Shown here: piece after piece, positions 1-64,000 of the stretch
Layout of the letters: every line of letters starts with the position of its first letter
How positions within the stretch are numbered: position 1 is the stretch's first letter
Origin: Pseudomonas sp. G2-4
GTDB taxonomy: Bacteria; Pseudomonadota; Gammaproteobacteria; Pseudomonadales; Pseudomonadaceae
NCBI RefSeq assembly: GCF_030064125.1
Contig: NZ_CP125957.1
Coordinates: forward strand, 2,418,001 to 2,482,000
Direction: 5' to 3'
Length of the DNA stretch: 64,000 nucleotides
The notes under the pieces: generated by a model
Seen by the model: the letters and a program-made list of their open reading frames with translations, nothing else
Told to the model about the DNA's origin: nothing
Database searches by the model: none
Made by a program: the position numbers and the translations under genes

Positions 1-1
1 C

Positions 2-934
2 AGCGCCGACCTCAAGCGCCTTAATGAGCGCGGCATACGCCACGACATAGAGCATACGGTTGGCCTCGGCTACAGCAGCACATTGCTGTGCAGCGAGCTG
101 GCGATCTCCGTCCAGGAAAACGCTCAGTTCACCGCTTGGGCCCGAGAGTCGGGGAAAAACCTGATCCTGTTCTTCCATGCCGCTTTTGGCACCCTTGCCG
201 AGAACATCGAGGCGGTAAAGCTCGCCGAGAAAGCCGGTGCAGACATCGTCCTGCTCTCCTATCCGCCGCAGTTCTGGCCGACCAGCGAGCAGGAAATCTA
301 CGACTACACCAAGTCATTCTGTGATGCGACGGACCTTGCCGTGATGCTGTTCCCGATTCCGCTCTGGGGCTTTGAACGCGTTCATCCGGCAGGCATGTCC
401 CTGGAGTTGGTTCGTCGCCTGTTGACGGATTGTCCGAACATCGCGGCCATCAAGTCGGAGCAAGGATTCCCGCTGCCGGCCGGCATCTGCGAGATGTATT
501 ACCACTTCCGTGACCAGGTCGTGATCAGTTGCCCGATCGAAGGCGATGCGATCCCTCTGATGAGCCTGATGAAGCTGCAGTTCTCCGGCACCAGCAACAC
601 CGCCTGGATGAGCGACTACTACCCCAAGGCGTTCGAACTGGCCCGCACGGGGCGGTTCGAGGAGGCGATGGAACTGTACTGGAAGGTCAATCCGGCACGC
701 AGCGCCAACGGCGCCGCCGCCCAGACGTATGCGGGCGGCACCGGGGTGCTCAATCGTACGATGTGGAAATACCAGGACTGGCTTGCCGGATTCAACGGTG
801 GCCCGCTTCGTGCGCCGGCGATGCGCGTGCCGGATCGGCTCATGAAGTCCCTGCGTCAAGGGCTGGTTGCGGCGGGTCTGCCGGTGACTTCGGATCCCGA
901 TAGCGCCTTCATGATTGGGCGTCACCCTTGCTGA
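2..934 (+). CDS. DapA-family aldolase/dehydratase (5' end outside window)
   Basis: The reading frame is open from the first bases, so the start and the N-terminal part of the barrel lie upstream; 310 residues are visible. The fold and length fit the dihydrodipicolinate synthase/N-acetylneuraminate lyase family, class I aldolases that form a Schiff base with 2-oxo acids such as pyruvate. The expected Schiff-base lysine is in IAAIKSEQGFP (Lys codon at 452-454). The usual YNxP motif carrying the catalytic tyrosine reads LFPIP here (around 347-361), so the chemistry may differ from DapA itself. The gene ends 16 bases before an aldehyde dehydrogenase and probably shares its operon, which suggests aldol cleavage or dehydration of a sugar acid followed by aldehyde oxidation. 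The substrate is unknown. Confidence 0.85.
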   Translation, partial: SADLKRLNERGIRHDIEHTVGLGYSSTLLCSELAISVQENAQFTAWARESGKNLILFFHAAFGTLAENIEAVKLAEKAGADIVLLSYPPQFWPTSEQEIYDYTKSFCDATDLAVMLFPIPLWGFERVHPAGMSLELVRRLLTDCPNIAAIKSEQGFPLPAGICEMYYHFRDQVVISCPIEGDAIPLMSLMKLQFSGTSNTAWMSDYYPKAFELARTGRFEEAMELYWKVNPARSANGAAAQTYAGGTGVLNRTMWKYQDWLAGFNGGPLRAPAMRVPDRLMKSLRQGLVAAGLPVTSDPDSAFMIGRHPC

Positions 935-950
935 GCATGAGGATTTCAAT

Positions 951-2420
951 GTGAAGCATTTACTGAAAGACCCCACGCTGTGGCGTACCGGTGCCTACAT
1001 CGGTGGCGAGTGGCTGGATGAGACGCCGCACGGTCGGTACACGCTGCGTAATCCAGTCGATCAAACGGTACTTATCGAGCTGCCACGCTGCCGCGAAACC
1101 GAAGTGCGCTGTGCCATCGATGCCGCGCATGAGGCCTTTGGCCCATGGCGCCGCCTGACGGCTAAACGCCGTGGCGAGGTATTGCGTCGTTGGTATGAGC
1201 TGATGATTGAACATCGCGAAGATATTGCCACGCTGATCACTCTGGAGGAGGGCAAGCCACTGGACGAGGCCCGTGGTGAAGTCGATTACGCCGCCTCCTT
1301 CGTGCGATGGTTTTCGGAAGAGGCCACGCGGGTGCGCGGTGACGTGATTCCTGGTGTGAAAGACACCCAGCGCATCGTCGCATTGCGCGAGCCCATCGGC
1401 GTTTGTGCGGCCATTACCCCGTGGAACTTCCCGGCGGCGATGATCACCCGCAAGGCGGCGCCGGCGCTCGCGGCGGGTTGCACCATGGTGGTGAAGCCGG
1501 CAAGCCAGACACCGATGACCGCGCTAGCGCTCGCCGAACTCGCTCAGCGCGCCGGGATACCGGCCGGTGTCTTCAGCGTGATCACCGGGAATGACACCCG
1601 AGACATCGCGGGCGAACTCACGGCCAACCCGTTGGTGCGCAAGCTCACGTTCACCGGGTCTACGGAAGTGGGCCGGCTGTTGTTGGCGCAAGCGGCGCAG
1701 ACCGTCAAGAAATGCTCGATGGAGTTGGGCGGCAACGCCCCCTTCATTGTCTTCGATGATGCTGACCTTGATGCCGCCGCCGACGGTGTGCTGTTGGCCA
1801 AGTTTCGCAACAGCGGCCAATCCTGCATCGGTGCGAACCGGGTGTTGGTGCAGGCTGGGGTTTATGACGCGCTGGCCGAGCGCATTGTCGAGCGGGTGGC
1901 ACGGCTTAAAGTGGGCAACGGCCTGGAACCGGGCGTGCAGGTGGGGCCCATGATCGATGAAGCCGCGGTGCAGAAATCTCAGGCGTTTGTCGAGGATGCC
2001 CTGGCGCAGGGCGCTCGACTGTTGTCCGGTGGTTCCCGTCATGCCATCGGCGGGTGTTTCTTCCAGCCCACGGTGCTGGCGGATGTGACGCCTGGGATGC
2101 GGATTGCCCGGGAGGAGATTTTCGGCCCGGTCATGCCACTGTTGCGTTTCGAGACGGAGGACGAGGCGATCGCGATGGCCAACGACAGCGAGTATGGCCT
2201 GGCCGCCTATCTGTACAGCCGGGATGCGGCGCGCATCTGGCGTACTGCTGCGCGGATTGAATCGGGTATGGTCGGGATAAACTGTGGTTTGATATCGAAT
2301 GAAGTCGCCCCCTTCGGTGGGGTGAAGCAGAGCGGTCTGGGGCGAGAAGGATCCCACCTGGGGATCGACGAGTTCCTTGAGGTGAAATACCTCTGCTGGG
2401 ATGGCCTGGAAAGCGTATGA
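951..2420 (+). CDS. NAD(P)-dependent aldehyde dehydrogenase, GabD-like
   Basis: A 489-residue aldehyde dehydrogenase of usual family length, predicted cytosolic. Catalytic residues are visible: Asn159 in ITPWNF, Glu258 in MELGGNAPF and nucleophile Cys292 in GQSCIGANR; FTGSTEVG marks the cofactor fold. I chose the GTG at 951 because GAGGA lies 8 bases upstream; the same frame extends to a TTG at 915 that would overlap the preceding gene. The overall pattern resembles succinate-semialdehyde and 2-oxoglutarate-semialdehyde dehydrogenases. With the DapA-like enzyme just upstream, it may oxidise a semialdehyde produced by dehydration of a 2-keto-3-deoxy sugar acid. That role is inferred; the family call is firm. 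Confidence 0.9.
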   Translation: MKHLLKDPTLWRTGAYIGGEWLDETPHGRYTLRNPVDQTVLIELPRCRETEVRCAIDAAHEAFGPWRRLTAKRRGEVLRRWYELMIEHREDIATLITLEEGKPLDEARGEVDYAASFVRWFSEEATRVRGDVIPGVKDTQRIVALREPIGVCAAITPWNFPAAMITRKAAPALAAGCTMVVKPASQTPMTALALAELAQRAGIPAGVFSVITGNDTRDIAGELTANPLVRKLTFTGSTEVGRLLLAQAAQTVKKCSMELGGNAPFIVFDDADLDAAADGVLLAKFRNSGQSCIGANRVLVQAGVYDALAERIVERVARLKVGNGLEPGVQVGPMIDEAAVQKSQAFVEDALAQGARLLSGGSRHAIGGCFFQPTVLADVTPGMRIAREEIFGPVMPLLRFETEDEAIAMANDSEYGLAAYLYSRDAARIWRTAARIESGMVGINCGLISNEVAPFGGVKQSGLGREGSHLGIDEFLEVKYLCWDGLESV

Positions 2421-2792
2421 AATGAAGTGGCCAGGGGGCGATGGAAGGCGGTTTACATGAGCCGCATTTCATCGGCCTCCTATATTTATCTGCGCGGCAA
2501 GTTGTTTCGCGCAGGCTTATTGTCTCGCGCAGGCTTACAGGGCCTGGTTCTGCCGCAAGGGCAGGACTCCGAGCCATCGGACGGGCACTTGCGGCACCCA
2601 TCACCTCCAGCGATACCTCGGATTGTGGAATGCGATTTCAGCGCGGATACCCAATTCGATAGTCTGTTCCTTGATCCGGCATATGAGCCGGAATTTCATG
2701 AGTTTTCAGCCCTCGGTCGATAGCGCTGCTGAACTCGTCGGTGCGCAATGCAATGTCAGCCCGATTGAAATAAGAATAATTAGGAGAGCGTG
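2421..2792. other. Intergenic region with an 18-bp tandem duplication
   Basis: No convincing gene lies here. A short direct repeat, TCGCGCAGGCTTA, occurs at 2507-2519 and 2525-2537. The last ~40 bases are AT-rich and carry the TAGGAG ribosome-binding site of the monooxygenase gene. An open frame across 2427-2723 has no recognisable domain, and I do not call it. Confidence 0.5.
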
Positions 2793-3926
2793 ATGATTGC
2801 AGCAGTCAATAAGGTCCTGGTGATCGGAGGCGGTTTTTCCGGTATGACCGCGGCTATCCAGCTTGCCCGTCAGGGTGTCGAGGTGGATCTGGTCGAGATA
2901 GACCCTTTGTGGTGTCCCCTGGGGGCTGGGATCACGCTTAGCGGCCCCACGTTAAGAGCGCTTGATACCGTCGGTATCCTTGAGACGGTCGCCGAGGAAG
3001 GGTATCTGTCCACCGATTTCGATGTGTTTTCACCGCCAGGCAACCTGATCGTGCAGTTGGCGCTTCGACCTCCGGTCAGCCACAAACCCATTCCTTGTGG
3101 CGGCGGCATTCTGCGTCCCGTGCTGGCTCGAATTTTTGCCGAGAAGACGCGGGAAGTGGGAACTCGCGTACGCCTTGGTATTACCTTCGACAGCATCGTC
3201 GAGCTTGGGGATAGCGTCGAGGTGACGTTCACCGACGGGACCTCCGGGCGTTATGACCTGGTCATCGCCGCCGATGGCGTGCATTCGCGGGTACGAAAAG
3301 AGTTCTTTCCAGAAGCCCCTTCACCAAAACCCATTCACCAGAGCGTCTGGCGTGCGGTGCTCAAGCGGCCGCCGGAAATCGTCCGTCCCAGTCATTGGCT
3401 CGGACGCACCAAGGTCGGCGTCAATCCGATTTCTGCCACGCATATGTATATGTTCCTCATGGAAAACCGCGAGTCTTCCGAGTGGATTGATCCAGCAAAC
3501 TGGGCAAGCGAAATGGCGCGTCTGCTGGGTGAGTTCCCAGCCCCGATCCTGCAAACGCTTGTGCCGCAACTGTACGAGCCCGGCGCCAATATCGACTACC
3601 GCCCACTGGCCAATCTGTTGGTGCCGTTGCCGTGGCACAAGGGCCGTATCGTGATGATTGGGGACACGGTGCATGCCACCACGCCTCATCTGGCTTCCGG
3701 GGCTGGAATTGGCATCGAGAGCGCCATCGTGCTCGCCGAAGAACTGTTCGCTGATGGCGATCTACAGGTTGCCTTGAGCCGGTTCGAAGCACGGCGTTGG
3801 GAGCGTTGCCAACTGGTGGTGGAGAATTCTGCACGGCTGTGCGAGATCGAAAAAAGCGGCGGTGACAAGCAGGAGCACGCCCAGATCATGGGCGACTCCA
3901 TGGCCACGTTGGCCGAGCCCATCTGA
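2793..3926 (+). CDS. FAD-dependent aromatic-type monooxygenase
   Basis: A 377-residue flavoprotein of the p-hydroxybenzoate hydroxylase/UbiH superfamily. The N-terminal dinucleotide-binding motif is VLVIGGGFSGMTAA. A DG motif (VIAADGVHSRVRKEF) and the distal FAD-ribityl motif (IGDTVHATTPHLASGAG) appear in the expected order, so an NAD(P)H- and O2-dependent hydroxylation is likely. ATG at 2793 is preferred over GTG at 2790 because GGAG at 2783-2786 is then 6 bases upstream. It stands alone between a gap and a REP array. The substrate cannot be read from the sequence; salicylate-like or other small aromatic acids are typical for this size class. Confidence 0.85.
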   Translation: MIAAVNKVLVIGGGFSGMTAAIQLARQGVEVDLVEIDPLWCPLGAGITLSGPTLRALDTVGILETVAEEGYLSTDFDVFSPPGNLIVQLALRPPVSHKPIPCGGGILRPVLARIFAEKTREVGTRVRLGITFDSIVELGDSVEVTFTDGTSGRYDLVIAADGVHSRVRKEFFPEAPSPKPIHQSVWRAVLKRPPEIVRPSHWLGRTKVGVNPISATHMYMFLMENRESSEWIDPANWASEMARLLGEFPAPILQTLVPQLYEPGANIDYRPLANLLVPLPWHKGRIVMIGDTVHATTPHLASGAGIGIESAIVLAEELFADGDLQVALSRFEARRWERCQLVVENSARLCEIEKSGGDKQEHAQIMGDSMATLAEPI

Positions 3927-3931
3927 GCGAT

Positions 3932-4492
3932 TGTGGCGAGGGAGCTTGCTCCCGCTGGGTCGCGTAGCGGCCCCAAAACCTGGCGACGCGGTGTGTCAGG
4001 TTGATTGAGCGGTCCTTGAGGGGCTGCTGCGCAGCCCAGCGGGAGCAAGCTCCCTCGCCACAAAAGGCATCTCGGTCAGCCTGGAAACTTGTTCGTGACT
4101 GACACTGATTCGAGATACCCGCTAACCCGCACCGTGCACAACCTCTGTGGCGAGGGAGCTTGCTCCCGCTGGGTCGCGCAGCGGCCCCAAAACCTGGCGG
4201 CTCGGTGTGTCAGGTTGATTGAGTGGTCCTTGAGGGGGCTGCTGCGCAGCCCAGCGGGAGCAAGCTCCCTCGCCACAAAAGGCATCTCGGCCAGCCTGGA
4301 AACTTGTTCGTGACTGACACTGATTCGAGATGCCCGCTAACCCGCGCCGTGCACAACCTCTGTGGCGAGGGAGCTTGCTCCCGCTGGGTCGCGCAGCGGC
4401 CCCAAAACCTGGCGACGCGGTGTGTCAGGTTGATTGAGTGGTCCTTGAGGGGGCTGCTGCGCAGCCCAGCGGGAGCAAGCTCCCTCGCCACA
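3932..4492. repeat. Triplicated REP doublet (REPIN), ~215-bp period
   Basis: Three near-identical copies occupy 3932-4062, 4146-4277 and 4361-4492. Each begins TGTGGCGAGGGAGCTTGCTC, ends with the inverted counterpart, and has an internal hairpin (GGGCTGCTGCGCAGCCC). The ~84-base linkers (containing ACTTGTTCGTGACTGACACT) are also copied, so whole doublet-plus-linker units were amplified in tandem. Copies differ by only a few bases. REP doublets in Pseudomonas are mobilised by RAYT transposases; none is in this window. The array separates the monooxygenase from the convergent EthD-like gene. Confidence 0.93.
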
Positions 4493-4509
4493 AAGGCATT
4501 CCGGCCGCT

Positions 4510-5238
4510 CTAGAGATCTAGGATGACGACTTCTTTAACGTACACGAAGAAAGATTCTGACGACGCTGCGACGCCTTCAGCAGAAAGCCGTTGGAACAGT
4601 GCTCTCTGGTACTGACGAAAGATCGAAAGATCTGCTTCATTTTCAAACCACATGCTGGAAACGCCTTCATAGACTGCTACGTTCGGCCCGAAATAAGCGG
4701 TCACTCTGTCACCCTCGGGAAGATACCTGGAGCGGACATGCCTGCGTAGCGCCTGTTGGAAGTCTGGATACTCACCGGCTATGGCGTCGTGGGCCAGATC
4801 CCAGGCAGTGAAAAAAGAATCCAGCGTCACCGCCGGATTCTTTTTGATGAAGATCATCGCCTTCCATTGAAGAGGGGCGGTACCGTCGGTGGATGTCTCC
4901 ACTTCATCCATCAATTGAGCGGCTTGTTGAGAAAGATCAGCGAAGTTTTCTGCGTCAGGTCCGGTGGTTTGTTGCGTATAGGGATCGCTGAAGGTCTGAA
5001 TTAAACCTGGCATGTCGGCAAAAAATAACTCGGTGATCGAGTCTCTGTGAAAGGTTTGTGTGTAAGCGATGTCGGCGTCAACGCCGAAAGCAGAGTCGAT
5101 CACATGATTTTGCACGTATCGCTTGACCCCCAGGGGTTTAGCCTTGGCGATTCTTCCATGCTCGTGCTCGATATATTCCAAAAACTCAGCATGGGTCATT
5201 CCGGGTTTTCGGCGTACAGCGGCTAGGATTTTAATCAT
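4510..5238 (-). CDS. EthD-domain protein, tandem dimeric alpha/beta barrel
   Basis: A 242-residue protein built as two ferredoxin-like halves. The first (residues ~1-110) begins MIKILAAVRRKPGMTHAEFL and has the EthD-type EHGRIAKAKPLGVKRYVQNH stretch. The second (~125-242) begins KAMIFIKKNPAVTLDSFFTAW. EthD-like proteins are small cytosolic proteins often found beside monooxygenases or aldehyde-processing enzymes; some are dehydratases, many have no known reaction. It is transcribed toward the REP array and away from the DoxX gene. The ribosome-binding site is weak (GAGCG). Family assignment is reasonable; no specific activity can be given. Confidence 0.75.
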   Translation of the reverse strand: MIKILAAVRRKPGMTHAEFLEYIEHEHGRIAKAKPLGVKRYVQNHVIDSAFGVDADIAYTQTFHRDSITELFFADMPGLIQTFSDPYTQQTTGPDAENFADLSQQAAQLMDEVETSTDGTAPLQWKAMIFIKKNPAVTLDSFFTAWDLAHDAIAGEYPDFQQALRRHVRSRYLPEGDRVTAYFGPNVAVYEGVSSMWFENEADLSIFRQYQRALFQRLSAEGVAASSESFFVYVKEVVILDL

Positions 5239-5460
5239 GAGGGCGCTCGCGTCTGGTAAGGGTTAATTGTTTTTATCTCGCTACACATCGAATACGGTTT
5301 TCAGGCTGAACTTAGCGTCACAGCCTCATATTTCTTGAGATGCGTAAATGCAAGATAAGAGCAAATTTGCCCTCCAGACCAATCGGTGTTTCTGCTAGCA
5401 GGTATCACGGAGCAACATGCTTGAGGCGTTTTCATCTGGCTCTTCATGAGCGGTGGTTTG

Positions 5461-5943
5461 TTACGCCAGGCGCACGCGCCAGCGAGAATCCAATGAGTGG
5501 ATTCCGCCTCCGCGCGCGACGATGTAGAGCGCGAGAAAGCCCATCAACACCGGAAACTCAATGCCCCGATCTATCCAGGGCCATGTGGGGCCGAGTGCAT
5601 AGCTGATTGCAGCCATTTGAACGACGATCAGCAGGGCGACCAGCCTCGTGCCAAGCCCGATTGCCAGCATGAGTGCGCCGGCCGTCTCCAAAAGCATGAC
5701 CAGGAAAGCGAGCTGCGGGGCGAAAGGCAGTCCCATCACGTTTTGGATCAGGTTGATGGACGCGGCCATGGGGTCTGCCATCGAACCATGGGCGGTGCGC
5801 AGAAACTTCGGCAATCCGTGGGTAAAAAGGACGGCAGCGAAGGCAATTCGCAGCAAGGTGTACAAATAAGGTTCGAAGCTGGCAGCCCGCGTGCTGACAG
5901 TGGCCAAAATGGAATCCGTCGATGCTCTGTTTTCAGTTGTCAT
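5461..5943 (-). CDS. DoxX-family inner-membrane protein
   Basis: 160 residues with four hydrophobic helices. The start at 5943 (MTTENRAS) is preceded by AGGGATT; a longer frame to 5991 lacks a site. The DoxX signature is visible in LLRIAFAAVLFTHGLPKF and in LAFLVMLLETAGALMLAIGL. DoxX proteins are small membrane partners of redox enzymes; some bacterial relatives act in thiosulfate or thiol-stress pathways. It lies in a minus-strand set with a tautomerase and an NAD(P)-binding protein, probably expressed with them from the TetR-controlled promoter near 7440. Its exact role is unknown. Confidence 0.85.
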   Translation of the reverse strand: MTTENRASTDSILATVSTRAASFEPYLYTLLRIAFAAVLFTHGLPKFLRTAHGSMADPMAASINLIQNVMGLPFAPQLAFLVMLLETAGALMLAIGLGTRLVALLIVVQMAAISYALGPTWPWIDRGIEFPVLMGFLALYIVARGGGIHSLDSRWRVRLA

Positions 5944-6030
5944 GAGTAATCCCTGGAAGCTGAGACGTGACTTCGGCAACGACCCCGGCACCGCGTGCGG
6001 GGTCGAAGCGCCTCGGGTTAGTCGAAGGCG

Positions 6031-6249
6031 TTATTGGCCTTTCCCAGGAAACCCCATCTTCGCAAGCGTCAGCGTCTCGTCGGCACGCCCCCAGCCACCG
6101 TCCGCCACCTCTTCGACCAGGACCATGGTGAATGGACGAACCTGCTCGCCGAAGTACTCCACGAACATCTGCGTGGTGCGGTGGATGATTTCTTCTTTGC
6201 GAGCGTGGTCCAGGATTCCTTCGGGGAATTTGTAGTTTGCAAATGGCAT
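6031..6249 (-). CDS. 4-oxalocrotonate tautomerase-family protein
   Basis: A 72-residue protein starting Met-Pro (MPFANYKFPEG). In this family Met is removed and Pro1 is the catalytic base, so the start at 6249 is the meaningful one; GGAG lies 7 bases upstream. The body (HRTTQMFVEYFGEQVRPFTMVLVEEV) has the beta-alpha-beta layout of small tautomerases that interconvert enol and keto forms of 2-oxo acids. It lies between the DoxX gene and the NAD(P)-binding gene on the same strand. A tautomerase near flavin and EthD-type genes suggests processing of an aromatic or quinone-like compound, which is inference. Confidence 0.85.
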   Translation of the reverse strand: MPFANYKFPEGILDHARKEEIIHRTTQMFVEYFGEQVRPFTMVLVEEVADGGWGRADETLTLAKMGFPGKGQ

Positions 6250-6404
6250 GGAATGACTCCGGTGGCTGGCTAAGGGCGATGAGCCCACGGAGTGCATTCT
6301 TCTTGTTTGGGCCGAGGAGATAAATCCCGTGAAGTTGCCATGTGAATTCAATGGCGTCGAACAATCGACGCCATTGCACGAGATTCAGCGCTCACCGAAT
6401 AGCA

Positions 6405-7412
6405 TCATTGCACCCGCAGCTCGCGCAACTCACCCCCCTCTTGCTTCAAGCGCTCCAGATACGTGGTGGCGTCCAGCAGTTGATAAGGAAAGTACAGGCC
6501 TGGCGGTGTGGCGGGTCGGCCGTCCAGCCCGAGCAGTCGTTCAAGGTTCATGGCGACGCTGAGGCCGGTCAGCGGTGCCGCGCCTTTCGGGTGGACGACG
6601 GCATGGCGTGTGCGCAGCGGTTCGCCCTTAAGGTCCTCGCCCTTGAGTTCGATAATGATCTCGGTCGACATCGGCTTACCCTGGCGTCGGGTCGAACTCA
6701 CTCCGATGGCCATGTTGAACTGGACATTTGGCGCACCCGTTGCAGCCGCCAGGCCGACGACGTCAATGGACGAGAAGCCGGACGCATCGATTTCAGTACC
6801 ATCCAGCGCACGGAAGCTGACTTTGGAATCCTCACCTTCGCGCCAGACGTACACGCCATCGCGCCGTGTCAATGCGGCGGGCAGCATTCTGTTCAAGTGT
6901 TCGAAGTCGGTGGCGACGGTGGGACCTCCGGTGTCCTGTTCATCGACCAACGCGTTGATGCTGATATCGTCGATCCGGCCGAATGCCTTGGCAATGTCCA
7001 GCGTCGACACGGTCGTCGCGCCAACCATCCATTCATAACCGAGGACGATGGGCGAGGCATCAGGAGAATGCATGTAGATCGCGATTTCCGGCGCAATCTC
7101 GAAGACCCCGGAAGAGATGCTCAGGTGCGGCACGCCGTGCTTTTGGGCGTAACGAAGTCCGGCAAGGGCATGGTCCATGTAGAAGACCGCCACACCGCTG
7201 ACCGAACGATTTCCAAGGCCCAGATCATCCGCCGTGGAATCAATCACCACGCCCTGCGCACCGCCGATTTGCTCTGCGGCTTGCTGAGCCTTGCCAAGGT
7301 CGCGTCCGCCGATCAGCAGCGGCACGTCGGGATGGGCAGCACGCAACGCCCGGGCAGTGTGGTGGCCGATGGCGCCAGATCCGCCCATTAAAAGGATAGG
7401 ATTAAGTGACAT
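6405..7412 (-). CDS. NAD(P)-binding saccharopine-dehydrogenase-like protein
   Basis: 335 residues. The N-terminal Rossmann motif (ILLMGGSGAIGHHTARAL) and LIGGRDLGKA match the saccharopine dehydrogenase/trans-acting enoyl reductase superfamily. Most relatives are uncharacterised cytosolic oxidoreductases, and no catalytic motif here fixes a substrate. The gene is divergent from a TetR regulator. Its promoter region (7413-7522) contains two copies of a 19-bp palindrome, so it is probably the main target of that repressor and the first gene of the minus-strand set running down to DoxX or the EthD-like gene. Confidence 0.75.
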   Translation of the reverse strand: MSLNPILLMGGSGAIGHHTARALRAAHPDVPLLIGGRDLGKAQQAAEQIGGAQGVVIDSTADDLGLGNRSVSGVAVFYMDHALAGLRYAQKHGVPHLSISSGVFEIAPEIAIYMHSPDASPIVLGYEWMVGATTVSTLDIAKAFGRIDDISINALVDEQDTGGPTVATDFEHLNRMLPAALTRRDGVYVWREGEDSKVSFRALDGTEIDASGFSSIDVVGLAAATGAPNVQFNMAIGVSSTRRQGKPMSTEIIIELKGEDLKGEPLRTRHAVVHPKGAAPLTGLSVAMNLERLLGLDGRPATPPGLYFPYQLLDATTYLERLKQEGGELRELRVQ

Positions 7413-7439
7413 GGTGTGTTCTCCTTCTTTCTTGGGTTT

Positions 7440-7458
7440 AACCTACTATTGGTAGGTA
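7440..7458. promoter_or_regulatory. TetR operator candidate, copy 1
   Basis: AACCTACTATTGGTAGGTA, a 19-bp near-palindrome in the intergenic space between the minus-strand NAD(P)-binding gene and the plus-strand TetR gene. A second copy starts 43 bp further right. The position and symmetry fit binding by the adjacent TetR-family protein, with autoregulation. Confidence 0.65.
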
Positions 7459-7482
7459 CCCTAGCACGACTTCATGACCTTC

Positions 7483-7501
7483 AACCTACCATTGGTAGGT
7501 T
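7483..7501. promoter_or_regulatory. TetR operator candidate, copy 2
   Basis: AACCTACCATTGGTAGGTT is a perfect 19-bp palindrome around a central T, 43 bp (about four helical turns) from copy 1. It ends just before the TetR gene's upstream region, so occupancy would block initiation in both directions. Confidence 0.7.
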
Positions 7502-7522
7502 TTGTTATTCGGAACCGACAAA

Positions 7523-8137
7523 GTGCAAAAAGACATCGACGGCGCTGTCCCAAGTTCAGCTGCGCGCCGGCTTTCGAAAGCCGAACGGCGACAACAATTG
7601 CTGGATACCGCCTTACTGATCGTGCGCGAGGAGAATGCCGATCGGCTGACGTTGGGTCATCTGGCGGTTCGTGCCGGGGTATCCAAACCGGTTGTCTACG
7701 ATCATTTCGGCACCCGGTCAGAACTGTTGATCGAGCTCTATAAGTGGATTGATACCGAGCGGGTCAACGCTTTTCGCGATGCGATGACCACGGCTGTGCG
7801 GAGTGTGGAGGAGACGGCCCAGGTCCTGGCCAGTGCCTACATCCAATGTGCGGCAGACAACACCGACGAGTTCCATGCAGTGGGCGCCGCCCTGGCAGGC
7901 AGCGAGGAGAAGGCGGCGGTTTTCCAGGAGCTTCTGGATAACTGCGTGCAAATGTTCGTGGCTGTGCTCGAGCCTCACGCTCCCGGGTCAGCGAGCGAAC
8001 TTGAGCGATGCTGCACGGGCTTGGTCGGTGCGGGAGAAGCGCTTGCGGGCGCGTTGGTACGGGGGCGTTATGGCGAGGACGAGGTGATTGAAGCTTTCGC
8101 TTCGCTGATCCGGGGCGCGCTACAGGACGCCGACTGA
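7523..8137 (+). CDS. TetR-family transcriptional regulator
   Basis: 204 residues from the GTG at 7523 (CGGA ~10 bases upstream); a TTG at 7502 in the same frame would add seven residues. The N-terminal helix-turn-helix is LTLGHLAVRAGVSKPVVYDHFGTRSELLIELY, the classic TetR DNA-binding signature. The C-terminal ligand/dimer domain is divergent. It faces the saccharopine-dehydrogenase-like gene across two copies of a palindrome and most likely represses that gene set and itself until an inducer binds. The inducer is unknown. Confidence 0.88.
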   Translation: MQKDIDGAVPSSAARRLSKAERRQQLLDTALLIVREENADRLTLGHLAVRAGVSKPVVYDHFGTRSELLIELYKWIDTERVNAFRDAMTTAVRSVEETAQVLASAYIQCAADNTDEFHAVGAALAGSEEKAAVFQELLDNCVQMFVAVLEPHAPGSASELERCCTGLVGAGEALAGALVRGRYGEDEVIEAFASLIRGALQDAD

Positions 8138-8213
8138 GGCTGGAGCGCGATGAAGATGCGGGGCGGGATATTGGTTATCAGTGGCCGATGCCTGAAAACG
8201 TTTCGAGATCTCC

Positions 8214-8483
8214 CTACTCGTCGTCTTCCTTCATATGAAAAATCGTATAGGGCAGGATCAGCGTATCGGCGACGAAACTGAACGGCAGGTCAATGATTGC
8301 AAACGGTGCCAGGGCGCTCATGGCGCCAGCGTTTCCGGTGGTAGAGTCTTTGATGATCGCCATATCGACAGTAACGCCGCAGTAAGGATGAAGGCCGCAC
8401 ATGTGCCCGTAGCTGGAGCTTTCGTTGATCGTCGCGCATCCTGTCAGCAGTGCCATTGCCAAAGCCGTTACTACGATCCGCAT
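8214..8483 (-). CDS. Small YceK/YidQ-like lipoprotein
   Basis: 89 residues with a short signal peptide ending in a lipobox (MALLTGC, Cys16), so it should be lipidated and attached to the inner or outer membrane. After the Cys come CATINESSSYGHMCGLHPYCG and a hydrophobic C-terminal part. The arrangement resembles the YceK/YidQ family (DUF1375) of uncharacterised proteobacterial lipoproteins. It is single, between the TetR gene and the dehydratase operon. The family match is from memory of the motif layout. Confidence 0.8.
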   Translation of the reverse strand: MRIVVTALAMALLTGCATINESSSYGHMCGLHPYCGVTVDMAIIKDSTTGNAGAMSALAPFAIIDLPFSFVADTLILPYTIFHMKEDDE

Positions 8484-8570
8484 AACGTCGCCTTATCCTG
8501 AAAGTCGCGACTGTAGCATTGATGACGGTTGGGCTATAGGGGCTGGCTGCTTTCCCTCGCTGTAAAGTGA

Positions 8571-8598
8571 ACAGCCCGGCAGTGTGCGTCCGGGCTGT
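8571..8598 (-). terminator. Candidate terminator after the sugar-acid dehydratase operon
   Basis: A perfect inverted repeat, ACAGCCCGG/CCGGGCTGT, with a 10-base loop lies 41 bases beyond the dehydratase stop. Read on the minus strand it is followed by a moderately U-rich stretch (TTCACTTTACA). The stem is strong and the T-tract poor. Confidence 0.5.
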
Positions 8599-8638
8599 GG
8601 CAGAGAGGCCTTTTGATTCCTGCTGCATTGCAGGCTTG

Positions 8639-10423
8639 TCAGTGAGAATGCCGCGGCTCACCGCTACGAGCGATCACGCGCAAATGCAACGTGGCAGGCT
8701 CCAGGCAACCCCCCGTGGACAGCTGTCCCACCAGTTGTCGATACAGCTCCTGCCAAGGCGTTTGCGACGGCGGAATATTGGGTGTCCACTCCAGTCGGCG
8801 CTGGGCCATCTCGGCCTCGTCGATCAGCAGGTTCACGGTTCGGGTGTTGAGGTCCACCTTCAGGCGGTCGTTGGTTTTTAGTAACGCCAAGCCGCCGCCG
8901 ATGGCTGCCTCAGGGGACATATTGAGGATCGATGGGCTCGCCGAGGTGCCGCTCTGGCGGCCGTCGCCAAGGCAGGGCAGGGAGTCGATGCCTTGTTTGA
9001 TCAGGGCGGCGGGCGGCGCCATGTTCACCACTTCGGCACTGCCGGGGTAGCCCACGGTGCCGACACCGCGGATGACCAGGATGCAGCGCTCGTCGATGTC
9101 CAGCGCCGGGTCGTCAATGCGAGCGTGATAATCCTCCGGGCCTTCGAACACGATAGCCCGGGCTTCAAAGCTATTCTCGGCGCCGGGTTCGGACAGGTAG
9201 GTTTTGCGGAACGCTTCGCCCACCACCGACATCTTCATGATCGCACTGTCGAAGAAATTGCCACTCAGAACGATAAACCCGGCGCGGTGCTTGAGCGGGG
9301 TGTCGAAGGGGTAGATCACATCGGTGTTGCTGGTCAGGCTGCTGCTGACGATTTCGCCGATGCTCCTGCCGCTGACCGTGGCGCAGTCTTCATGCAGGCG
9401 TCCGGCTTTTTGCAGTTCATGCATGACCGCGGGCACGCCGCCGGCCCGATGGAAACCTTCACCCAGGTATTTGCCCGCCGGCATGCAATTGACCAGCAGC
9501 GGCACGTCCTCGCCAATCCGTTGCCAATCATCCAGGCTCAGCTCGACGCCCATGTGCCGCGCAATGGCGATCAGGTGCGGCGGGCAGTTGCTGGAGGCGC
9601 CGAGTGCCGAGGCGACGGCGATGGCGTTCTCGAAGGCTTCGCGGGTCATGATCTGCGAGGGGCGTATGTCTTGCAGCACCAGTTCGCAAATGCGCTTGCC
9701 GGTGGCATAGGCCATCTGCCCGCGCTCGCGATAGGGCGCCGGAATGCTCGCGCAACCGGGCAGCGACATGCCCAGGGCCTCGGCCAGGGCGTTCATCGAC
9801 AGGGCGGTACCCATGGTGTTGCAGTGCCCCACTGACGGCGATGCGGCGGTGGTCATTTCCATGAAGCCTTCGTAATCGATCTCGCCGGCCGCCATCAGAT
9901 TGCGCGCATGCCAGAGCACCGTGCCCGAGCCAATCAGTTCACCCTTGTGGTGGCCGTCGAGCATCGGCCCGCCGGACAGGACAATGGCCGGCAGGTCGGT
10001 GGTCGCCGCGGCCATCAGGCAGGCGGGGGTGGTCTTGTCGCAACCGGTGGTGAGCACCACACCGTCCAATGGATAACCGTGGAGAATCTCCACCAGCCCC
10101 AGGTAGGCCAGGTTGCGGTCCAGCGCAGCGGTGGGCCGGCGCGATTGTTCGGCGATCGGATGCACCGGGAATTCCATGGGTATGCCGCCAGCGTCACGAA
10201 TACCGGCCTTGACCCGTTGCGCCAGTTCCAGATGATGACGGTTGCAGGGTGTCAGGTCGCTGCCGGTCTGGGCGATGCCGATGATCGGGCGTCCCGATTG
10301 CAACTCTTCGCGGGTCATCCCGTAGTTCATGTAGCGCTCGACATACAAGGCTGTCATGTCCGCGTGGGCCGGATCATTGAACCATTGCTCGCTGCGCAGG
10401 CGGCGTCTTGGCGTGTCACTCAT
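8639..10423 (-). CDS. IlvD/Edd-family sugar-acid dehydratase (xylonate/arabonate type)
   Basis: 594 residues, the size of pentonate dehydratases such as Caulobacter XylD rather than IlvD proper. Fe-S/metal-site motifs are in place: TTGCDKTTPACLMAA, GHCNTMGTALSMNALAEALG, SLPGCASIPAPYRERG and SNCPPHLIAIARHMG. The reaction would remove water from a C5 or C6 aldonate to give a 2-keto-3-deoxy acid in the cytosol. Its operon partner just upstream is a FAH-fold enzyme of the size of 2-keto-3-deoxy-xylonate dehydratase, so the pair looks like a Weimberg-type non-phosphorylative route. The exact sugar acid (xylonate, arabonate, fuconate) cannot be settled from sequence alone. Confidence 0.88.
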   Translation of the reverse strand: MSDTPRRRLRSEQWFNDPAHADMTALYVERYMNYGMTREELQSGRPIIGIAQTGSDLTPCNRHHLELAQRVKAGIRDAGGIPMEFPVHPIAEQSRRPTAALDRNLAYLGLVEILHGYPLDGVVLTTGCDKTTPACLMAAATTDLPAIVLSGGPMLDGHHKGELIGSGTVLWHARNLMAAGEIDYEGFMEMTTAASPSVGHCNTMGTALSMNALAEALGMSLPGCASIPAPYRERGQMAYATGKRICELVLQDIRPSQIMTREAFENAIAVASALGASSNCPPHLIAIARHMGVELSLDDWQRIGEDVPLLVNCMPAGKYLGEGFHRAGGVPAVMHELQKAGRLHEDCATVSGRSIGEIVSSSLTSNTDVIYPFDTPLKHRAGFIVLSGNFFDSAIMKMSVVGEAFRKTYLSEPGAENSFEARAIVFEGPEDYHARIDDPALDIDERCILVIRGVGTVGYPGSAEVVNMAPPAALIKQGIDSLPCLGDGRQSGTSASPSILNMSPEAAIGGGLALLKTNDRLKVDLNTRTVNLLIDEAEMAQRRLEWTPNIPPSQTPWQELYRQLVGQLSTGGCLEPATLHLRVIARSGEPRHSH

Positions 10424-10471
10424 GATTCATTTCTCTCTTGTAATTAGTTGAATCGGCAGACTGTTTGTACG

Positions 10472-11653
10472 TCAGCGGGCGAGCAATCCCCGGGAGGCGA
10501 GGTTGCGCAGCAGGGCGCTGAGGCCGAAGGTCCAGGGCGCGGCGTCAGCGCTGTGGGTGACCTGATTATGCAGGCTCCCGAGCAACGGACTGCTGATACT
10601 GACCCGGTCTCCGAGTTTGTGGGTGAAACCGCCGCCGACGTGATCACGATCTTCAGTGGGGGCGAACAGCGTCCCCAGGAACAACAGGAAACCATCCGGG
10701 TACTGGTGATTGGCATTGAGGGTCTGACCTGCCAGGTCCAGCGGGTCACGACTGATCTGGCTCATGGAGCTGGAGCCGTGCAGGCGATAACCGTCCTCGC
10801 CTTGTACCTCCAGATCGACCACGCAGGCCCGCACATCATCCAGGCTGAAGTGCTCGTCGAACAGGCGAATGAACGGCCCGATGGCGCAGGACGCATTGTT
10901 GTCCTTGGCTTTACTCAGCAACAGCGCACTGCGGCCTTCGAAATCCCGCAGATTGACGTCGTTGCCCAACGTGGCGCCGTGGACCTGGCCACGGCTGTTC
11001 ACGGCCAGCACCACTTCGGGTTCCGGGTTATTCCATTGGGAACCGGGATGAATACCGATGTGGCTGCCACTGCCGACGGCGGCCAGCACGGGCGCCTTGG
11101 TGAATATTTCCGCGTCCGGACCGATGCCGACTTCCAGGTACTGCGACCACATGCCCTGTTCGATAAGCAAGGCTTTCAAGCGCATGGCTTGCTCGGAGCC
11201 CGGTACGATCGAGCGCAAGTTATCGCCGATCACGCTGTGCACGGTGGCGCGTACGGCTTCAGCTTTGGCCGCGTCACCGCCTGCCTGCTCCTCGATCACC
11301 CGCTCGATCATGCTGGCGGCGAAGGTCACGCCAGCGGCCTTGATCACTTGTAAATCCAGGGGTGGCAACAGCGACGGTTTGGACGGGTCGAGGTCAGGGC
11401 CCGTGTTGGCCAACAGGGCTTCGACACTGGCGATGAAGGTGCCGGGGGTCTGTCTCACGGCGGCCAGTGGCGATTCTGTTTCCAGCAAGTCACTCAACGT
11501 CGCGAAACGATCCGACAGATCGAACACCCCGTCGCTGCGCAGCACGATGGGCGAAGGTCCTGCGATCCGGCCAGGTACCCAGGCGCGGCCAATCAGGGTT
11601 CCGGCCACCCCATCGACCGGCAGGGTGTTCTCGGGAGTAAGCAATGGCGACAT
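10472..11653 (-). CDS. FAH-family 2-keto-3-deoxy-sugar-acid dehydratase
   Basis: 393 residues of fumarylacetoacetate-hydrolase fold, with the catalytic domain at about 170-393. It is longer than simple FAH hydrolases and matches the ~390-residue XylX type that converts 2-keto-3-deoxypentonate to 2-oxoglutarate semialdehyde. Visible landmarks include GSGSHIGIHPGSQWNNPEPE (acidic metal ligands), GNDVNLRDFEGRSALLLSKA and DGFLLFLGTLFAP. It precedes the IlvD-type dehydratase by 48 bases on the same strand. AGGAAG lies upstream of the 11653 ATG. It is divergent from a LysR gene with a palindrome between them. A dehydrogenase for the product is not in this operon; one of the aldehyde dehydrogenases in the window could serve. 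Confidence 0.8.
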   Translation of the reverse strand: MSPLLTPENTLPVDGVAGTLIGRAWVPGRIAGPSPIVLRSDGVFDLSDRFATLSDLLETESPLAAVRQTPGTFIASVEALLANTGPDLDPSKPSLLPPLDLQVIKAAGVTFAASMIERVIEEQAGGDAAKAEAVRATVHSVIGDNLRSIVPGSEQAMRLKALLIEQGMWSQYLEVGIGPDAEIFTKAPVLAAVGSGSHIGIHPGSQWNNPEPEVVLAVNSRGQVHGATLGNDVNLRDFEGRSALLLSKAKDNNASCAIGPFIRLFDEHFSLDDVRACVVDLEVQGEDGYRLHGSSSMSQISRDPLDLAGQTLNANHQYPDGFLLFLGTLFAPTEDRDHVGGGFTHKLGDRVSISSPLLGSLHNQVTHSADAAPWTFGLSALLRNLASRGLLAR

Positions 11654-11733
11654 GGAGAGGCTTCCTGATTTTTTGTAGTGCTTTCACGCTAGGGTGGGCT
11701 GTCGATAAACTCCAATGAGATATATTCAGTATT

Positions 11734-11752
11734 CGATAACGCCAGGTTATTG
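11734..11752. promoter_or_regulatory. Putative LysR operator in divergent promoter
   Basis: CGATAACGCCAGGTTATTG: arms CGATAAC and GTTATTG with a 5-base centre, one mismatch. The same motif in perfect form recurs at 12898-12916 before the permease operon. It lies between the FAH gene and the LysR gene and fits the T-N11-A pattern of LysR sites. Confidence 0.6.
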
Positions 11753-11770
11753 CCGGCCCGAGGAATGTAC

Positions 11771-12709
11771 ATGTCTGATCTGTCCTTTTCCAACTTCTGC
11801 GCTTGGCTCAAATTCCGGCATCTGCTGCTGATCGATACCTTGGGGCGCACCCGCAATATGCATGTGGCGTCGCAGCAGATGAACCTCAGCCAGCCGGCCG
11901 TCAGCAAGATGCTCAAGGAAATCGAAAGCCTGCTCGGCTTTGCGTTGTTCGAACGGCTGCCGCGGAGCATGCCGCCCACGGCATTGGGCGAGCATGTGCT
12001 GCGTTATGCGCAGATCGCCTTGAATGACGCACGTTCGTTCGTCGAGCAAATCAGCAGCCTGCGCGAGGGCGGTCACGGCTACCTCAAGGTCGGTGGCATT
12101 TTTGCCGCGACGGCGGTGGCCTTGCCCGAGGCGATCCTGCAAATCAAACAACGTTGGCCGTTGCTGTCGATTGAAGTCGTGGAGCAGACCAGTAATCACC
12201 TGATGGAAATGCTCGAAGAGAAGAAGCTCGACCTGGCGGTGGCCCGTTTTACCGATCAAAGCCAGCAGCAGCGTTATGACTTCCAGCCTCTGGCGCCGGA
12301 GCCGTTCTGCATCGTGGTCAACAGCCGTCATCCGCTGGCAAACGCCGGGCCGGTCTCCTTGCAGCAATTGGTGGATTTGCCGTGGATTCTCTATCCGGTC
12401 GGTACGCCCATTCGTGCTCGCATGGAACTGGCCTTTGCCGAGGCCGGGGTAGGGATGCCGCGTAACACCATCGACACCATCTCCATGCAGACTTTCCTCC
12501 AGGTCCTGCAGCGTGGCCCCATGATCGGGATGTTGCCTGATGCCATGGTTCATCCGCTGCTCGAGAGTGGCCAGTTGAGAACCCTCGACACCCCGTTGCA
12601 CTTGGTACCGCAGGACTACGGCATCCTTACGCGCAAGGACGAACCGCTGGTAGGTGCGGCGCTGGAGTTCGCCGAGATTCTCAAGGATAACGCCCGCCTG
12701 AGCGGTTGA
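11771..12709 (+). CDS. LysR-family regulator of sugar-acid catabolism
   Basis: 312 residues from the ATG at 11771, preceded by GAGGA at 11760-11764. The winged HTH (residues ~20-65) includes NMHVASQQMNLSQPAVSKML and LFERLPRSMPPTALGEHVL. The rest is a LysR co-inducer domain. It sits between two sugar-acid operons: the divergent dehydratase pair and the MFS-SDR-FAH operon. Both promoters contain CGATAAC-N5-GTTATYG, so this protein probably activates both in response to a sugar-acid intermediate. Regulation is inferred from motif sharing and position. Confidence 0.88.
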   Translation: MSDLSFSNFCAWLKFRHLLLIDTLGRTRNMHVASQQMNLSQPAVSKMLKEIESLLGFALFERLPRSMPPTALGEHVLRYAQIALNDARSFVEQISSLREGGHGYLKVGGIFAATAVALPEAILQIKQRWPLLSIEVVEQTSNHLMEMLEEKKLDLAVARFTDQSQQQRYDFQPLAPEPFCIVVNSRHPLANAGPVSLQQLVDLPWILYPVGTPIRARMELAFAEAGVGMPRNTIDTISMQTFLQVLQRGPMIGMLPDAMVHPLLESGQLRTLDTPLHLVPQDYGILTRKDEPLVGAALEFAEILKDNARLSG

Positions 12710-12715
12710 ATGTGC

Positions 12716-12885
12716 CGCCGCCATCGCGAGCAAGCTCGCTCCCACAGGGGGCCGGAGTGTGGCGGTATTTCAGTCAACACAAAACAACTGTGGGAGCGAG
12801 CTTGCTCGCGATGGCGGCGGATCAGCCTGCGCTGAATCCTGTGGCGAGGGAGCTTGCTCCCGCTGGGCTACGCAGTAGCCCTTGC
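12716..12885. repeat. Mixed REP cluster
   Basis: An inverted pair of one REP type lies at about 12716-12746 and 12788-12820, with GCGAGCAAGCTCGCTCCCAC in one orientation and its complement in the other. A single element of the other type (TGTGGCGAGGGAGCTTGCTC) follows at 12840-12868, with GGGCTACGCAGTAGCCC at the end. The cluster probably also limits read-through from the LysR gene into the permease promoter. Confidence 0.85.
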
Positions 12886-12897
12886 CAACCTAAGCCT

Positions 12898-12916
12898 CGA
12901 TAACAATACGTTATCG
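12898..12916. promoter_or_regulatory. Putative LysR operator before MFS-SDR-FAH operon
   Basis: CGATAACAATACGTTATCG, a perfect 7+5+7 inverted repeat 115 bases before the permease start codon. It matches the imperfect copy at 11734-11752, which makes it a good candidate binding site for the adjacent LysR protein. Confidence 0.65.
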
Positions 12917-13031
12917 ACTAATCCAAAAATGCCATTGGGAAGAATCGATTCCCGACAGTAGAGTCCTCGTTCAATCGCCGGATGAGTCACTCATTCGACG
13001 TGACCCAATAAAAACAATCAGGGGTTACCTC

Positions 13032-14411
13032 ATGCAAACCATCTCCGAGCCGTTGCCCGCCCAGGCCGCTTGCGAACCGGATTTCGAAGACCGAACCTAC
13101 CGCAAGGTCATCTGGCGCATCCTTCCCGTCCTGCTCTTGTGCTACATGGCTGCGTACCTTGATCGGGTGAACATCGGTTTTGCCAAGCTCGACATGCTCA
13201 ACGAGCTGCAATTCAGCAACACCGTGTATGCCTTGGGCGCCAGTATGTTTTTCTGGGGCTACTTCCTCTTCGAAGTCCCCAGCAACCTGTTGCTGCATCG
13301 CTTTGGCGCGCGGTTCTGGATTGCCCGGATCATGCTGTCCTGGGCAGTGATCTCCATGGCCGTGGCCTACACTGTGCCGCTGGCGGGCTTCTTCCACATC
13401 GAGTCGAGCAGCATGTTCTACGTGCTGCGTTTTTTACTGGGTATCTGTGAAGCCGGCTTTTTCCCAGGGGTGATCCTGTACCTCAACTACTGGTTTCCAA
13501 CCCATCGGCAAAGCCGCGTGATGTCTGGTTTCCTACTGGCCCTGCCGGTCAGCTTGACCCTCGGCGGCATACTTTCCGGTTGGCTGATGAATAGCATGCA
13601 AGGGGTGCATGGCTTATCCGGCTGGCAATGGATGTTGCTCATCGAAGGCATTCCTTCGATCATCATGGCGTTCGTGGTGATTGCCTGCCTGGCCGACAAC
13701 ATCGACAAAGCCAAATGGTTGTCTGCTGCGGAAAAAGCCTTGCTCAAGGCTAACCTGCAAACGGACAACCAGGGCAAGGCCACACGCTTGAGCGAAGTGT
13801 TCTTCAACCCACGGGTATGGTTGCTGGTGCTGATCCTGCTGACCTTCAACACCGGCTTCTACGGCTTGGCCTTCTGGATGCCTTCGATCATCAAGAGCAC
13901 GGGCATCACCAACAGCCTGCACATCGGTTTGCTCACCGCCATTCCTTACTCGGTGGCCATTGTGGCGATGCTGCTCAACGCCCGACACTCCAACCGTACC
14001 GGTGAGCGACGCCTGCACGCGGCTGTTCCGGCTTTCATCGGGGGTGTTGGCCTGATCCTCAGTGCGTACTTCGCCGACAACCTGGTGTTGTCCGTGCTTT
14101 TCCTGAGCGTCTCCGCTTCAGGGATTCTCAGCCTGATGCCGATTTTCTGGACCCTGCCCGGGACGGTGCTGTCCGGCGTCGCTGCCGCAGCCGGTATTGG
14201 CATGATCAATGCCATCGGTAACTTGTCAGGGTTCACCGGCTCGATGATCACCGCCGTGGCGGAAACCCTCACGGGCAACATCAACAACGGCACCTATGTA
14301 CTGGCCTTGTGTCTGCTGGTCAGCGGTGGGCTGATCCTGGCCATTCCCGCGTCGATGCTCGGCAGGACGCCGAAAGACGCGCCCATGGCCGCGAAACTGG
14401 AAGCCGCATGA
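13032..14411 (+). CDS. MFS transporter, anion:cation symporter (ACS) family
   Basis: 459 residues with about 12 membrane helices. The ACS signature appears early: YLDRVNIGFAKL, then LGASMFFWGYFLFEVPSNLL, as in transporters for glucarate, galactonate, phthalate and related acids. It acts in the inner membrane, probably importing a sugar acid with protons. AGGGG precedes the ATG. The gene overlaps the following SDR gene by four bases (ATGA), so the two are translationally coupled. With the SDR and FAH enzyme it forms an uptake-plus-degradation operon. Confidence 0.9.
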   Translation: MQTISEPLPAQAACEPDFEDRTYRKVIWRILPVLLLCYMAAYLDRVNIGFAKLDMLNELQFSNTVYALGASMFFWGYFLFEVPSNLLLHRFGARFWIARIMLSWAVISMAVAYTVPLAGFFHIESSSMFYVLRFLLGICEAGFFPGVILYLNYWFPTHRQSRVMSGFLLALPVSLTLGGILSGWLMNSMQGVHGLSGWQWMLLIEGIPSIIMAFVVIACLADNIDKAKWLSAAEKALLKANLQTDNQGKATRLSEVFFNPRVWLLVLILLTFNTGFYGLAFWMPSIIKSTGITNSLHIGLLTAIPYSVAIVAMLLNARHSNRTGERRLHAAVPAFIGGVGLILSAYFADNLVLSVLFLSVSASGILSLMPIFWTLPGTVLSGVAAAAGIGMINAIGNLSGFTGSMITAVAETLTGNINNGTYVLALCLLVSGGLILAIPASMLGRTPKDAPMAAKLEAA

Positions 14412-15148
14412 ACATGCAGCACAAACGAGTGTTGGTCACGGCGGCGGGGCAGGGTATCGGCCTTGCCAGCGCCGTGGCTTTCGCCCGGGCCGGTGCCGAG
14501 GTGTTCGCCAGTGACATCGATATCCAGGCGCTGGCGGGCATCGACGGGATCACCGCCCTGACCCTGGACGTCACCTCGACCGATGCGATCCACGCCGCCT
14601 GCGCACGAATCGGCGGATTGGACGTGTTGTTCAACTGTGCCGGTTACGTGCACAGCGGCAACATCCTCGAGTGCGACGAAGCGGCCTGGGCGCGTTCGAT
14701 GGACCTCAATGTCACGGCCATGTACCGGATGATCCGCGTGTTCCTGCCGGGCATGTTGGCGCGTGGTGGCGGCTCGATCATCAACATGGCGTCGGTGGCG
14801 TCGAGCATCAAGGGCGTACCGAACCGTTTTGCCTATGCAGCCAGCAAGGCGGCAGTGGTGGGCCTGACGAAGGCCGTCGCCATCGACTTCGTTGGCCAGG
14901 GTATTCGCTGCAATGCGATCTGCCCGGGTACGGTGGATTCTCCGTCGCTGCGCCAGCGCATTGCCGCCCAGGCCGCGCAACAGGGCGTCGATGAAGGGCA
15001 GGTCTACCGGCAATTCCTCGAACGCCAGCCCATGGGCCGTATCGGCAGCACCGAAGAAATCGCGCAGTTGGCCGTGTATCTGGGCAGCGATGCGTCGACC
15101 TACACCACCGGTGGTGTGCATGTCATTGATGGCGGCATGACGCTCTGA
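14408..15148 (+). CDS. SDR dehydrogenase, 2-keto-3-deoxy-L-fuconate dehydrogenase-like
   Basis: 246 residues, starting at the ATG that overlaps the permease stop. It has the glycine motif TAAGQGIGLA, FNCAG, catalytic Ser in NMASVASSIKG and the YAASK pair, all intact. DGGMTL closes the protein, as in classical SDRs. The pattern closely resembles 2-keto-3-deoxy-L-fuconate (or rhamnonate) dehydrogenase, which oxidises C4 to a 2,4-diketo-3-deoxy acid. The next gene encodes the hydrolase expected to split that product into pyruvate and lactate, which supports the call. NAD+ use is inferred. Confidence 0.85.
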   Translation: MNMQHKRVLVTAAGQGIGLASAVAFARAGAEVFASDIDIQALAGIDGITALTLDVTSTDAIHAACARIGGLDVLFNCAGYVHSGNILECDEAAWARSMDLNVTAMYRMIRVFLPGMLARGGGSIINMASVASSIKGVPNRFAYAASKAAVVGLTKAVAIDFVGQGIRCNAICPGTVDSPSLRQRIAAQAAQQGVDEGQVYRQFLERQPMGRIGSTEEIAQLAVYLGSDASTYTTGGVHVIDGGMTL

Positions 15149-15185
15149 GCCCGGTGTTCACGTTGAGTTTGAGCAGGAGAATTCC

Positions 15186-16034
15186 ATGAAACTGTTGCGT
15201 TACGGCGAAAAAGGTTCGGAGAAACCCGGGCTGCTGGATGCCGACAATCAGATCCGCGACCTGTCGGGGCATGTGCCGGACATCGCCGGACAAGCCCTGA
15301 GTCCGGACAGCCTGGCCGCGCTCGCCGCCCTCGATCCACGCAGCCTGCCGATCGTCGCCGGCCAGCCACGGATCGGCGCCTGTGTCGGGCAAGTCGGCAA
15401 ATTCATCTGCATCGGCCTGAACTATGCCGACCATGCGGCCGAGTCGAACATGGACGTGCCGAAAGAGCCGATCATCTTCAACAAGTGGACCAGCGCCATC
15501 TGCGGGCCGAACGACAACATCCAGATTCCACGGGGCTCGCTCAAGACCGACTGGGAAGTGGAGCTGGGCGTGGTCATCGGTAAAGGCGGGCGCTACATCG
15601 ATGAAGCGAATGCCCTGGAACATGTCGCGGGCTATTGCGTTATCAACGATGTGTCGGAGCGTGAGTGGCAGTTGGAACGCGGCGGCACGTGGGACAAGGG
15701 CAAGGGTTTCGATACCTTCGGTCCCCTTGGACCGTGGTTGGTCACCCAGGATGAAGTCGGTGATCCCCATGACCTCGATCTCTGGCTGGAGGTCGATGGG
15801 CACCGCTATCAGAACGGCAATACTCGAACCTTGATCTTCAGTGTGCCGCAGCTGATTGCCTACCTGAGCCGTTGCATGAGCCTGCAACCGGGGGATGTGA
15901 TCTCGACCGGGACACCGCCCGGGGTTGGCTTGGGCATCAAGCCCCAGCCGGTTTTCCTGCGTCCGGGACAGACCATGCGCCTGGGGATCGCGGGGCTGGG
16001 CGAGCAGCGTCAGGTGACGGTACAGGCGGATTGA
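15186..16034 (+). CDS. FAH-family 2,4-diketo-3-deoxy-L-fuconate hydrolase-like
   Basis: 282 residues of the fumarylacetoacetate-hydrolase fold, a size and pattern often mislabelled ureidoglycolate lyase. Motifs: KFICIGLNYADHAAESN, DWEVELGVVIGKGG (metal-binding Glu residues), FGPLGPWLVTQDE and STGTPPGVGLG. In L-fuconate and L-rhamnonate route III pathways this enzyme cleaves the 2,4-diketo-3-deoxy acid made by the preceding SDR, giving pyruvate and L-lactate. CAGGAG lies a few bases before the ATG. Activity on another acylpyruvate is possible. Confidence 0.85.
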   Translation: MKLLRYGEKGSEKPGLLDADNQIRDLSGHVPDIAGQALSPDSLAALAALDPRSLPIVAGQPRIGACVGQVGKFICIGLNYADHAAESNMDVPKEPIIFNKWTSAICGPNDNIQIPRGSLKTDWEVELGVVIGKGGRYIDEANALEHVAGYCVINDVSEREWQLERGGTWDKGKGFDTFGPLGPWLVTQDEVGDPHDLDLWLEVDGHRYQNGNTRTLIFSVPQLIAYLSRCMSLQPGDVISTGTPPGVGLGIKPQPVFLRPGQTMRLGIAGLGEQRQVTVQAD

Positions 16035-16216
16035 TCCTGCCGTCCTCGGCATTGGGCGGGATGGCTACGCATCGATTTCCCCATAGACGGCCAGCAGGAA
16101 GGAACCCGGCAGCGAGGCAAGCTGTCTCGTTGTAGGGGAGTATCCTCAACGCCTGATGCGCGCTCTGGCATCATGGATGTCAGTTATTTTGGGGCTATGC
16201 TCTCGCCGAGGCCGAT

Positions 16217-17467
16217 GTGGATCAAAACCGTCGTAACGACCTTTCCCTGGATGGTGTGAATTTTTTTCTCGCCGATGTGCGCGACGGGCTGGGTCCTTAC
16301 CTGGCGATCTATTTGTTGGCGGTGCACCGTTGGGAACCGGCCAGCATTGGCGTGGTAATGACGGTGGCGGCCATCGCCGGGCTCGTTGCCCAGGCACCCG
16401 CCGGCGCATTGATCGACGGGGTGCGCAGCAAGCGCGCCGTGGTGGCCGCTGCGGCGTTGCTGGTAACGCTGGCTTGCCTGGTGCTGCCATTCACCTCTTC
16501 GTTCGGCCTGGTGGCATTGACCCAGGCGGTCAGCGCCGTGGCGGCTTCGGTATTCGCCCCGGCCATTGCGGCGATTTCCCTGGGTATTACCGGCCCCAGG
16601 GCCTTCACGCGGCGCACCGGGCGCAACGAGACTTTCAACCATGCGGGTAACGCTTGTGCCGCGTTACTGGCCGGTGGGTTCGCCTGGTTGTTCGGGCCTA
16701 TCGCGGTGTTCTACCTGATGGCGGCGATGGCCTTGGCCAGCGTCGTGGCAGTCAGTTGCGTGTCGGCCAAGGCCATCGACCATGATGTGGCAAGAGGGCT
16801 CGAGGCCGGGCAACCGGCCCAGGGGCCGATGCCCTCGACGCTGCGCGTGCTGCTGGATAACCGCACACTGCTGCTGTTCGCCATTTGCTGCGGGTTATTC
16901 CACCTGGCGAACGCGGCGATGCTGCCCCTGGTCAGCCAGAAACTCGCCTTGGCCAATGCACACTTGGCCACGCCGCTGACCTCGGCCTGTATTGTCGCGG
17001 CGCAGTTGGTCATGGTGCCCATGGCCTGGCTGGTTGGCGTCAAGGCCGATGCCTGGGGACGCAAGCCGCTGCTTCTGGCGGGTTTCCTGATCCTGCCGAT
17101 TCGCGGCGTGCTGTACGTGCTCTCGGACGATCCTTACTGGCTGGTGGCCGTGCAATTGCTGGACGGCATCGGCGCCGGGCTGTTTGGCGCGCTGTTCCCC
17201 TTGGTGGTCAAGGACCTGACCCAGGGCACCGGGCACTTCAATGTCAGCCTCGGTGTGCTGTCGACCGTGTTCGGGCTCGGTGCCGCGTTGAGCAACAGCC
17301 TGGCCGGTTTCGTGGTGCAGGGGGCCGGCTACAGCGCTGCGTTCCTGACGCTGGCGGCGATTGCGACATTGGCATTTGGACTGCTGCTGGCCATGCCAGA
17401 GACCTTTACACCCAGTCGCGCTTCACCGTCCGATTCCCCGCCCGTGCCTGAGGGTGAGATCGCCTGA
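16217..17467 (+). CDS. MFS transporter of unknown substrate
   Basis: 416 residues with about 12 hydrophobic segments, starting at a GTG (16217); no ATG is available in frame. The conserved MFS loop 2-3 is recognisable as GALIDGVRSKRAV and its repeat as GVKADAWGRKPLLL. An odd feature is the N-terminal stretch SLDGVNFFLADVRDGLGPYL, found in a group of uncharacterised exporters and sugar-type transporters. It follows the sugar-acid operon after 182 bases and is convergent with the chemoreceptor gene; whether it is co-expressed with the permease operon is unclear. Confidence 0.82.
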   Translation: MDQNRRNDLSLDGVNFFLADVRDGLGPYLAIYLLAVHRWEPASIGVVMTVAAIAGLVAQAPAGALIDGVRSKRAVVAAAALLVTLACLVLPFTSSFGLVALTQAVSAVAASVFAPAIAAISLGITGPRAFTRRTGRNETFNHAGNACAALLAGGFAWLFGPIAVFYLMAAMALASVVAVSCVSAKAIDHDVARGLEAGQPAQGPMPSTLRVLLDNRTLLLFAICCGLFHLANAAMLPLVSQKLALANAHLATPLTSACIVAAQLVMVPMAWLVGVKADAWGRKPLLLAGFLILPIRGVLYVLSDDPYWLVAVQLLDGIGAGLFGALFPLVVKDLTQGTGHFNVSLGVLSTVFGLGAALSNSLAGFVVQGAGYSAAFLTLAAIATLAFGLLLAMPETFTPSRASPSDSPPVPEGEIA

Positions 17468-17496
17468 ATATAGGCATGCAGAGCCACGTTCCGCCC

Positions 17497-19548
17497 TCAC
17501 GTTCGAAAATGCCCCACCAACCGCTGCTGATGATTCGCCATGTCATACAGCGAGTGGCTGGTCTGCGAGGCGTCCTGCATCTGGCTGGTCAATGTTTCGC
17601 TGATGCTTCGAATGTCACTGACGCGATGGCTGATGTCTTCCACGACGGCACTTTGCTCCAGGGCAGCGCTGGCGATCTGCTGGTTCATTTGCTCGATCAC
17701 TTCCACGGCGTCGGTGATGTGCTGCAGCGCTGCATGGGTTTGTTCGACTTGAACGACGCTGCCCCTGGCCAGTTCGCGGCTCAGTTGGGTGCTGTGCACC
17801 ACATCCTGGCTTAACTGTTGTAGCGCTTCGATCACCGTGCGTATTTGCTCGACCGAGTTTTGGGTGTTGCTGGCCAGGTGTCGAACTTCGTCAGCCACCA
17901 CCGCGAAGCCACGGCCCTGTTCACCCGCCCTGGCCGCTTCGATGGCGGCGTTCAAGGCCAGCAGGTTGGTCTGTTGGGCAATGGCACAGATGACGTCCAG
18001 TACCTGGTTGATCTGTTGGCTGTTGTCAGCCAGCGTCTTGACTTGTCCAAGCGTTGTTTCCAGGCGTCGGTCGAGGGTATCGATGCTGTTGACGGCATCG
18101 GCGAACAACGCTCGTCCTGATCGGCTGGCGTTTTCGGCGACGGTGGCGGCATCAGCCGCTTGGTGGGAGTGGCGGGCAACTTCCTGGGCGCTGGTGCTCA
18201 TTTCATGCAGTGCGGTGGCGGCCAGCTCGACTTCCCGATACTGCTTGTGCATGCCCGCGCTGACGTCCCGGGCAACCCGCGCGGACGTGTCGGCGGTGTC
18301 CCGGGTGTCCAGGGACGCTTGCTGGATATCCCGGATGATGGGCTGCAATTTGTCGAGAAAGCGATTGAACCCATTCGCCAGGTGGCCCAGTTCATCGCTG
18401 CGCTCGTTGGGCAGGCGCTGGGTGAGGTCACCGTCGCCTTCGACAATGGCATCGAGCATATGCGCCACTGTGAGCAGCGGTCGGGTCACACCGTAGGCGG
18501 TGAGCCAGATGAGTAGCAGGCCCAGGCTGCTGGCGAGCAATCCCAGGCTGAGATTGAACCAGTTCGCCTGGCGCTGCTTGTCGTCCAACTGGGCCTGCAT
18601 CGCCAGGGCAGGCGCCTGTACAAGGGCTTCAGGCACCCGTATCTGTAGTTGCCAAGGGGCGTTTGCGGCGAGGGTTTGCACCGCTTGCCGCACGTCCACG
18701 GAGGCGGCCGATACCGCGCCGCTGTGACCGGCCACTTGCCCGGACGCAGAAAGAATACTGATTTCGCTGTGGCCGGGGTACAAATCCTCAGCCAGGCTGG
18801 CGGCGAGTTTCTGGAGTGTGTCGAGACTGATGTCCATGCCCACGACGCCGATGGTCTTGCCCTTGTCTATCAGCGGCACCGAAATGCTGCTCATGAGGGT
18901 TTTCTGGCCCTCGACTTCGACCGCATAAGGTTCTGTCACGCAGGTGCGCCCCTGGGTTTGTGGGCAGACGTACCAAGCGTTCGCCGGTTCGCTGCCCGCC
19001 GGTGCATCGTTGGCGGCGATCTGGGCTTCGCTGAGCACCTCTTGAACCAGGTTCCCAGGCTGACTTTGCGACCAGTAGAGGGCAAAGCGGCCTGTTTCGT
19101 TACTGGCCAAGCTACGTTGGCCGGAGAAACCTGCGTCTTCACCCGCCAGCGCGTCGGGAAGCAGCACGACGTACAGGCCGAGGGCTTTCTCGCGTTTGAG
19201 CAGCGCCTGGCGGGTCACACCGATCAGGTCGTGGCGCAGTTGCTCGGGAGTCAATCGCCCGTTCAGGGTCTGGGCACGCAACTGAAGCACCGCTTCAGCA
19301 AATCCTTCTCCATAGAGCGCCGTTTCGTTGAAAAAACGTTCCACCCGCTGGCCGTGGGCGAGGGCTTGGGCTTGTAGACGCTCCAGGGCCGATTGCCCAA
19401 GCAGCTGACTGCTCTGCAATTTCAACAGCTTTGCGCTCTGTTGATTCTGATACAGGGAGGCACCGGTCAATGCGCCGACGACGGCCAGCAGGGACAGTCC
19501 ACTCAAGAGGGTGATCCGCCATTGGATAGTGAGGCGAGCGAAAAGCAT
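17497..19548 (-). CDS. Methyl-accepting chemotaxis protein with dCache sensor
   Basis: 683 residues from the ATG at 19548 (AGGAA 7 bases upstream). A first membrane helix at ~12-32 is followed by a periplasmic double-Cache sensor (residues ~33-335, with [20 protein letters not shown]). The second helix at ~345-365 leads to a HAMP domain ([26 protein letters not shown]). The cytoplasmic signalling hairpin includes [20 protein letters not shown] and [13 protein letters not shown], the CheA/CheW contact tip. It should steer swimming toward or away from a small ligand sensed in the periplasm. Nearby transport genes for sugar acids and amines suggest candidates; the ligand cannot be read from the sequence. 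Confidence 0.93.
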
Positions 19549-19917
19549 GCTGATATTCCTGCGCTTGGGCTTCAATTTGCGCGGGCCAAAGCCTGTTTCG
19601 GGCATTGGAAAGGGGCGACCCACTGGTTTTTATTGTTTGTGGCCGGCACCCGGTTTGAGGGGTGGGCAAGGCTATCTTGCAGGAGGAAGAGCGGGGCGGT
19701 TATCCCGAATCGGCAACACCTGTCGGGTTGCGAGCATCGTGCTGACCTACTTTGGGGCGGCGCTTGTGATGCTGCCAATTTGGGATAGCGAAGGGTTTTG
19801 GCGAGGGCATAGCATCGAAACCAGCGTGCAACCAGAACAATAAGCTGCTGGAGAACGGTGAACCTGGCCGTGCCCCGATCCCGCAACAACTGCCTCATAC
19901 AATAAGGTTAAGAAAAA
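19549..19917. other. Intergenic region between chemoreceptor and permease
   Basis: 369 bases with divergent genes on both sides, so it must hold both promoters. I see no strong palindrome, REP element or terminator. AAGGTTAAG shortly before 19918 is the likely ribosome-binding site of the permease. Confidence 0.5.
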
Positions 19918-21366
19918 ATGAGTGTATCTATCCCGATCAACAGCTCGACGGAGTTGAGGCGAGGCGCCTTGGGTGTCGGCTTCATCATTTTCTTTGTGGT
20001 ATCGGCGGCGAGCCCCTTGAGCGTCATCGCCGGGGGCTTCCCCATTGGCATCATGCTGGGTAATGGCGCCGGCACGCCCGCCTTGTTGGTCTTGGCGCTG
20101 TTGGTGTTGCTGGCTTTCTCGGTGGGGTACACCACCATGTCCCGCCACCTGACCAACGCGGGCGGTTTCTACGCGTTCACCGCCCGTGGCCTCGGTGGCC
20201 TGGCCGGCGGGGGGGCGGGGGTGTTGGCGATGTTTGCCTACAACATTCTTCAGGTCGGTCTGTATGGCATGTTCGGCGGTGTCGTCAGTGGCACGATGGC
20301 CAGTGTATTCGGCCTGGAGTTGCCCTGGTGGTGCTATTCGCTCCTGGCAATGGCGAGCGTTGCGATTCTTGGCTACCGCAAGATCGACCTTTCTGCTCGC
20401 GTGCTGTCGGTGGTGGTCATTGCCGAGTACCTGGCCATCCTGACCCTGGATTTCGCCATTCTCAAGGCGGGTGGTGACAGTGGCATCAATCTCGATTCGT
20501 TTGACCGCAGCCATGTCTTCAGTGGCACGCCGTCAATTGGCCTGCTGTTCTGTTTCGCCGCTTTTATCGGCTTCGAGGCCACCACCATTTACGGTGAAGA
20601 AGCCAAGAACCCACACCGCACCATTCCGATTGCCACCTACAGTTCGGTGTTGTTGATCGGTGGTTTCTACGCCTTGTCGGTCTGGTCGATGGTGGTGGGC
20701 GTGGGGGTCGACAAGATCGTTCCGACCCTGCAGGCATTGCAGGATCCCACCACCTTCATTTATGGCATGTCCGATCATTTTGTCGGCCCGCACCTGACCC
20801 AGATCATCCGCGTGCTGTTCATGGTCAGCATCTATGCCGGGCTGCTGGCGTTCCACAATGCCGCCGCCCGTTACTTCTATGCCATCGGGCGTGACGGCCT
20901 GTTGCCTCACCGGTTGGGGACCACCCACCGCGTCCACCAGAGTCCGCACATGGGCTCGGCTCTGCAAAGCCTGATCGCTGCCGTGGTGGTGCTGATTTTC
21001 GCCGCGTTGGATGCCGATCCGATCCTTCAACTGTTCGCCTGGTTCTCCAACCTCGCCACGCTGTGCGTGATTCTGCTCATGGCGCTGACCTCGGCTGCGG
21101 TGTTTGTCTATTTCCAGCGCCATCCGGAACTGAAGCTGGGCATCTGGCGCGGTCGGATCTTGCCGGGCTTTTCCTGCCTGGCGTTGTTGGCGGTCCTGGT
21201 GCTTGCAGTGCTTCATTTCGATGTGCTCACCGGTGCCAGCAAGCTCTTGTCTTACGCCCTCTGCGCCGTCATCCCCGCTGCGTTGATCGGAGGCGTGTTT
21301 CTGGCAGCCCGTCTGCGCAAAGTATCGCCCGAGCGGTTCATGGCGCTGGGTAGCCACAAGCTCTAG
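19918..21366 (+). CDS. APC-superfamily amino acid/amine permease
   Basis: 482 residues with about 12 membrane helices. APC features are clear: GFIIFFVVSAASPLSVIAGG in helix 1, the helix-6 stretch CFAAFIGFEATTIYGEEAKNP with its conserved acidic ending, and LAFHNAAARYFYAIGRDGLLP in helix 8. It is an inner-membrane importer, probably of an amine or amino acid. Aldehyde dehydrogenase, class III aminotransferase and OprD genes follow on the same strand. That order is typical of amine catabolism: uptake, deamination, aldehyde oxidation. The substrate is unknown. Confidence 0.88.
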   Translation: MSVSIPINSSTELRRGALGVGFIIFFVVSAASPLSVIAGGFPIGIMLGNGAGTPALLVLALLVLLAFSVGYTTMSRHLTNAGGFYAFTARGLGGLAGGGAGVLAMFAYNILQVGLYGMFGGVVSGTMASVFGLELPWWCYSLLAMASVAILGYRKIDLSARVLSVVVIAEYLAILTLDFAILKAGGDSGINLDSFDRSHVFSGTPSIGLLFCFAAFIGFEATTIYGEEAKNPHRTIPIATYSSVLLIGGFYALSVWSMVVGVGVDKIVPTLQALQDPTTFIYGMSDHFVGPHLTQIIRVLFMVSIYAGLLAFHNAAARYFYAIGRDGLLPHRLGTTHRVHQSPHMGSALQSLIAAVVVLIFAALDADPILQLFAWFSNLATLCVILLMALTSAAVFVYFQRHPELKLGIWRGRILPGFSCLALLAVLVLAVLHFDVLTGASKLLSYALCAVIPAALIGGVFLAARLRKVSPERFMALGSHKL

Positions 21367-21452
21367 GGCATCACGCCGCACTGTTCAACTTTCACGAAAT
21401 ACCGGTCCGCGCTGTTCGGGACGGCCCGTCAGCGCGCGAAAGGGAGGTTTTT

Positions 21453-22874
21453 ATGCACGATTATCAAATGCTCATCAATGGGGTTCGGGTCAGGGGTGAA
21501 AAGGGCCACTTTGATGTGCTCAATCCGGCGACGGGCACCGCATTCGCCCAATGCCCGGCGGGTTCCCTGGCTCAGCTGGACCTTGCTGTCGACGTGGCTC
21601 GGGCGGCCTTCAGCGAGTGGCGTCACAGCACTCACGAGGACCGGCGCGAGCGCCTGCTGAGCATCGCTGCCGACATCGAGCAGGACGCCGACGCATTGGC
21701 CCGGCTCATTGTGCTGGAGCAGGGCAAACCACTGGCGCTCGCGTTCTTCGAAGTCATGGGGGCGGCCGCCTGGACACGTTATGCCGCCGAGCAGCAGATT
21801 CCCGTGGAGTTGGTGGAAGACACCCCGACCCAGCGCATTGAGCTGCATCGCAAGCCGTTGGGTGTGGTCGCGTCGATCACCCCCTGGAATTGGCCGTTCA
21901 TGATCGCCGTCTGGCACATCATGCCGGCGTTGCGTGCCGGCAATTGTGTGATCAGCAAGCCGTCGAGCCTGACCCCCTTGAGCACGCTGCGCCTGGTGGA
22001 AATCATCGCCTGCCATGTGCCTCGGGGCGTGATCAACGTCGTGACCGGCGAGCAAGGTTTCGGCAGTGCGATCACCGCGCATGCCGGTATCGACAAGATT
22101 GTATTCACCGGCTCGACGGCCACTGGCCAAAGCGTGATGCGTGGCGCTGCCGGCAATCTCAAGCGCTTGACGCTGGAGCTGGGCGGCAATGACGCCGCCA
22201 TCGTACTGCCTGGCACGCCGGTCGAGGCGGTGGCCGAAGAGATTTTCCAGGCGGCATTCCTGAACATGGGGCAGACCTGCGCCGCCCTCAAGCGTTTGTA
22301 CATACACCAATCCCAATACGAAGAGTTTGCCGAGGCCCTGACGCGCATTGCCGCGCGTCAGACGGTGGGGGACGGCCTGGAGCCAGGCGTCGATTTCGGG
22401 CCGGTGCAGAACCTCGAACAGCTCAAGCTGGTGGAGGCCCTGGTGGCTGATGCCCGTGCCCGTGGGGCCCGGGTGTTGTGCGGTGGCGCGCGCCTGGACC
22501 GCCCGGGCTTTTTCTATCCGCCAACCCTGGTCGCCGATGTGACAGACGGGCACCGCCTGGTCGATGAGGAACAGTTCGGTCCGGTGCTGCCCTTGATTGC
22601 CTACCAGGATGTCGAGGATGTCCTGCGCCGCGCCAATGCCAGCGATATGGGCTTGGGTGGATCGGTCTGGGGCGCGGATGTCGAGCAGGCCCAGGCGTTG
22701 GCCTGTCGCCTTGAAAGCGGCGTGGCGTGGGTCAACTGCCACGCCCAGATCCAACCGAATACGCCATTTGGCGGCAGCAAGATGTCCGGGTTCGGTGTCG
22801 AGTTCGGCCTTGAAGGGTTGCTGGAGTTCACGGGCCAGCAACTGCTGTACGTACGCAAGCGTGAAACTGAGTGA
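21453..22874 (+). CDS. NAD(P)-dependent aldehyde dehydrogenase
   Basis: 473 residues. Catalytic features: Asn in SITPWNWPFM, Glu in TLELGGNDAAIVLPG and nucleophile Cys in FLNMGQTCAALKRLYIH; FTGSTATGQ marks the cofactor fold. The GQTCAALKR pattern resembles the aldehyde dehydrogenase subgroup that includes AldA/PuuC-like and 3-succinoylsemialdehyde-pyridine dehydrogenases. It lies 86 bases after the permease and 11 before the aminotransferase. The likely job is oxidising the aldehyde left after transamination of an imported omega-amino compound. Confidence 0.9.
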   Translation: MHDYQMLINGVRVRGEKGHFDVLNPATGTAFAQCPAGSLAQLDLAVDVARAAFSEWRHSTHEDRRERLLSIAADIEQDADALARLIVLEQGKPLALAFFEVMGAAAWTRYAAEQQIPVELVEDTPTQRIELHRKPLGVVASITPWNWPFMIAVWHIMPALRAGNCVISKPSSLTPLSTLRLVEIIACHVPRGVINVVTGEQGFGSAITAHAGIDKIVFTGSTATGQSVMRGAAGNLKRLTLELGGNDAAIVLPGTPVEAVAEEIFQAAFLNMGQTCAALKRLYIHQSQYEEFAEALTRIAARQTVGDGLEPGVDFGPVQNLEQLKLVEALVADARARGARVLCGGARLDRPGFFYPPTLVADVTDGHRLVDEEQFGPVLPLIAYQDVEDVLRRANASDMGLGGSVWGADVEQAQALACRLESGVAWVNCHAQIQPNTPFGGSKMSGFGVEFGLEGLLEFTGQQLLYVRKRETE

Positions 22875-22885
22875 GGACTTGAATC

Positions 22886-24235
22886 ATGTATGAGAAATAC
22901 AAGACAGCGCAGAAGAAGTTCTGGCATCCGATGAGTTCTTCGGCGCCGGCCAACCGCTCCAATACCTTGATCATTGCCCGGGGTGACGGTAACTACATCA
23001 CCGATATCGATGGCCATCGCATGCTCGACGGTGTCGGTGGTTTGTGGAACGTGAACGTTGGCCACAACCGGGCTTCAGTGAAGGCGGCCATCGCCGCGCA
23101 GTTGGACGAGCTGGCGTATTACCAGACTTTCGACGGCATCGCCCATCCGCGGGTGTTCGACCTGGCCGAGCGACTGACGTCGATGTTCGCCCAGGAAAAC
23201 ATGGCGCGGGTGTTGTTCAGTTCCGGCGGTTCCGACGCGGTCGAAACGGCCCTGAAAATGGCCCGCCAATACTGGATTGCCAGCGGTGAGCCGGGGCGCA
23301 CGCGCTTTTTGTCGTTGCGCAATGGCTACCATGGCGTGCACGTGGGCGGTACATCCGTGGGCGGCAATGGCGTCTATCACTACAACCACGGGCCACTGCT
23401 GGCGGGCTGTCATTTGCTCGATACGCCTTGGCTGTACCGCAATCCCTGGGACTGCCGCGATCCGGAAGAACTGACCGCTCACTGTGTTCGCCAGTTGGAA
23501 GACCAGATCGCGCTGCTCGGTCCGCAAACCATTGCCGCGTTGATCGCCGAGCCGGTGCAGGGAGCCGGTGGCGTGATCGTGCCGCCAGCGTATTACTGGA
23601 AGCGGCTGCGCGAAGTCTGTGACCGCCACGGTATCTTGTTGATCGCCGATGAAGTGGTCACGGGGTTCGGCCGCACCGGCTGCATGCTCGGCAGTCGGGG
23701 CTGGGGCGTCGCGCCTGACGTGCTGTGCCTGGCGAAGGGCATTACCGCCGGCTACATCCCCATGGGCGCCACGCTCTTCAACCAGCGCATCGCCGACGCC
23801 ATCGAGAACGGCCCGGGCTTCAGCAGCGTGATCATGCACGGTTATACCTACAGCGGACACCCGACGGCGTGTGCGGCGGCCTTGGCGGTGCTGGACATCG
23901 TCGAAGCGGAGGATTTGCCGGGCAATGCCGGGAAAGTCGGTGCCCAATTGCTGGAGCAACTGCAGCCGCTGACCGAACGTTATGCCGTGGTGGGCGAAGT
24001 GCGCGGCAAGGGCTTGATGATCGCCGTGGACCTGGTCGCGAACAAGGTCACGCGCGAGCCACTTGACCCCGCCAACGGCCTGGCCTCGCGCATTGCCGAG
24101 CACGCGCGTCGCGCCGGCGTATTGATGCGTCCGATAGGCAACAAAATCGTGATGTCGCCACCGCTGACCCTCACCTCTGACGAGGCCGCCATGATGGTCG
24201 GTGCGTTGGACAGCGCGCTCGCCGACTGCCGCTAG
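22886..24235 (+). CDS. Class III (omega) aminotransferase, PLP-dependent
   Basis: 449 residues. Fold-type I class III motifs: SSGGSDAVETALKMARQYW (phosphate-binding loop), YHGVHVGGTS, LLIADEVVTGFGRTG (Asp contacting the pyridine nitrogen) and LAKGITAGYIPMGA (Schiff-base Lys). Such enzymes move an amino group from a terminal amine or beta/omega-amino acid to pyruvate or 2-oxoglutarate. It is co-directional with a permease and an aldehyde dehydrogenase, consistent with stepwise degradation of an imported amine. Beta-alanine/taurine:pyruvate-type specificity is plausible; the sequence alone does not decide. Confidence 0.92.
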   Translation: MYEKYKTAQKKFWHPMSSSAPANRSNTLIIARGDGNYITDIDGHRMLDGVGGLWNVNVGHNRASVKAAIAAQLDELAYYQTFDGIAHPRVFDLAERLTSMFAQENMARVLFSSGGSDAVETALKMARQYWIASGEPGRTRFLSLRNGYHGVHVGGTSVGGNGVYHYNHGPLLAGCHLLDTPWLYRNPWDCRDPEELTAHCVRQLEDQIALLGPQTIAALIAEPVQGAGGVIVPPAYYWKRLREVCDRHGILLIADEVVTGFGRTGCMLGSRGWGVAPDVLCLAKGITAGYIPMGATLFNQRIADAIENGPGFSSVIMHGYTYSGHPTACAAALAVLDIVEAEDLPGNAGKVGAQLLEQLQPLTERYAVVGEVRGKGLMIAVDLVANKVTREPLDPANGLASRIAEHARRAGVLMRPIGNKIVMSPPLTLTSDEAAMMVGALDSALADCR

Positions 24236-24242
24236 CCTGTAG

Positions 24243-24266
24243 GCCGGCGCAGCGTGCTGCGTCGGC
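24243..24266. other. Intergenic hairpin between aminotransferase and porin genes
   Basis: GCCGGCGCAG, a 4-base loop and CTGCGTCGGC form a 10-bp stem with one G-T pair. There is no T-run, so it may be a weak attenuator or mRNA-stabilising hairpin rather than a full terminator. Confidence 0.4.
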
Positions 24267-24316
24267 TCCTGAATATAAAGACAGCCTTCAAAGGCGCACC
24301 ACAAGGAGCCCCAGCT

Positions 24317-25642
24317 ATGCGAAACCTATCGCGTATGGAATTTTTCGGCAGTGGTCTTGCCTGTACGTTGGCGCTTTGCGCCGCGAGTCAGGTCCAGGCC
24401 TATGAGTTGTATGCCGATGACGACACTCACCTCAACGCCGACATGCTGGCCGTGTTCGGCCATTTCAACAGCCGCAAGAACTACGATGGCAGGCCAGGCG
24501 GTTCAACCTGGCGCGAAGGCTTCATCAAGTATGGCGTCAGCGGTGACCAGGGCCTGGCCGGCCATGGCACCGCCTACGGCGCGTTCAGCCTGGTCAGTTC
24601 CGCCACCTGGGGCGATGGCGACGCTGCCGGCAATACGCTGGGTAGCGAGCGCACGACGAAGATCGAAGACGCCTACCTGGGGTGGCGTTCCGCCGATCTG
24701 TTCCCCGTGCTGGGGCAGGACGGTGTCGATATCTCCGGCGGCCGCCAGGTGGTCAAGCTGGGCAGGGGGTTCCTGATCAACGACGACGGGCCGAACCTGG
24801 GCAAAGGCCCGGCCGACGGCCGCTTGAATCGTGGTGGCGCCTATTACCTGGCCGCCCGGCACGCCTTCGATCAAACCGCCGTGCTGCGTCTGGGCGGGCA
24901 GGACGGGCTGCATGGCAGTGTGTTGTGGCTCAAGTCCGACAACCGTGCCCAGGCTGAAACCGAACTGGCCGCCGGTACGCTGGACTACACCACCCAGGCC
25001 GGGACATTGGGGTTGACCTGGATCCATGGTCTTGATGTGAATGATCGCTGGGCGAGCGATTTCCAGCGGCAACGCAAGGGCATGGACGTCTACAGTATTC
25101 GCGGTGAAGGCGACGCCGGCATCGAGAATGCGAGCCTGGCGTTCGAATACGCCTGGCAGGACAAGGACGCCGGCCCGCAGAACGCCTGGTACGCCGAGGC
25201 CGGCTACACCTTTGCCGATCTCGCCTGGGCACCCAAGCTGACGTACCGCTATACCCGCTATTCGCAGAAGTGGGACTCGCTGTTTACCGGTACGAGCATG
25301 GGCTACGGCACCTGGTTGCAGGGTGAGGTCGCCGGTAACTACGCCGGGCCCTTCAACACCAACACGGGTATTCATCATGTCGGTCTGACAGCCAAGCCGC
25401 TGGAGAACCTGACCCTCGGTGCGTTGTACTTCGATTACAACACCGTACGTAAAAGCAACGCCCTGAACCTGGATGCCCGTGAGCTGGATCTGTATGCCGA
25501 GTGGGCCGTCAACGAGCATTTGATCGTCACCCCGCTGATCGGCCTCTACAAGCCGGATCGGGATGCAACGACGGGGGGCAATCAAGTGGCGGGCAATGGC
25601 ACCAACCTGTACAGCCAAGTCACCGTGGCCGTGCCGTTCTGA
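24317..25642 (+). CDS. OprD-family outer-membrane porin
   Basis: 441 residues from the ATG at 24317 (AGGAG at 24304-24308); the frame extends upstream to 24254 without a suitable site. A signal peptide of about 29 residues ends near SQVQA-YELYADDD. The body has alternating short beta-strand patterns and ends in a C-terminal aromatic (TVAVPF), as needed for BAM insertion. OprD porins let small acidic or basic nutrients cross the outer membrane. Following permease, dehydrogenase and aminotransferase genes, it likely supplies the substrate of that pathway. Confidence 0.92.
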   Translation: MRNLSRMEFFGSGLACTLALCAASQVQAYELYADDDTHLNADMLAVFGHFNSRKNYDGRPGGSTWREGFIKYGVSGDQGLAGHGTAYGAFSLVSSATWGDGDAAGNTLGSERTTKIEDAYLGWRSADLFPVLGQDGVDISGGRQVVKLGRGFLINDDGPNLGKGPADGRLNRGGAYYLAARHAFDQTAVLRLGGQDGLHGSVLWLKSDNRAQAETELAAGTLDYTTQAGTLGLTWIHGLDVNDRWASDFQRQRKGMDVYSIRGEGDAGIENASLAFEYAWQDKDAGPQNAWYAEAGYTFADLAWAPKLTYRYTRYSQKWDSLFTGTSMGYGTWLQGEVAGNYAGPFNTNTGIHHVGLTAKPLENLTLGALYFDYNTVRKSNALNLDARELDLYAEWAVNEHLIVTPLIGLYKPDRDATTGGNQVAGNGTNLYSQVTVAVPF

Positions 25643-25666
25643 GGCAGGGGGTGTTCGATAAACCCG

Positions 25667-25757
25667 GTGGTGAGGGAGCTTGCTTCCGCTGGACTGCGCA
25701 GGCCCAAAAAAGGGGGGCCGCTACGCGACCCAGCGGGAGCAAGCTCCCTCGCCACAG
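25667..25757. repeat. REP doublet between convergent genes
   Basis: An inverted pair related to the element near 3932, with GTGAGGGAGCTTGCTTCCGC on the left and AGCGGGAGCAAGCTCCCTCG on the right. It separates the porin gene from the convergent IclR gene. Confidence 0.85.
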
Positions 25758-25761
25758 GTTT

Positions 25762-26496
25762 TCAGTGCATCCGCTCGGCGATTCGCCGGGTGGTTTCCAT
25801 CACCATTTCAATCACGGTCTCCTGGCGCAGCAGTTTGAAACTGTGGCTGCTGCCCACCGCCGAAAGGCTCCCCACCACCTCGTCGAGTTCTGGATTGATG
25901 ATCGGCGCCGCGATACCGGTCAGGCCTTGATTGAGTTCGTCGTGGGTCAGGCAATAACCGTCCTTGCGAATCTTTTTCGTCGCTTTGGAAAAGCTTGCCC
26001 AGTCGTAAGTATTCTCGGGGTCGTTGGCCATATGTTCTTCGAACAGACGCTGCAGGCGTCGACCCTTCTGGAAGGCAATCAGCACCTTGGACTGCGCACC
26101 GCGAAAAAACGGCAGCGGGTGGCCGCGACCGAATGAAAAGTGGTAAGTGCCCGTGGGTTCGGTGATGTAGGTATTGATGATGTGGCCGTCATAGAAAACG
26201 CTGGCGAACACCGCCAGGCCGGTCTCTTCGGACAGCTCGTGCATCAGCTCGCGGCCTGCCACGAGGATCGGGTCGTACTGACGCATCATCCAGTCGAGCT
26301 CGATGATGCGCGGCCCCAGGCTGTAGCTACCGGCATCCACCCGGACCAGCAGGCCGGCGTCGCACAGGTCCTTCACATAGCGGTACACGGTCGCCCGTGA
26401 CAGGCCCATGCGTTCGGCAATGGTGTCGGGGTCGATCTTCAGCCGTTCTGGGCCGAAGAGGTCCAGGACACTCAGCATTTTACTCAGACTGCTCAT
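25762..26496 (-). CDS. IclR-family transcriptional regulator
   Basis: 244 residues from the ATG at 26496 (AGGAG 4 bases upstream). The N-terminal winged helix (residues ~1-65) includes IAERMGLSRATVYRYVKDL. The C-terminal effector domain includes GLAVFASVFYDGHIINTYIT and LNQGLTGIAAPIINPELDEVVGSL. It is divergent from the TPP-enzyme operon and is the obvious candidate regulator of it, with an inverted repeat at 26635-26657 in between. IclR proteins commonly control aromatic-acid pathways in pseudomonads. Confidence 0.9.
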   Translation of the reverse strand: MSSLSKMLSVLDLFGPERLKIDPDTIAERMGLSRATVYRYVKDLCDAGLLVRVDAGSYSLGPRIIELDWMMRQYDPILVAGRELMHELSEETGLAVFASVFYDGHIINTYITEPTGTYHFSFGRGHPLPFFRGAQSKVLIAFQKGRRLQRLFEEHMANDPENTYDWASFSKATKKIRKDGYCLTHDELNQGLTGIAAPIINPELDEVVGSLSAVGSSHSFKLLRQETVIEMVMETTRRIAERMH

Positions 26497-26634
26497 TTGG
26501 CTCCTAAGGGGGCAGAGGCGCGCAGGTGGCCGTTGGGTGAGCACTATAGGTAGACGCGCCAGTGATGGAAAGCCTGCTCACTCGATGAGAAAGGCGCTGA
26601 CACGTTACTTCAGGGTTTGAGAAATACAAACATC

Positions 26635-26657
26635 TTTATCGATCTCGAGCCGATAAA
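26635..26657. promoter_or_regulatory. Inverted repeat, candidate IclR operator
   Basis: TTTATCG and CGATAAA flank nine bases containing CTCGAG, in the AT-rich 273-base gap between the IclR gene and the TPP-enzyme gene. Its position ~110 bases before the operon start suits an activator or repressor site. Confidence 0.4.
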
Positions 26658-26769
26658 AACGTATTAAAATCTCAAAATAAGAGTTTTACGTAAAAAAACA
26701 GCTTGTTTTGTGGGTTTGCATGTGTGATAAATCTCAGCCATTGCAAACGCTCGAACAAGAGGGCAGGAA

Positions 26770-28311
26770 ATGAATGGTGCGCAACTGATAGTGAAGGCGG
26801 CGGTGGCAAGCGGTATCGAGTACTGCTTCGCCAATCCCGGAACGACCGAAATTCCCTTGGTGGCAGCCATGGCCAGTGCCCCAGCCCTCAAACCGGTGCT
26901 GTCCATGTTCGAGGGGGTATGCACCGGGGCCGCGGACGGTTATGGCCGGATCGCCGGCAAGCCGGCCATGACCCTGACCCACCTTGGGCCCGGTTTTGCC
27001 AATGGCATCGCCAATCTGCACAACGCCCGTCGCGCCAATACGCCGATCGTCAACGTCATCGGTGATCACGCGTCATGGCACGTCAATTACGATCCGCCGC
27101 TGGCCAGCGATATCCAAGCGCTGGCCGGGAGTGTTTCAGGGTGGGTGCGCACCTCGCGCACAGCCTCAGGGATAGGGGAAGACTTCCAGGAAGCGGTGCG
27201 TGCCGCCTGGCAAGCCAAGGGCCAGATCGCCAGCTTGATTCTGCCGATGGACCTGCAAGCCAACCCTGTGGAAAGTGAGAGCGCCTTCACTACGTTACAG
27301 GCCCCGGTTCGTCGTTTTGCCGGTGACCGGATCGAAGCCGTGGCCCAGGCGCTGCGCAATGGCCAGCGTCTGGTTTTTATCGTCGGCGACCAGGGCTTGT
27401 CGGTCGCGGGTCTCGAAGCGGCGGGGCGTCTGGCGCAATTGCCGGGCGTGCGTATGTTCGCCGAAACCTTTCCGCGCTTGAGCTATCGCGGTGGTGGTTT
27501 GCCTGACCTGGATCGCTTGCCTTACTTCCCCGAAGTGGCCATTGAGATCCTTGATCAATACGACGCGGTGGTGTGCGCCGGCGTTCCGGACCCGATCAGT
27601 TACTTCGGCTACGAAGGCATCCCCTCTCGCCTGGCAGAACGTGACCGCCTGCTCTGCCTGGCAGAAGTGGGGGACGATGTGGCGGGGGCGCTCACGGCCC
27701 TGGCCAATGAACTTGAAGCGCCGGCGTATGTGCCCACGCCGATGGGCGTCGAGCTGCCGACCGCTGAAGCCGAACTGACGCCTCAGTCGATAGGCCAAGT
27801 GTTGGCAGCGTCTCTGCCGGACGACTGCATTGTTTCTGTAGAGGGTGGCACCTGTGGCTATCCCTTCTTCACCGCCTCGGCCCATGCCGCGCGGCATCGA
27901 GTGCTGACCAACACCGGTGGGGCCATCGGCCAAGGCATTCCGGTGGGATTTGGCGCCGCCCTGGCAGAGCGTGGAAACCGGGTGTTCTGCCTGCAATCCG
28001 ACGGCAGTGCCCAGTACACCATCCAGACCTTGTGGAGCATCGCCCGCGAGCAATTGCCGGTGGTGATCCTGATCGCGGCCAACCATCGCTACGCGATCCT
28101 GCAGAACGAACTGCGTCGCTTTGGCATGACCGAGTTGGGCCCCGAGGCCCTGAGCCTGACTGTGCTGGACCGCCCCCGTATTGACTGGAAGGCCCTGGCC
28201 AAAGGCTACGGCTTGCCGGCCAGCACCGTACACACCAATGCCGAATTGCAGCGAGCCCTGGCCAACGCCAAGGCCGACGGCGGTCCGTGCCTGATTGAAA
28301 TGGCGCTGTGA
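26770..28311 (+). CDS. TPP-dependent decarboxylase, acetolactate synthase-like
   Basis: 513 residues with the three-domain layout of the ThDP enzyme family: N-terminal PYR domain with the activating Glu in MFEGVCTGAADGYGRIAG, a central domain, and a C-terminal PP domain with the Mg/ThDP motif beginning LQSDGSAQYTIQTLW. It is shorter than AHAS (~570) and closer to benzoylformate or phenylpyruvate decarboxylases (~530). It would decarboxylate a 2-oxo acid to an aldehyde in the cytosol. The following gene encodes an aldehyde dehydrogenase with a phenylacetaldehyde dehydrogenase-like active site, which supports that direction. It is the first gene of a nine-gene operon. Confidence 0.87.
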   Translation: MNGAQLIVKAAVASGIEYCFANPGTTEIPLVAAMASAPALKPVLSMFEGVCTGAADGYGRIAGKPAMTLTHLGPGFANGIANLHNARRANTPIVNVIGDHASWHVNYDPPLASDIQALAGSVSGWVRTSRTASGIGEDFQEAVRAAWQAKGQIASLILPMDLQANPVESESAFTTLQAPVRRFAGDRIEAVAQALRNGQRLVFIVGDQGLSVAGLEAAGRLAQLPGVRMFAETFPRLSYRGGGLPDLDRLPYFPEVAIEILDQYDAVVCAGVPDPISYFGYEGIPSRLAERDRLLCLAEVGDDVAGALTALANELEAPAYVPTPMGVELPTAEAELTPQSIGQVLAASLPDDCIVSVEGGTCGYPFFTASAHAARHRVLTNTGGAIGQGIPVGFGAALAERGNRVFCLQSDGSAQYTIQTLWSIAREQLPVVILIAANHRYAILQNELRRFGMTELGPEALSLTVLDRPRIDWKALAKGYGLPASTVHTNAELQRALANAKADGGPCLIEMAL

Positions 28312-28321
28312 AGGAGGGGAT

Positions 28322-29812
28322 ATGAGTCAGATCCAATTGCTACCTGCCGTCGAAAAATTCCTGGCACAACCCGGGCGCCTGTTTATCGGAGGCACCTGGC
28401 AGGACGCCGCCAGCGGCCGCCGGTTTGCCGTGGAAAACCCGGCCAATGAATGTGTGCTGGCTGAAGTTGCCGAGGGCGGCGAACGCGATGTGGATACGGC
28501 CGTCGCGGCCGCCCGTGCGGCCTTTACCGGTGTCTGGGCGCAGCAGTCGCCGGCCCAACGCGGCCTGTTGCTGTTTCGTCTGGCCGAACTGCTCGATCAG
28601 TATCGCGAAGAGCTGGCCCAACTGATTACCCTGGAAAACGGCAAGCCGATTGCCACGGCCCGTGGTGAAGCGGCGAGCGCGGCCAATATCATCCGCTACT
28701 TCGCCGGCTGGCCGACCAAGATCGAGGGCAGCACGCTCCCCGTCTCGCCTTCCAGTGGCGCACCGATGCTCAACTACACCTTGCGTGAGCCGGTGGGCGT
28801 CTGCGCGTTGATCGTGCCGTGGAACTTCCCGTTGACCATGTGCGTGTGGAAGCTCGGTCCGGTGTTGGCGACCGGGTGTGTCGCGGTGCTCAAACCCGCT
28901 GAACAGACCCCACTGGTTGCGATTCGCCTGGTGCAATTGATCGAGGCCGCCGGCTTTCCGCCCGGGGTGGTCAACCTGGTCACCGGGCTTGGTATTCATA
29001 CCGGCGCACCCCTGGCCCAGCATCCCGACGTGGACAAGATTGCCTTCACCGGCTCGACCCAGGTGGGGCGGCTGATTGCCCAGGCGGCCACCGGCAACAT
29101 GAAGAAAGTGTCGCTGGAGCTGGGAGGCAAGTCGCCCAATATCATTCTGCCGGACGCCGATATCGTCCGGGCTGCCAAAGGCGCCGCCGATGGCATTTTC
29201 TACAACCAGGGCCAGGTCTGCACCGCCGGATCGCGTCTGTACGTGCACGCCAGCGTGCTTGATCAGGTACTCGAAGAACTCCAGCGCCACGCGGCCGCCC
29301 ATGTGCTGGGCCCCGGACTGGATCCGGCCAGCAGCATGGGGCCGCTGGTGTCGGCCCGGCAATTGGGTTCGGTCAGTGCCTATCTGCAACGCGGCCAGGA
29401 GGAGGGCGCCGAGCTGATCTGCGGCGGCGCTCGACCGGCCCACCTGGAACGCGGCCACTTTATCCAACCCAGCGTGTTTCTGGACCGCGCTGAGCGTGCC
29501 TGTGTCGCCCGCGAGGAAATCTTCGGCCCGGTGCTAACCGTCATGAGTTGGACCGAGATCGATGAATTGGTGCTGCGCGCCAACGACTCGCCCTACGGCC
29601 TGGCGGCCGGTCTCTGGACCCGTGACTTGCGCTCCGCCCATCGGGTGGCGGCGCAATTGAAAGCTGGGTCGGTGTGGATCAACTGCTGGAACGTCGTCGA
29701 CCCGGCCTCGCCCTTTGGTGGCTACAAGCAATCCGGGTGGGGACGGGAAATGAGTAAAAACGTGATCGATGCCTACACCGAAACCAAAAGTGTCTTCGTC
29801 GATCTGGCCTGA
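28322..29812 (+). CDS. Aldehyde dehydrogenase, phenylacetaldehyde dehydrogenase-like
   Basis: 496 residues from the ATG at 28322, with GAAGGAGG upstream and 10 bases after the TPP gene. Active-site stretches: IVPWNFPLTM (Asn), SLELGGKSPNIILPDAD (Glu) and FYNQGQVCTAGSRLYVH (Cys). The last motif is typical of phenylacetaldehyde (FeaB-type) and related dehydrogenases. It would oxidise the aldehyde made by the TPP-dependent enzyme to an acid with NAD(P)+. The aromatic assignment rests on motif resemblance and operon context. Confidence 0.9.
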   Translation: MSQIQLLPAVEKFLAQPGRLFIGGTWQDAASGRRFAVENPANECVLAEVAEGGERDVDTAVAAARAAFTGVWAQQSPAQRGLLLFRLAELLDQYREELAQLITLENGKPIATARGEAASAANIIRYFAGWPTKIEGSTLPVSPSSGAPMLNYTLREPVGVCALIVPWNFPLTMCVWKLGPVLATGCVAVLKPAEQTPLVAIRLVQLIEAAGFPPGVVNLVTGLGIHTGAPLAQHPDVDKIAFTGSTQVGRLIAQAATGNMKKVSLELGGKSPNIILPDADIVRAAKGAADGIFYNQGQVCTAGSRLYVHASVLDQVLEELQRHAAAHVLGPGLDPASSMGPLVSARQLGSVSAYLQRGQEEGAELICGGARPAHLERGHFIQPSVFLDRAERACVAREEIFGPVLTVMSWTEIDELVLRANDSPYGLAAGLWTRDLRSAHRVAAQLKAGSVWINCWNVVDPASPFGGYKQSGWGREMSKNVIDAYTETKSVFVDLA

Positions 29813-29838
29813 GCCGAATAATCACAAGAGGAACTGCT

Positions 29839-30633
29839 ATGGATCTGGAATTGCAAGGCCGCGTGGCGATCGTCACGGGCGGTGGTATGGGCATCGGCAA
29901 GGAAGTCGCGCGTTTTCTGTCCCAAGAGGGCTGCAAGGTGGTGATTTGCGCACGGCGCATGGAGTTTCTCCAGCAGGCCGCCGAGGAGATCACCGCCCAG
30001 ACCGGCAACGAAGTGCTGCCTTTGTTCTGCGACACCAATCAGATGTCGGCCGTGTCGGACATGGTCGACGCCGCGCACAAGCACTTCGGGCGCATCGACA
30101 TCCTGGTCAACGGTGCCGCGGCGCCCTCGGGCGTGGTGCGCAATGACATCGAACATGCCGGCGACGAAGAGTTGCTGTCGGACCTCAACACCAAGGTGAT
30201 CGGTTACTTCCGTTGCGCCAAGGCCGTGACCCCGCACATGAAGGCGGGCGGCTTCGGTCGCATCATCAACATCGGTGGCCTGACCGGGCGCAGCAGCAAA
30301 GTCCTCTCGGGCATGCGCAACCTGGCCATCGCCCACATGACCAAGACGCTTTCCGACCAACTGGGTCCTTCCGGCATCACCGTCAACCTGATCCACCCCG
30401 GTGTGGTGGACACCCCGCACATCCAGGAGCTCTACGAGCGCGAAGGCATCAAGCAGGGCAAGACACCCGGTCAGGTCGAACAGGGGTACATCGACGCAAC
30501 GCCGATTCGACGCACGTTGGCCCCCATCGAAATGGGCTGGCTGATCGGTTTCCTGGCATCCCCCAAGGCGGGCGCCGTGACGGGTGAATCCATTGGCATC
30601 GATGGCGGCTTGACGCGTGGCATCTTCATTTGA
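29839..30633 (+). CDS. SDR-fold protein with altered catalytic site
   Basis: 264 residues. The cofactor motif TGGGMGIGKEVARFL and VNGAAAPSG are normal, and the C-terminus IGIDGGLTRG is SDR-like. The expected Tyr-x-x-x-Lys pair is missing: where classical SDRs read YxxSK, this protein reads SGMRNLAIAHMTK (about residues 156-168). A Ser (S147 or neighbour in GGLTGRSSK) is present. It may be a divergent dehydrogenase with other catalytic residues or a non-redox family member such as a hydratase-like SDR. It lies third in the operon, 26 bases after the aldehyde dehydrogenase gene. Confidence 0.82.
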   Translation: MDLELQGRVAIVTGGGMGIGKEVARFLSQEGCKVVICARRMEFLQQAAEEITAQTGNEVLPLFCDTNQMSAVSDMVDAAHKHFGRIDILVNGAAAPSGVVRNDIEHAGDEELLSDLNTKVIGYFRCAKAVTPHMKAGGFGRIINIGGLTGRSSKVLSGMRNLAIAHMTKTLSDQLGPSGITVNLIHPGVVDTPHIQELYEREGIKQGKTPGQVEQGYIDATPIRRTLAPIEMGWLIGFLASPKAGAVTGESIGIDGGLTRGIFI

Positions 30634-30645
30634 GGAGCAGCAGTG

Positions 30646-31686
30646 ATGAGTAACGGAACCCTTTTAGTTGCAACTGTGGGACAGGCGGTGATCCGCAGTG
30701 CCGACGATGGGCGTACCTGGCATCGTCTTGGCCTGGGACAGGACCTTGAATTCGATGCGATCACTCGCTCCCTGAGTGTCCATCCGGGTGCTCCCGAAGT
30801 GATCTATGCCGGTACCGACATTGGCCTGTGCGTGAGTCATGACACCGGCGGCCACTGGCAGCAGGTGGACTCGCCGTTCAATGGGCAGACTGTCTGGAAG
30901 GTTGCCGTCGATCCACAGGATGCAAAGCGTATTTTCGTCGGCACGGGTGCACCTTCCCGTGCCGTGTTGTGGCGCACCCTCGACGGCGGCCAGAGCTGGG
31001 ATCGCGCGCCGGTGGAGATTCCGGAGTTCTGCGATGGCGTCAGTCGCCCGCGCTTGCTGGCCTTCGCTTACGACCCGACAGATCGCGACCAGCTCTGGTT
31101 CGGCCTGGAAGAGGGCGGGTTGTTTCACAGTCGTGACGGCGGCGATAGCTGGACCCGTGTCGACGATCGGCTGCTGTGGGACTACAACTCGGACATCCAC
31201 AACATCCTGGTCCTGCCCAACCACGGCCAGAAGGTCATCGTGGTGGTGTGTGTCAACGCTGTCTACCGCAGCGTTGATGAGGGACAGACGTGGACCGGCA
31301 TCGAGGCCCGCGAAACCTTCGGCCTCTACTACGTGCGCGCCATGAGCGCACCGCTGGGCAGCGAAAACACTCTCTACCTGAGTATCTCCGACGGTACACC
31401 CGGCACCACCAGCAAGGTGCTGATCTCCCGGGATGCGGCCCTCAGTTGGGAGGTGCTGCCGCTGTCACAGCAACCCAACTCGTGTGTCTGGGCCATTGCC
31501 GTCAATCCGGCTGACCCGCGCCAGATAGTCGCCGGCACCAAGTACGGGCACCTGTTCACGTCCGAGAACGGCGGTGACGGCTGGCAGAAGCAGTGGCGCG
31601 AGTTCAGTGAAATCGCTGATGTGCTCTGGACGCCGGCCGTGGCGCAGATCAAGTCCGGGCACCAATCCATCATCAAGAAGAACTGA
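30646..31686 (+). CDS. Asp-box (BNR/sialidase-type) beta-propeller, no signal peptide
   Basis: 346 residues with at least six Asp-box repeats of the S-x-D-x-G-x-x-W type: SADDGRTW, SHDTGGHW, TLDGGQSW, SRDGGDSW, SVDEGQTW and SENGGDGW, plus a weaker SRDAALSW. Spacing suggests a six- or seven-bladed propeller. The Arg triad and Asp of true sialidases are not evident, and there is no signal peptide, so a cytosolic role is likely. AGGAG at 30633-30637 fits either ATG 30646 or GTG 30643. It is embedded in a catabolic operon where a lyase, hydrolase or scaffold role is conceivable. The function is unknown. Confidence 0.85.
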   Translation: MSNGTLLVATVGQAVIRSADDGRTWHRLGLGQDLEFDAITRSLSVHPGAPEVIYAGTDIGLCVSHDTGGHWQQVDSPFNGQTVWKVAVDPQDAKRIFVGTGAPSRAVLWRTLDGGQSWDRAPVEIPEFCDGVSRPRLLAFAYDPTDRDQLWFGLEEGGLFHSRDGGDSWTRVDDRLLWDYNSDIHNILVLPNHGQKVIVVVCVNAVYRSVDEGQTWTGIEARETFGLYYVRAMSAPLGSENTLYLSISDGTPGTTSKVLISRDAALSWEVLPLSQQPNSCVWAIAVNPADPRQIVAGTKYGHLFTSENGGDGWQKQWREFSEIADVLWTPAVAQIKSGHQSIIKKN

Positions 31687-31697
31687 GGTATCGCGCG

Positions 31698-32147
31698 ATG
31701 AAAGTCGACGTCGTTCGTACTCACCTGTCGCTGTTCGTGAGTGACCCGGAAACGTCGGCACGTTGGTACGCCGATGTGCTGGGCATGCACGAGAGCGCCC
31801 GGGGTGAGAGCTGGATCATGATGGCGTTTGGTGCCAAGCATCACGACATCGCCCTGATCCGCGCAGAGCCGGGAGCCCATCAGGGCGGACTGGGCCTGCA
31901 GCACTACGGGCTGGAGATCGCTGGCGACATGACCACCCTGCGCCAGCTCTACGGCATGTTGCTCGCCAAGGGAATCGAAGTGGTAAAGATCACCGACCAC
32001 GAAATCGGCAACGGCGTGTACTTCAACGACCCCGACGGCAATCGCATGGAATTTTTTCTCGAGACCGAACACGACGACGCGCAAGGCAAGGCACGTTTCA
32101 AGGCCGCCGGCGCGCCCAGCCGAAATTTTGATCTCGATCCCCTTTGA
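31698..32147 (+). CDS. Single-module VOC protein (glyoxalase/extradiol dioxygenase fold)
   Basis: 149 residues making two beta-alpha-beta-beta-beta units. Metal-ligand candidates are in the expected places: His9 in RTHLSLFV, His69 in GLQHYGLEI and Glu118 in RMEFFLE. That 2-His-1-carboxylate set is compatible with an extradiol dioxygenase or another VOC metalloenzyme. Typical ring-cleaving dioxygenases have two modules (~300 residues), so this would be an unusually small one. With a hydroxylase, alpha/beta hydrolase and MhpD-like hydratase in the same operon, ring cleavage is an attractive guess. Confidence 0.82.
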   Translation: MKVDVVRTHLSLFVSDPETSARWYADVLGMHESARGESWIMMAFGAKHHDIALIRAEPGAHQGGLGLQHYGLEIAGDMTTLRQLYGMLLAKGIEVVKITDHEIGNGVYFNDPDGNRMEFFLETEHDDAQGKARFKAAGAPSRNFDLDPL

Positions 32148-32174
32148 CTCGATCCCTTTGAAGAGACCTGTCCG

Positions 32175-32777
32175 ATGAAAACCGCCAATTTCGCCAGTTA
32201 CCACATCCGCAAATGGTATAGCTTCGTTGAGGAAACCCTGGCCAATGAAAGTGGCCAGTTGGCCGATGGTGAACCCTTGTTCAAATACGCCATTGCCGCG
32301 GTGATCGCCAATCCCTACGCCGGACGCTACAGCGAAAGCCTGGCCGAGCTGGTAGAACCGTCACCTTTGCTGGGCCAGGAGTTTGGTCGTCGCATCCAGG
32401 AACTGGCGGGCCAGCGTGAGATAGTCAGTTACGGCAAGGCGTGCCTGGTAGGCAGTCAGGGTGAGTACGAGCATGGCAATGCACTGCTGACCAATCCGGC
32501 GGCGGATCCTATCCGCCTCGCGTTGGGCGGTGGCAAGTCCTGGGTCCCGTCCACGGGCAAGCGCGGCGGACCTGGGGTGACCATAGATGTGCCACTGGCC
32601 CACAAGGATGCGCTGTACGTCCGTTCGCATTACGACAGTATTTCGCTGTCGTTTGGTGATGGGCCGTCCGCGGACGAGTTGATCATCATCTGGGCCTTCG
32701 CCACGCGCGGGCGTTTGCATGCGCGTCTGGGTGGCCTCCAGGCCGCCGACGTCAAGGGTAACGACGGCTTGCATTGA
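32175..32777 (+). CDS. AA_synth (DUF1185)-family protein
   Basis: 200 residues. The pattern YSFVEETLANESGQ near the N-terminus, ANPYAGRY, GKACLVGSQGEYEHGNA and GRLHARLGG recalls the family named amino acid synthesis (PF06684), whose members are uncharacterised despite the name. It is soluble, with no signal peptide or helices. The gene lies 27 bases after the VOC gene and is plainly part of the same operon. No reaction can be assigned; it may act on a pathway intermediate. The name should not be read as evidence for amino acid biosynthesis. Confidence 0.78.
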   Translation: MKTANFASYHIRKWYSFVEETLANESGQLADGEPLFKYAIAAVIANPYAGRYSESLAELVEPSPLLGQEFGRRIQELAGQREIVSYGKACLVGSQGEYEHGNALLTNPAADPIRLALGGGKSWVPSTGKRGGPGVTIDVPLAHKDALYVRSHYDSISLSFGDGPSADELIIIWAFATRGRLHARLGGLQAADVKGNDGLH

Positions 32778-32804
32778 GGTGCGTTGATCGTGGGAAGCAA
32801 ACGA

Positions 32805-33668
32805 ATGCCTGCAAACAGCCATTTTTTCACCAATCGCTCGCAGATGCGCCTGCACTATTTGTCCTGGGGCAACACCTCGGGCATTGCAGTGGTGCTCCTG
32901 CACGGGCTGCGCTCCTATGCCCAGACCTGGGACTCCCTGGCCAACGCGCTGGGTCAGCAATACTGCTGCTACGCCCTTGACCAACGCGGCCGGGGGGGCA
33001 GTGACTGGGCAGAGTCCACCCGCTACCGGACCGAGGCCTATGTCAGCGACCTTGAGGATTTGGTCGCTCATTTGGGGCTGCAATCGTTCGTCCTGGTGGG
33101 GCATTCCCTCGGCGGCACCAATGCGCTGGAGTATGCACGGCTCAACCCCGGGCGACTGCAAGCGCTGGTGGTCGAGGACATCGGCCCTGGCTCTTCGGTC
33201 AGCGGTGATGGCGCCGAGCGTATTCGACGCGAAATGAGCCAGACGCCGCTGGTGTTTCCTGATTGGGAGAGTGCCGCTCAGTTCTGGCGACAAGCGCGAC
33301 CTGGCCTGTCGCTGGAGGGGCTGGCGTCCAGGCTGACGCATTCCATGAAACAAACGCCTGCGGGAATTGAATGGCGCCATGACCAGCAAGGTATTGCCCA
33401 GGCGCGCTTGAGTATTACCCCCACGGACTTGTGGCCTGCGGTGCGGGCCTTGGATTGTCCGACGCTGTTCATTCGTGGCGCACGTTCCGATTTCCTGCCG
33501 TTGGCGACCCTCGAGGCGATAAAGGCGGCCAACGCGCGGGTGCAAACAACGGAAATCGCCGACGCCAGTCATTACGTCCATGATGACCAGGGCGCGATGT
33601 TCAACCGTGTCGTCGTGGACTACTTGCACGAGCAACGCCTACAACTACAACAAATAAGCGGTGAATAG
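32805..33668 (+). CDS. Alpha/beta-fold hydrolase, possible C-C hydrolase
   Basis: 287 residues from ATG 32805 (GGGAAG 7 bases upstream); GTG 32790 or TTG 32784 are alternatives. The oxyanion region is LLHGLRSYAQTW, the nucleophile elbow is VGHSLGGTNA, and the C-terminal His lies in DASHYVHDD. DQRGRGGSDWAE is typical of the MhpC/BphD-like and epoxide-hydrolase-like branch. In meta-cleavage pathways such enzymes split the ring-opened product before a hydratase of the type encoded two genes downstream. An esterase or lactonase role is also possible. Confidence 0.85.
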   Translation: MPANSHFFTNRSQMRLHYLSWGNTSGIAVVLLHGLRSYAQTWDSLANALGQQYCCYALDQRGRGGSDWAESTRYRTEAYVSDLEDLVAHLGLQSFVLVGHSLGGTNALEYARLNPGRLQALVVEDIGPGSSVSGDGAERIRREMSQTPLVFPDWESAAQFWRQARPGLSLEGLASRLTHSMKQTPAGIEWRHDQQGIAQARLSITPTDLWPAVRALDCPTLFIRGARSDFLPLATLEAIKAANARVQTTEIADASHYVHDDQGAMFNRVVVDYLHEQRLQLQQISGE

Positions 33669-33670
33669 CG

Positions 33671-35278
33671 ATGAAGCAGGAGAAAACCCAGGTTGTCATC
33701 GTGGGCGGCGGCCCGAACGGGATCACCGCGGCCCATTACATGGGGCTGTACGGCATCGACTGCGTCGTCCTTGAATTGGCGGACGGCATACTGCCGTATC
33801 CGCGCGCGGTGGGCATGGATGACGAGGCGCTGCGTGTGTTGCAGGGCATCGGCATCGCTGAACTGGCCGTGCGTGACATGATCTGCGACGTGCCCCTGCG
33901 TTATTACAATGCGCGAGGTGTCTGCTTCGCCGAGGTCAAGCCGAGCACTGCCCACTATGGCTGGCCGATGCGCAACATCTTCATGCAGCAGTTGCTTGAA
34001 GGGACGTTGCGTGAGCAGTTGGGCAAGCATGCGAGTGTCGAGTTGCGCCAGGGCCATGAAATGCTTGATTTGGAGCAGGATGGGCAAGGCGTGACATTGC
34101 AGGTGCGTGATGCCCAGGGTGAGCTGTATCAGTTACAGGCGCAGTACGTGATCGGCGCGGACGGCGGGCGTTCCAGCGTGCGCAAGAAACTCGGCATCGA
34201 GCTGCTGGGGCTGACTCATCCGCGCAAATGGGTGGTGATCGATACGGCCAACGACACCCTGGATGCCCCTTATACCGCCTTGCATGCCGACCCGCAGCGA
34301 CCCTTCGTGTGCATTTACCTGCCGTACCAGCAACGTCGCTGGGAGTTCATGCTTCTGGAGGGTGAAGACGAAACCCTGATGTGCGAAGAAGCCACTATCC
34401 GGGGTTTGATTCGCGGACAGATCGGCAATGCGGTGGATCAGTTGGAAATCATCCGGATCCGCGCCTACACCCATAACTCTCGGGTGGCGGCGCGTTTCGT
34501 CGAGGGGCGTGTGGCGTTGGTGGGAGACGCGGCGCATATTTCCCCGCCCTGGGCCGGACAGGGGCTCAACTCGGGCTTGCGAGATGTCGCCAACGTCGCC
34601 TGGAAAATCGCCGCGATCCTCCAGGGACGGGCGTCGCCATCGATTCTTTCCAGCTACGACCAGGAACGTCGCGGGCATGCGACCGACCTCATCGCCTTGG
34701 CCGACAACATGGGCGCGGTACTGGGCTTGACCAATCCGCTGATGGCGGGGGTACGGGACTGGTTGTTCCAGGCCGTCAACAGCGTCGACAACCTTCGCTC
34801 CCACTTGCTTGAGTTCAAGTTCAAACCCAAGGCGACCATTACCAAGGGCCTGGTTTATCACGAGCGTGCCGAGCTGCACGAGGATGATCTGGTCGGGCAG
34901 TTGTTCATCCAGCCGTCTATCGAAGATGCCCAAGGCCAGCGGCGGCGCCTGGACGAAGTGTTGGGTCACTCCTATGCGGTGCTGGGGTATCGGGTCAATC
35001 CGAGCGAGCAGCTCAGTGAGCAGACTGCTGCCTATTGGGCGCGTTGGGACACACGCTTCATCCAGGTCAATCGCTCTCGCAGCGGCAAAGGCCGCAACCA
35101 ACCGTTATCGGCCAGCGGCGCGATCTGTGTCGAGGACGTGGATAACCGGCTGGGCGAGTGGTTTTCCAAGGTGCGTGATTGCATCGTCGTCGTTCGGCCA
35201 GACCGATTCGTTGCAGCCATCACCACGCCGGAGCGGCTTGACGGCGTGTTGCGCAAGCTGGCGGAGCAACTTTCATGA
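33671..35278 (+). CDS. FAD-dependent aromatic hydroxylase, MhpA-like
   Basis: 535 residues, near the length of 3-(3-hydroxyphenyl)propionate hydroxylase (MhpA, 554). FAD motifs: IVGGGPNGITAAHYMG at the N-terminus, VIGADGGRSSVRKKLG (DG motif), and VGDAAHISPPWAGQGLNSGL. The C-terminal thioredoxin-like domain typical of this branch occupies roughly residues 400-535. It would hydroxylate a phenolic acid using NADH and O2 to give a catechol-type product ready for ring cleavage. The stop codon overlaps the hydratase start (ATGA), so translation is coupled. The substrate is inferred only from family and context. Confidence 0.88.
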   Translation: MKQEKTQVVIVGGGPNGITAAHYMGLYGIDCVVLELADGILPYPRAVGMDDEALRVLQGIGIAELAVRDMICDVPLRYYNARGVCFAEVKPSTAHYGWPMRNIFMQQLLEGTLREQLGKHASVELRQGHEMLDLEQDGQGVTLQVRDAQGELYQLQAQYVIGADGGRSSVRKKLGIELLGLTHPRKWVVIDTANDTLDAPYTALHADPQRPFVCIYLPYQQRRWEFMLLEGEDETLMCEEATIRGLIRGQIGNAVDQLEIIRIRAYTHNSRVAARFVEGRVALVGDAAHISPPWAGQGLNSGLRDVANVAWKIAAILQGRASPSILSSYDQERRGHATDLIALADNMGAVLGLTNPLMAGVRDWLFQAVNSVDNLRSHLLEFKFKPKATITKGLVYHERAELHEDDLVGQLFIQPSIEDAQGQRRRLDEVLGHSYAVLGYRVNPSEQLSEQTAAYWARWDTRFIQVNRSRSGKGRNQPLSASGAICVEDVDNRLGEWFSKVRDCIVVVRPDRFVAAITTPERLDGVLRKLAEQLS

Positions 35279-36054
35279 GGCAGGAAGACGAACTCGTGGC
35301 CCGGCTCCACCATGCCGAGCGGTCTGTGCAAGCCTTGCCGCCGTTGGCGGCCCAGCAACTCGATCTGCGGACGGGCTATGCCCTCCAACGCGAAGCGTTG
35401 CGTCAGCGCCAGGTGCGCGGTGAGCAACTGACCGGTTGGAAGGTCGCCTTCGCCGGCAGTGCGGCGCAGAAGCGCATGGGGCTCCATGAGCCGGTCCTGG
35501 GAGGCCTGACCCATGCCATGGTCGTCGAGCCAGGCAGCTCGGTGGCGCTCGCACGGCTGATCCAGCCCAAGCTGGAGATTGAACTGGCGTTTGTCCTGGG
35601 ACGCACGCTGGAGCCCGGCGACTACAGTGATGAGGAGATCCTGGCAGCCGTGTCCGACGTCGCGCCGGCGTTCGAGATAGCCGACTGCCGGTGGCAAGGT
35701 TGGAGCTTTGGCGTTGGGGCTTTTCTTGCTGACAACGCGGCCGCAGGCCTCTATTGCGTTGGCTCGCGGATAAAATTCGATCCCGGTCAACTGACTCGTG
35801 TGGCCTATCGTCTGGAATGTGATGGGGTGTTCTGCGGCATCGGTGATACTCAGGCGCGGGAAGATGCGCCGTTGGTCAATTTGTGTTGGTTGATTCGGCG
35901 ATTACTGGCTGACGGTCAGTGCGTTGAAGCGGGCCAGGTCGTGTTGTCCGGGGCGTTGCTGCCGCCCATGGCCATCCAGGCCGCCGAGTACCGGTTGCAC
36001 ATGCTTGGCATGGAACTGGCTTTGGTTTTCCAGGCAGGCACTGACGCCTTGTGA
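35275..36054 (+). CDS. 2-hydroxypenta-2,4-dienoate hydratase/decarboxylase-family enzyme
   Basis: 259 residues, similar in size to MhpD (269). Family landmarks: GWKVAFAGSAAQKRMGLHEP, PKLEIELAFVLGR (acidic metal ligands), PAFEIADCRW and LSGALLPPM. These Mg-dependent enzymes hydrate 2-hydroxy-2,4-dienoates to 4-hydroxy-2-oxo acids or decarboxylate 4-oxalocrotonate. Its coupling to an MhpA-like hydroxylase supports a meta-cleavage route in this operon. The aldolase and acylating dehydrogenase that usually follow (MhpE/MhpF) are not adjacent, so the pathway as seen is incomplete. Confidence 0.88.
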   Translation: MRQEDELVARLHHAERSVQALPPLAAQQLDLRTGYALQREALRQRQVRGEQLTGWKVAFAGSAAQKRMGLHEPVLGGLTHAMVVEPGSSVALARLIQPKLEIELAFVLGRTLEPGDYSDEEILAAVSDVAPAFEIADCRWQGWSFGVGAFLADNAAAGLYCVGSRIKFDPGQLTRVAYRLECDGVFCGIGDTQAREDAPLVNLCWLIRRLLADGQCVEAGQVVLSGALLPPMAIQAAEYRLHMLGMELALVFQAGTDAL

Positions 36055-36133
36055 AGCAATACCGTTGTCAGGGAGGACCGCGCAGCTTATGACAGGCCGA
36101 CAATAAAAACCGGGCCACCGAGGAACGACGATC

Positions 36134-37072
36134 ATGCTTGCCGAAGTCCGTACCTTCAACGATCCCCAGCAACACGCCGGGTCCATCCTGGGCTGGCAAC
36201 AAGTCTATGACCAACTTGGTCGTGGATGCCTTTCCAGCGAGCTGCGGCAGGTGTGCGCCGAGCGCTTTCAGATCTTTCAGGAAGTGTTGGATAAGCGCGT
36301 GGTGCAGCGAGGTTGTGCACCAAAAGGGCGCTTGTGCATTGCCATGTCGTTGGGCAGCGCGCCGGTGGTCCAAGGGCATCAGGTGGGCGCCCAGAGCGTG
36401 GTGCTGCTGCGCGATGGCGAGGACTTTGTCTTGCATGCCCCGGAAGGTACGCACTTCTTCGCGGTTAACGTCGACACGGTACGTTTCGCCAAACTGGCGG
36501 CTTGCGAATTGTCGAACGAACAGCTCAAGCGCTTGAAAAGCGAGTCTCAGATCAGCGTGGACGAAGCGGTACTGTTGAGAGTCCAGCAAAGGATCCATCC
36601 GCTGTTCCGTCACCTTCTGCAGCAAGCGGATGCCATCAATCCAGCCTCGGAAAAGATGCTCGAAGACGTACTGCTCAACGCCTTCCTCGACCTGTTCAGT
36701 AACGCCTCGGATGAGGTGCGTGGCCGTCGTGGCAACGTTACTGTCAGCGCCTACTTGGTCAAGCGTTGCCAGGAACTGGTGGTGGCCAGCGGTGATACAC
36801 CGCTGAGCATCCTTGATTTGTGCGAGCAATTGCGGGTGAGCCGCAGGACCCTGCAGAACAGTTTCCAGGCGGTCACCGGGATGCGTCCGGTCGAATACCT
36901 GCGCAATTTGAGGCTCAATGCCGTGCGGCGACGTTTGATCACTACCCGGGCGACGGTGTTGAACGTCGGTGAGATCGCCGTGGCAATGGGTTTTTTCCAC
37001 CTGAGCCACTTCGCGACTCATTACCGAGCGCTGTTTGGTGAGTCGCCTTCCGATACCCCGCGGGCGGGATGA
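36134..37072 (+). CDS. AraC-family transcriptional regulator
   Basis: 312 residues with the AraC DNA-binding domain at the C-terminus (about 210-310): LSILDLCEQLRVSRRTLQNS, then VGEIAVAMGFFHLSHFATHY. The N-terminal ~200 residues are a divergent effector domain with a cupin-like segment. It lies 79 bases after the hydratase gene on the same strand and probably regulates the catabolic operon along with the IclR protein at the other end. The second HTH is the conserved half. Confidence 0.9.
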   Translation: MLAEVRTFNDPQQHAGSILGWQQVYDQLGRGCLSSELRQVCAERFQIFQEVLDKRVVQRGCAPKGRLCIAMSLGSAPVVQGHQVGAQSVVLLRDGEDFVLHAPEGTHFFAVNVDTVRFAKLAACELSNEQLKRLKSESQISVDEAVLLRVQQRIHPLFRHLLQQADAINPASEKMLEDVLLNAFLDLFSNASDEVRGRRGNVTVSAYLVKRCQELVVASGDTPLSILDLCEQLRVSRRTLQNSFQAVTGMRPVEYLRNLRLNAVRRRLITTRATVLNVGEIAVAMGFFHLSHFATHYRALFGESPSDTPRAG

Positions 37073-37284
37073 TCGGAGGGGTTCTGATACGCCTCCGTCG
37101 TTTCCCGGGGGTGTTACCTGGCTACCGCTCTGCACGTTAATGGGCGCCGCTTGAGCCCTTTGGTAGCACATTTGTGGGATTAACCCCCCGGTTCCATTGG
37201 GGTCTAAAAAGCCTGTCTGCAGTACCTATTCCTTTAAATCAATCACTTGCGCCTTGACGGATGATGTTGGCACGCATTCTGCTA

Positions 37285-37322
37285 TTTTGAATTTATGGAT
37301 AATTGGATACAAAAATTCAAAA
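37285..37322. promoter_or_regulatory. GntR operator candidate (long inverted repeat)
   Basis: Perfect 10-bp arms TTTTGAATTT and AAATTCAAAA are separated by 18 bases containing GGATAATTGGATAC. The element lies immediately before the ribosome-binding site of the GntR gene, so autorepression is likely. Confidence 0.55.
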
Positions 37323-37331
37323 GGTGCTGCC

Positions 37332-38000
37332 ATGCAATTTGTTCCGACTTTCGCTGAACGTCCGCCGATGACTGCCGAGGAGGAGGCCTACAGCTACCTG
37401 CTGGACGCCATCTGCAGCGGTCGGTTACGCAAGGGGGACCGGTTGATCGCCGAGGACATCGCCAGCGAGATCGGTATGAGCCGGATGCCGGTCCGCGAGG
37501 CCTTTCGCCGACTGGATGCCCAGGGCCTGGTGACACTTCGGCCCAATCGCGGTGCCATCGTCAGCGGCCTGGATATCGATGAGCTGCATGAAGTCTTCGA
37601 GATGCGCAGCGCCCTCGAAGGCCTGGCAGTGCGCGTCGCGGTGGCGCGCATTGGCGAGCGCCAATTGGCCGCTCTCGAGCGTTTGCTGGACGAGATGGAC
37701 GACTACCGCGAGGAAAGCGCGGAGTGGGTCAGCCGGCATCGCGCCTTTCATGAATACCTGTGCAGCCTCAGCGGCCGTCCCCGGTTGCTGAAGCAGATCA
37801 GTGCCCTTTACTCGCTGATCGAGGCGCCCATGCGCCTTTGGTTGCAGCACGTGGACAAACCTTTAAGTGCGCGTCAGGAACACGCGGTGATCCTCGACGC
37901 CATTCGCGCTGGCGACGCCGATAAGGTTGAGGCGGTGGTCCGCGCGCACATTGAAGGCACCGTTCCTGAGTTGATCAAGTTTCTGCAACTGAAAAAATAA
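37332..38000 (+). CDS. GntR-family regulator, FadR/FCD subfamily
   Basis: 222 residues from the ATG at 37332, with AAGGTG upstream. The N-terminal winged HTH includes RLIAEDIASEIGMSRMPVREAFRRLD; the C-terminal FCD domain (~90-215) includes MRSALEGLAVRVAVARIG and the metal/ligand-site His residues (RAFHEYL, HAVILDAI). It precedes the ABC transporter operon by 76 bases and very likely controls it. A perfect inverted repeat lies directly upstream of its start. Confidence 0.9.
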   Translation: MQFVPTFAERPPMTAEEEAYSYLLDAICSGRLRKGDRLIAEDIASEIGMSRMPVREAFRRLDAQGLVTLRPNRGAIVSGLDIDELHEVFEMRSALEGLAVRVAVARIGERQLAALERLLDEMDDYREESAEWVSRHRAFHEYLCSLSGRPRLLKQISALYSLIEAPMRLWLQHVDKPLSARQEHAVILDAIRAGDADKVEAVVRAHIEGTVPELIKFLQLKK

Positions 38001-38076
38001 CGAGAGCAGGCCATGAACCTGCCCGTGTTTTGACTTTGAGTACTGCCCGTTACTAACTGAACTGGAGTGTCTGGTC

Positions 38077-38883
38077 ATGCATAAGCCCCACCTGTTGGTT
38101 GCTGCTCTATCCTTGGGATTCTGTGCTCAATGGGCGGTTGCCGCGCCCGTTGTGCCGGAGCGCTTGCTCAAGGTCGACAAACTCGTCTATTGCTCAGGCA
38201 TGGATTCGCCGCCCCTGGTGTCCTTCGATGAAGCGCAAAAGCCCAGGGGCTTGACCGTCGACCTGGGACTGGAAATCGCCAAGCGCCTGGGCAACAAAAA
38301 GGTCGAATGGCGCGTCATTCCCTTCTCCGGACTGCTCCCGGCCTTGCTGGCCAAGCAGTGCGACATGATCGTCGACCAGCTGTTTGACAAGCCCGAGCGC
38401 CGCGAGGTGATCGATATCGTCAACTACATGTACTCCAGCCAGGCGGTGGTCGTGCCCAAGGGCAATCCGAAGGGCCTCAAGACGCTCCCGGCCCTCTCCG
38501 GACACAAGGTCGCGGTGCTCAACGGTTCCACCATCAAGACCCTGCTCGATGCCGAGAACGAAACCCTGGTCAAGTCCGGCAAGCCCGGGATGAAGCTGGT
38601 GGTCTACAACACCGACACCGATGCGTTCCAGGCCTTGCGCATCAGCCAGGTCGACGCCTACGGCACCACCGTGGAAACCGCCGGTTATTACGCCGCCATG
38701 GCACCTGATCTGTTCGAGGAAGGGGTGCCAGCCTTCAGCCGGATTCTCACCGGCCTCGGGATCCGCAAGGACGATCCGCAACTGACGGCGGCGGTGCAGC
38801 AGGTGATCAGCGACATGCGCAGCGATGGGAGCTACAGCCAACTCCTTGGTAAATGGCATGTCGCCAGTGACACTCTCGATTGA
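38077..38883 (+). CDS. ABC transporter periplasmic binding protein, polar amino acid type
   Basis: 268 residues with an N-terminal signal peptide (about residues 1-23, ending WAVAA). The mature part follows the family 3 solute-binding pattern: LVYCSGMDSPPLVSFDE, GLTVDLGLEIAKRLG, DMIVDQLFDKPERREVIDIV and QALRISQVDAYGTTVE. It should bind an amino acid or related compound in the periplasm and deliver it to the permease encoded next. The downstream gamma-glutamyltransferase-like enzyme suggests a gamma-glutamyl or similar conjugate as ligand, which is an inference. Confidence 0.9.
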   Translation: MHKPHLLVAALSLGFCAQWAVAAPVVPERLLKVDKLVYCSGMDSPPLVSFDEAQKPRGLTVDLGLEIAKRLGNKKVEWRVIPFSGLLPALLAKQCDMIVDQLFDKPERREVIDIVNYMYSSQAVVVPKGNPKGLKTLPALSGHKVAVLNGSTIKTLLDAENETLVKSGKPGMKLVVYNTDTDAFQALRISQVDAYGTTVETAGYYAAMAPDLFEEGVPAFSRILTGLGIRKDDPQLTAAVQQVISDMRSDGSYSQLLGKWHVASDTLD

Positions 38884-38895
38884 GGTAAGGCGTCG

Positions 38896-39672
38896 ATGAA
38901 TTTCAATTGGGATGTGTTTTGGCAGTACCTGCTTCAGCCCAGTGGGGTCTACCTCACCGGGCTCTGGCTGACCTGCGTGATCAGCGTGCTGGCCATGTTG
39001 CTGGGCTGTGCGCTCGGGCTGGCCGCAGCGCTGCTGCGGTTGTCGAGCAATCCACTGCTGCATTTGCCGGTGCGCTTTTATGTGTGGCTGATGCGTGGCA
39101 CGCCGTTGCTGGTGCAGATTGTTTTTCTCTACACCGCACTGGCCGCCGGCGGGATTTTCCGCTTCGAAGATATCGACCTGTTTGGCCTGGTGATTCCCGG
39201 CAACATCCAGGCAGCGATCATTGCCCTGGGCCTCAACGAAGGCGCTTACATGGCCGAGATTATCCGGGCCGGCATCGGCGCGGTGGACAAGGGCCAATAC
39301 GAGGCCGGGCGCTCCCTGGGCATGACGTTCGCCAAGCTGATGCGGCGCATCGTCCTGCCCCAGGCGTTCCGGGTCATCGTTCCGCCATTGGGCAACGAGT
39401 TCAACGTGATGCTCAAGAACACCACGCTGGTCAGCGTGATCGGCGTACAGGAACTGCTGCTCAGTACCCAGATGGTCACTTCGGCGACGTTCCGGGTGTT
39501 CGAGCTGTACCTGGTGGTGGCGATCTATTTCCTGCTGCTGACCACACTTTGGGGATTCTTCCAGCGCTGGCTGGAAGCCCGCTTCGGCCAGTCGGATCGG
39601 CCATCATCACCGCCACCGGCGGCCACGCGGATGTTCGGCCGTAGCACCCTGAAAATGCTGAGGGAACGTTAA
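38896..39672 (+). CDS. ABC transporter permease, HisMQ type
   Basis: 258 residues with about five to six membrane helices. The EAA loop that contacts the ATPase is visible as [33 protein letters not shown] (from residue ~135). [15 protein letters not shown] is typical of polar amino acid uptake permeases. The last 25 residues are a variable polar tail. It starts 12 bases after the binding-protein gene and ends 2 bases before the ATPase gene, so a homodimeric permease is likely. Confidence 0.9.
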
Positions 39673-39674
39673 CC

Positions 39675-40454
39675 ATGGCGCACAAAAGTGAAGAACTGAT
39701 CATCGAGGCACTGGAGGTTCACAAATCCTTTGGCGAGCTGCAGATCCTCAAGGGCATTTCCCTGCAAGTGCGGCGCGGCGAAGTGGTGGTCCTGATTGGG
39801 GCCTCCGGTTCCGGCAAGACCACCTTTATCCGTTGCATCAATCTGCTGGAAGACATCCAGGGCGGGCGCATCCGCGTCAATGGCCGGGCCATGGGCTATC
39901 GCGAACGGGCCGATGGCAGCCTGGTGCGCGATTCGGAACGCAACATCGCCCGCCAGCGCCGGGATATCGGCATGGTGTTCCAGCGCTTCAACCTGTTCCC
40001 GCACATGACGGCGTTGGAGAACATCATCGAGGCGCCGATCCAGGTGCTGGGGATCCCGCGCGCCGAGGCGCTGGATCAGGCCCGTGGCTTGCTGGAACGG
40101 GTTGGCCTGGCAGACAAGGCCAGCCACTACCCATCCATGCTCTCCGGTGGGCAACAACAGCGGGTGGCGATTGCCCGTGCCCTGGCCATGAAACCCCAGG
40201 CCATGCTGTTCGACGAACCCACCAGTGCCCTCGACCCGGAAACCGTTGGCGAAGTGCTGCAAGTGATGAAGGCGCTAGCGGAGGAGGGCATGACCATGGT
40301 GGTGGTAACCCATGAAATGGGGTTTGCCCGGGAAGTGGCTGACCGTGTGGTAGTCCTGGATCAGGGCGAGCTCATTGAGCAAGGGCCGCCGGAGCAAATC
40401 TTCAGCCACCCCGTTCACCCTCGTACGCGGGCTTTTCTCAGTCGGGTGTTATGA
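39675..40454 (+). CDS. ABC transporter ATP-binding protein, polar amino acid type
   Basis: 259 residues with all ATPase motifs: Walker [15 protein letters not shown]-loop [14 protein letters not shown], signature [15 protein letters not shown], Walker [12 protein letters not shown] and switch His in [12 protein letters not shown]. The pattern matches HisP/GlnQ. With the preceding permease and binding-protein genes it makes a complete importer. No separate second permease gene is present. Confidence 0.95.
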
Positions 40455-40531
40455 CCCTTCTCAGTCTGATTACTTGGAACGCCACCTAGTCAACCCCGAT
40501 CAATGAACCCTTGTGTTGAAGAGCCTTTGCC

Positions 40532-42142
40532 ATGCTGAAATTTTCTGCTCACGAGTACCCCTATCCGTCGCAACGCCAGAGCGTTTTTGCCCGTCGGGGC
40601 ATGGTCGCCGCGTCCCAACCCCTGGCAGCCCAGGCGGGCATCGAGATGATGCAAAAGGGCGGCAATGCCATCGATGCCGCCATCGCCACGGCGGCGGCGC
40701 TGACAGTGGTCGAGCCTACGGGGTGCGGCATTGGCGGTGACGCCTTCGCCTTGGTCTGGTGCAAGGGCCAGTTGCATGGCCTCAACGGCAATGGCCATGC
40801 CCCGGCAGCCTTGAGTGTCGAAGCGGTCAAGGCGGCCGGCCATGATCAGATGCCGACCTATGGCTGGACCCCGGTGACGGTCCCGGGTTGCCCATCAGCC
40901 TGGGCCGAGTTGTCGCAACGCTTCGGCAAGCTGCCTTTCGCCCAGTTGCTGCAACCGGCAATCAGCCTGGCGCGGGACGGTTTTGCGTTGTCACCGGTGG
41001 TTGCCCATCAATGGCAGATCGCCGTGGGTGAGCTCACCCCCCATCGCGATCCGGTCCTGGAGGTCTGGTTCGAGACCTTCCTGATCGAGGGCCGCGCACC
41101 CCGGGCCGGCGAGATCTTCCGCAACCCCGCCCAAGCCCGCACCCTCGAAGAACTGGCCGCCACGCGCTGCGAAAGCCTGTATCGCGGCGCGTTGGCCGAG
41201 CGCCTGGATGCCCATTCCCGCGCCACGGGCGGCTACCTGCGATCCACCGACCTCAAGGATTATCGAGCCCAGTGGGTCGAGCCGATCCACGTCAACTACC
41301 GAGGGGTCGATGTCTGGGAGATCCCGCCGAGCGGGCAGGGCCTGGTGGCCTTGATGGCGCTGAAGATACTCGAAGGCTTCAGCTTCGATCACCGTGACAG
41401 CCAGCAGACCTGGCATCGCCAACTGGAAGCCATGAAGCTGGCCTACAGCGATGGCCTGCACTACATCACCGACCCGTTGCACATGCGCGTGGCGGTGGCT
41501 GATTTGTTGAGTGACGAGTACAGCGCCCGACGCCGCGGGCAGATCGGCGAACAGGCCCAGCCTCCCAAGCCCGGTGATCCCCACGCCAGCGGCACGGTGT
41601 ACCTGGCCACCGCCGACGCAGAGGGCAACATGGTTTCCTTCATCCAGAGCAACTACCACGGTTTCGGCTCCGGCGTGGTGCTGCCCGACAGCGGTATTGC
41701 CCTGCAGAATCGTGGACAGGAGTTCAGTCTCGACGCGAAGCACGCCAACTGCCTGGCCCCAGGCAAGAAGACCTTTCACACCATCATCCCCGGCTTCCTC
41801 ACCCAGAACGGCCAGGCTCTCGGACCTTTCGGCGTGATGGGCGGCTACATGCAGCCCCAAGGGCATGTGCAGATGGTCATGAACCTGGTGGATTTCGGCC
41901 TCAACCCCCAAGCGGCCCTGGACGCGCCGCGTTGGCAATGGCTGGGCGGGATGAAGGTCGGTATCGAGCAAGGCGCCTCCCGCGACCTGGCCAATGCCTT
42001 GGCCCGGCGCGGTCATCAGGTGCAGATCGCCAGCGACCTGACTGACTATGGGCGCGGTCAAATCATACTGCGCGATCCGGTCAGCGGTGTGTTGTGTGGT
42101 GGGACTGAACCCCGAGCGGATTCCCATATCGCGGTCCTATAA
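40532..42142 (+). CDS. Gamma-glutamyltransferase-family (Ntn) enzyme
   Basis: 536 residues. The start region has MVAASQPLAAQAGIEMMQKG and GGNAIDAAIATAAALTVVEP, as in GGT. The likely autoprocessing and nucleophile residue is Thr355 in HASGTVYLATADAEGN; SGVVLPDSGIALQNRG and GPFGVMGGYMQPQGH follow as in the small subunit. There is no signal peptide, unlike most periplasmic GGTs, so it probably acts in the cytosol on an imported gamma-glutamyl or acyl compound. The ABC importer lies 77 bases upstream. Cephalosporin-acylase-like activities exist in this branch. Confidence 0.88.
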   Translation: MLKFSAHEYPYPSQRQSVFARRGMVAASQPLAAQAGIEMMQKGGNAIDAAIATAAALTVVEPTGCGIGGDAFALVWCKGQLHGLNGNGHAPAALSVEAVKAAGHDQMPTYGWTPVTVPGCPSAWAELSQRFGKLPFAQLLQPAISLARDGFALSPVVAHQWQIAVGELTPHRDPVLEVWFETFLIEGRAPRAGEIFRNPAQARTLEELAATRCESLYRGALAERLDAHSRATGGYLRSTDLKDYRAQWVEPIHVNYRGVDVWEIPPSGQGLVALMALKILEGFSFDHRDSQQTWHRQLEAMKLAYSDGLHYITDPLHMRVAVADLLSDEYSARRRGQIGEQAQPPKPGDPHASGTVYLATADAEGNMVSFIQSNYHGFGSGVVLPDSGIALQNRGQEFSLDAKHANCLAPGKKTFHTIIPGFLTQNGQALGPFGVMGGYMQPQGHVQMVMNLVDFGLNPQAALDAPRWQWLGGMKVGIEQGASRDLANALARRGHQVQIASDLTDYGRGQIILRDPVSGVLCGGTEPRADSHIAVL

Positions 42143-42154
42143 GCTTGCGCTTAT
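42139..42154. other. Short hairpin after the gamma-glutamyltransferase gene
   Basis: ATAAGC-TTGC-GCTTAT overlaps the stop codon region in the gap between convergent genes. The stem is only six pairs and there is no T-run, so termination here is doubtful. Confidence 0.3.
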
Positions 42155-42183
42155 GGCCGCGGCTCTCACGATCACCAGGCCCT

Positions 42184-43053
42184 TCAAAGGTGCTGCTTGA
42201 GGTAGTGCGCAAACTCACGCGCCAGTTGTGACGGCTCCTCCTGTGAGGGGAGCAGCAGCGCGATGTCGTACTTGATGGCAGGTTTGAAGGGCTTGAGGAT
42301 CAGGTTGCCGGTGAAGGGCCGACTGACCACCGGATCGACGATCCCGACACCCATTCCGGCGCCGACCAGTTCACATGCCGTGGCGAAGAATTCTGTTTCG
42401 GCTACCACGTTCCAAGATGACCCGTACGCCGAAAAGGCCATGGCCAACTGCTGGTAGATCGGGTCGCCCTTGAACAGTGAAACGAATGGCACGCCATCCA
42501 GGTCCGCCGGGGTAATCACGTCCAGTTTTGTGAGCGGGTGGCCGATCGGCATCATGCACTGGCATTCATAGGCAATCACCTCCATGCACGATGTCGGGTA
42601 GTCGAGCGGCAGTTCGGCAATGGCCATGTCGAATTGCTGCGTAGTGATTAACTCGCGAACGGACTGGGAGTTTCGGGTGATGATCTTGAGCACCAGGCCC
42701 GGGCGCTCTTTGGCGAATTCGGCCATCAAGCGGGGCAGCAAATGGATCGAGATGCTGGCGTAGGCGGCGATCGCCAGATGGCCGCGTTTTCCCGTGCGGA
42801 TTTCCTTGGCGATGCGCTGGGTTTTCTCCACGGCCTCCAGCGCCCGTTCAGCCTCGACGAAAAACAAGCGGGCTTCAGGGGTGGGTTGCAAGCGTCCGCC
42901 TTTGCGCACGAACAACTTGAGGCCGGTTTCATGTTCCAGGTTGGCGATGGTACTGCTGATGGCCGGCTGAGAAATATTCAAAAGCTCTGCCGCGCGGGTC
43001 ATGGTGCCGTGGATCATCAAGGTTCTGAAGCACTCGAGCTGCCGGATTCGCAT
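42184..43053 (-). CDS. LysR-family transcriptional regulator
   Basis: 289 residues. The HTH (residues ~1-60) includes MTRAAELLNISQPAISSTIANLEHETGLKLF; the rest is a typical co-inducer domain. It is convergent with the gamma-glutamyltransferase gene and divergent from the DUF1989 gene, 128 bases away. Its likely target is the DUF1989 gene, and perhaps the GGT/ABC operon. The effector is unknown. N-terminal similarity is to the CynR/CysB-like branch that responds to amino-acid or nitrogen compounds, which is only a loose hint. Confidence 0.9.
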   Translation of the reverse strand: MRIRQLECFRTLMIHGTMTRAAELLNISQPAISSTIANLEHETGLKLFVRKGGRLQPTPEARLFFVEAERALEAVEKTQRIAKEIRTGKRGHLAIAAYASISIHLLPRLMAEFAKERPGLVLKIITRNSQSVRELITTQQFDMAIAELPLDYPTSCMEVIAYECQCMMPIGHPLTKLDVITPADLDGVPFVSLFKGDPIYQQLAMAFSAYGSSWNVVAETEFFATACELVGAGMGVGIVDPVVSRPFTGNLILKPFKPAIKYDIALLLPSQEEPSQLAREFAHYLKQHL

Positions 43054-43181
43054 GGGCCACCCTATAGATTTAACTTATACCGAGGCCACTTTATATTATT
43101 GGTTTGAGGTTTTCTTCTGTGTTTTCCTTGATTGCAGGTACACGGTCCGCCGTCCATCAGCTCGCAAAGGAGAACAGCGAC

Positions 43182-43796
43182 ATGAATACAATGGCCTCGA
43201 CTTGCCCCGGTGAACGGGTCCTTTTGCCTGCTCGGCGGGGTGTCGCGATTCGGTTGAATCAGGGGCAAATCCTCAAGGTGATCAACACCCCTGGCAAACA
43301 GGTGGTAGACACCTGGGCCTTCAACCCGGAAGACCTCCGGGAAGCCATGTCCATGGAGCACAGTCGTCCCTACTGGTTGAAGCTCAACCCCGGTCAAGGT
43401 GACAGTTTCCTGACCAACAAACGCCGCCAGATCCTGACGCTTATCGAGGACACCACACCGGGTATCCACGACACGCTGGTCGCCGCTTGTGATCCGACTC
43501 GTTATGTTCAACTGGGCGTTGTCGGCCATCATGACAGTTGCAATGAAAACCTCTTTCAAGCCCTGGATGCCATCGGCCTGATTGCGCCCGAAACACCGAG
43601 CCCCTTGAACCTCTTCATGAACGTTCCCGTTCATCAGGACGGGCGGATTGCGTTTGCCGAGCCTGTCAGTCAGCCTGGGCAATATGTCTGCCTCAAAGCG
43701 GAAATGGACGTTATTGTGGTGCTGTCCGCTTGCCCCCAGGACATCACGGCAGTCAATGGCATGCGCCCCCAGGCTGTGCACTACTGCATCCTCTGA
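43182..43796 (+). CDS. DUF1989 (urea carboxylase-associated) family protein
   Basis: 204 residues from the ATG at 43182, with AAAGGAGA upstream. Family features: LNQGQILKVINTPGKQVVDTWAF, MSMEHSRPYW and the Cys/His-containing VVGHHDSCNENLFQAL, then PSPLNLFMNVPV. DUF1989 proteins sit beside urea carboxylase and guanidine or amide degradation genes in many bacteria, and probably act on a small nitrogen compound. Here the neighbours are a LysR gene, an ABC importer and a GGT-like enzyme, and there is no urea carboxylase. The reaction is unassigned. Confidence 0.87.
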   Translation: MNTMASTCPGERVLLPARRGVAIRLNQGQILKVINTPGKQVVDTWAFNPEDLREAMSMEHSRPYWLKLNPGQGDSFLTNKRRQILTLIEDTTPGIHDTLVAACDPTRYVQLGVVGHHDSCNENLFQALDAIGLIAPETPSPLNLFMNVPVHQDGRIAFAEPVSQPGQYVCLKAEMDVIVVLSACPQDITAVNGMRPQAVHYCIL

Positions 43797-43884
43797 CGGA
43801 TCGCCAAACCTGCTGGCGGATGTTGTCTGTCAGCAGGACACTGAAGTCGTCATAAGCACCTCAGTCGGGTGTCCGGAGAAAACC

Positions 43885-44826
43885 ATGCGCAAAATACCGC
43901 CTCTGAATTCCGTGCGAGCGTTTGAGGCTGTAGCACGTCACCAGAGTTTTTCCTCCGCTGCGAACGAGCTCTCTGTAACGGTCGCCGCGGTCAGTCATCA
44001 AGTTCGGCAACTGGAAGACGGGCTGGGGCAAAAGCTCCTGGAAAGGGGCCGGACGGTGACCCTCACGCCTGCCGGCAAAGCGATCTATCCGCTGTTGCGA
44101 GACGGTTTTGACCAGATTGCCCAAGCGTTCGCCCTGTTAGGCGGGGCAAGGGAGGGTGATGCTGTCCAGGTTTCCACCACGCGGGCATTCGCGGAGCGAT
44201 GGCTCATGCCGCGCCTGGCGAAGTTCAACGAGATTTATCCGAACATCGTGGTGTCCATCCACGCCTCGGAGAAAGTGGTGGATCTGCGTTCAGACGCTGT
44301 CGATCTGGCGATTCGATATGGGCCGGTCGATGCCGATGTGCAGGGCCCCGTGCTGTTCGAGGACCGGTTCATCGCGGTCGCCGATAAGAGCATTTGCCCG
44401 GTCGACCGCAACGCAACGATCAGCGACTTTCATAATCGCCCGCTACTGGCGTTCAAATGGAAGAACCAGGCGCTCGAGGCGCCCTCATGGTCAGTCTGGC
44501 TGGCCGGGATGAAGCACGGCACGACCGGGGAGCTGCGCATCTCCTGGTACAGCGAGGAAACCCTCGCGCTGCATGCGCTGGAGCGGGGATTGGGGCCCTT
44601 GCTGTGCAGCGATGTGTTGATTGACGATGAGCTTCGCTCCGGGCGCATTCGTCGGGTAGAGGGCCCCACCTTGCCAGGTTTTACCTACCACCTGATCGAA
44701 GGCCACAGCGGTAGTCCACGGCGCAGCCTGTCATTGTTCAGGGAATGGCTTCTGGGCGAGGCCAGGTCCTTCAGGGGCAATGCCTTGAATGACCTGGCAG
44801 GACATCAACTGGCGCTCACGTCCTGA
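43885..44826 (+). CDS. LysR-family regulator, GcvA-like
   Basis: 313 residues from the ATG at 43885. The start MRKIPPLNSVRAFEAVARHQSF and FSSAANELSVTVAAVSHQVRQLEDGLG match the GcvA/AmpR branch. The C-terminal two-thirds form the effector domain (VSTTRAFAERWLMPRLAKF). It begins 88 bases after the DUF1989 gene and is convergent with the azoreductase gene (8 bases between stops). Its target may be either neighbour; the sequence does not decide. Confidence 0.9.
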   Translation: MRKIPPLNSVRAFEAVARHQSFSSAANELSVTVAAVSHQVRQLEDGLGQKLLERGRTVTLTPAGKAIYPLLRDGFDQIAQAFALLGGAREGDAVQVSTTRAFAERWLMPRLAKFNEIYPNIVVSIHASEKVVDLRSDAVDLAIRYGPVDADVQGPVLFEDRFIAVADKSICPVDRNATISDFHNRPLLAFKWKNQALEAPSWSVWLAGMKHGTTGELRISWYSEETLALHALERGLGPLLCSDVLIDDELRSGRIRRVEGPTLPGFTYHLIEGHSGSPRRSLSLFREWLLGEARSFRGNALNDLAGHQLALTS

Positions 44827-44834
44827 GGAGACAG

Positions 44835-45503
44835 TCAAGCCGGAGACAGCTGGCTTTGGCGTTCTTCAATCATTTGCCTGACCAGAACCGGAACGGCATC
44901 GAAAGCATTGGCGATGGAGGCTTCATGGCGAGCGTCGCCAAACTCCTGATAGTCGATGGAGATGACATGGGTTTCGTCCACGCCCAGATAGTGCGCACAG
45001 GTTTGTATGTGAGTGTCCAGGTGGTTCATGGTTTCACGAACGCCACCGGGACCGAATCCAAACTCACCCCGGGAAGACAGGATAACCAGCTTCTTGCCGC
45101 TCATGATGGGCTCCAGGGGGTAGTCGCCGCGCGCCAAGTCAAAGGTGAAGGTTTTTCCGATGCGAATCACTTTGTCAAACCAGGACTTGAGGGCGGCCGG
45201 CATGCCGTAGTTGTACATCGGGGTGCCGATCACGATGATGTCGGCGCGATCTATCTCATCGATCAGTTCATCCGAGAGGCGAATCTCCTCGCGCTTTTCC
45301 GGCGTCAGGTGCTCTTCTGGCGTAAAGACTGCGGCAATCCAGGCTTCTGTCACGAAGGGAGGCGGATTGTGTCCAACGTCACGGGCGATGATCTGGGCCT
45401 TGCTGTCGCGTTCAAGCCAGGCTTCGACAAATGCCTGGGACAATTTACGGCTCAGTGAGCGGTCGGATCGTGCGCTGGCATCGATGTGAAGAAGGGTGGT
45501 CAT
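44835..45503 (-). CDS. azoR: FMN-dependent NADH:quinone reductase/azoreductase
   Basis: 222 residues from the ATG at 45503 (AGGAAAC upstream); seven earlier codons have no site. Flavodoxin-like motifs: HIDASARSDRSLSRKLSQAF at the FMN phosphate loop, GTPMYNYGMPAALKSWFDKV and ILSSRGEFGFGPGGVRETMN, as in AzoR. These cytosolic dimers reduce quinones and azo compounds by two electrons. The gene is single, upstream of an AT-rich gap that carries a small inverted repeat (45524-45541) near its start, possibly a regulator site. Confidence 0.88.
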   Translation of the reverse strand: MTTLLHIDASARSDRSLSRKLSQAFVEAWLERDSKAQIIARDVGHNPPPFVTEAWIAAVFTPEEHLTPEKREEIRLSDELIDEIDRADIIVIGTPMYNYGMPAALKSWFDKVIRIGKTFTFDLARGDYPLEPIMSGKKLVILSSRGEFGFGPGGVRETMNHLDTHIQTCAHYLGVDETHVISIDYQEFGDARHEASIANAFDAVPVLVRQMIEERQSQLSPA

Positions 45504-45836
45504 TTCATGTTTCCTGTTCATTCTGAAGTGGAATTACTTCAGCGACTGGAACAAGTTGGCCATGCCCCTCAGGTGTTCGGCTATTGACATTTATTTGAGT
45601 GCCGTTAAGTAAAACTCAATAAGCGATTTTTCTTTGTTGGGCGATCTGGACATCTCTTTGGTTTTCGGTGCGGGCGTGGATGTTTCATGTTCGGTTTGTT
45701 TGTGCAATTGAGAAGAACTTAATGCGGGCATTTTTCTAAAGGTCGGTTTAGTTATTATCAATTACCTAAACATGCAGACCTCGCTTTAATGGCTCGGGGC
45801 GATTCACGTGGTCGCCGGTCAGCGAGGAAAACAATA
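45504..45836. other. AT-rich divergent promoter region
   Basis: 333 bases, noticeably AT-richer than the flanking genes. It separates the minus-strand azoreductase from the plus-strand NCS1 permease. TGAAGT-GGAATT-ACTTCA at 45524-45541 is an 18-bp inverted repeat next to the azoreductase start. GAGGA at 45824-45828 is the permease ribosome-binding site. I see no small gene. Confidence 0.5.
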
Positions 45837-47267
45837 ATGTCAACGCGTCGCGAATCAGAAAATAGCTTAATGAATGAGGCCAATTATGATGCGCTGGGCC
45901 TCGAGCCCGTGCCCGATTGCCAGCGTACTTCTACACCGTTAGACCAGTTCTGGATCTGGGCGGGGGCGAATGTGGCTCCGATCAACTGGGTGTTGGGTGC
46001 CATCGGTATCCAGCTGGGGTTGAGCCTGATTGAGACCCTGCTGGTGATCGTCGTCGGCAATCTGTTGGGCGCGGCCTTGTTCGGCGGCATCTGCATCATG
46101 GGTCACCGCACGGGGGTGCCGCAAATGGTGCTTTCCCGGCTGGCGTTCGGTCGACGCGGTGCCTACCTGCCCACCCTCATGCAGGTACTGATGCCGATGG
46201 GATGGGTCGCCACCAACACCTGGGTAGTGCTTGATTTGGCGGTGGCCGCCCTGGAAAGAGTCGGCATCAATGGTGGCATGGAGCTCAAGTACGCGATTGC
46301 CTTGGTCGTCATGGTTCTTCAGGTCGGTATCGCGGCCTGGGGCTTCAATGCCATCAAGTGTTTTGAACGCTACACCATGCCGGTGATTCTCCTGATCATG
46401 GTGGTGATGACCGGATTGGCCTTCACCCATGTGGATATCCAGTGGCAGACTTCCACGGTCGTGGGCATTGGCAAGCTGTCTGCCATGAGTAGCCTCATGA
46501 CGGCGATCGGGATCGGCTGGGGGATTTCTTGGCTGGTATACGCCTCGGACTACACCCGTTTCACCCAGACCAAATTGTCCGATGGCCAGGTGTTCCGGTC
46601 GACGTTTCTCGGCATGTTCCTGCCTACCGTATGGCTGGCCTTTCTTGGCGCGGCGATTGCGTCTGCGGGTGCCGGCTCGGATCCAGCGCAACTGATCATT
46701 GCCGTCTTCGGCACGATGGCGTTGCCGGTACTCCTTGTACTGTTACATGGCCCGGTGGCCACCAACATCGTGGTCATTTACTCGGCCGCATTGGCAACGT
46801 TGTCCCTGGATCTACGAGTGCCACGCTGGGCGGTATCGACGATCTCAGGCGTGGTGGCGCTGTTCATCCTTTATCTGTTCCTGCAATCGGGCGAGTTTGT
46901 GCATGCCTTCGAAAACCTGATGGTGTTTTTCGTGGTGTGGATCAGTCCTTGGGCGGGCATCACGCTGGTCGATTTTTTCCTGATTCGCCGGGGACAGGTC
47001 GATCTGAAGTCGCTTTATTGTCATCACCTGGAAAGTGCCTGCACTGACGTGAACTGGAAAGGCGTATTTGCACTTTCAGCCGGCGTGCTCGCGGCGTGGT
47101 TATTTCAAGTGGGCACCATTAAGTCGCTTCAAGGCCCTCTTGCCATGGCATTGGGAGGTATTGATTTTTCTTGGCTGGCAGGGTTTGGCGTGGGCGGCGG
47201 TATGTATTACGTATTGCACCGTTCGCGACGAATAGAAGTTGCTCACTCGTCGGTGATGGCTAAGTAA
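45837..47267 (+). CDS. NCS1-family nucleobase/cation symporter
   Basis: 476 residues from the ATG at 45837, with GAGGA 8 bases upstream. About 12 membrane helices. NCS1 landmarks: DQFWIWAGANVAPINWVLGA in helix 1, GHRTGVPQMVLSRLAFGRRG in helices 2-3 and YASDYTRFT in the helix 6 region. Such permeases import cytosine, purines, allantoin, hydantoins or related heterocycles with Na+ or H+. The following genes encode a VOC protein and a creatininase, so creatinine or a similar cyclic amidine/ureide is a reasonable guess for the substrate. Confidence 0.9.
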   Translation: MSTRRESENSLMNEANYDALGLEPVPDCQRTSTPLDQFWIWAGANVAPINWVLGAIGIQLGLSLIETLLVIVVGNLLGAALFGGICIMGHRTGVPQMVLSRLAFGRRGAYLPTLMQVLMPMGWVATNTWVVLDLAVAALERVGINGGMELKYAIALVVMVLQVGIAAWGFNAIKCFERYTMPVILLIMVVMTGLAFTHVDIQWQTSTVVGIGKLSAMSSLMTAIGIGWGISWLVYASDYTRFTQTKLSDGQVFRSTFLGMFLPTVWLAFLGAAIASAGAGSDPAQLIIAVFGTMALPVLLVLLHGPVATNIVVIYSAALATLSLDLRVPRWAVSTISGVVALFILYLFLQSGEFVHAFENLMVFFVVWISPWAGITLVDFFLIRRGQVDLKSLYCHHLESACTDVNWKGVFALSAGVLAAWLFQVGTIKSLQGPLAMALGGIDFSWLAGFGVGGGMYYVLHRSRRIEVAHSSVMAK

Positions 47268-47313
47268 ACGTTAGTGCTGTGAAACGATTCAATCATTAAA
47301 GAGGTTATTGCAA

Positions 47314-47865
47314 ATGTCTCATCTTGAACAAACCAATGTGCTGGCTGCGTTGAATGCCGGCGCCGAGATCGATGCGTTCCTGGGTAATGTCGTGGAGATT
47401 GCGATTGTGACCCGCGACCACAAGCGCACCATGGATGGCTTGCTCAAGCTGGGGATCGGCCCGTGGCGGGTGTACACCTTCAGCCCGGAAAACACCCAGG
47501 ACCAGACTTACCACGGTGAACCGGCCGAGTTTGTGCTGAAAGTCTGTTTCGCCCAATCCGGAAACATGATCTGGGAGTTGATGGAGCCGGTGTCCGGCCC
47601 GACGATTTTCGCCGACTTTCTGGACAAGCATGGCGAAGGCATCCAGCACGTTGCGTATGACTGCAACAACATCCCGTTTGAAGACCGTATCGCTGAACTG
47701 CAGCGCCGGGGCTTCAAGTGCGTGCAGTCCGGTTCCTGGATGGGCGTGAATCATTTCGCGTTCTTCGGCACCGAGGCCGATACCACCACGGTATTTGAGA
47801 CCTATGCCTTTCCTGGCGATTGGGACTATCCCGAGCCTGAGTCCTGGTATCCGCCCCGGGCATAA
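47314..47865 (+). CDS. VOC-fold protein, methylmalonyl-CoA epimerase-like
   Basis: 183 residues from the ATG at 47314 (AAAGAGG upstream). VOC pattern: VEIAIVTRDHKRTMDGLLKLGIGPW at the start of module one, and GEGIQHVAYDCNNIPFED in module two, ending FETYAFPGDW. His101 or its neighbour (IQHVAYD) and the Glu in VFETYAF are probable metal ligands. The substrate is unknown. Its place between a NCS1 permease and a creatininase suggests it processes an intermediate of the same compound. Confidence 0.82.
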   Translation: MSHLEQTNVLAALNAGAEIDAFLGNVVEIAIVTRDHKRTMDGLLKLGIGPWRVYTFSPENTQDQTYHGEPAEFVLKVCFAQSGNMIWELMEPVSGPTIFADFLDKHGEGIQHVAYDCNNIPFEDRIAELQRRGFKCVQSGSWMGVNHFAFFGTEADTTTVFETYAFPGDWDYPEPESWYPPRA

Positions 47866-47955
47866 ACTCCCGCGGCATCACAGGCATCGTCCGGGCGCTG
47901 ACCGCAGGTCACACGCCCGGGCTTCGCTGCTCGGAAAGACACCAGGAGTACAGCC

Positions 47956-48732
47956 ATGAACAATGTCCGGATGGATAACATCAGTTGGGTCGACTATGAG
48001 CACCGAGTGCATTCAGGGGCAGTGGTCTTGCTGCCCATCGGAGCAACTGAGCAGCACGGGCCTCACTTGCCTCTGGGCACCGACGCCTTGCTGGCCAGCG
48101 CAATCAGTGAAGAGGTGGCCAGGGAAATCGACGGCGTCGTAGCTCCGGCCTTGTCCTACGGCTACAAATCCCAGCCCAAGTGTGGAGGAGGGCAGCACTT
48201 CTGCGGAACAACCAGCGTGGATGGGGCGACCTTGATTGCCATGGTCCGGGATGCCGTACGTGAGTTTCATCGCCATGGCGTGAAGCGCCTGGTCCTGGTG
48301 ATCGGCCACTACGAGAACCAGTGGTTCGTGACCGAAGGCATCGAGCTGGCGATGCGCGATATCGGCCCGGATGCCGGACTGGAAGTCATGCGCCTCGAGC
48401 ACTGGGAGTTCGTGACGTCACAAACCCTCGACAAGACTTTCCCGAACGGCTTTCCGGGCATCGCACTGGAACACGCGGCAGTTATCGAAACGTCGATGAT
48501 GCTGCATTACCACCCGGGGATGGTGCACTTGGACAAGATTCCTGATCATGGGCCGGCTGAGTTTCCGGTTTACGATATGTTCCCGACACGTACCGAATGG
48601 GTGCCAGCCAGTGGTGTGTTGTCATCTGCGATGGGGTCCAGCGCTGACAAGGGGAGGTTGTTGGTGGCCGATGTCACCCGTGGCATCGTCCAGGCGGTCC
48701 GATCAGAGTTCAGGTTGGCCGCCATGCCTTGA
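47956..48732 (+). CDS. crnA: Creatininase-family amidohydrolase
   Basis: 258 residues, almost the length of P. putida creatininase (260). Metal-ligand residues line up at a constant offset of two: Glu32, His34 and Asp43 in GATEQHGPHLPLGTD, then His118 and Glu120 in IGHYENQWF. The creatininase-specific stretch YGYKSQPKCGGGQHFCGTTS is intact. Creatininase interconverts creatinine and creatine with Mn/Zn. The NCS1 permease and a VOC gene lie just upstream. No creatinase or sarcosine oxidase is nearby, so another cyclic amide substrate remains possible. Confidence 0.85.
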   Translation: MNNVRMDNISWVDYEHRVHSGAVVLLPIGATEQHGPHLPLGTDALLASAISEEVAREIDGVVAPALSYGYKSQPKCGGGQHFCGTTSVDGATLIAMVRDAVREFHRHGVKRLVLVIGHYENQWFVTEGIELAMRDIGPDAGLEVMRLEHWEFVTSQTLDKTFPNGFPGIALEHAAVIETSMMLHYHPGMVHLDKIPDHGPAEFPVYDMFPTRTEWVPASGVLSSAMGSSADKGRLLVADVTRGIVQAVRSEFRLAAMP

Positions 48733-48904
48733 GATGTGCGCATTTGCAAACCGAAGCCGGCGGCAAGGTTACTTGGAACAATGTCGCTATGTTCTCGTTA
48801 CGCTGCATTGAATAGCGGGGCTGATGTCATCCGGCGGCCTGGAGGCGCCATCAACCCTAGCCGCTGCTCAGTGTCGAGACTTTCACAAAAGTTGCGATTA
48901 CCAT

Positions 48905-49504
48905 TCAGTCGAACTTGACCAAATCCTTGAAGATCAACTGACCCCAGCTCTTTCCGCGCGCCTGCACAAGCAGTCCACCGTCCGAAAGCCCGCCAAGTGT
49001 GATCGGCGCGAAACCGAGTTTTTCAGCAAGTACACCAATCTCCGCTGCCGCGCCGTCATCGTCGCTCGCCAGGAACACAACTCTCCTGCCACCCTGTACG
49101 GCCGGGCCCTGGTCAAGAACGGTAGCGACCAAATGGTTGAAGCCCTTAACCAGTCTAGCGCCAGTGAAAGCCTGTGCGACGACCCTGGAGGACGGCTGGC
49201 CTCCCAGTTCCTCGGGGGATACGCCGTAGGCATTGGTGACATCGACGATGGTCTTCCCCTGCCAGGTGGGCAGCGCCTTCGCGACATCCGCGTGCGACTC
49301 GAAACGGACGGCCAAAAAGACGATGTCCGCCTTGACGGCTTCCGCCAGCTTTTTGGGAATAATCGTAGGTCCGATCGCGGCCGCAGCGGATGCAAAGCTT
49401 TCCGGGTCACGAGTGGTTGCAACGGATACTTCAATACCGCTTCGGGCAAACGCCTTGGCAAGCGCCTGGCCGATGTTGCCGAAGCCAATAATTGCGTAGC
49501 TCAT
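48905..49504 (-). CDS. NADPH-binding reductase of the NpdG/F420-oxidoreductase-like family
   Basis: 199 residues. Rossmann start MSYAIIGFGNIGQALAKAFA, then ATTRDPESF, DIVFLAVRFESHADVAKALP and DVTNAYGV. This resembles the ProC-like NADP oxidoreductases related to F420-dependent enzymes, though many bacterial members do not use F420. AAAGGAACC precedes the ATG. It lies in a minus-strand pair with a SDR gene and an HxlR regulator facing the other way. The substrate is unknown. Confidence 0.82.
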   Translation of the reverse strand: MSYAIIGFGNIGQALAKAFARSGIEVSVATTRDPESFASAAAAIGPTIIPKKLAEAVKADIVFLAVRFESHADVAKALPTWQGKTIVDVTNAYGVSPEELGGQPSSRVVAQAFTGARLVKGFNHLVATVLDQGPAVQGGRRVVFLASDDDGAAAEIGVLAEKLGFAPITLGGLSDGGLLVQARGKSWGQLIFKDLVKFD

Positions 49505-49576
49505 ATAGGTTCCTTTGGTTGACCACGCCTTGGGGGCTCCGAGTATCGAACGGAGCGACCGGGCGGGCGTAGTGCG

Positions 49577-50311
49577 TCAGATTTGCGCCAGGCCGCCGTC
49601 GGCGGCGACCTCGCTGGCGGTCATGAAGCTGCTGTCCTGCGACGCGAGAAACGCCGCCACCGCGCCGATCTCCGCCGGGTCAGCCATGCGCTGGAGCGGG
49701 TTCATCGAGGCGAAGACCTTCATGCCTTCCTCGCCTAGCGCAGCCTTTGCGAGTTCGGTTGCCGTCGGCCCGGGCGACAGCACGTTGACCCGGATGCCGC
49801 TACCTTTCAGGTCCTGCGCCCAGGTCCGCGCGAGGTTGCGCACGGCCGCCTTGCTCGCGCTGTAGACGCTGAATGCCGGGGCCCCCGTGGTGCCGGCGCT
49901 CGATCCGGTCAGAATGATCGAACCACCCTGGCCCATCAGCGGCAGTGCCTTCTGAACCGTGAAAATCGTACCCTTCACATTGGTGTCGAAGGTTGCGTCA
50001 ATGTGCTCGGCGGAGATCTCGCCGAGCGCGAGCGGGCTTCCCGCCCCGGCGTTGGCGAAGACGATGTCGAGGGTTCCGCGCTCGGCCTTCACCGCCGCGT
50101 AGAGTCGGTCGAGGTCGGCGAGATCGGATACTGAGCCCCTCACCGCGCGGGCATTGGGCCCGAGGTCGGCCACAGCGGCGTCGAGCGTTTCCTGCCGGCG
50201 TCCGAAGATGAAGACGAAGGCGCCTTCCTCAATGAAGCGCTTTGCTGCGGCGAGGCCGATTCCAGTAGCGCCGCCGGTAATCACTGCGGTCTTTCCATTC
50301 AGTCTGGTCAT
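49577..50311 (-). CDS. Classical SDR oxidoreductase
   Basis: 244 residues, starting at 50311 (MTRLNGKTAVITGG). The GGATGIG cofactor motif, NAGAGSP, Ser in ILTGSSAGTTGAP and YSASK are all present, so this is an active-type SDR. The ATG at 50320 is also possible but sits only two bases after GAGG. It is divergent from an HxlR regulator and 72 bases upstream of the reductase gene on its own strand. Quinone or aldehyde detoxification is plausible given that HxlR proteins often sense such compounds. Confidence 0.88.
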   Translation of the reverse strand: MTRLNGKTAVITGGATGIGLAAAKRFIEEGAFVFIFGRRQETLDAAVADLGPNARAVRGSVSDLADLDRLYAAVKAERGTLDIVFANAGAGSPLALGEISAEHIDATFDTNVKGTIFTVQKALPLMGQGGSIILTGSSAGTTGAPAFSVYSASKAAVRNLARTWAQDLKGSGIRVNVLSPGPTATELAKAALGEEGMKVFASMNPLQRMADPAEIGAVAAFLASQDSSFMTASEVAADGGLAQI

Positions 50312-50401
50312 GATGTGCATTTCCTCTAGTGCTGAGTGCAAACAGGGAATCGCTTGCTTGAGGACCACTATGCAGACCTGATAACCTGAGGACAAGTATG
50401 C

Positions 50402-50411
50402 ACCTTTAGGT
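50402..50411. promoter_or_regulatory. Candidate HxlR operator
   Basis: ACCTTTAGGT, a small inverted repeat between the divergent SDR and HxlR genes and close to the HxlR start codon. A longer, imperfect TGATA...TATCA symmetry surrounds it (50379-50419). The evidence is weak; position is the main argument. Confidence 0.35.
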
Positions 50412-50420
50412 AAGTATCAA

Positions 50421-50792
50421 ATGACCACACCTATTCAAACCTGCGGTACCGGCGGTTTTTCCTGCGGACTCGACGCCACGCTCCGTATCATTTCGGGCAA
50501 GTGGAAACCGCTGGTCCTGTTTTTTCTGCGTGACGGTCCGAAGCGCTACGGTGAACTCAAGCGCTTGGTCCAGGGCGTCAGTGACAAGGTGCTGATCCAG
50601 GCATTGAAGGACCTGGAGGCCGATCACGTGCTGGCGCGGACCGACTACAAGGAGGTGCCGCCACGCGTCGACTACACCCTGACGCCGCTCGGTCTTAGCT
50701 TGGCTGAAGCGATTGTCCCGCTGTGCACTTGGGGAACCGAGCATATGGCGGAAATGGCTGGCATCTTCGCCAAGCGCGAAATTTTGCCCTAG
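50421..50792 (+). CDS. HxlR-family transcriptional regulator
   Basis: 123 residues of the MarR-like winged-helix HxlR family: CGLDATLRIISGKWKPLVLFFL, GPKRYGELKRLVQGVSDKVL and RVDYTLTPLGLSLAEAIVPLC. Three Cys residues (8, 15 and 102) could sense electrophiles or redox state, as in YodB/QorR relatives. It is divergent from a SDR gene and probably represses it. A compact palindrome lies in the promoter gap. Confidence 0.9.
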   Translation: MTTPIQTCGTGGFSCGLDATLRIISGKWKPLVLFFLRDGPKRYGELKRLVQGVSDKVLIQALKDLEADHVLARTDYKEVPPRVDYTLTPLGLSLAEAIVPLCTWGTEHMAEMAGIFAKREILP

Positions 50793-50845
50793 CAGGTGGC
50801 GAATGTTCTCCGGCGAATCGATGCCCGAGAACCGTGAGCGATCTT

Positions 50846-51721
50846 CTATCCCCTTAGCACCAGGGACATGTCCGGGTATTGAGCGCAAATGAAATCGACG
50901 AATGCGCGAACCTTCGGAGCAGCCAGGCGCCTGGAGGTGTGCAGGACCCAGAGCTGGGGTTCTACACCCGATACCGTGCCCCATTGGACCAACTCGCCAC
51001 GGGCGAGCTGGTTCCAAGCAATGGATTGCGGAATAAGGGCAATACCACCACCGGCGACAGCCGCATCGCGGACCATTAGTAGCGAAGAGAACCGCAGCTT
51101 GGGGATCGGCTCCAGGACCAACTGCCCTCCATCGAGACTCCACTGGGTGGGCTGGAACGTCGACGTCACGACACCGGGAACGGCTCTGATCGCGCCGGGC
51201 ATGGGCTTGGATACTTCGGGTGCAGCCACGACGACCAGCCTGTCCTTGGCGAAACATCGGCCAACCAGATTGCTGTCCGGGCTCGGGTTGATCCGGATAG
51301 CGACGTCAAATTGTTCCTCTACGAGGTCCACCATGCGGTCTTCCGCCACGACTTCAATTTCGACCTCCGGATAGGCGGCACAGAATTCGGCCCCGATTCG
51401 GCCCATCGCTAGCTGGGAGAACAGGACCGGGGCAGCGACTCGCAAGCGTCCGCGCGGTGTCGAAACACCCTCGCGGGCCGCCGTCATGGCTTCGGTGACT
51501 TCACTCAGCGGACCTTCAGTTCGAGCCATCAGCCTCTCGCCGGCTTCAGTGAGTTTCAGGCCGCGCGCGCTGCGTTCGATCAGCCTCACGCCCAGTTGTT
51601 CTTCAAGATCGGAAATTCGCCGCGACAAGGTGGCTTTGGAAATGCCACTCGCACGGCTTGCCTTCCCCAGCCCCTCATTCGTTGCGACGAGGATGAAGTC
51701 GATCAGGGCGTTCAGGTTCAT
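50846..51721 (-). CDS. LysR-family transcriptional regulator
   Basis: 291 residues from the ATG at 51721 (MNLNALIDFILVATN). HTH: GLGKASRASGISKATLSRRISDLEEQLG and LIERSARGLKLTEAGERL. The co-inducer domain follows. It is divergent from the NmrA-like gene and likely controls it; the 136-base gap between them holds both promoters. Related regulators beside NmrA or NAD(P)H-quinone reductases answer to redox-active compounds. Confidence 0.9.
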   Translation of the reverse strand: MNLNALIDFILVATNEGLGKASRASGISKATLSRRISDLEEQLGVRLIERSARGLKLTEAGERLMARTEGPLSEVTEAMTAAREGVSTPRGRLRVAAPVLFSQLAMGRIGAEFCAAYPEVEIEVVAEDRMVDLVEEQFDVAIRINPSPDSNLVGRCFAKDRLVVVAAPEVSKPMPGAIRAVPGVVTSTFQPTQWSLDGGQLVLEPIPKLRFSSLLMVRDAAVAGGGIALIPQSIAWNQLARGELVQWGTVSGVEPQLWVLHTSRRLAAPKVRAFVDFICAQYPDMSLVLRG

Positions 51722-51857
51722 GATGTTCCATTTTTGAAACGAGGTGTCTGGATTTTGTGGTCTTTGTTTTGTATGTGCAACGGAATACTTTCTCTTCATC
51801 GAAAGCCGATTGCCGACTTTCTTGCTGACCCATACATCCAATGCAGGAGATTCAAAA

Positions 51858-52727
51858 ATGAGCATTCTCGTGATCGGTGCCACGGGCACCATTGGTTCAC
51901 TCATCACCCAAGGCCTTGCCGACGCAGGCGTCGAGGTCAAGGCCCTCGTGCGTCAACCGGGTAAGCGGGCCTTCCCGGCGGGCGTCACAGAGGTTGTCGC
52001 AGACCTCACCGATGTACCTTCAATGCGCGCCGCACTGGCGTCGGTGCGTACGCTGTTCCTGCTCAACGCCGTGGTGCCCGATGAGGTCACGCAAGCCCTC
52101 ATCACGCTGAACCTCGCTCGTGAGGCTGGCATCGAGCGCATCGTCTATTTGTCGGTGATCCATGCCGACAAGTTCACCCATGTTCCGCACTTCACTGGCA
52201 AGCATACGGTCGAGCGCATGATCGAGAGTCTTGATATGCCGGCAACCATCCTGCGCCCGGCCTACTTCATGCAAAACGAACGCATGGTCCAGCAGACGAT
52301 CCAGGACTACTCGGTTTACCCAATGCCGATCGGCTCGGCGGGGACCTCGATGATAGATGCGCGCGACATCGCCGAGGTGGCCGTTGCAGAGTTGCTGCGA
52401 CGCGACAAGGCAGCTTCTGCGCTGGATCGTGTAACGCTGGAGTTGGTCGGGCCGCAAGCTCTTACCGGGGCTTCCGTTGCAAAGATCTGGGGCGCCGCAC
52501 TGGGGCGTGAGATCGCCTACGGGGGTGACGATGTAGCGGCCTTCGAAGGACAACTGGCCGCATACGCCCCCGCCTGGTTGGCCTACGACATGCGCCTGAT
52601 GATGGCGGGTATCCAGGCGTTCGGCATGCAAGCCGCTGAAGGAACAGTGGATCGGCTGGAAGCCATCATTGGGCACCCGCTGCGCACCTACGAAGACTTT
52701 GTCCAGCAAGCCATTGCCGGGGCTTGA
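51858..52727 (+). CDS. NmrA-like NAD(P)-binding protein
   Basis: 289 residues from the ATG at 51858 (CAGGAGA upstream). The cofactor motif is VIGATGTIGSLITQGL, followed by VKALVRQPGKRAF and LFLLNAVVPDE. The protein belongs to atypical SDRs of the NmrA/QOR2 type, with DARDIAEVAVAELL in the C-terminal half. Members act as quinone reductases or as redox sensors without catalysis. The LysR gene next door is its probable regulator. No specific substrate can be given. Confidence 0.88.
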   Translation: MSILVIGATGTIGSLITQGLADAGVEVKALVRQPGKRAFPAGVTEVVADLTDVPSMRAALASVRTLFLLNAVVPDEVTQALITLNLAREAGIERIVYLSVIHADKFTHVPHFTGKHTVERMIESLDMPATILRPAYFMQNERMVQQTIQDYSVYPMPIGSAGTSMIDARDIAEVAVAELLRRDKAASALDRVTLELVGPQALTGASVAKIWGAALGREIAYGGDDVAAFEGQLAAYAPAWLAYDMRLMMAGIQAFGMQAAEGTVDRLEAIIGHPLRTYEDFVQQAIAGA

Positions 52728-52778
52728 ACAGTGAGGGAAAGGACGCCGGCAACTGGGAGGGTTGCCGGCTTGCAAAAA

Positions 52779-53825
52779 CTATTTTTGCTGACTGAACGAC
52801 TGCGCCAGAAACTCGGTAATCCGCGATGTGATTTGCTGCTGGATCACCCCGCGTGAACGACCGCTGTCGCCATCCTGGCAAATGATGCCATCGCCAGGTA
52901 CTTCTTCTTCGAGCAATGCCTGCGCGCCCGGTTTGCATACCGACAAGAAACTGAAGTGGCTTGCGTCGTTGATTTCGACGTATTGGCTTGACGCTTGAGG
53001 CAGGCGCTGAGCCAGGTTGGCGGACTCCAACTGAGCGGGCAGTTCCTGCGACGGTACGCCGGCAGCGATCACTAGCGCCGGCACTGGTAGCGCCGAAAGG
53101 CTTTCATCGGTCAGCCCGCGTGAAAGCCCCAGGTCCAACGTAACCACAGCGGTGATGCGTTTATCGCGCCAATCGGCCGTCAACTTGGCCTTCGATTCGG
53201 GGGGGCTTTCCGGGTTCATTTGCTGGTAGACGGTGCAGCTGGACAAGAGTGGATGGCTTTTGCAGTCAAGGGCAAAGCGGTCGGGGTCGAAACGAGCGCC
53301 GACGGCTTCCAGGGCCGTCCAGCCGCCGAGCGAATGGCCTACTACAGCAATTCGGCGATCCGCGACCATGCCGAATCGCTCGGGTTGCGTCACGATCGCG
53401 TCGATGGCTCGACTCAAATCGACAGGGCGCAGCCATAACTGCGCCGCTGCTTGAGGGCTACGGTCATGGGTCGTGGTGCCAGGGTGGTTGACCGCCGCAA
53501 CAATGTAGCCCATACGGGCCAGCTCACTGGCAAGCCAAGTCTGGTTGCCCCAGTTGCCCCTGAAGCCGTGGGAGAGCACCACTAAAGGATGTTGGCCGGC
53601 AGAGGGTGGCGCATCACGAACGGCAGAAGCCCCCACAAACACAACATCATCGGCAATCAATTGCGCCTTGGCGGTCGTTGCACTGGGGTACCAGACGACC
53701 ATCTCAAGGGCGCGGTCATGGTGGATGTCTGGCAGGGTGGAGGACCGGAAGCCGACCGGGTTAACGTCAGCCAATGCACTGGCAGATAGAGAGAACAGGA
53801 ACAGGACGCAAAAAGCTGCTTTCAA
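52779..53825 (-). CDS. Exported alpha/beta hydrolase, dienelactone-hydrolase-like
   Basis: 348 residues from a TTG at 53825, chosen because AAGGAAG lies about 9 bases upstream and the protein then opens with a clear signal peptide (MKAAFCVLFLFSLSASALA). A longer frame to 53921 has no plausible start. Catalytic features: LSHGFRGNWG (oxyanion loop), VGHSLGGWTALEA (nucleophile) and NDASHFSFL (His). It should act in the periplasm or outside as an esterase or platelet-activating-factor acetylhydrolase-like enzyme. It lies alone, 119 bases after the NmrA gene, on the other strand. Confidence 0.82.
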   Translation of the reverse strand: MKAAFCVLFLFSLSASALADVNPVGFRSSTLPDIHHDRALEMVVWYPSATTAKAQLIADDVVFVGASAVRDAPPSAGQHPLVVLSHGFRGNWGNQTWLASELARMGYIVAAVNHPGTTTHDRSPQAAAQLWLRPVDLSRAIDAIVTQPERFGMVADRRIAVVGHSLGGWTALEAVGARFDPDRFALDCKSHPLLSSCTVYQQMNPESPPESKAKLTADWRDKRITAVVTLDLGLSRGLTDESLSALPVPALVIAAGVPSQELPAQLESANLAQRLPQASSQYVEINDASHFSFLSVCKPGAQALLEEEVPGDGIICQDGDSGRSRGVIQQQITSRITEFLAQSFSQQK

Positions 53826-53947
53826 AGTTGTGATCTTCCTTGATTGAACAACTGCACCGAAACCCGCCGTTAGGCGAACCCCCACTCGTGTGGGGCGAAA
53901 TCCTGGGCGGTGTGTCGGCAAATAAGTAGCGCCGAAGATTACGCCAA

Positions 53948-54109
53948 TCAGCTCTCGGCAGAAACCATCGAGTCGTCACTGGACTCAGTCGCCAGTTTCA
54001 GTCGGTCAGCCTTACTGATGTACTTGGATTTGTTTTTGGGCGCCAATTTGGCACTGGCCTTTTTGGCGTTGGCTTTTAAGAGCTGGTTGATTTTTTTGCG
54101 GCGATTCAT
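53948..54109 (-). CDS. DUF2986-family small basic protein
   Basis: 53 residues, starting MNRRKKINQLLKANAKKASA and continuing KLAPKNKSKYISKADRLKL; the tail is acidic and Ser-rich. The run of Lys/Arg and the SKYISKADR motif match the DUF2986 family, found in gamma-proteobacteria with no assigned role. The gene is too short for a default length cutoff. It lies between the exported hydrolase and the subtilisin-like gene, all on the minus strand. A plus-strand frame over the same bases has no family signature. Confidence 0.8.
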   Translation of the reverse strand: MNRRKKINQLLKANAKKASAKLAPKNKSKYISKADRLKLATESSDDSMVSAES

Positions 54110-54166
54110 GCTGTTCTATCCGGCTGCAGTTTTCAGGATGATATCAGCTTAACTGGCGGGCCGGAT

Positions 54167-55933
54167 TCAACGCACGCGCTTGCGGCTCTGCTCCGCCAGA
54201 TCCAGCGCTTTTTGCATGTCTAGCCGCGCCGAACGGCCCACGTCCTTGTCGTTGAGCTGGTAGCTGCGCTCCGATGGCAGGATCGGCGCGGTGAGGTCTT
54301 CCCCGTCCATCTGTTCGAAGTCGTGATTGTCCCCGATGGTCATGGCGCTGCGGCGCAGCAGCATGCGTAGCTGCTCGGGCTGAAGTTGCGGATTGATGGA
54401 CAGCATCGCCGCCAGCAGGCCCGCGACCATGGGCGTGGCGTAGGATGTACCGCAATGCACGGCACCTTCCTGGCCAGCACCGATCGTCGAAGCGTGGGCG
54501 CAAGCGGCAGCGGTGATGTCGACGCGCATGTCGATGTTCGAGGAACTGCGTTTGACCGCAAAGGCCGGATCGTCGACGGCGACCCCGGCACGCTCGCTGC
54601 GCTGGTGCCCGCCGACCACCAGCAATTGCTCGGTGATGAAGGAGGAGGGCAGGCGGTACTCATCGGTGCCTGAGAATGAAGACCCATTGCCGGCGGAGTT
54701 CACCACCACCACGTCGGGATGCTCCTTGCGCAACCAGAGGAAGAACTCCTCCAGCAGTTCCTCGTACCCGCCCATGGCGATGCCCGAGCGCAGCAGGGAG
54801 TCGACTTCATCGCCCTTTATGTCTTTCGCGCCTACGCGGTGGATGCCCCAGCTCCAGTTGAGCACGCGTACGCCGTCCTCCACGAGGTTGACCGAAGCGG
54901 CGATGTTGGCGGTGATCCCGGCATCGGAGTTACGGTCGACGATGACCTCGAAGCCGCCGCTTGCCTTGTCCAGGCCACGGAGAAAACCGGTATTGCCGCC
55001 GTCGTTCCAGCGCGCGGCGAGGATGCCGGCGACGGTGGTGCCATGGTTGTCGGGCTTATCCGAATCGCGGGCATAGACGCAGGTGCGCGGCATCGAGCAG
55101 GCACCGAGGTAGTCGGCAAAATCTGCGGTGTCGAAATCCACGTCGCGCTCGATCAAGCCGATGCGCACGGGTTGCGGTCGGCTGGGTGCCTGCTGCCCAG
55201 GGATGCGCCGCTGGTAATAGTTCACCGCGTCAAGAAAACGGTTCGCGGCCCATTCGTCGGACTCCAGGGCCGGTTTCTTCGGCTCTTCAGGGCGAGCGGG
55301 GGCTTGCTCGCTTTCTTCTGCCGCAGACTCCTCGATCACCACGGCATCCACGCCAGTCTCGCTGCCCAGACGCAGCACCAGCGCATCGCGCTGCACCAAG
55401 TCCCTGGCCGGCAGGCGAAGTTGGTACAGGTTCAGGGGAGCGATGCTGCCGACCACCTTCGCACCGTACTTATCGGCAAGACGTTCAGCTTCCTGGGGGC
55501 CATCGCGATCTTCCTCGATCAGCACGCTGACCAGATCGACGTAAGTGGTCAGGCCGTCCATGTTCTTCGCCACTTCCTCCGGCCCCGCGGCCAGTACGTG
55601 GCTGTTGCGCAGGGTCAGCCAGGTTGCATTGCTGGCGCGCGGGCCGTCTTCGAGCCAGAGAGGGCCGCTCTGGTAAGAGGCGCTGTCCAGGCGCAGCCGC
55701 AACTTTGCCCCTTCGCGCTGGATCGCGTCGGCCGGGATCGCCTTTCCCCCCAGTTTCAATTGTGGCGTTCCATCACCCAGCCCGCGCACCGTCAGGCACC
55801 AATCCTGGCGCCGGCCATCCAGCAGATCGCCGCAGCGTGTCAGGCTTTCCAGCCGCAGCGGCTCGGGGGCAGCGGCCGCGGTGTTGGCAGCCAACGTGAA
55901 CAACATAGCAAGGGCAGCGGATCGTAAGGGCAT
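54167..55933 (-). CDS. Subtilisin-like (S8) protein with Glu in place of catalytic Asp
   Basis: 588 residues with a signal peptide (about 1-22). Residues ~23-225 are an N-terminal extension or propeptide, followed by an S8 domain at ~255-530. His297 (DNHGTTVAGILAA), Asn416 (VNSAGNGSS) and Ser497 (HCGTSYATPMVAG) are in place. The Asp-Ser/Thr-Gly motif of the catalytic Asp is replaced by LIERDVDFDT, with Glu262 at the Asp position. It could be a weak protease, use Asp264 instead, or be a pseudo-protease. Periplasmic or secreted. It is a single-gene unit. Confidence 0.88.
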   Translation of the reverse strand: MPLRSAALAMLFTLAANTAAAAPEPLRLESLTRCGDLLDGRRQDWCLTVRGLGDGTPQLKLGGKAIPADAIQREGAKLRLRLDSASYQSGPLWLEDGPRASNATWLTLRNSHVLAAGPEEVAKNMDGLTTYVDLVSVLIEEDRDGPQEAERLADKYGAKVVGSIAPLNLYQLRLPARDLVQRDALVLRLGSETGVDAVVIEESAAEESEQAPARPEEPKKPALESDEWAANRFLDAVNYYQRRIPGQQAPSRPQPVRIGLIERDVDFDTADFADYLGACSMPRTCVYARDSDKPDNHGTTVAGILAARWNDGGNTGFLRGLDKASGGFEVIVDRNSDAGITANIAASVNLVEDGVRVLNWSWGIHRVGAKDIKGDEVDSLLRSGIAMGGYEELLEEFFLWLRKEHPDVVVVNSAGNGSSFSGTDEYRLPSSFITEQLLVVGGHQRSERAGVAVDDPAFAVKRSSSNIDMRVDITAAACAHASTIGAGQEGAVHCGTSYATPMVAGLLAAMLSINPQLQPEQLRMLLRRSAMTIGDNHDFEQMDGEDLTAPILPSERSYQLNDKDVGRSARLDMQKALDLAEQSRKRVR

Positions 55934-56047
55934 GGGCCAGGTTTCTTTGTCGGAGTCGAAGGGTCTGTTGTTCCGACTGCCACATGGCTTGCTTCGTTCA
56001 GAGGGGGATCCCGCAGGTCTGCGTCGACGCTTTTGTTTGATCGTGCC

Positions 56048-56329
56048 CTACAGCCACGTATTCACCACTCGCCTATCCAATTCCTCCCAATCCGCCATCC
56101 CCAACACCCGGGTAGTGTTCAGCCCGCGCAGATAACCGCGCAATTGATTGGCGGTGTCCCGCATAAGCTCCGCGTCGGGGGCGTTTTCGGACAACAGGAT
56201 GGTTTCGTATTGGATCAAGTAATCGGCCACTCGCTCACGGAAATCGGGCAAGACCGCGTCGCGGATCAGGTCAAAAGTTCTCAATGAAGCAGCCTCAGCT
56301 ATCTTTTCCAGTTGTGATTGAGTGTGCAT
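56048..56329 (-). CDS. Hypothetical protein, 93 residues
   Basis: 93 residues, all alpha-helical in character (ASLRTFDLIRDAVLPDFRERV, ELMRDTANQLRGYLRGLNTT), with no signal peptide, membrane segment or recognised domain. The start is MHTQSQLEKI. It lies upstream of the S8 gene on the same strand, 114 bases away, and is convergent with nothing obvious. I do not recognise the family. Codon use looks like its neighbours. Confidence 0.6.
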   Translation of the reverse strand: MHTQSQLEKIAEAASLRTFDLIRDAVLPDFRERVADYLIQYETILLSENAPDAELMRDTANQLRGYLRGLNTTRVLGMADWEELDRRVVNTWL

Positions 56330-56706
56330 TCATCTGCACGGCGCGCAACTATTGCTAGAAGTAATAGTGACCATCAATAAACGCAAGTTCTTCTTTGTTG
56401 GCCATGACCGCAGAATCTCACCCATCGAACAGGCGGCTCAAGGTATTGCACTGACAAGGGCAACCGGTGACGCCGCTCTCTTTCAGGCTCCCGCAGACGC
56501 TTCTTACCGTGCTCCTTTGGTTGGCCGCAACCAACCAATTCCTTGCCCCGTACCCCATTCGGTTACGGGGCTTTTTTATGTCTGCGAATGGACATGGGCA
56601 CGGCACAGCTTCCCTCTGTCATGTGAACCTTGGGCCAATACTGCGTTCACTTGTTAAGTCGTCGCGTTGAGTGATCGCGCTGTCTCATTGCCGATAAGGA
56701 ATTCGC
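56330..56706. other. Intergenic region with an orphan terminator
   Basis: 377 bases with no confident gene. A frame from the GTG at 56367 reads MTINKRKFFFVGHDRRISPI and is open until 56657, but a strong terminator (56545-56577) sits inside it and no good ribosome-binding site precedes it. The layout would also fit a small RNA or a leader of the transporter gene beginning at 56707. Confidence 0.4.
56545..56577 (+). terminator. Rho-independent terminator without an obvious upstream gene
   Basis: GCCCCGTA and TACGGGGC form a perfect 8-bp stem (extended by CC/GG next to the loop), followed by TTTTTT at 56572-56577. This is the best intrinsic terminator I saw in the window, and it points plus-strand. 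No plus-strand gene ends just before it. Confidence 0.85.
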
Positions 56707-58450
56707 ATGCTTGAAACCTCGCCATCGATTCCCCTGAGCCTTCCTGTCGAGCGCGAGCTCAGTCTGCGTGCGGTCACGACGGGGATCGTGCTGGGTATCC
56801 TGCTGACACCGTCCAATGTCTACGCTGGGTTGAAGATCGGCTGGTCGTTCAACATGTCGATCATTGCCTTGCTGATCGGCTATGGCCTCTGGCAAGGCTT
56901 GGCCAGACGCTCAGCCGATCAATTGCCCTGGACCCTGCACGAAAGCAACATCAACCAGACCGTGGCTTCCGCCGCCGCGTCGATCATTTCCGGTGGGCTG
57001 GTCGCGCCTATCCCGGCTTACACCTTGCTAACCGGTCAACAGCTCGACGCCATCCCGATGATCGCCTGGGTCTTTTCGGTGAGCTTCCTCGGGATCTGGA
57101 TCGCCTGGTACCTGCGGCCCTCGCTGCTCAATGACAAGGCGCTGAAGTTTCCCGAGGGGATGGCGACCTTGGAAACCCTGCTGCACATCTACAACCACGG
57201 TCACGAAGCCGCGACGCGCTTGAAGGTGCTGCTCAGCGCCGCGTTGTTGTCCGCGCTGGTCAAGTGGGTCGATACCTTCATGTGGGCTTTCCCACGCTGG
57301 TCGCCGACCCCTCAGTTGGAGCGCCTGACGTTTACCGCTGACCCTTCGCTGCTGTTAGTGGGCTTCGGCGGGATCATCGGCATTCGCGTTGGCCTGACCC
57401 TGCTGCTCGGCGCCTTGTTGGCCTGGGGCGGGCTGGCGCCGTGGTTGCTGGAGCAAGGCCTGGTGCAGCTGCCGCCCGACAGCAGCGGCCCGCAGTTCGC
57501 TGCGTTGGTGGAATGGCTGCTGTGGCCGGGCGTAAGCCTGATGGTCTGTTCGACCCTGGCCTCCCTGGCGATTCGCTTGTGGGCCTTGCGCCAGTCCACC
57601 AAGGCGGACGGTGGGCGGATATGGGCGGTGCCCAAGGCTGGGCCGGCGGCCGGTTTCGCCTTGGCGATCGTGTTGGTGGTGAGCCTGCAAGCGCTGTTGT
57701 TCGGCATCAACCTGTGGATGGCCTTATTGACCATTCCCTTGGCGATCTGCCTGGCTGCCGTGGCCGCCCGAGTGGTCGGCGCCACGGGGCATTCCGCCCA
57801 TCGGCGCCATCGGACAGTTGTCCCAGTTGAGCTTCGGCATCGTCGCGCCGGGGCAGGTGCCGATCAACCTGATGAGCGCCAACACCGCCGGCGGTTCGGC
57901 CGGGCAGTGCACGGACTTGATGAACGACTTCAAAGTGGGCCGGGCGATAGGCGCCACGCCGCGCAAACAGTTGATCGCCCAGACGCTGGGGATTTTCGTC
58001 GGCAGCATCGTCGGCGTGTTCGCCTACCTGGCCCTGATCCCGGATCCGCAAGCCATGCTGCTCACCGAAGAGTGGCCGGCCCCGGCGGTCGCCACTTGGA
58101 AAGCCGTGGCGCAAACCCTGACCCAGGGGCTGGATTCGTTGTCAGCGAGCATTCGCTGGGCGATCTTCATCGGCGGCGTGGCCGGCTTGCTGCTGGGGAT
58201 GCTCGACAGCCTGTTACCCGAGCGTCGCGCCCGCTACCTGCCAAGTACCGCGGCCCTGGGGCTGGCCTTCGTCTTGCCAGCCTCGGTGTCGCTGATGATG
58301 GCGCTGGGCGCCGTGATCACTTGGGTCGTGAGCCGGGGTTGGCCAAGCCTCACAGAACGCTTCGCCATCACCGCAGCGGCGGGTTTGATTGCCGGCGAGA
58401 GCATTACCGGGGTGGGGGCGTCGTTGTGGCAGATGGTTGGGAATGGGTGA
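56707..58450 (+). pseudogene. OPT-family oligopeptide/metal transporter, frameshifted
   Basis: The frame from 56707 encodes an OPT transporter through AAVAARVVGATG, then turns to low-complexity Arg-rich sequence. The continuation (GIPPIGAIGQLSQLSFGIVAPG through WQMVGNG) is in the +1 frame to 58450. Removing one G from GGGG at 57786-57789 joins both into about 580 residues, the normal length of a short OPT protein with about 15 helices. As given the gene would be inactive, or the base may be a sequencing slip in a homopolymer. In the unbroken form it would import peptides or metal chelates across the inner membrane. Confidence 0.82.
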
Positions 58451-58637
58451 TGGCAGCTCGCTGCTCGCTCGAATCCAAGGCAACGCCCTACAACGATCGA
58501 ACACGAGTGGGTTTAGATGGCGCCCAAGCGAATAAAACAATTGAAAAAACCCTCTAGAAGCTTTAAACCGAAGGCTCACTGGCATATTGCAGACAATCAG
58601 TCAGTCAATATCGCCATTTCTGGCTCAGGGAGCGCTG

Positions 58638-61532
58638 ATGAGTTTTCGTCCATTGAGCGATCCCCCGCGACCATCGAACGATTACATGGCCGCACCTCTC
58701 CATAAAGAAAACTCGGATGCTTTCGGCATGGCGTACGTTGGCGACGAAGACACGATTGAGCAATTGCTGGAGTCGGCGCGCAACTGGGCCCACACCACCC
58801 AGTGGGCGGTTTATCGCGCCGGCGAACAAATGCATTTGGTCGGGCAAGGCGACCCTCGCGTGCAGTGGCCGCCAAGCGTGGCCAATGGCGAGTTTGAAAC
58901 CTTCTGCCGGACCTGGCAGTTGCACCGCTGGCCCACCGGTAAAGGCGAAAGTGTGCTGGGTTGGCTACTGGCACCCGTCAACGATGCCGCGGAACCAGCG
59001 CTCGCCGAGTTTGCCCAGCGCTTGGGCATCCAGGTACAAACCAATACCCTTGCCCGGGCCCAGATTACTCAGCGTGTGCTGTATGAGATTACCTACCTGG
59101 CCAGCTCGACCCGTGATCGGTCGGTGTTCCTGGTGGGGGTCCACCAGCTGCTCGCCAGTCTGATCGACGCCGAGAATTTCTACCTGGCGTTGTATGACCC
59201 GCGCAGCGGCAAGATTGACTATCCGTATTACGTCGACATCATCGACGTGGATGCGGTGGAGTCCCAACACTACGAATACCTTGACCCTTCGCACCTGTCG
59301 TTGACCGGCCAGGTGTTGACCAGTGGCCAGCCATTGCTGATCGACGCCGCCGGTATTTGCGCGGCCCAGGCCGAGGGTCGATTCTATTGCGTGGGTGATC
59401 GTCCGGAATTCTGGATGGGCGCACCGTTGAAAAATGCCTCGGATGAGGTGTTTGGCATGCTTGCCATGCAGGTCTACGACGTTGCGCGAACCTACAGCGC
59501 TGAAGACCGCGCGCTGTTTCTGGTGGTGGTCCGCCACGTGGCCATGGCGCTGGACCGGATTCTGAACCGAGAGGGCATGGAAGAGACGGTGAGGCGCCGC
59601 ACCCTTGAGCTTTCGGCGGTCAACGACGCATTGCGGCAGGAAGTGGCCGACCGGGAGCGCGCCGAGCATCTGCAGAGCGCGCTGTTCCAGATTGCTGAGC
59701 TGTCGAGCCAGCCCGGGGACATGGCTGAGTTGTTTCAAACCTTGCATGGCATCGTCGGTGACCTGCTGTCGGCACAGAACTTCTACATCGCGCTGTTCGA
59801 CGACACGATCAATGAAGTGACTTTTCCGTATTACATCGATGAGCGGCAAACGACCCGTCCGATGGCGCGCCGTGGGCGCCGGGGCTTGACGGAGTACGTT
59901 ATCCGTCAGCGTCGACCTTGCCTGATCGATCCCCTTGATGCAGATCGCTTGGCAGCGCAGGGTGAACTCGAAATGTCCTACGAGTCCGTCCGATTCCATT
60001 CCTGGCTGGGCATTCCGTTGTTCGATGGCGATGTGGTACGGGGTGTGTTGGCGGTGCAAAGCTATACCTCGCAGGTGCGCTATACCCTGCGCGATCAGGA
60101 ACTGCTGACGTTCGTGTCGCGGCACATCGATACCGCGTTGTCGCGCCGCACCGCGGCTGAAGCGATCCATGCCGCCAACCTCAAGCTCGAAGCCCGGGTG
60201 CAGGACCGCACCCGTGAACTCGATCATGCCAACGCCAAGTTGCAACACGAAAACGCCCACGATGCGCTGACCGGGCTGCCGAATCGTACCTACCTGCAAC
60301 AGCGCCTCAACCTGGCCTGGTCGCGGTTCGAGAGGGAAGGCGGGCAACTGACGGTGATGTTCATCGACCTCGACCGCTTCAAAATGGTCAATGACAGCTT
60401 CGGCCACCATTTTGGCGACCTGCTGTTGATGCAGGCGGCCCACCGTCTGCGCAGTTGCTTGCGCGACTCCGACATGCTGGCCCGCCTGGGGGGCGATGAG
60501 TTTTCGGTGCTGGCTCCCGAGGCGCCGCTGGAGGTGGTGGTCGAGATCGCCGAGCGGATCCTGGCGGTGTTCGACCTGCCGTTTTTCATCAACGGCCATG
60601 AGGTATTTTCGTCCTGCAGTATCGGCATTGTCAGCGCCGACAGTCAGTTCCATCACGAGCCGGCCGACTTGCTGCGCGATGCGGATGCGGCGATGTACCG
60701 GGTCAAAAGTGCCGGGCGCGACAGCTATGCGGTGTTCAACCAGGAAGTGCGCCGCGAAGTCTCGGACCAGGTCGAGCGTGAAGGGGCCTTGCGCAATGCG
60801 CTCAAGCGTACCGATGAACTGCTGCCTTACTTCCAGCCGATCGTCAGCGTCGAAACCGGCGAACTGTTAGCCCTTGAAGCGCTGATCCGCTGGCACCAGC
60901 CGGGCGGGCGGATCATCGCGCCGGGCCAGTTCTTGCCGGATGTCGAGGGCTTGCGCCTGATTGGTCGGCTGGACTTGTACATGCTCACCAGCATCGCGGT
61001 CATCCTCGCACAACCCCAGCACGGCAATTGGCCGCCCGTGCACGTCAATTGTTCCAGCTACAGCATGACGCGCCCGGACTTCGCCGACGACGTGCTTGCC
61101 TTGTTGGCCCGGTACCGGGTTGCGCCGTCGCGGATCTGCCTGGAGCTGACCGAAGGTGCGCTGGTGGCGGAGCCGGCCATTGCCCGGGCGACCATGCAGC
61201 AATTGGCCGATAACGGCATGTCGGTGGTGCTTGATGACTTCGGCGCGGGATTTTCATCCCTGAGTTATGTGCATCAATACCGTTTCAGCGGCTTGAAGAT
61301 CGACAAGTCGTTTATCTTCGAACTGACCACCAGTTCCCGCAGCCGCGCGATCGTCCGGGCGATTGTGCGTATGGCCGAATCACTCGACCTCAGCGTGGTG
61401 GCCGAAGGTGTCGAGGACGAGGAAACGCTGCTCCTGCTGCGGGAGATGGGGGCCGGGCAGGCCCAGGGTTATCATTTTGCCAAGCCGATGGGGCTGGAGG
61501 CATTGCTGGCGACTTCGCTGCTCGATCGCTAG
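58638..61532 (+). CDS. GAF-GAF-GGDEF-EAL cyclic-di-GMP protein
   Basis: 964 residues from the ATG at 58638 (AGGGAG upstream). Two GAF-like sensor domains lie at about 140-330 and 350-520, with a short coiled coil between them and another before the GGDEF domain. GGDEF is intact (ARLGGDEFSVL, with the inhibitory RxxD site as RDSD five residues before). EAL is intact (LALEALIRW, LELTEGAL, LDDFGAGFSSLSYV, VVAEGVED). So it may both make and break c-di-GMP, controlled by ligands on the GAF domains. No membrane helices; cytosolic. It is not obviously linked to either neighbour. Confidence 0.93.
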   Translation: MSFRPLSDPPRPSNDYMAAPLHKENSDAFGMAYVGDEDTIEQLLESARNWAHTTQWAVYRAGEQMHLVGQGDPRVQWPPSVANGEFETFCRTWQLHRWPTGKGESVLGWLLAPVNDAAEPALAEFAQRLGIQVQTNTLARAQITQRVLYEITYLASSTRDRSVFLVGVHQLLASLIDAENFYLALYDPRSGKIDYPYYVDIIDVDAVESQHYEYLDPSHLSLTGQVLTSGQPLLIDAAGICAAQAEGRFYCVGDRPEFWMGAPLKNASDEVFGMLAMQVYDVARTYSAEDRALFLVVVRHVAMALDRILNREGMEETVRRRTLELSAVNDALRQEVADRERAEHLQSALFQIAELSSQPGDMAELFQTLHGIVGDLLSAQNFYIALFDDTINEVTFPYYIDERQTTRPMARRGRRGLTEYVIRQRRPCLIDPLDADRLAAQGELEMSYESVRFHSWLGIPLFDGDVVRGVLAVQSYTSQVRYTLRDQELLTFVSRHIDTALSRRTAAEAIHAANLKLEARVQDRTRELDHANAKLQHENAHDALTGLPNRTYLQQRLNLAWSRFEREGGQLTVMFIDLDRFKMVNDSFGHHFGDLLLMQAAHRLRSCLRDSDMLARLGGDEFSVLAPEAPLEVVVEIAERILAVFDLPFFINGHEVFSSCSIGIVSADSQFHHEPADLLRDADAAMYRVKSAGRDSYAVFNQEVRREVSDQVEREGALRNALKRTDELLPYFQPIVSVETGELLALEALIRWHQPGGRIIAPGQFLPDVEGLRLIGRLDLYMLTSIAVILAQPQHGNWPPVHVNCSSYSMTRPDFADDVLALLARYRVAPSRICLELTEGALVAEPAIARATMQQLADNGMSVVLDDFGAGFSSLSYVHQYRFSGLKIDKSFIFELTTSSRSRAIVRAIVRMAESLDLSVVAEGVEDEETLLLLREMGAGQAQGYHFAKPMGLEALLATSLLDR

Positions 61533-61566
61533 ACGAACGTCTGTCACGCCGAAGAAGCCTGGGCGA

Positions 61567-62193
61567 TCATTTCTGGCTCAGAGCGGCGATGGAAAGTCCT
61601 GACACGATGAAGGTCAACCCCGCGCCGAGGTTGAGTCCGCTGGCGAGACGAGGGCGTTGATAAATGTATTGCGACAGGCGGGTGGCGAAGATGCCCATCA
61701 ACGAAAATCCCACGGCCGTCAGCAGAGCGAACCAGAACCCGTAGACCAGCATCTGCACAGTGACCGAGCCGAGTGCAGGATTGATGAATTGAGGGATGAA
61801 CGCCAGCACGAACAACCCTGGCTTGGGATTGAGCGCCGCGGAAAGGAAACCTGTGAGCAATATGTTTCGCAGGGGCTGCCGCGCGGCGGGTGCGAAGCTC
61901 ACCAGGCTCCTGGAACGCAGCACCTTGATCCCGAGCCAGAGCAGGTAGGCGGCCCCCACCAACTTGACCACCCAGAAGGCGACGGTCGAGGTCTGGATCA
62001 ACAGCGTGAGCCCCAGCGACGCGGTGGTGACGTGAAACAGGATACCCAGGCCAGACGACAGGCCCGACACGAGGGCAGCCAGGCGACCCTGGCTGAGCCC
62101 GCGTCCTATCGCCAGCAAATTGTCAGGGCCTGGAGAGAGGACCAGCAGCACGCAAGCTGTGGTGTAGGTGAACCAGATATCCATTGGAAACAC
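61567..62193 (-). CDS. LysE/RhtB-family exporter
   Basis: 208 residues with about six membrane helices. The family pattern is visible at the start (LLVLSPGPDNLLAIGRGLSQG), in YLLWLGIKVLRSRS and in FLSAALNPKPGLFVLAFIPQF. The GTG at 62193 has GGGAG 7 bases upstream and is preferred to the ATG at 62184. LysE/RhtB proteins export amino acids, homoserine lactones or related small metabolites. It lies 30 bases downstream of the LuxR-type gene on the same strand and is probably co-transcribed; export of a signal or of a tryptophan-type metabolite is possible. Confidence 0.88.
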   Translation of the reverse strand: MFPMDIWFTYTTACVLLVLSPGPDNLLAIGRGLSQGRLAALVSGLSSGLGILFHVTTASLGLTLLIQTSTVAFWVVKLVGAAYLLWLGIKVLRSRSLVSFAPAARQPLRNILLTGFLSAALNPKPGLFVLAFIPQFINPALGSVTVQMLVYGFWFALLTAVGFSLMGIFATRLSQYIYQRPRLASGLNLGAGLTFIVSGLSIAALSQK

Positions 62194-62223
62194 GGTGACG
62201 CTCCCTGTGAGGTAGGTGTGGGG

Positions 62224-62937
62224 TCAACTGATGATGCCCAGAACGGCTGCCCTGACCACCGCTGCGGTTTTGTTAGTGGCGCCGAGCTTGCCCACGGCGT
62301 TCTTCACATGGAATTTGACGGTGTCGAAGGAGATGGCCAGGATCTGCGCGATCTCTTCCTGCGTCTTGCCATCGGCCGTCCAACGTAGCACCTCGATTTC
62401 CCGTGCGGTCAGCCGGTAATGCTGGGCCTGGTGTGACGGGGTGATCAGCAGCCTTTCCATCACTGGCGCGATAGTCTCGGCGAGCCAGCGCATCTTGAGT
62501 TCCTTGGCATTGAGTTCGGCCACATCCAGCGTAGAGCTGCTGCGGGCGAGCGTCAGCATGCTCTGGTGGCGCGAGGCATTGGTACGCGAGCAGGCCCAGC
62601 CGTATCTCAGGCCTGCGGCGCGAGCTTCTTCCCAGAACTGCGGCATCTTGCGCAGGAGTTCTCCCTGCCACAAAAAGGGTGTGGTGCAGGCGCGCGCGCG
62701 CTGTACTGAAGGGTCGACAAGCAGGAAATCGGCGTCGCTGTAGCGGCGTTGCCAGGTGCTCGAGAAATTGCAGCGCATCTGCATGATGGGGTTGGAAAAA
62801 GGCAGGGCTGTGCAGATACCGAACGAAAACCATTCGAAATCCAACTCCCAGGCAACACGTTGAACGCCGTTCACCAAGTCCTGCTCATCTTTGACCGAGC
62901 TTGTCCATGCCAGCAGGTTTTCGAGCCAAGTACGCAT
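62224..62937 (-). CDS. LuxR-type quorum-sensing receptor (solo in window)
   Basis: 237 residues from the ATG at 62937. An N-terminal autoinducer-binding domain keeps five of six AHL-contact residues of the family, at a constant +5 offset from TraR: Trp62, Tyr66, Asp75, Pro76 and Trp90. The C-terminal HTH (~170-235) includes LTAREIEVLRWTADGKTQEEIA and ISFDTVKFHVKNAVGKL. No LuxI synthase is in the window. A near-perfect las/rhl-type lux box lies at 63066-63083 between this gene and the divergent trpC-like gene. Most likely it senses an AHL and controls that operon. Confidence 0.92.
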   Translation of the reverse strand: MRTWLENLLAWTSSVKDEQDLVNGVQRVAWELDFEWFSFGICTALPFSNPIMQMRCNFSSTWQRRYSDADFLLVDPSVQRARACTTPFLWQGELLRKMPQFWEEARAAGLRYGWACSRTNASRHQSMLTLARSSSTLDVAELNAKELKMRWLAETIAPVMERLLITPSHQAQHYRLTAREIEVLRWTADGKTQEEIAQILAISFDTVKFHVKNAVGKLGATNKTAAVVRAAVLGIIS

Positions 62938-63065
62938 CGAATCTCCATTTCCGGATGCCGTTTCCCGACGTTTGTTATACCCCAGTGAAATCCCCTTGGA
63001 AAGCCTGCAGGGCCAGTGCCATCGCATGTCGGTGCGGTCCATCGCCGATGGCATCCTGGCGCCTG

Positions 63066-63083
63066 CCTACCCCATTGGGTAGG
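63066..63083. promoter_or_regulatory. lux box (las/rhl type)
   Basis: CCTACCCCATTGGGTAGG: 7-bp arms CCTACCC and GGGTAGG, with the CT-N12-AG spacing of LasR/RhlR/PhzR sites (CCTACC...GGTAGG). It is 120 bases before the trpC-like start and 128 before the luxR start, so it can serve either promoter. Confidence 0.75.
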
Positions 63084-63203
63084 TGGTTTTAAACCTTCAC
63101 GGCCATTAGGTTTGCTCCTCGCCGGCTGGCAGAGGAACCGCTCACTGCTTCTCTGCAGCCTTGTTACCGGCGTTATCCCAAACTCATTGATGGTGGTCGT
63201 TCC

Positions 63204-63992
63204 ATGCTCGAAGAGATTGTCAGATACAAAGTCCAGGAAACGGCTCAACGCAAGCAGGCGCATGGTATCGATGCCCTGCTCAAGCGGATTCGTGACGCAC
63301 GAGCGCCCCGTCACTTTGCCGGTGCCTTGGCAGGCGAGGGAATCTCGCTCATTGCCGAAGCCAAGTACCGTTCGCCGTCCAAGGGCGTGCTGCGTGCTGA
63401 CTATGATCCACTCCAGTTGGCGATGGCGTACCAGGCCGGGGGCGCCAGTGCCCTGTCGGTTATCGCCGACAGTCGGTTCTTTGGTAATGCGCCCCATGTC
63501 GTTGGCATGCTGGCCAACCATCCTCAAATCACCTTGCCGGTGATGTACAAGGACTTCATCGTCGATGAGTACCAAGTCTACGAGGCGCGGGCACTGGGCG
63601 CCGACGCGGTGTTGATGATCGTCCGCTGCCTGCCGCCCGGCAGCCTTGCGAGGTTGCATGCCTTGGCGAACCAGCTGGGGCTGGATGTATTGGTGGAGAC
63701 TTTTAACGAGGCGGACATCGACCAGGCGCTATCGGTCGACGCGTCGATAGTAGGTATCAACAATCGCGACCTCGATACCTTCAAGGTCGACTTCGACCGC
63801 TCCGCCCAATTGTTCGAGTGTCTGCCTGCTTCGGTTATCGCCGTGGCGGAAAGCGGTGTTGCCGGTCATCAGGACATGCAGTTGGTAGAACGCATCGGCT
63901 TTGCCGCCGCGCTGGTGGGGGAACGTCTGCTAACAGCTGCTGACCCTTGCCTGGAGAGCCGTCGGCTGCTGGGCGCGGATGAGGCTGTATGA
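63204..63992 (+). CDS. trpC: Indole-3-glycerol-phosphate synthase
   Basis: 262 residues of the TrpC (beta/alpha)8 barrel: LIAEAKYRSPSKGVLRADYD (catalytic Lys and Ser), LSVIADSRFFGNAP, LPVMYKDFIVDEYQV, LDVLVETFNEADID, VGINNRDLDTFKVD and AVAESGVAG. Catalytic Lys and Glu residues appear intact. The primary trpC of pseudomonads sits with trpGD; this copy is divergent from a LuxR receptor and is probably a second, secondary-metabolism copy. The stop overlaps the next start (ATGA at 63989), so it heads an operon that continues off the window. Confidence 0.9.
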   Translation: MLEEIVRYKVQETAQRKQAHGIDALLKRIRDARAPRHFAGALAGEGISLIAEAKYRSPSKGVLRADYDPLQLAMAYQAGGASALSVIADSRFFGNAPHVVGMLANHPQITLPVMYKDFIVDEYQVYEARALGADAVLMIVRCLPPGSLARLHALANQLGLDVLVETFNEADIDQALSVDASIVGINNRDLDTFKVDFDRSAQLFECLPASVIAVAESGVAGHQDMQLVERIGFAAALVGERLLTAADPCLESRRLLGADEAV

Positions 63993-64000
63993 CGATGCTG
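63989..64000 (+). CDS. Start of the next gene in the trpC-like operon (3' end outside window)
   Basis: ATG at 63989 overlaps the TrpC stop codon (ATGA) and gives only M-T-M-L before the window ends. The overlap suggests translational coupling with the trpC-like gene. No family can be assigned from four residues. Confidence 0.5.

Follow-up and report, generated by a model that had tools for sequence, protein, structure and literature searches.

A composite, AHL-linked Pseudomonas gene cluster that probably supplies tryptophan on site for a metabolite with an aminosugar/uronate-type core

The window (the whole 64,000-nucleotide stretch of DNA that was analysed, bases 2418001-2482000 of the one-contig, 6,651,895-base genome of Pseudomonas sp. 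G2-4, here G000) ends on the right with a luxR gene (luxR1) divergent from a trpC paralog; please refer to Table 1 for the positions of all features. LuxR1 was matched in Pfam by Autoind_bind (2e-21) and GerE (1.1e-18), and its closest solved relative is a quorum-sensing control repressor (3szt, E 8.5e-41). In the 238-aa reading the residues W62, Y66, D75, P76 and W90 were all found at the usual spacing, and we take these W-Y-D-P-W pocket residues of LuxR proteins to be the AHL contacts; an alternative, longer in-frame ATG lies at 63054. The trpC product scored over the IGPS (PF00218) cut-off at full length (5.1e-70) and without an internal stop, and the stop codon of the gene overlaps the next ATG (63989) by 4 nt. 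Upstream of trpC and its operon lies a lux-type box, CCTACCCCATTGGGTAGG, an 18-bp inverted repeat of CT-N12-AG form that is palindromic at 16 of its 18 positions. The sequence-only reading had placed here a luxR gene retaining five AHL-contact residues, an 18-bp lux-type box, an intact trpC and a LysE-type ORF, and each of them, residues included, was located where it had been claimed to be.

Table 1. Positions of the features described. Positions without a prefix are those of the window; L003 position = window position - 60000, and L005 position 1 = genome 2496001.
Feature	Position	Strand	Remark
LysE-type exporter ORF	61567-62193	minus	PF01810 7.6e-26; resident flank left of insert
luxR1	62224-62940	minus	238 aa; AHL-type LuxR regulator; first gene of inserted 15.2-kb piece
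Left end of inserted piece	62239		from G267 alignment; good to ~15 bp (alignment enters luxR1 end 15 bp)
lux-type box	63066-63083		120 bp before trpC ATG, 125 bp before luxR1 ATG
trpC paralog	63204 (ATG) to 63992 (TGA)	plus	262 aa; gene 1 of 14-gene operon
Gfo/Idh/MocA gene start	63989-64000	plus	351 aa; second operon gene; continues to genome 2483044
Gfo1, Gfo/Idh/MocA	L003 3989-5044	plus	operon gene 2
DegT1	L003 5041-6174	plus	DegT family
DegT2	L003 6171-7286	plus	DegT family
TIM	L003 7270-8139	plus	xylose-isomerase-like TIM barrel
M20 hydrolase	L003, ends 9397	plus	
Ldh2	L003 9404-10489	plus	Ldh_2
Gfo2, Gfo/Idh/MocA	L003 10486-11403	plus	
DUF6917	L003 11411-11809	plus	
B3/4 domain + TrpB fusion	L003 11806-13674	plus	
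trpA	L003 13671-14459	plus	
trpF	L003, ends 15082	plus	
trpD	L003 15147-16178	plus	
Nucleotide-sugar (UDP-sugar) dehydrogenase	L003, ends 17500	plus	TIGR03026 over its cut-off
luxR2	L003 17482-18330	minus	followed by trpG, trpE on same strand
luxI	L005 8076-8681 = genome 2504076-2504681	plus	Autoind_synth 1.2e-23, over curated cut-off, full length

The locus is cut by the window end, as had been supposed, and extension to the right recovered both the further biosynthetic genes and the luxI that had been sought there. The trpC gene heads a biosynthetic operon of fourteen same-strand genes whose neighbours overlap or lie at most 64 bp apart, in the order trpC, Gfo1, DegT1, DegT2, TIM, M20, Ldh2, Gfo2, DUF6917, the B3/4-TrpB fusion, trpA, trpF, trpD and UDP-sugar dehydrogenase (families assigned by Pfam and NCBIfam), with luxR1 divergent. 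It is of a type termed here trp+core: the core and trpCBA stand in one operon with a B3/4 domain and a cluster-type TrpC. The earlier description of the locus as indole- or anthranilate-derived needs correcting for the genes directly after trpC, which belong to a sugar/amino-type core and not to indole chemistry; trpBAFD come further along. The trpC gene proved to be a paralog as proposed, neither the sole copy nor followed by ordinary tryptophan genes: the primary trpE, trpGDC and trpA are located elsewhere in the genome, which holds two IGPS and two TrpA genes overall, the second IGPS gene being part of a conventional trpGDC locus close to trpE. Judged by family scores and motifs, the cluster Trp enzymes seem to be intact; they are 38-50% identical to the primary ones (TrpC 105/260, 40%; TrpD 143/341; TrpG 96/191; TrpE 176/463). 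Among the products of the trp operon we recognised no dedicated enzyme that would link tryptophan to a sugar.

Across 34 sequences, 30 columns of DUF6917 are invariant, including C34, H41, E42, C96, H97 and H101, and these residues look like those of an enzyme site. A model of the protein (pLDDT 93.3) searched against the PDB with Foldseek gave no match at E <= 0.001, the best being 0.36. Fusions to supply enzymes were observed at two of the loci, DUF6917 to Dxs in a Streptomyces plasmid (L011 19500-21827) and B3/4 to TrpB in Pseudomonas.

To the right of the operon lies a second set of genes, termed here the resident module. LuxR2 (Autoind_bind 8e-24, GerE 4.3e-16) carries the same five pocket residues at 92/96/105/106/120. 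After trpG and trpE follow, on the plus strand, genes for a PaaK-like ligase, a GNAT protein, a haem-oxygenase-fold enzyme, an FMN reductase, an EamA exporter, an alpha/beta hydrolase and LuxI. The closest PDB entry to LuxI is 3p2f, 'AHL synthase' (E 3.1e-38), which we take to be Burkholderia TofI. The statement that no luxI is visible was correct for the window, but the gene lies within the cluster, ~22 kb past the window end. The resident TrpE keeps a histidine that presumably corresponds to H398 of Salmonella TrpE, used by anthranilate synthases. A scan for a trp attenuator before the resident trpE gave no terminator-like site on the trpE strand.

Directly upstream of this trpE, between it and PaaK, is a 33-aa ORF ending FKSNIWRR (L005 2688-2786, minus; genome ~2498688-2498786), which resembles a leader or arrest peptide of the trpEG genes; it was found in 8 of 249 sampled Pseudomonas, each time with trpE within ~0.35 kb, and in G183 a stop replaces the Trp codon. 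The right flank of the cluster (L005 8657-17000) holds IclR, sugar kinase, enolase-family dehydratase, alcohol dehydrogenase, MFS, mannitol-dehydrogenase-like and UxuA-like ORFs, the first three also present in G267, and on a reading of the ORFs it is suggestive of hexuronate use. Within the window, the translation of a transporter-like ORF at 56707-58557 turns unlikely part-way and continues at 57818-58450 in another frame, so that this gene looks frameshifted.

The history of the locus was approached through its Pseudomonas relatives. Of 298 sampled Pseudomonas, 29 have the haem-oxygenase-fold gene at E <= 1e-30, 10 of them (own included) at >=75% identity; five relatives from these ten (G280, G267, G080, G135 and G183) were compared over 19 kb each. 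All five carry luxR2, trpG, trpE, PaaK, GNAT, oxygenase, FMN reductase, EamA and hydrolase. In none of these five 19-kb loci did trpC, any of the core genes or luxI give a match at 1e-15. G267 covers both flanks: its LysE gene adjoins luxR2 and its hydrolase gene adjoins the IclR gene. It aligns at ~91% up to joined position 2238 and resumes at 17484, with 13 nt between in place of 15,245 nt (L003 2239-17483) that span luxR1 to the UDP-sugar dehydrogenase. At a second gap, at the downstream end of the resident module, G267 has no nucleotide in place of the 546 nt holding luxI. On the evidence of these alignments the cluster is a composite, made of a 15.2-kb piece (luxR1 and the trpC operon) and a 0.55-kb piece (luxI) within a resident luxR2-trpGE/PaaK module. 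Loss of both pieces from G267, rather than their gain in G000, is the less simple account because each part also exists alone. The LysE exporter, which adjoins luxR1 as had been claimed, was considered as a member of the inserted cluster and ruled out: in G267, which has the empty site, it lies next to luxR2, and this places it in the resident flank.

G340 carries the composite as well, luxI included, with most genes at 94-98%, and the composite is also present in Pseudomonas zanjanensis SWRI12 (L013), the nearest named relative encountered, where the stretch compared ends within PaaK. Gfo1 was found in 2 of 398 sampled Pseudomonas and in 1 of 369 sampled members of the class, own genome included each time. 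The G+C content of the insert (61.7%) is like that of its surroundings, so that a foreign origin is argued from the empty site and the TrpC tree. No repeats were found within either junction and no 10-nt direct repeat between the ends, and thus no insertion mechanism is apparent.

Relatives of the operon were collected across phyla. A tblastn search of plasmids with Gfo1 gave four records (three Rhizobium, one Streptomyces), and a Gfo2 profile scan of genome contigs confirmed 185 of 224 stretches, of which the best 80 were kept and, with two plasmids, make up 82 loci. Genes were counted from matches over >=60% of the query, and the tallies are lower bounds as several loci end at contig ends. 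Among these 82 loci (best 80 of 185 plus two plasmids), Gfo2 is present in all, in 80 by construction, and the other core genes in at least 79 (Gfo1), 78 (TIM), 79 (M20), 82 (Ldh2), 71 (DegT1), 71 (DegT2) and 78 (DUF6917); the UDP-sugar dehydrogenase was counted in at least 35, or 40 at any length. At least 16 of the same 82 (best 80 of 185 plus two plasmids) are of trp type, namely SWRI12, Algicola, Sorangium and 13 Firmicutes, and all 16 genomes carry two IGPS genes over the cut-off. No luxI match was obtained in the 82 loci (best 80 of 185 plus two plasmids), and LuxR1 was matched there in SWRI12, with a further, weak match in one Streptomyces locus.

The trp+core operon was found in Paenibacillus, Bacillus, Halalkalibacter, Algicola and Sorangium. 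The operons of the first four genera (L014-L026, L028) share with the Pseudomonas operon trpC, trpB, trpA and mostly trpF, together with Gfo1, two DegT genes, TIM, M20, Ldh2, Gfo2, DUF6917, B3/4 and, in most, the UDP-sugar dehydrogenase; they differ in that no AHL genes were recognised, B3/4 and TrpB are separate and trpEG are not near. In the ~6 kb upstream of the cluster trpC of the 13 Firmicutes stretches, the Pseudomonas TrpE and TrpG gave no match at 1e-8 and TrpD was matched in 7, so that the mobile unit seems to bring trpDCBAF but no anthranilate synthase; in Pseudomonas this unit lies beside a resident trpEG. At a Bacillus locus (L129 3426-4877, minus) a GntR-aminotransferase (MocR-like) regulator is divergent from a trpDCBAF+core operon, and control of the operon thus seems to have been exchanged between lineages.

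In a TrpC tree of 34 rows, rooted at midpoint for drawing, one branch separates 17 cluster from 17 primary TrpCs with support of 100/99 and in 200 of 200 bootstrap trees. The warnings raised on this tree, long branches meeting (Algicola with Pseudomonas, and others) and ten weak forks, leave the order inside the cluster TrpC clade unsettled; the cluster/primary split is not among them. Judged from these comparisons, the trp+core operon is an old unit common to Firmicutes, Algicola and Sorangium, with a TrpC lineage of its own.

The core also occurs in actinobacteria and Rhizobium without trp genes, sharing Gfo1, TIM, M20, Ldh2, Gfo2 and mostly the DegT pair and DUF6917. The actinobacterial loci differ in carrying prenyl genes (the UbiA-like family in at least 25 loci) or Dxs; UbiA, IspH, polyprenyl synthetase, EF-hand and amine oxidase families were assigned there on one representative each. 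The Rhizobium loci differ in carrying EctB, an EgtD-like methyltransferase and an ATP-grasp protein, and the contrast between the two lineages suggests that each lineage attaches a partner of its own to the core product. The literature searched yielded no product of this cluster family.

We interpret the window edge, with a probability of roughly 0.6, as the left end of a ~26-kb composite, AHL-linked cluster that makes tryptophan on site for a metabolite with an aminosugar/uronate-type core. The cluster trp genes would supply the tryptophan, the insert having come without trpEG and the resident trpEG completing the route from chorismate. The UDP-sugar dehydrogenase would dehydrogenate a sugar nucleotide at C6, and oxidation and transamination by the Gfo/DegT pairs would then give an amino-uronate-type unit, with isomerisation and deacylation as further steps suggested by the family names. 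This unit and tryptophan may end up in one secreted metabolite. The luxI gene, read together with the resident operon, would make an AHL sensed by LuxR1 and perhaps LuxR2, and LuxR1-AHL bound at the single box would switch on the trpC operon. Protection of the cell against the charging of tRNA with a Trp-like product may come from the B3/4 domain, a relative of the Phe-tRNA synthetase editing region.

The box is the sole exact copy in the genome, with one further site at 3 mismatches, and chance matches (<=3 mismatches) are expected at a mean of 0.01 per 19-kb locus. It is common to G000, SWRI12 and G340. In G340, 47 of the 266 columns of the luxR1-trpC gap differ, with 0/18 in the box, 19/60 in the 60 columns 5' of it and 9/60 in the 60 columns 3' of it; its conservation in SWRI12 is little informative, as the entire gap is nearly identical there (8/266 columns differ). 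The gap gave no match resembling a sigma-70 promoter. Together with the two LuxR proteins retaining the contact residues and a canonical LuxI in the cluster, this unique, conserved box makes the AHL control that had been proposed plausible at the level of sequence. However, the 19 kb holding trpE, PaaK and luxI contain no copy of the box at <=3 mismatches, so that nothing links luxI or the resident module to LuxR1. LuxR1 could instead be a solo regulator responding to AHL from a second luxI or from neighbouring cells, with the cluster luxI serving LuxR2 or another receptor: one of the two LuxI-family genes of the genome lies at 2863236-2863754 (minus), is over the cut-off and outscores the cluster's own, and 22 kb separate luxR1 from luxI. 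We consider this arrangement unlikely, as luxR1 and luxI are both missing from the G267 resident locus and both present in G000 and G340.

Also doubtful, in our view, is that two adjacent clusters have been taken for one, the trp+core operon making a Firmicutes-type product and the resident trpEG/PaaK genes their own, anthranilate- or ADIC-derived one, with only the neighbourhood and perhaps regulation in common. Each does exist alone, trp+core in Firmicutes and others and the resident module in all five Pseudomonas relatives, and neither shares its LuxR or its type of EamA-like exporter with the other. An insert without trpEG nevertheless landed beside a resident trpEG, and luxI, which among the Pseudomonas loci compared occurs only in the composite, stands at the far end of the resident module; both argue for a single, joined cluster.

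The trp paralogs could alternatively form a resistant set, protecting the producer together with B3/4 from a product that blocks or mimics tryptophan. The B3/4 domain is tied to trp-type loci (15 of 16, Sorangium being the exception, against 0 of 66 others, among the 82 loci made up of the best 80 of 185 plus two plasmids), is fused to TrpB here and has a weak sequence match to Phe-tRNA synthetase beta (E 4e-05), and the modest identity of the cluster Trp enzymes to the primary ones would also suit such a role. Other supply genes, however, occupy the same position elsewhere, Dxs in at least 12 (0/16 trp-type) and EctB in at least 3 of the 82 loci (best 80 of 185 plus two plasmids), which better fits supply, and we regard the resistant set as improbable. 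A recent, ordinary local duplication of trp genes with incidental neighbours, to which the clear paralogy of TrpC and the intact look of the Trp enzymes might point, is scarcely credible, as the cluster TrpCs of Pseudomonas, Algicola, Sorangium and Firmicutes form a group separate from the primaries of the same genomes, and for trpC the 100/99 split rules it out.

On-site tryptophan supply by a composite cluster is thus the reading we prefer. A wider and bolder reading, which we hold to be less likely than not, is that of a widespread cluster class. An 8-9-gene core would make an amino-uronate-like head group, joined in each lineage by a dedicated line of primary metabolism: tryptophan in Firmicutes and some proteobacteria, isoprenoids in actinobacteria and diaminobutyrate in Rhizobium. 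The product of the Trp type would be a Trp-like antimetabolite, against which the producer retains B3/4 as a tRNA-editing domain. In Pseudomonas a resident anthranilate module would have captured the cluster, which the two-piece insertion of luxR1 and luxI then placed under AHL signalling. The locus itself is a clearly delimited example, with the empty site preserved in a relative, of how two insertions can link a cross-phylum biosynthetic operon with a resident module and with quorum sensing, and it points to a widespread cluster family with a conserved DUF6917 and a tRNA-editing-like domain tied to its tryptophan version.

Among known systems, the resident module resembles the benzoxazolinate/benzobactin clusters (PMC10098953) in that a PaaK-family ligase occurs together with a TrpE-like enzyme and an FMN-binding reductase. 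It differs from the benzobactin clusters in the absence of an NRPS gene among the module genes (L003/L005). The resident TrpE, which keeps the histidine and anthranilate-synthase-like motifs, may also differ from the ADIC synthase of the three-gene benzoxazolinate cassette, and the Fe-S motif of the dehydrogenase could not be clearly made out. With regard to LuxI/LuxR control through a lux box, the cluster is unlike the known arrangement in that luxI lies 22 kb off at the end of the resident module, the box occurs as a single copy and binding is here a prediction. It is like it in its two-domain LuxR with the contact residues, its Autoind_synth LuxI and the CT-N12-AG palindrome standing before the operon.
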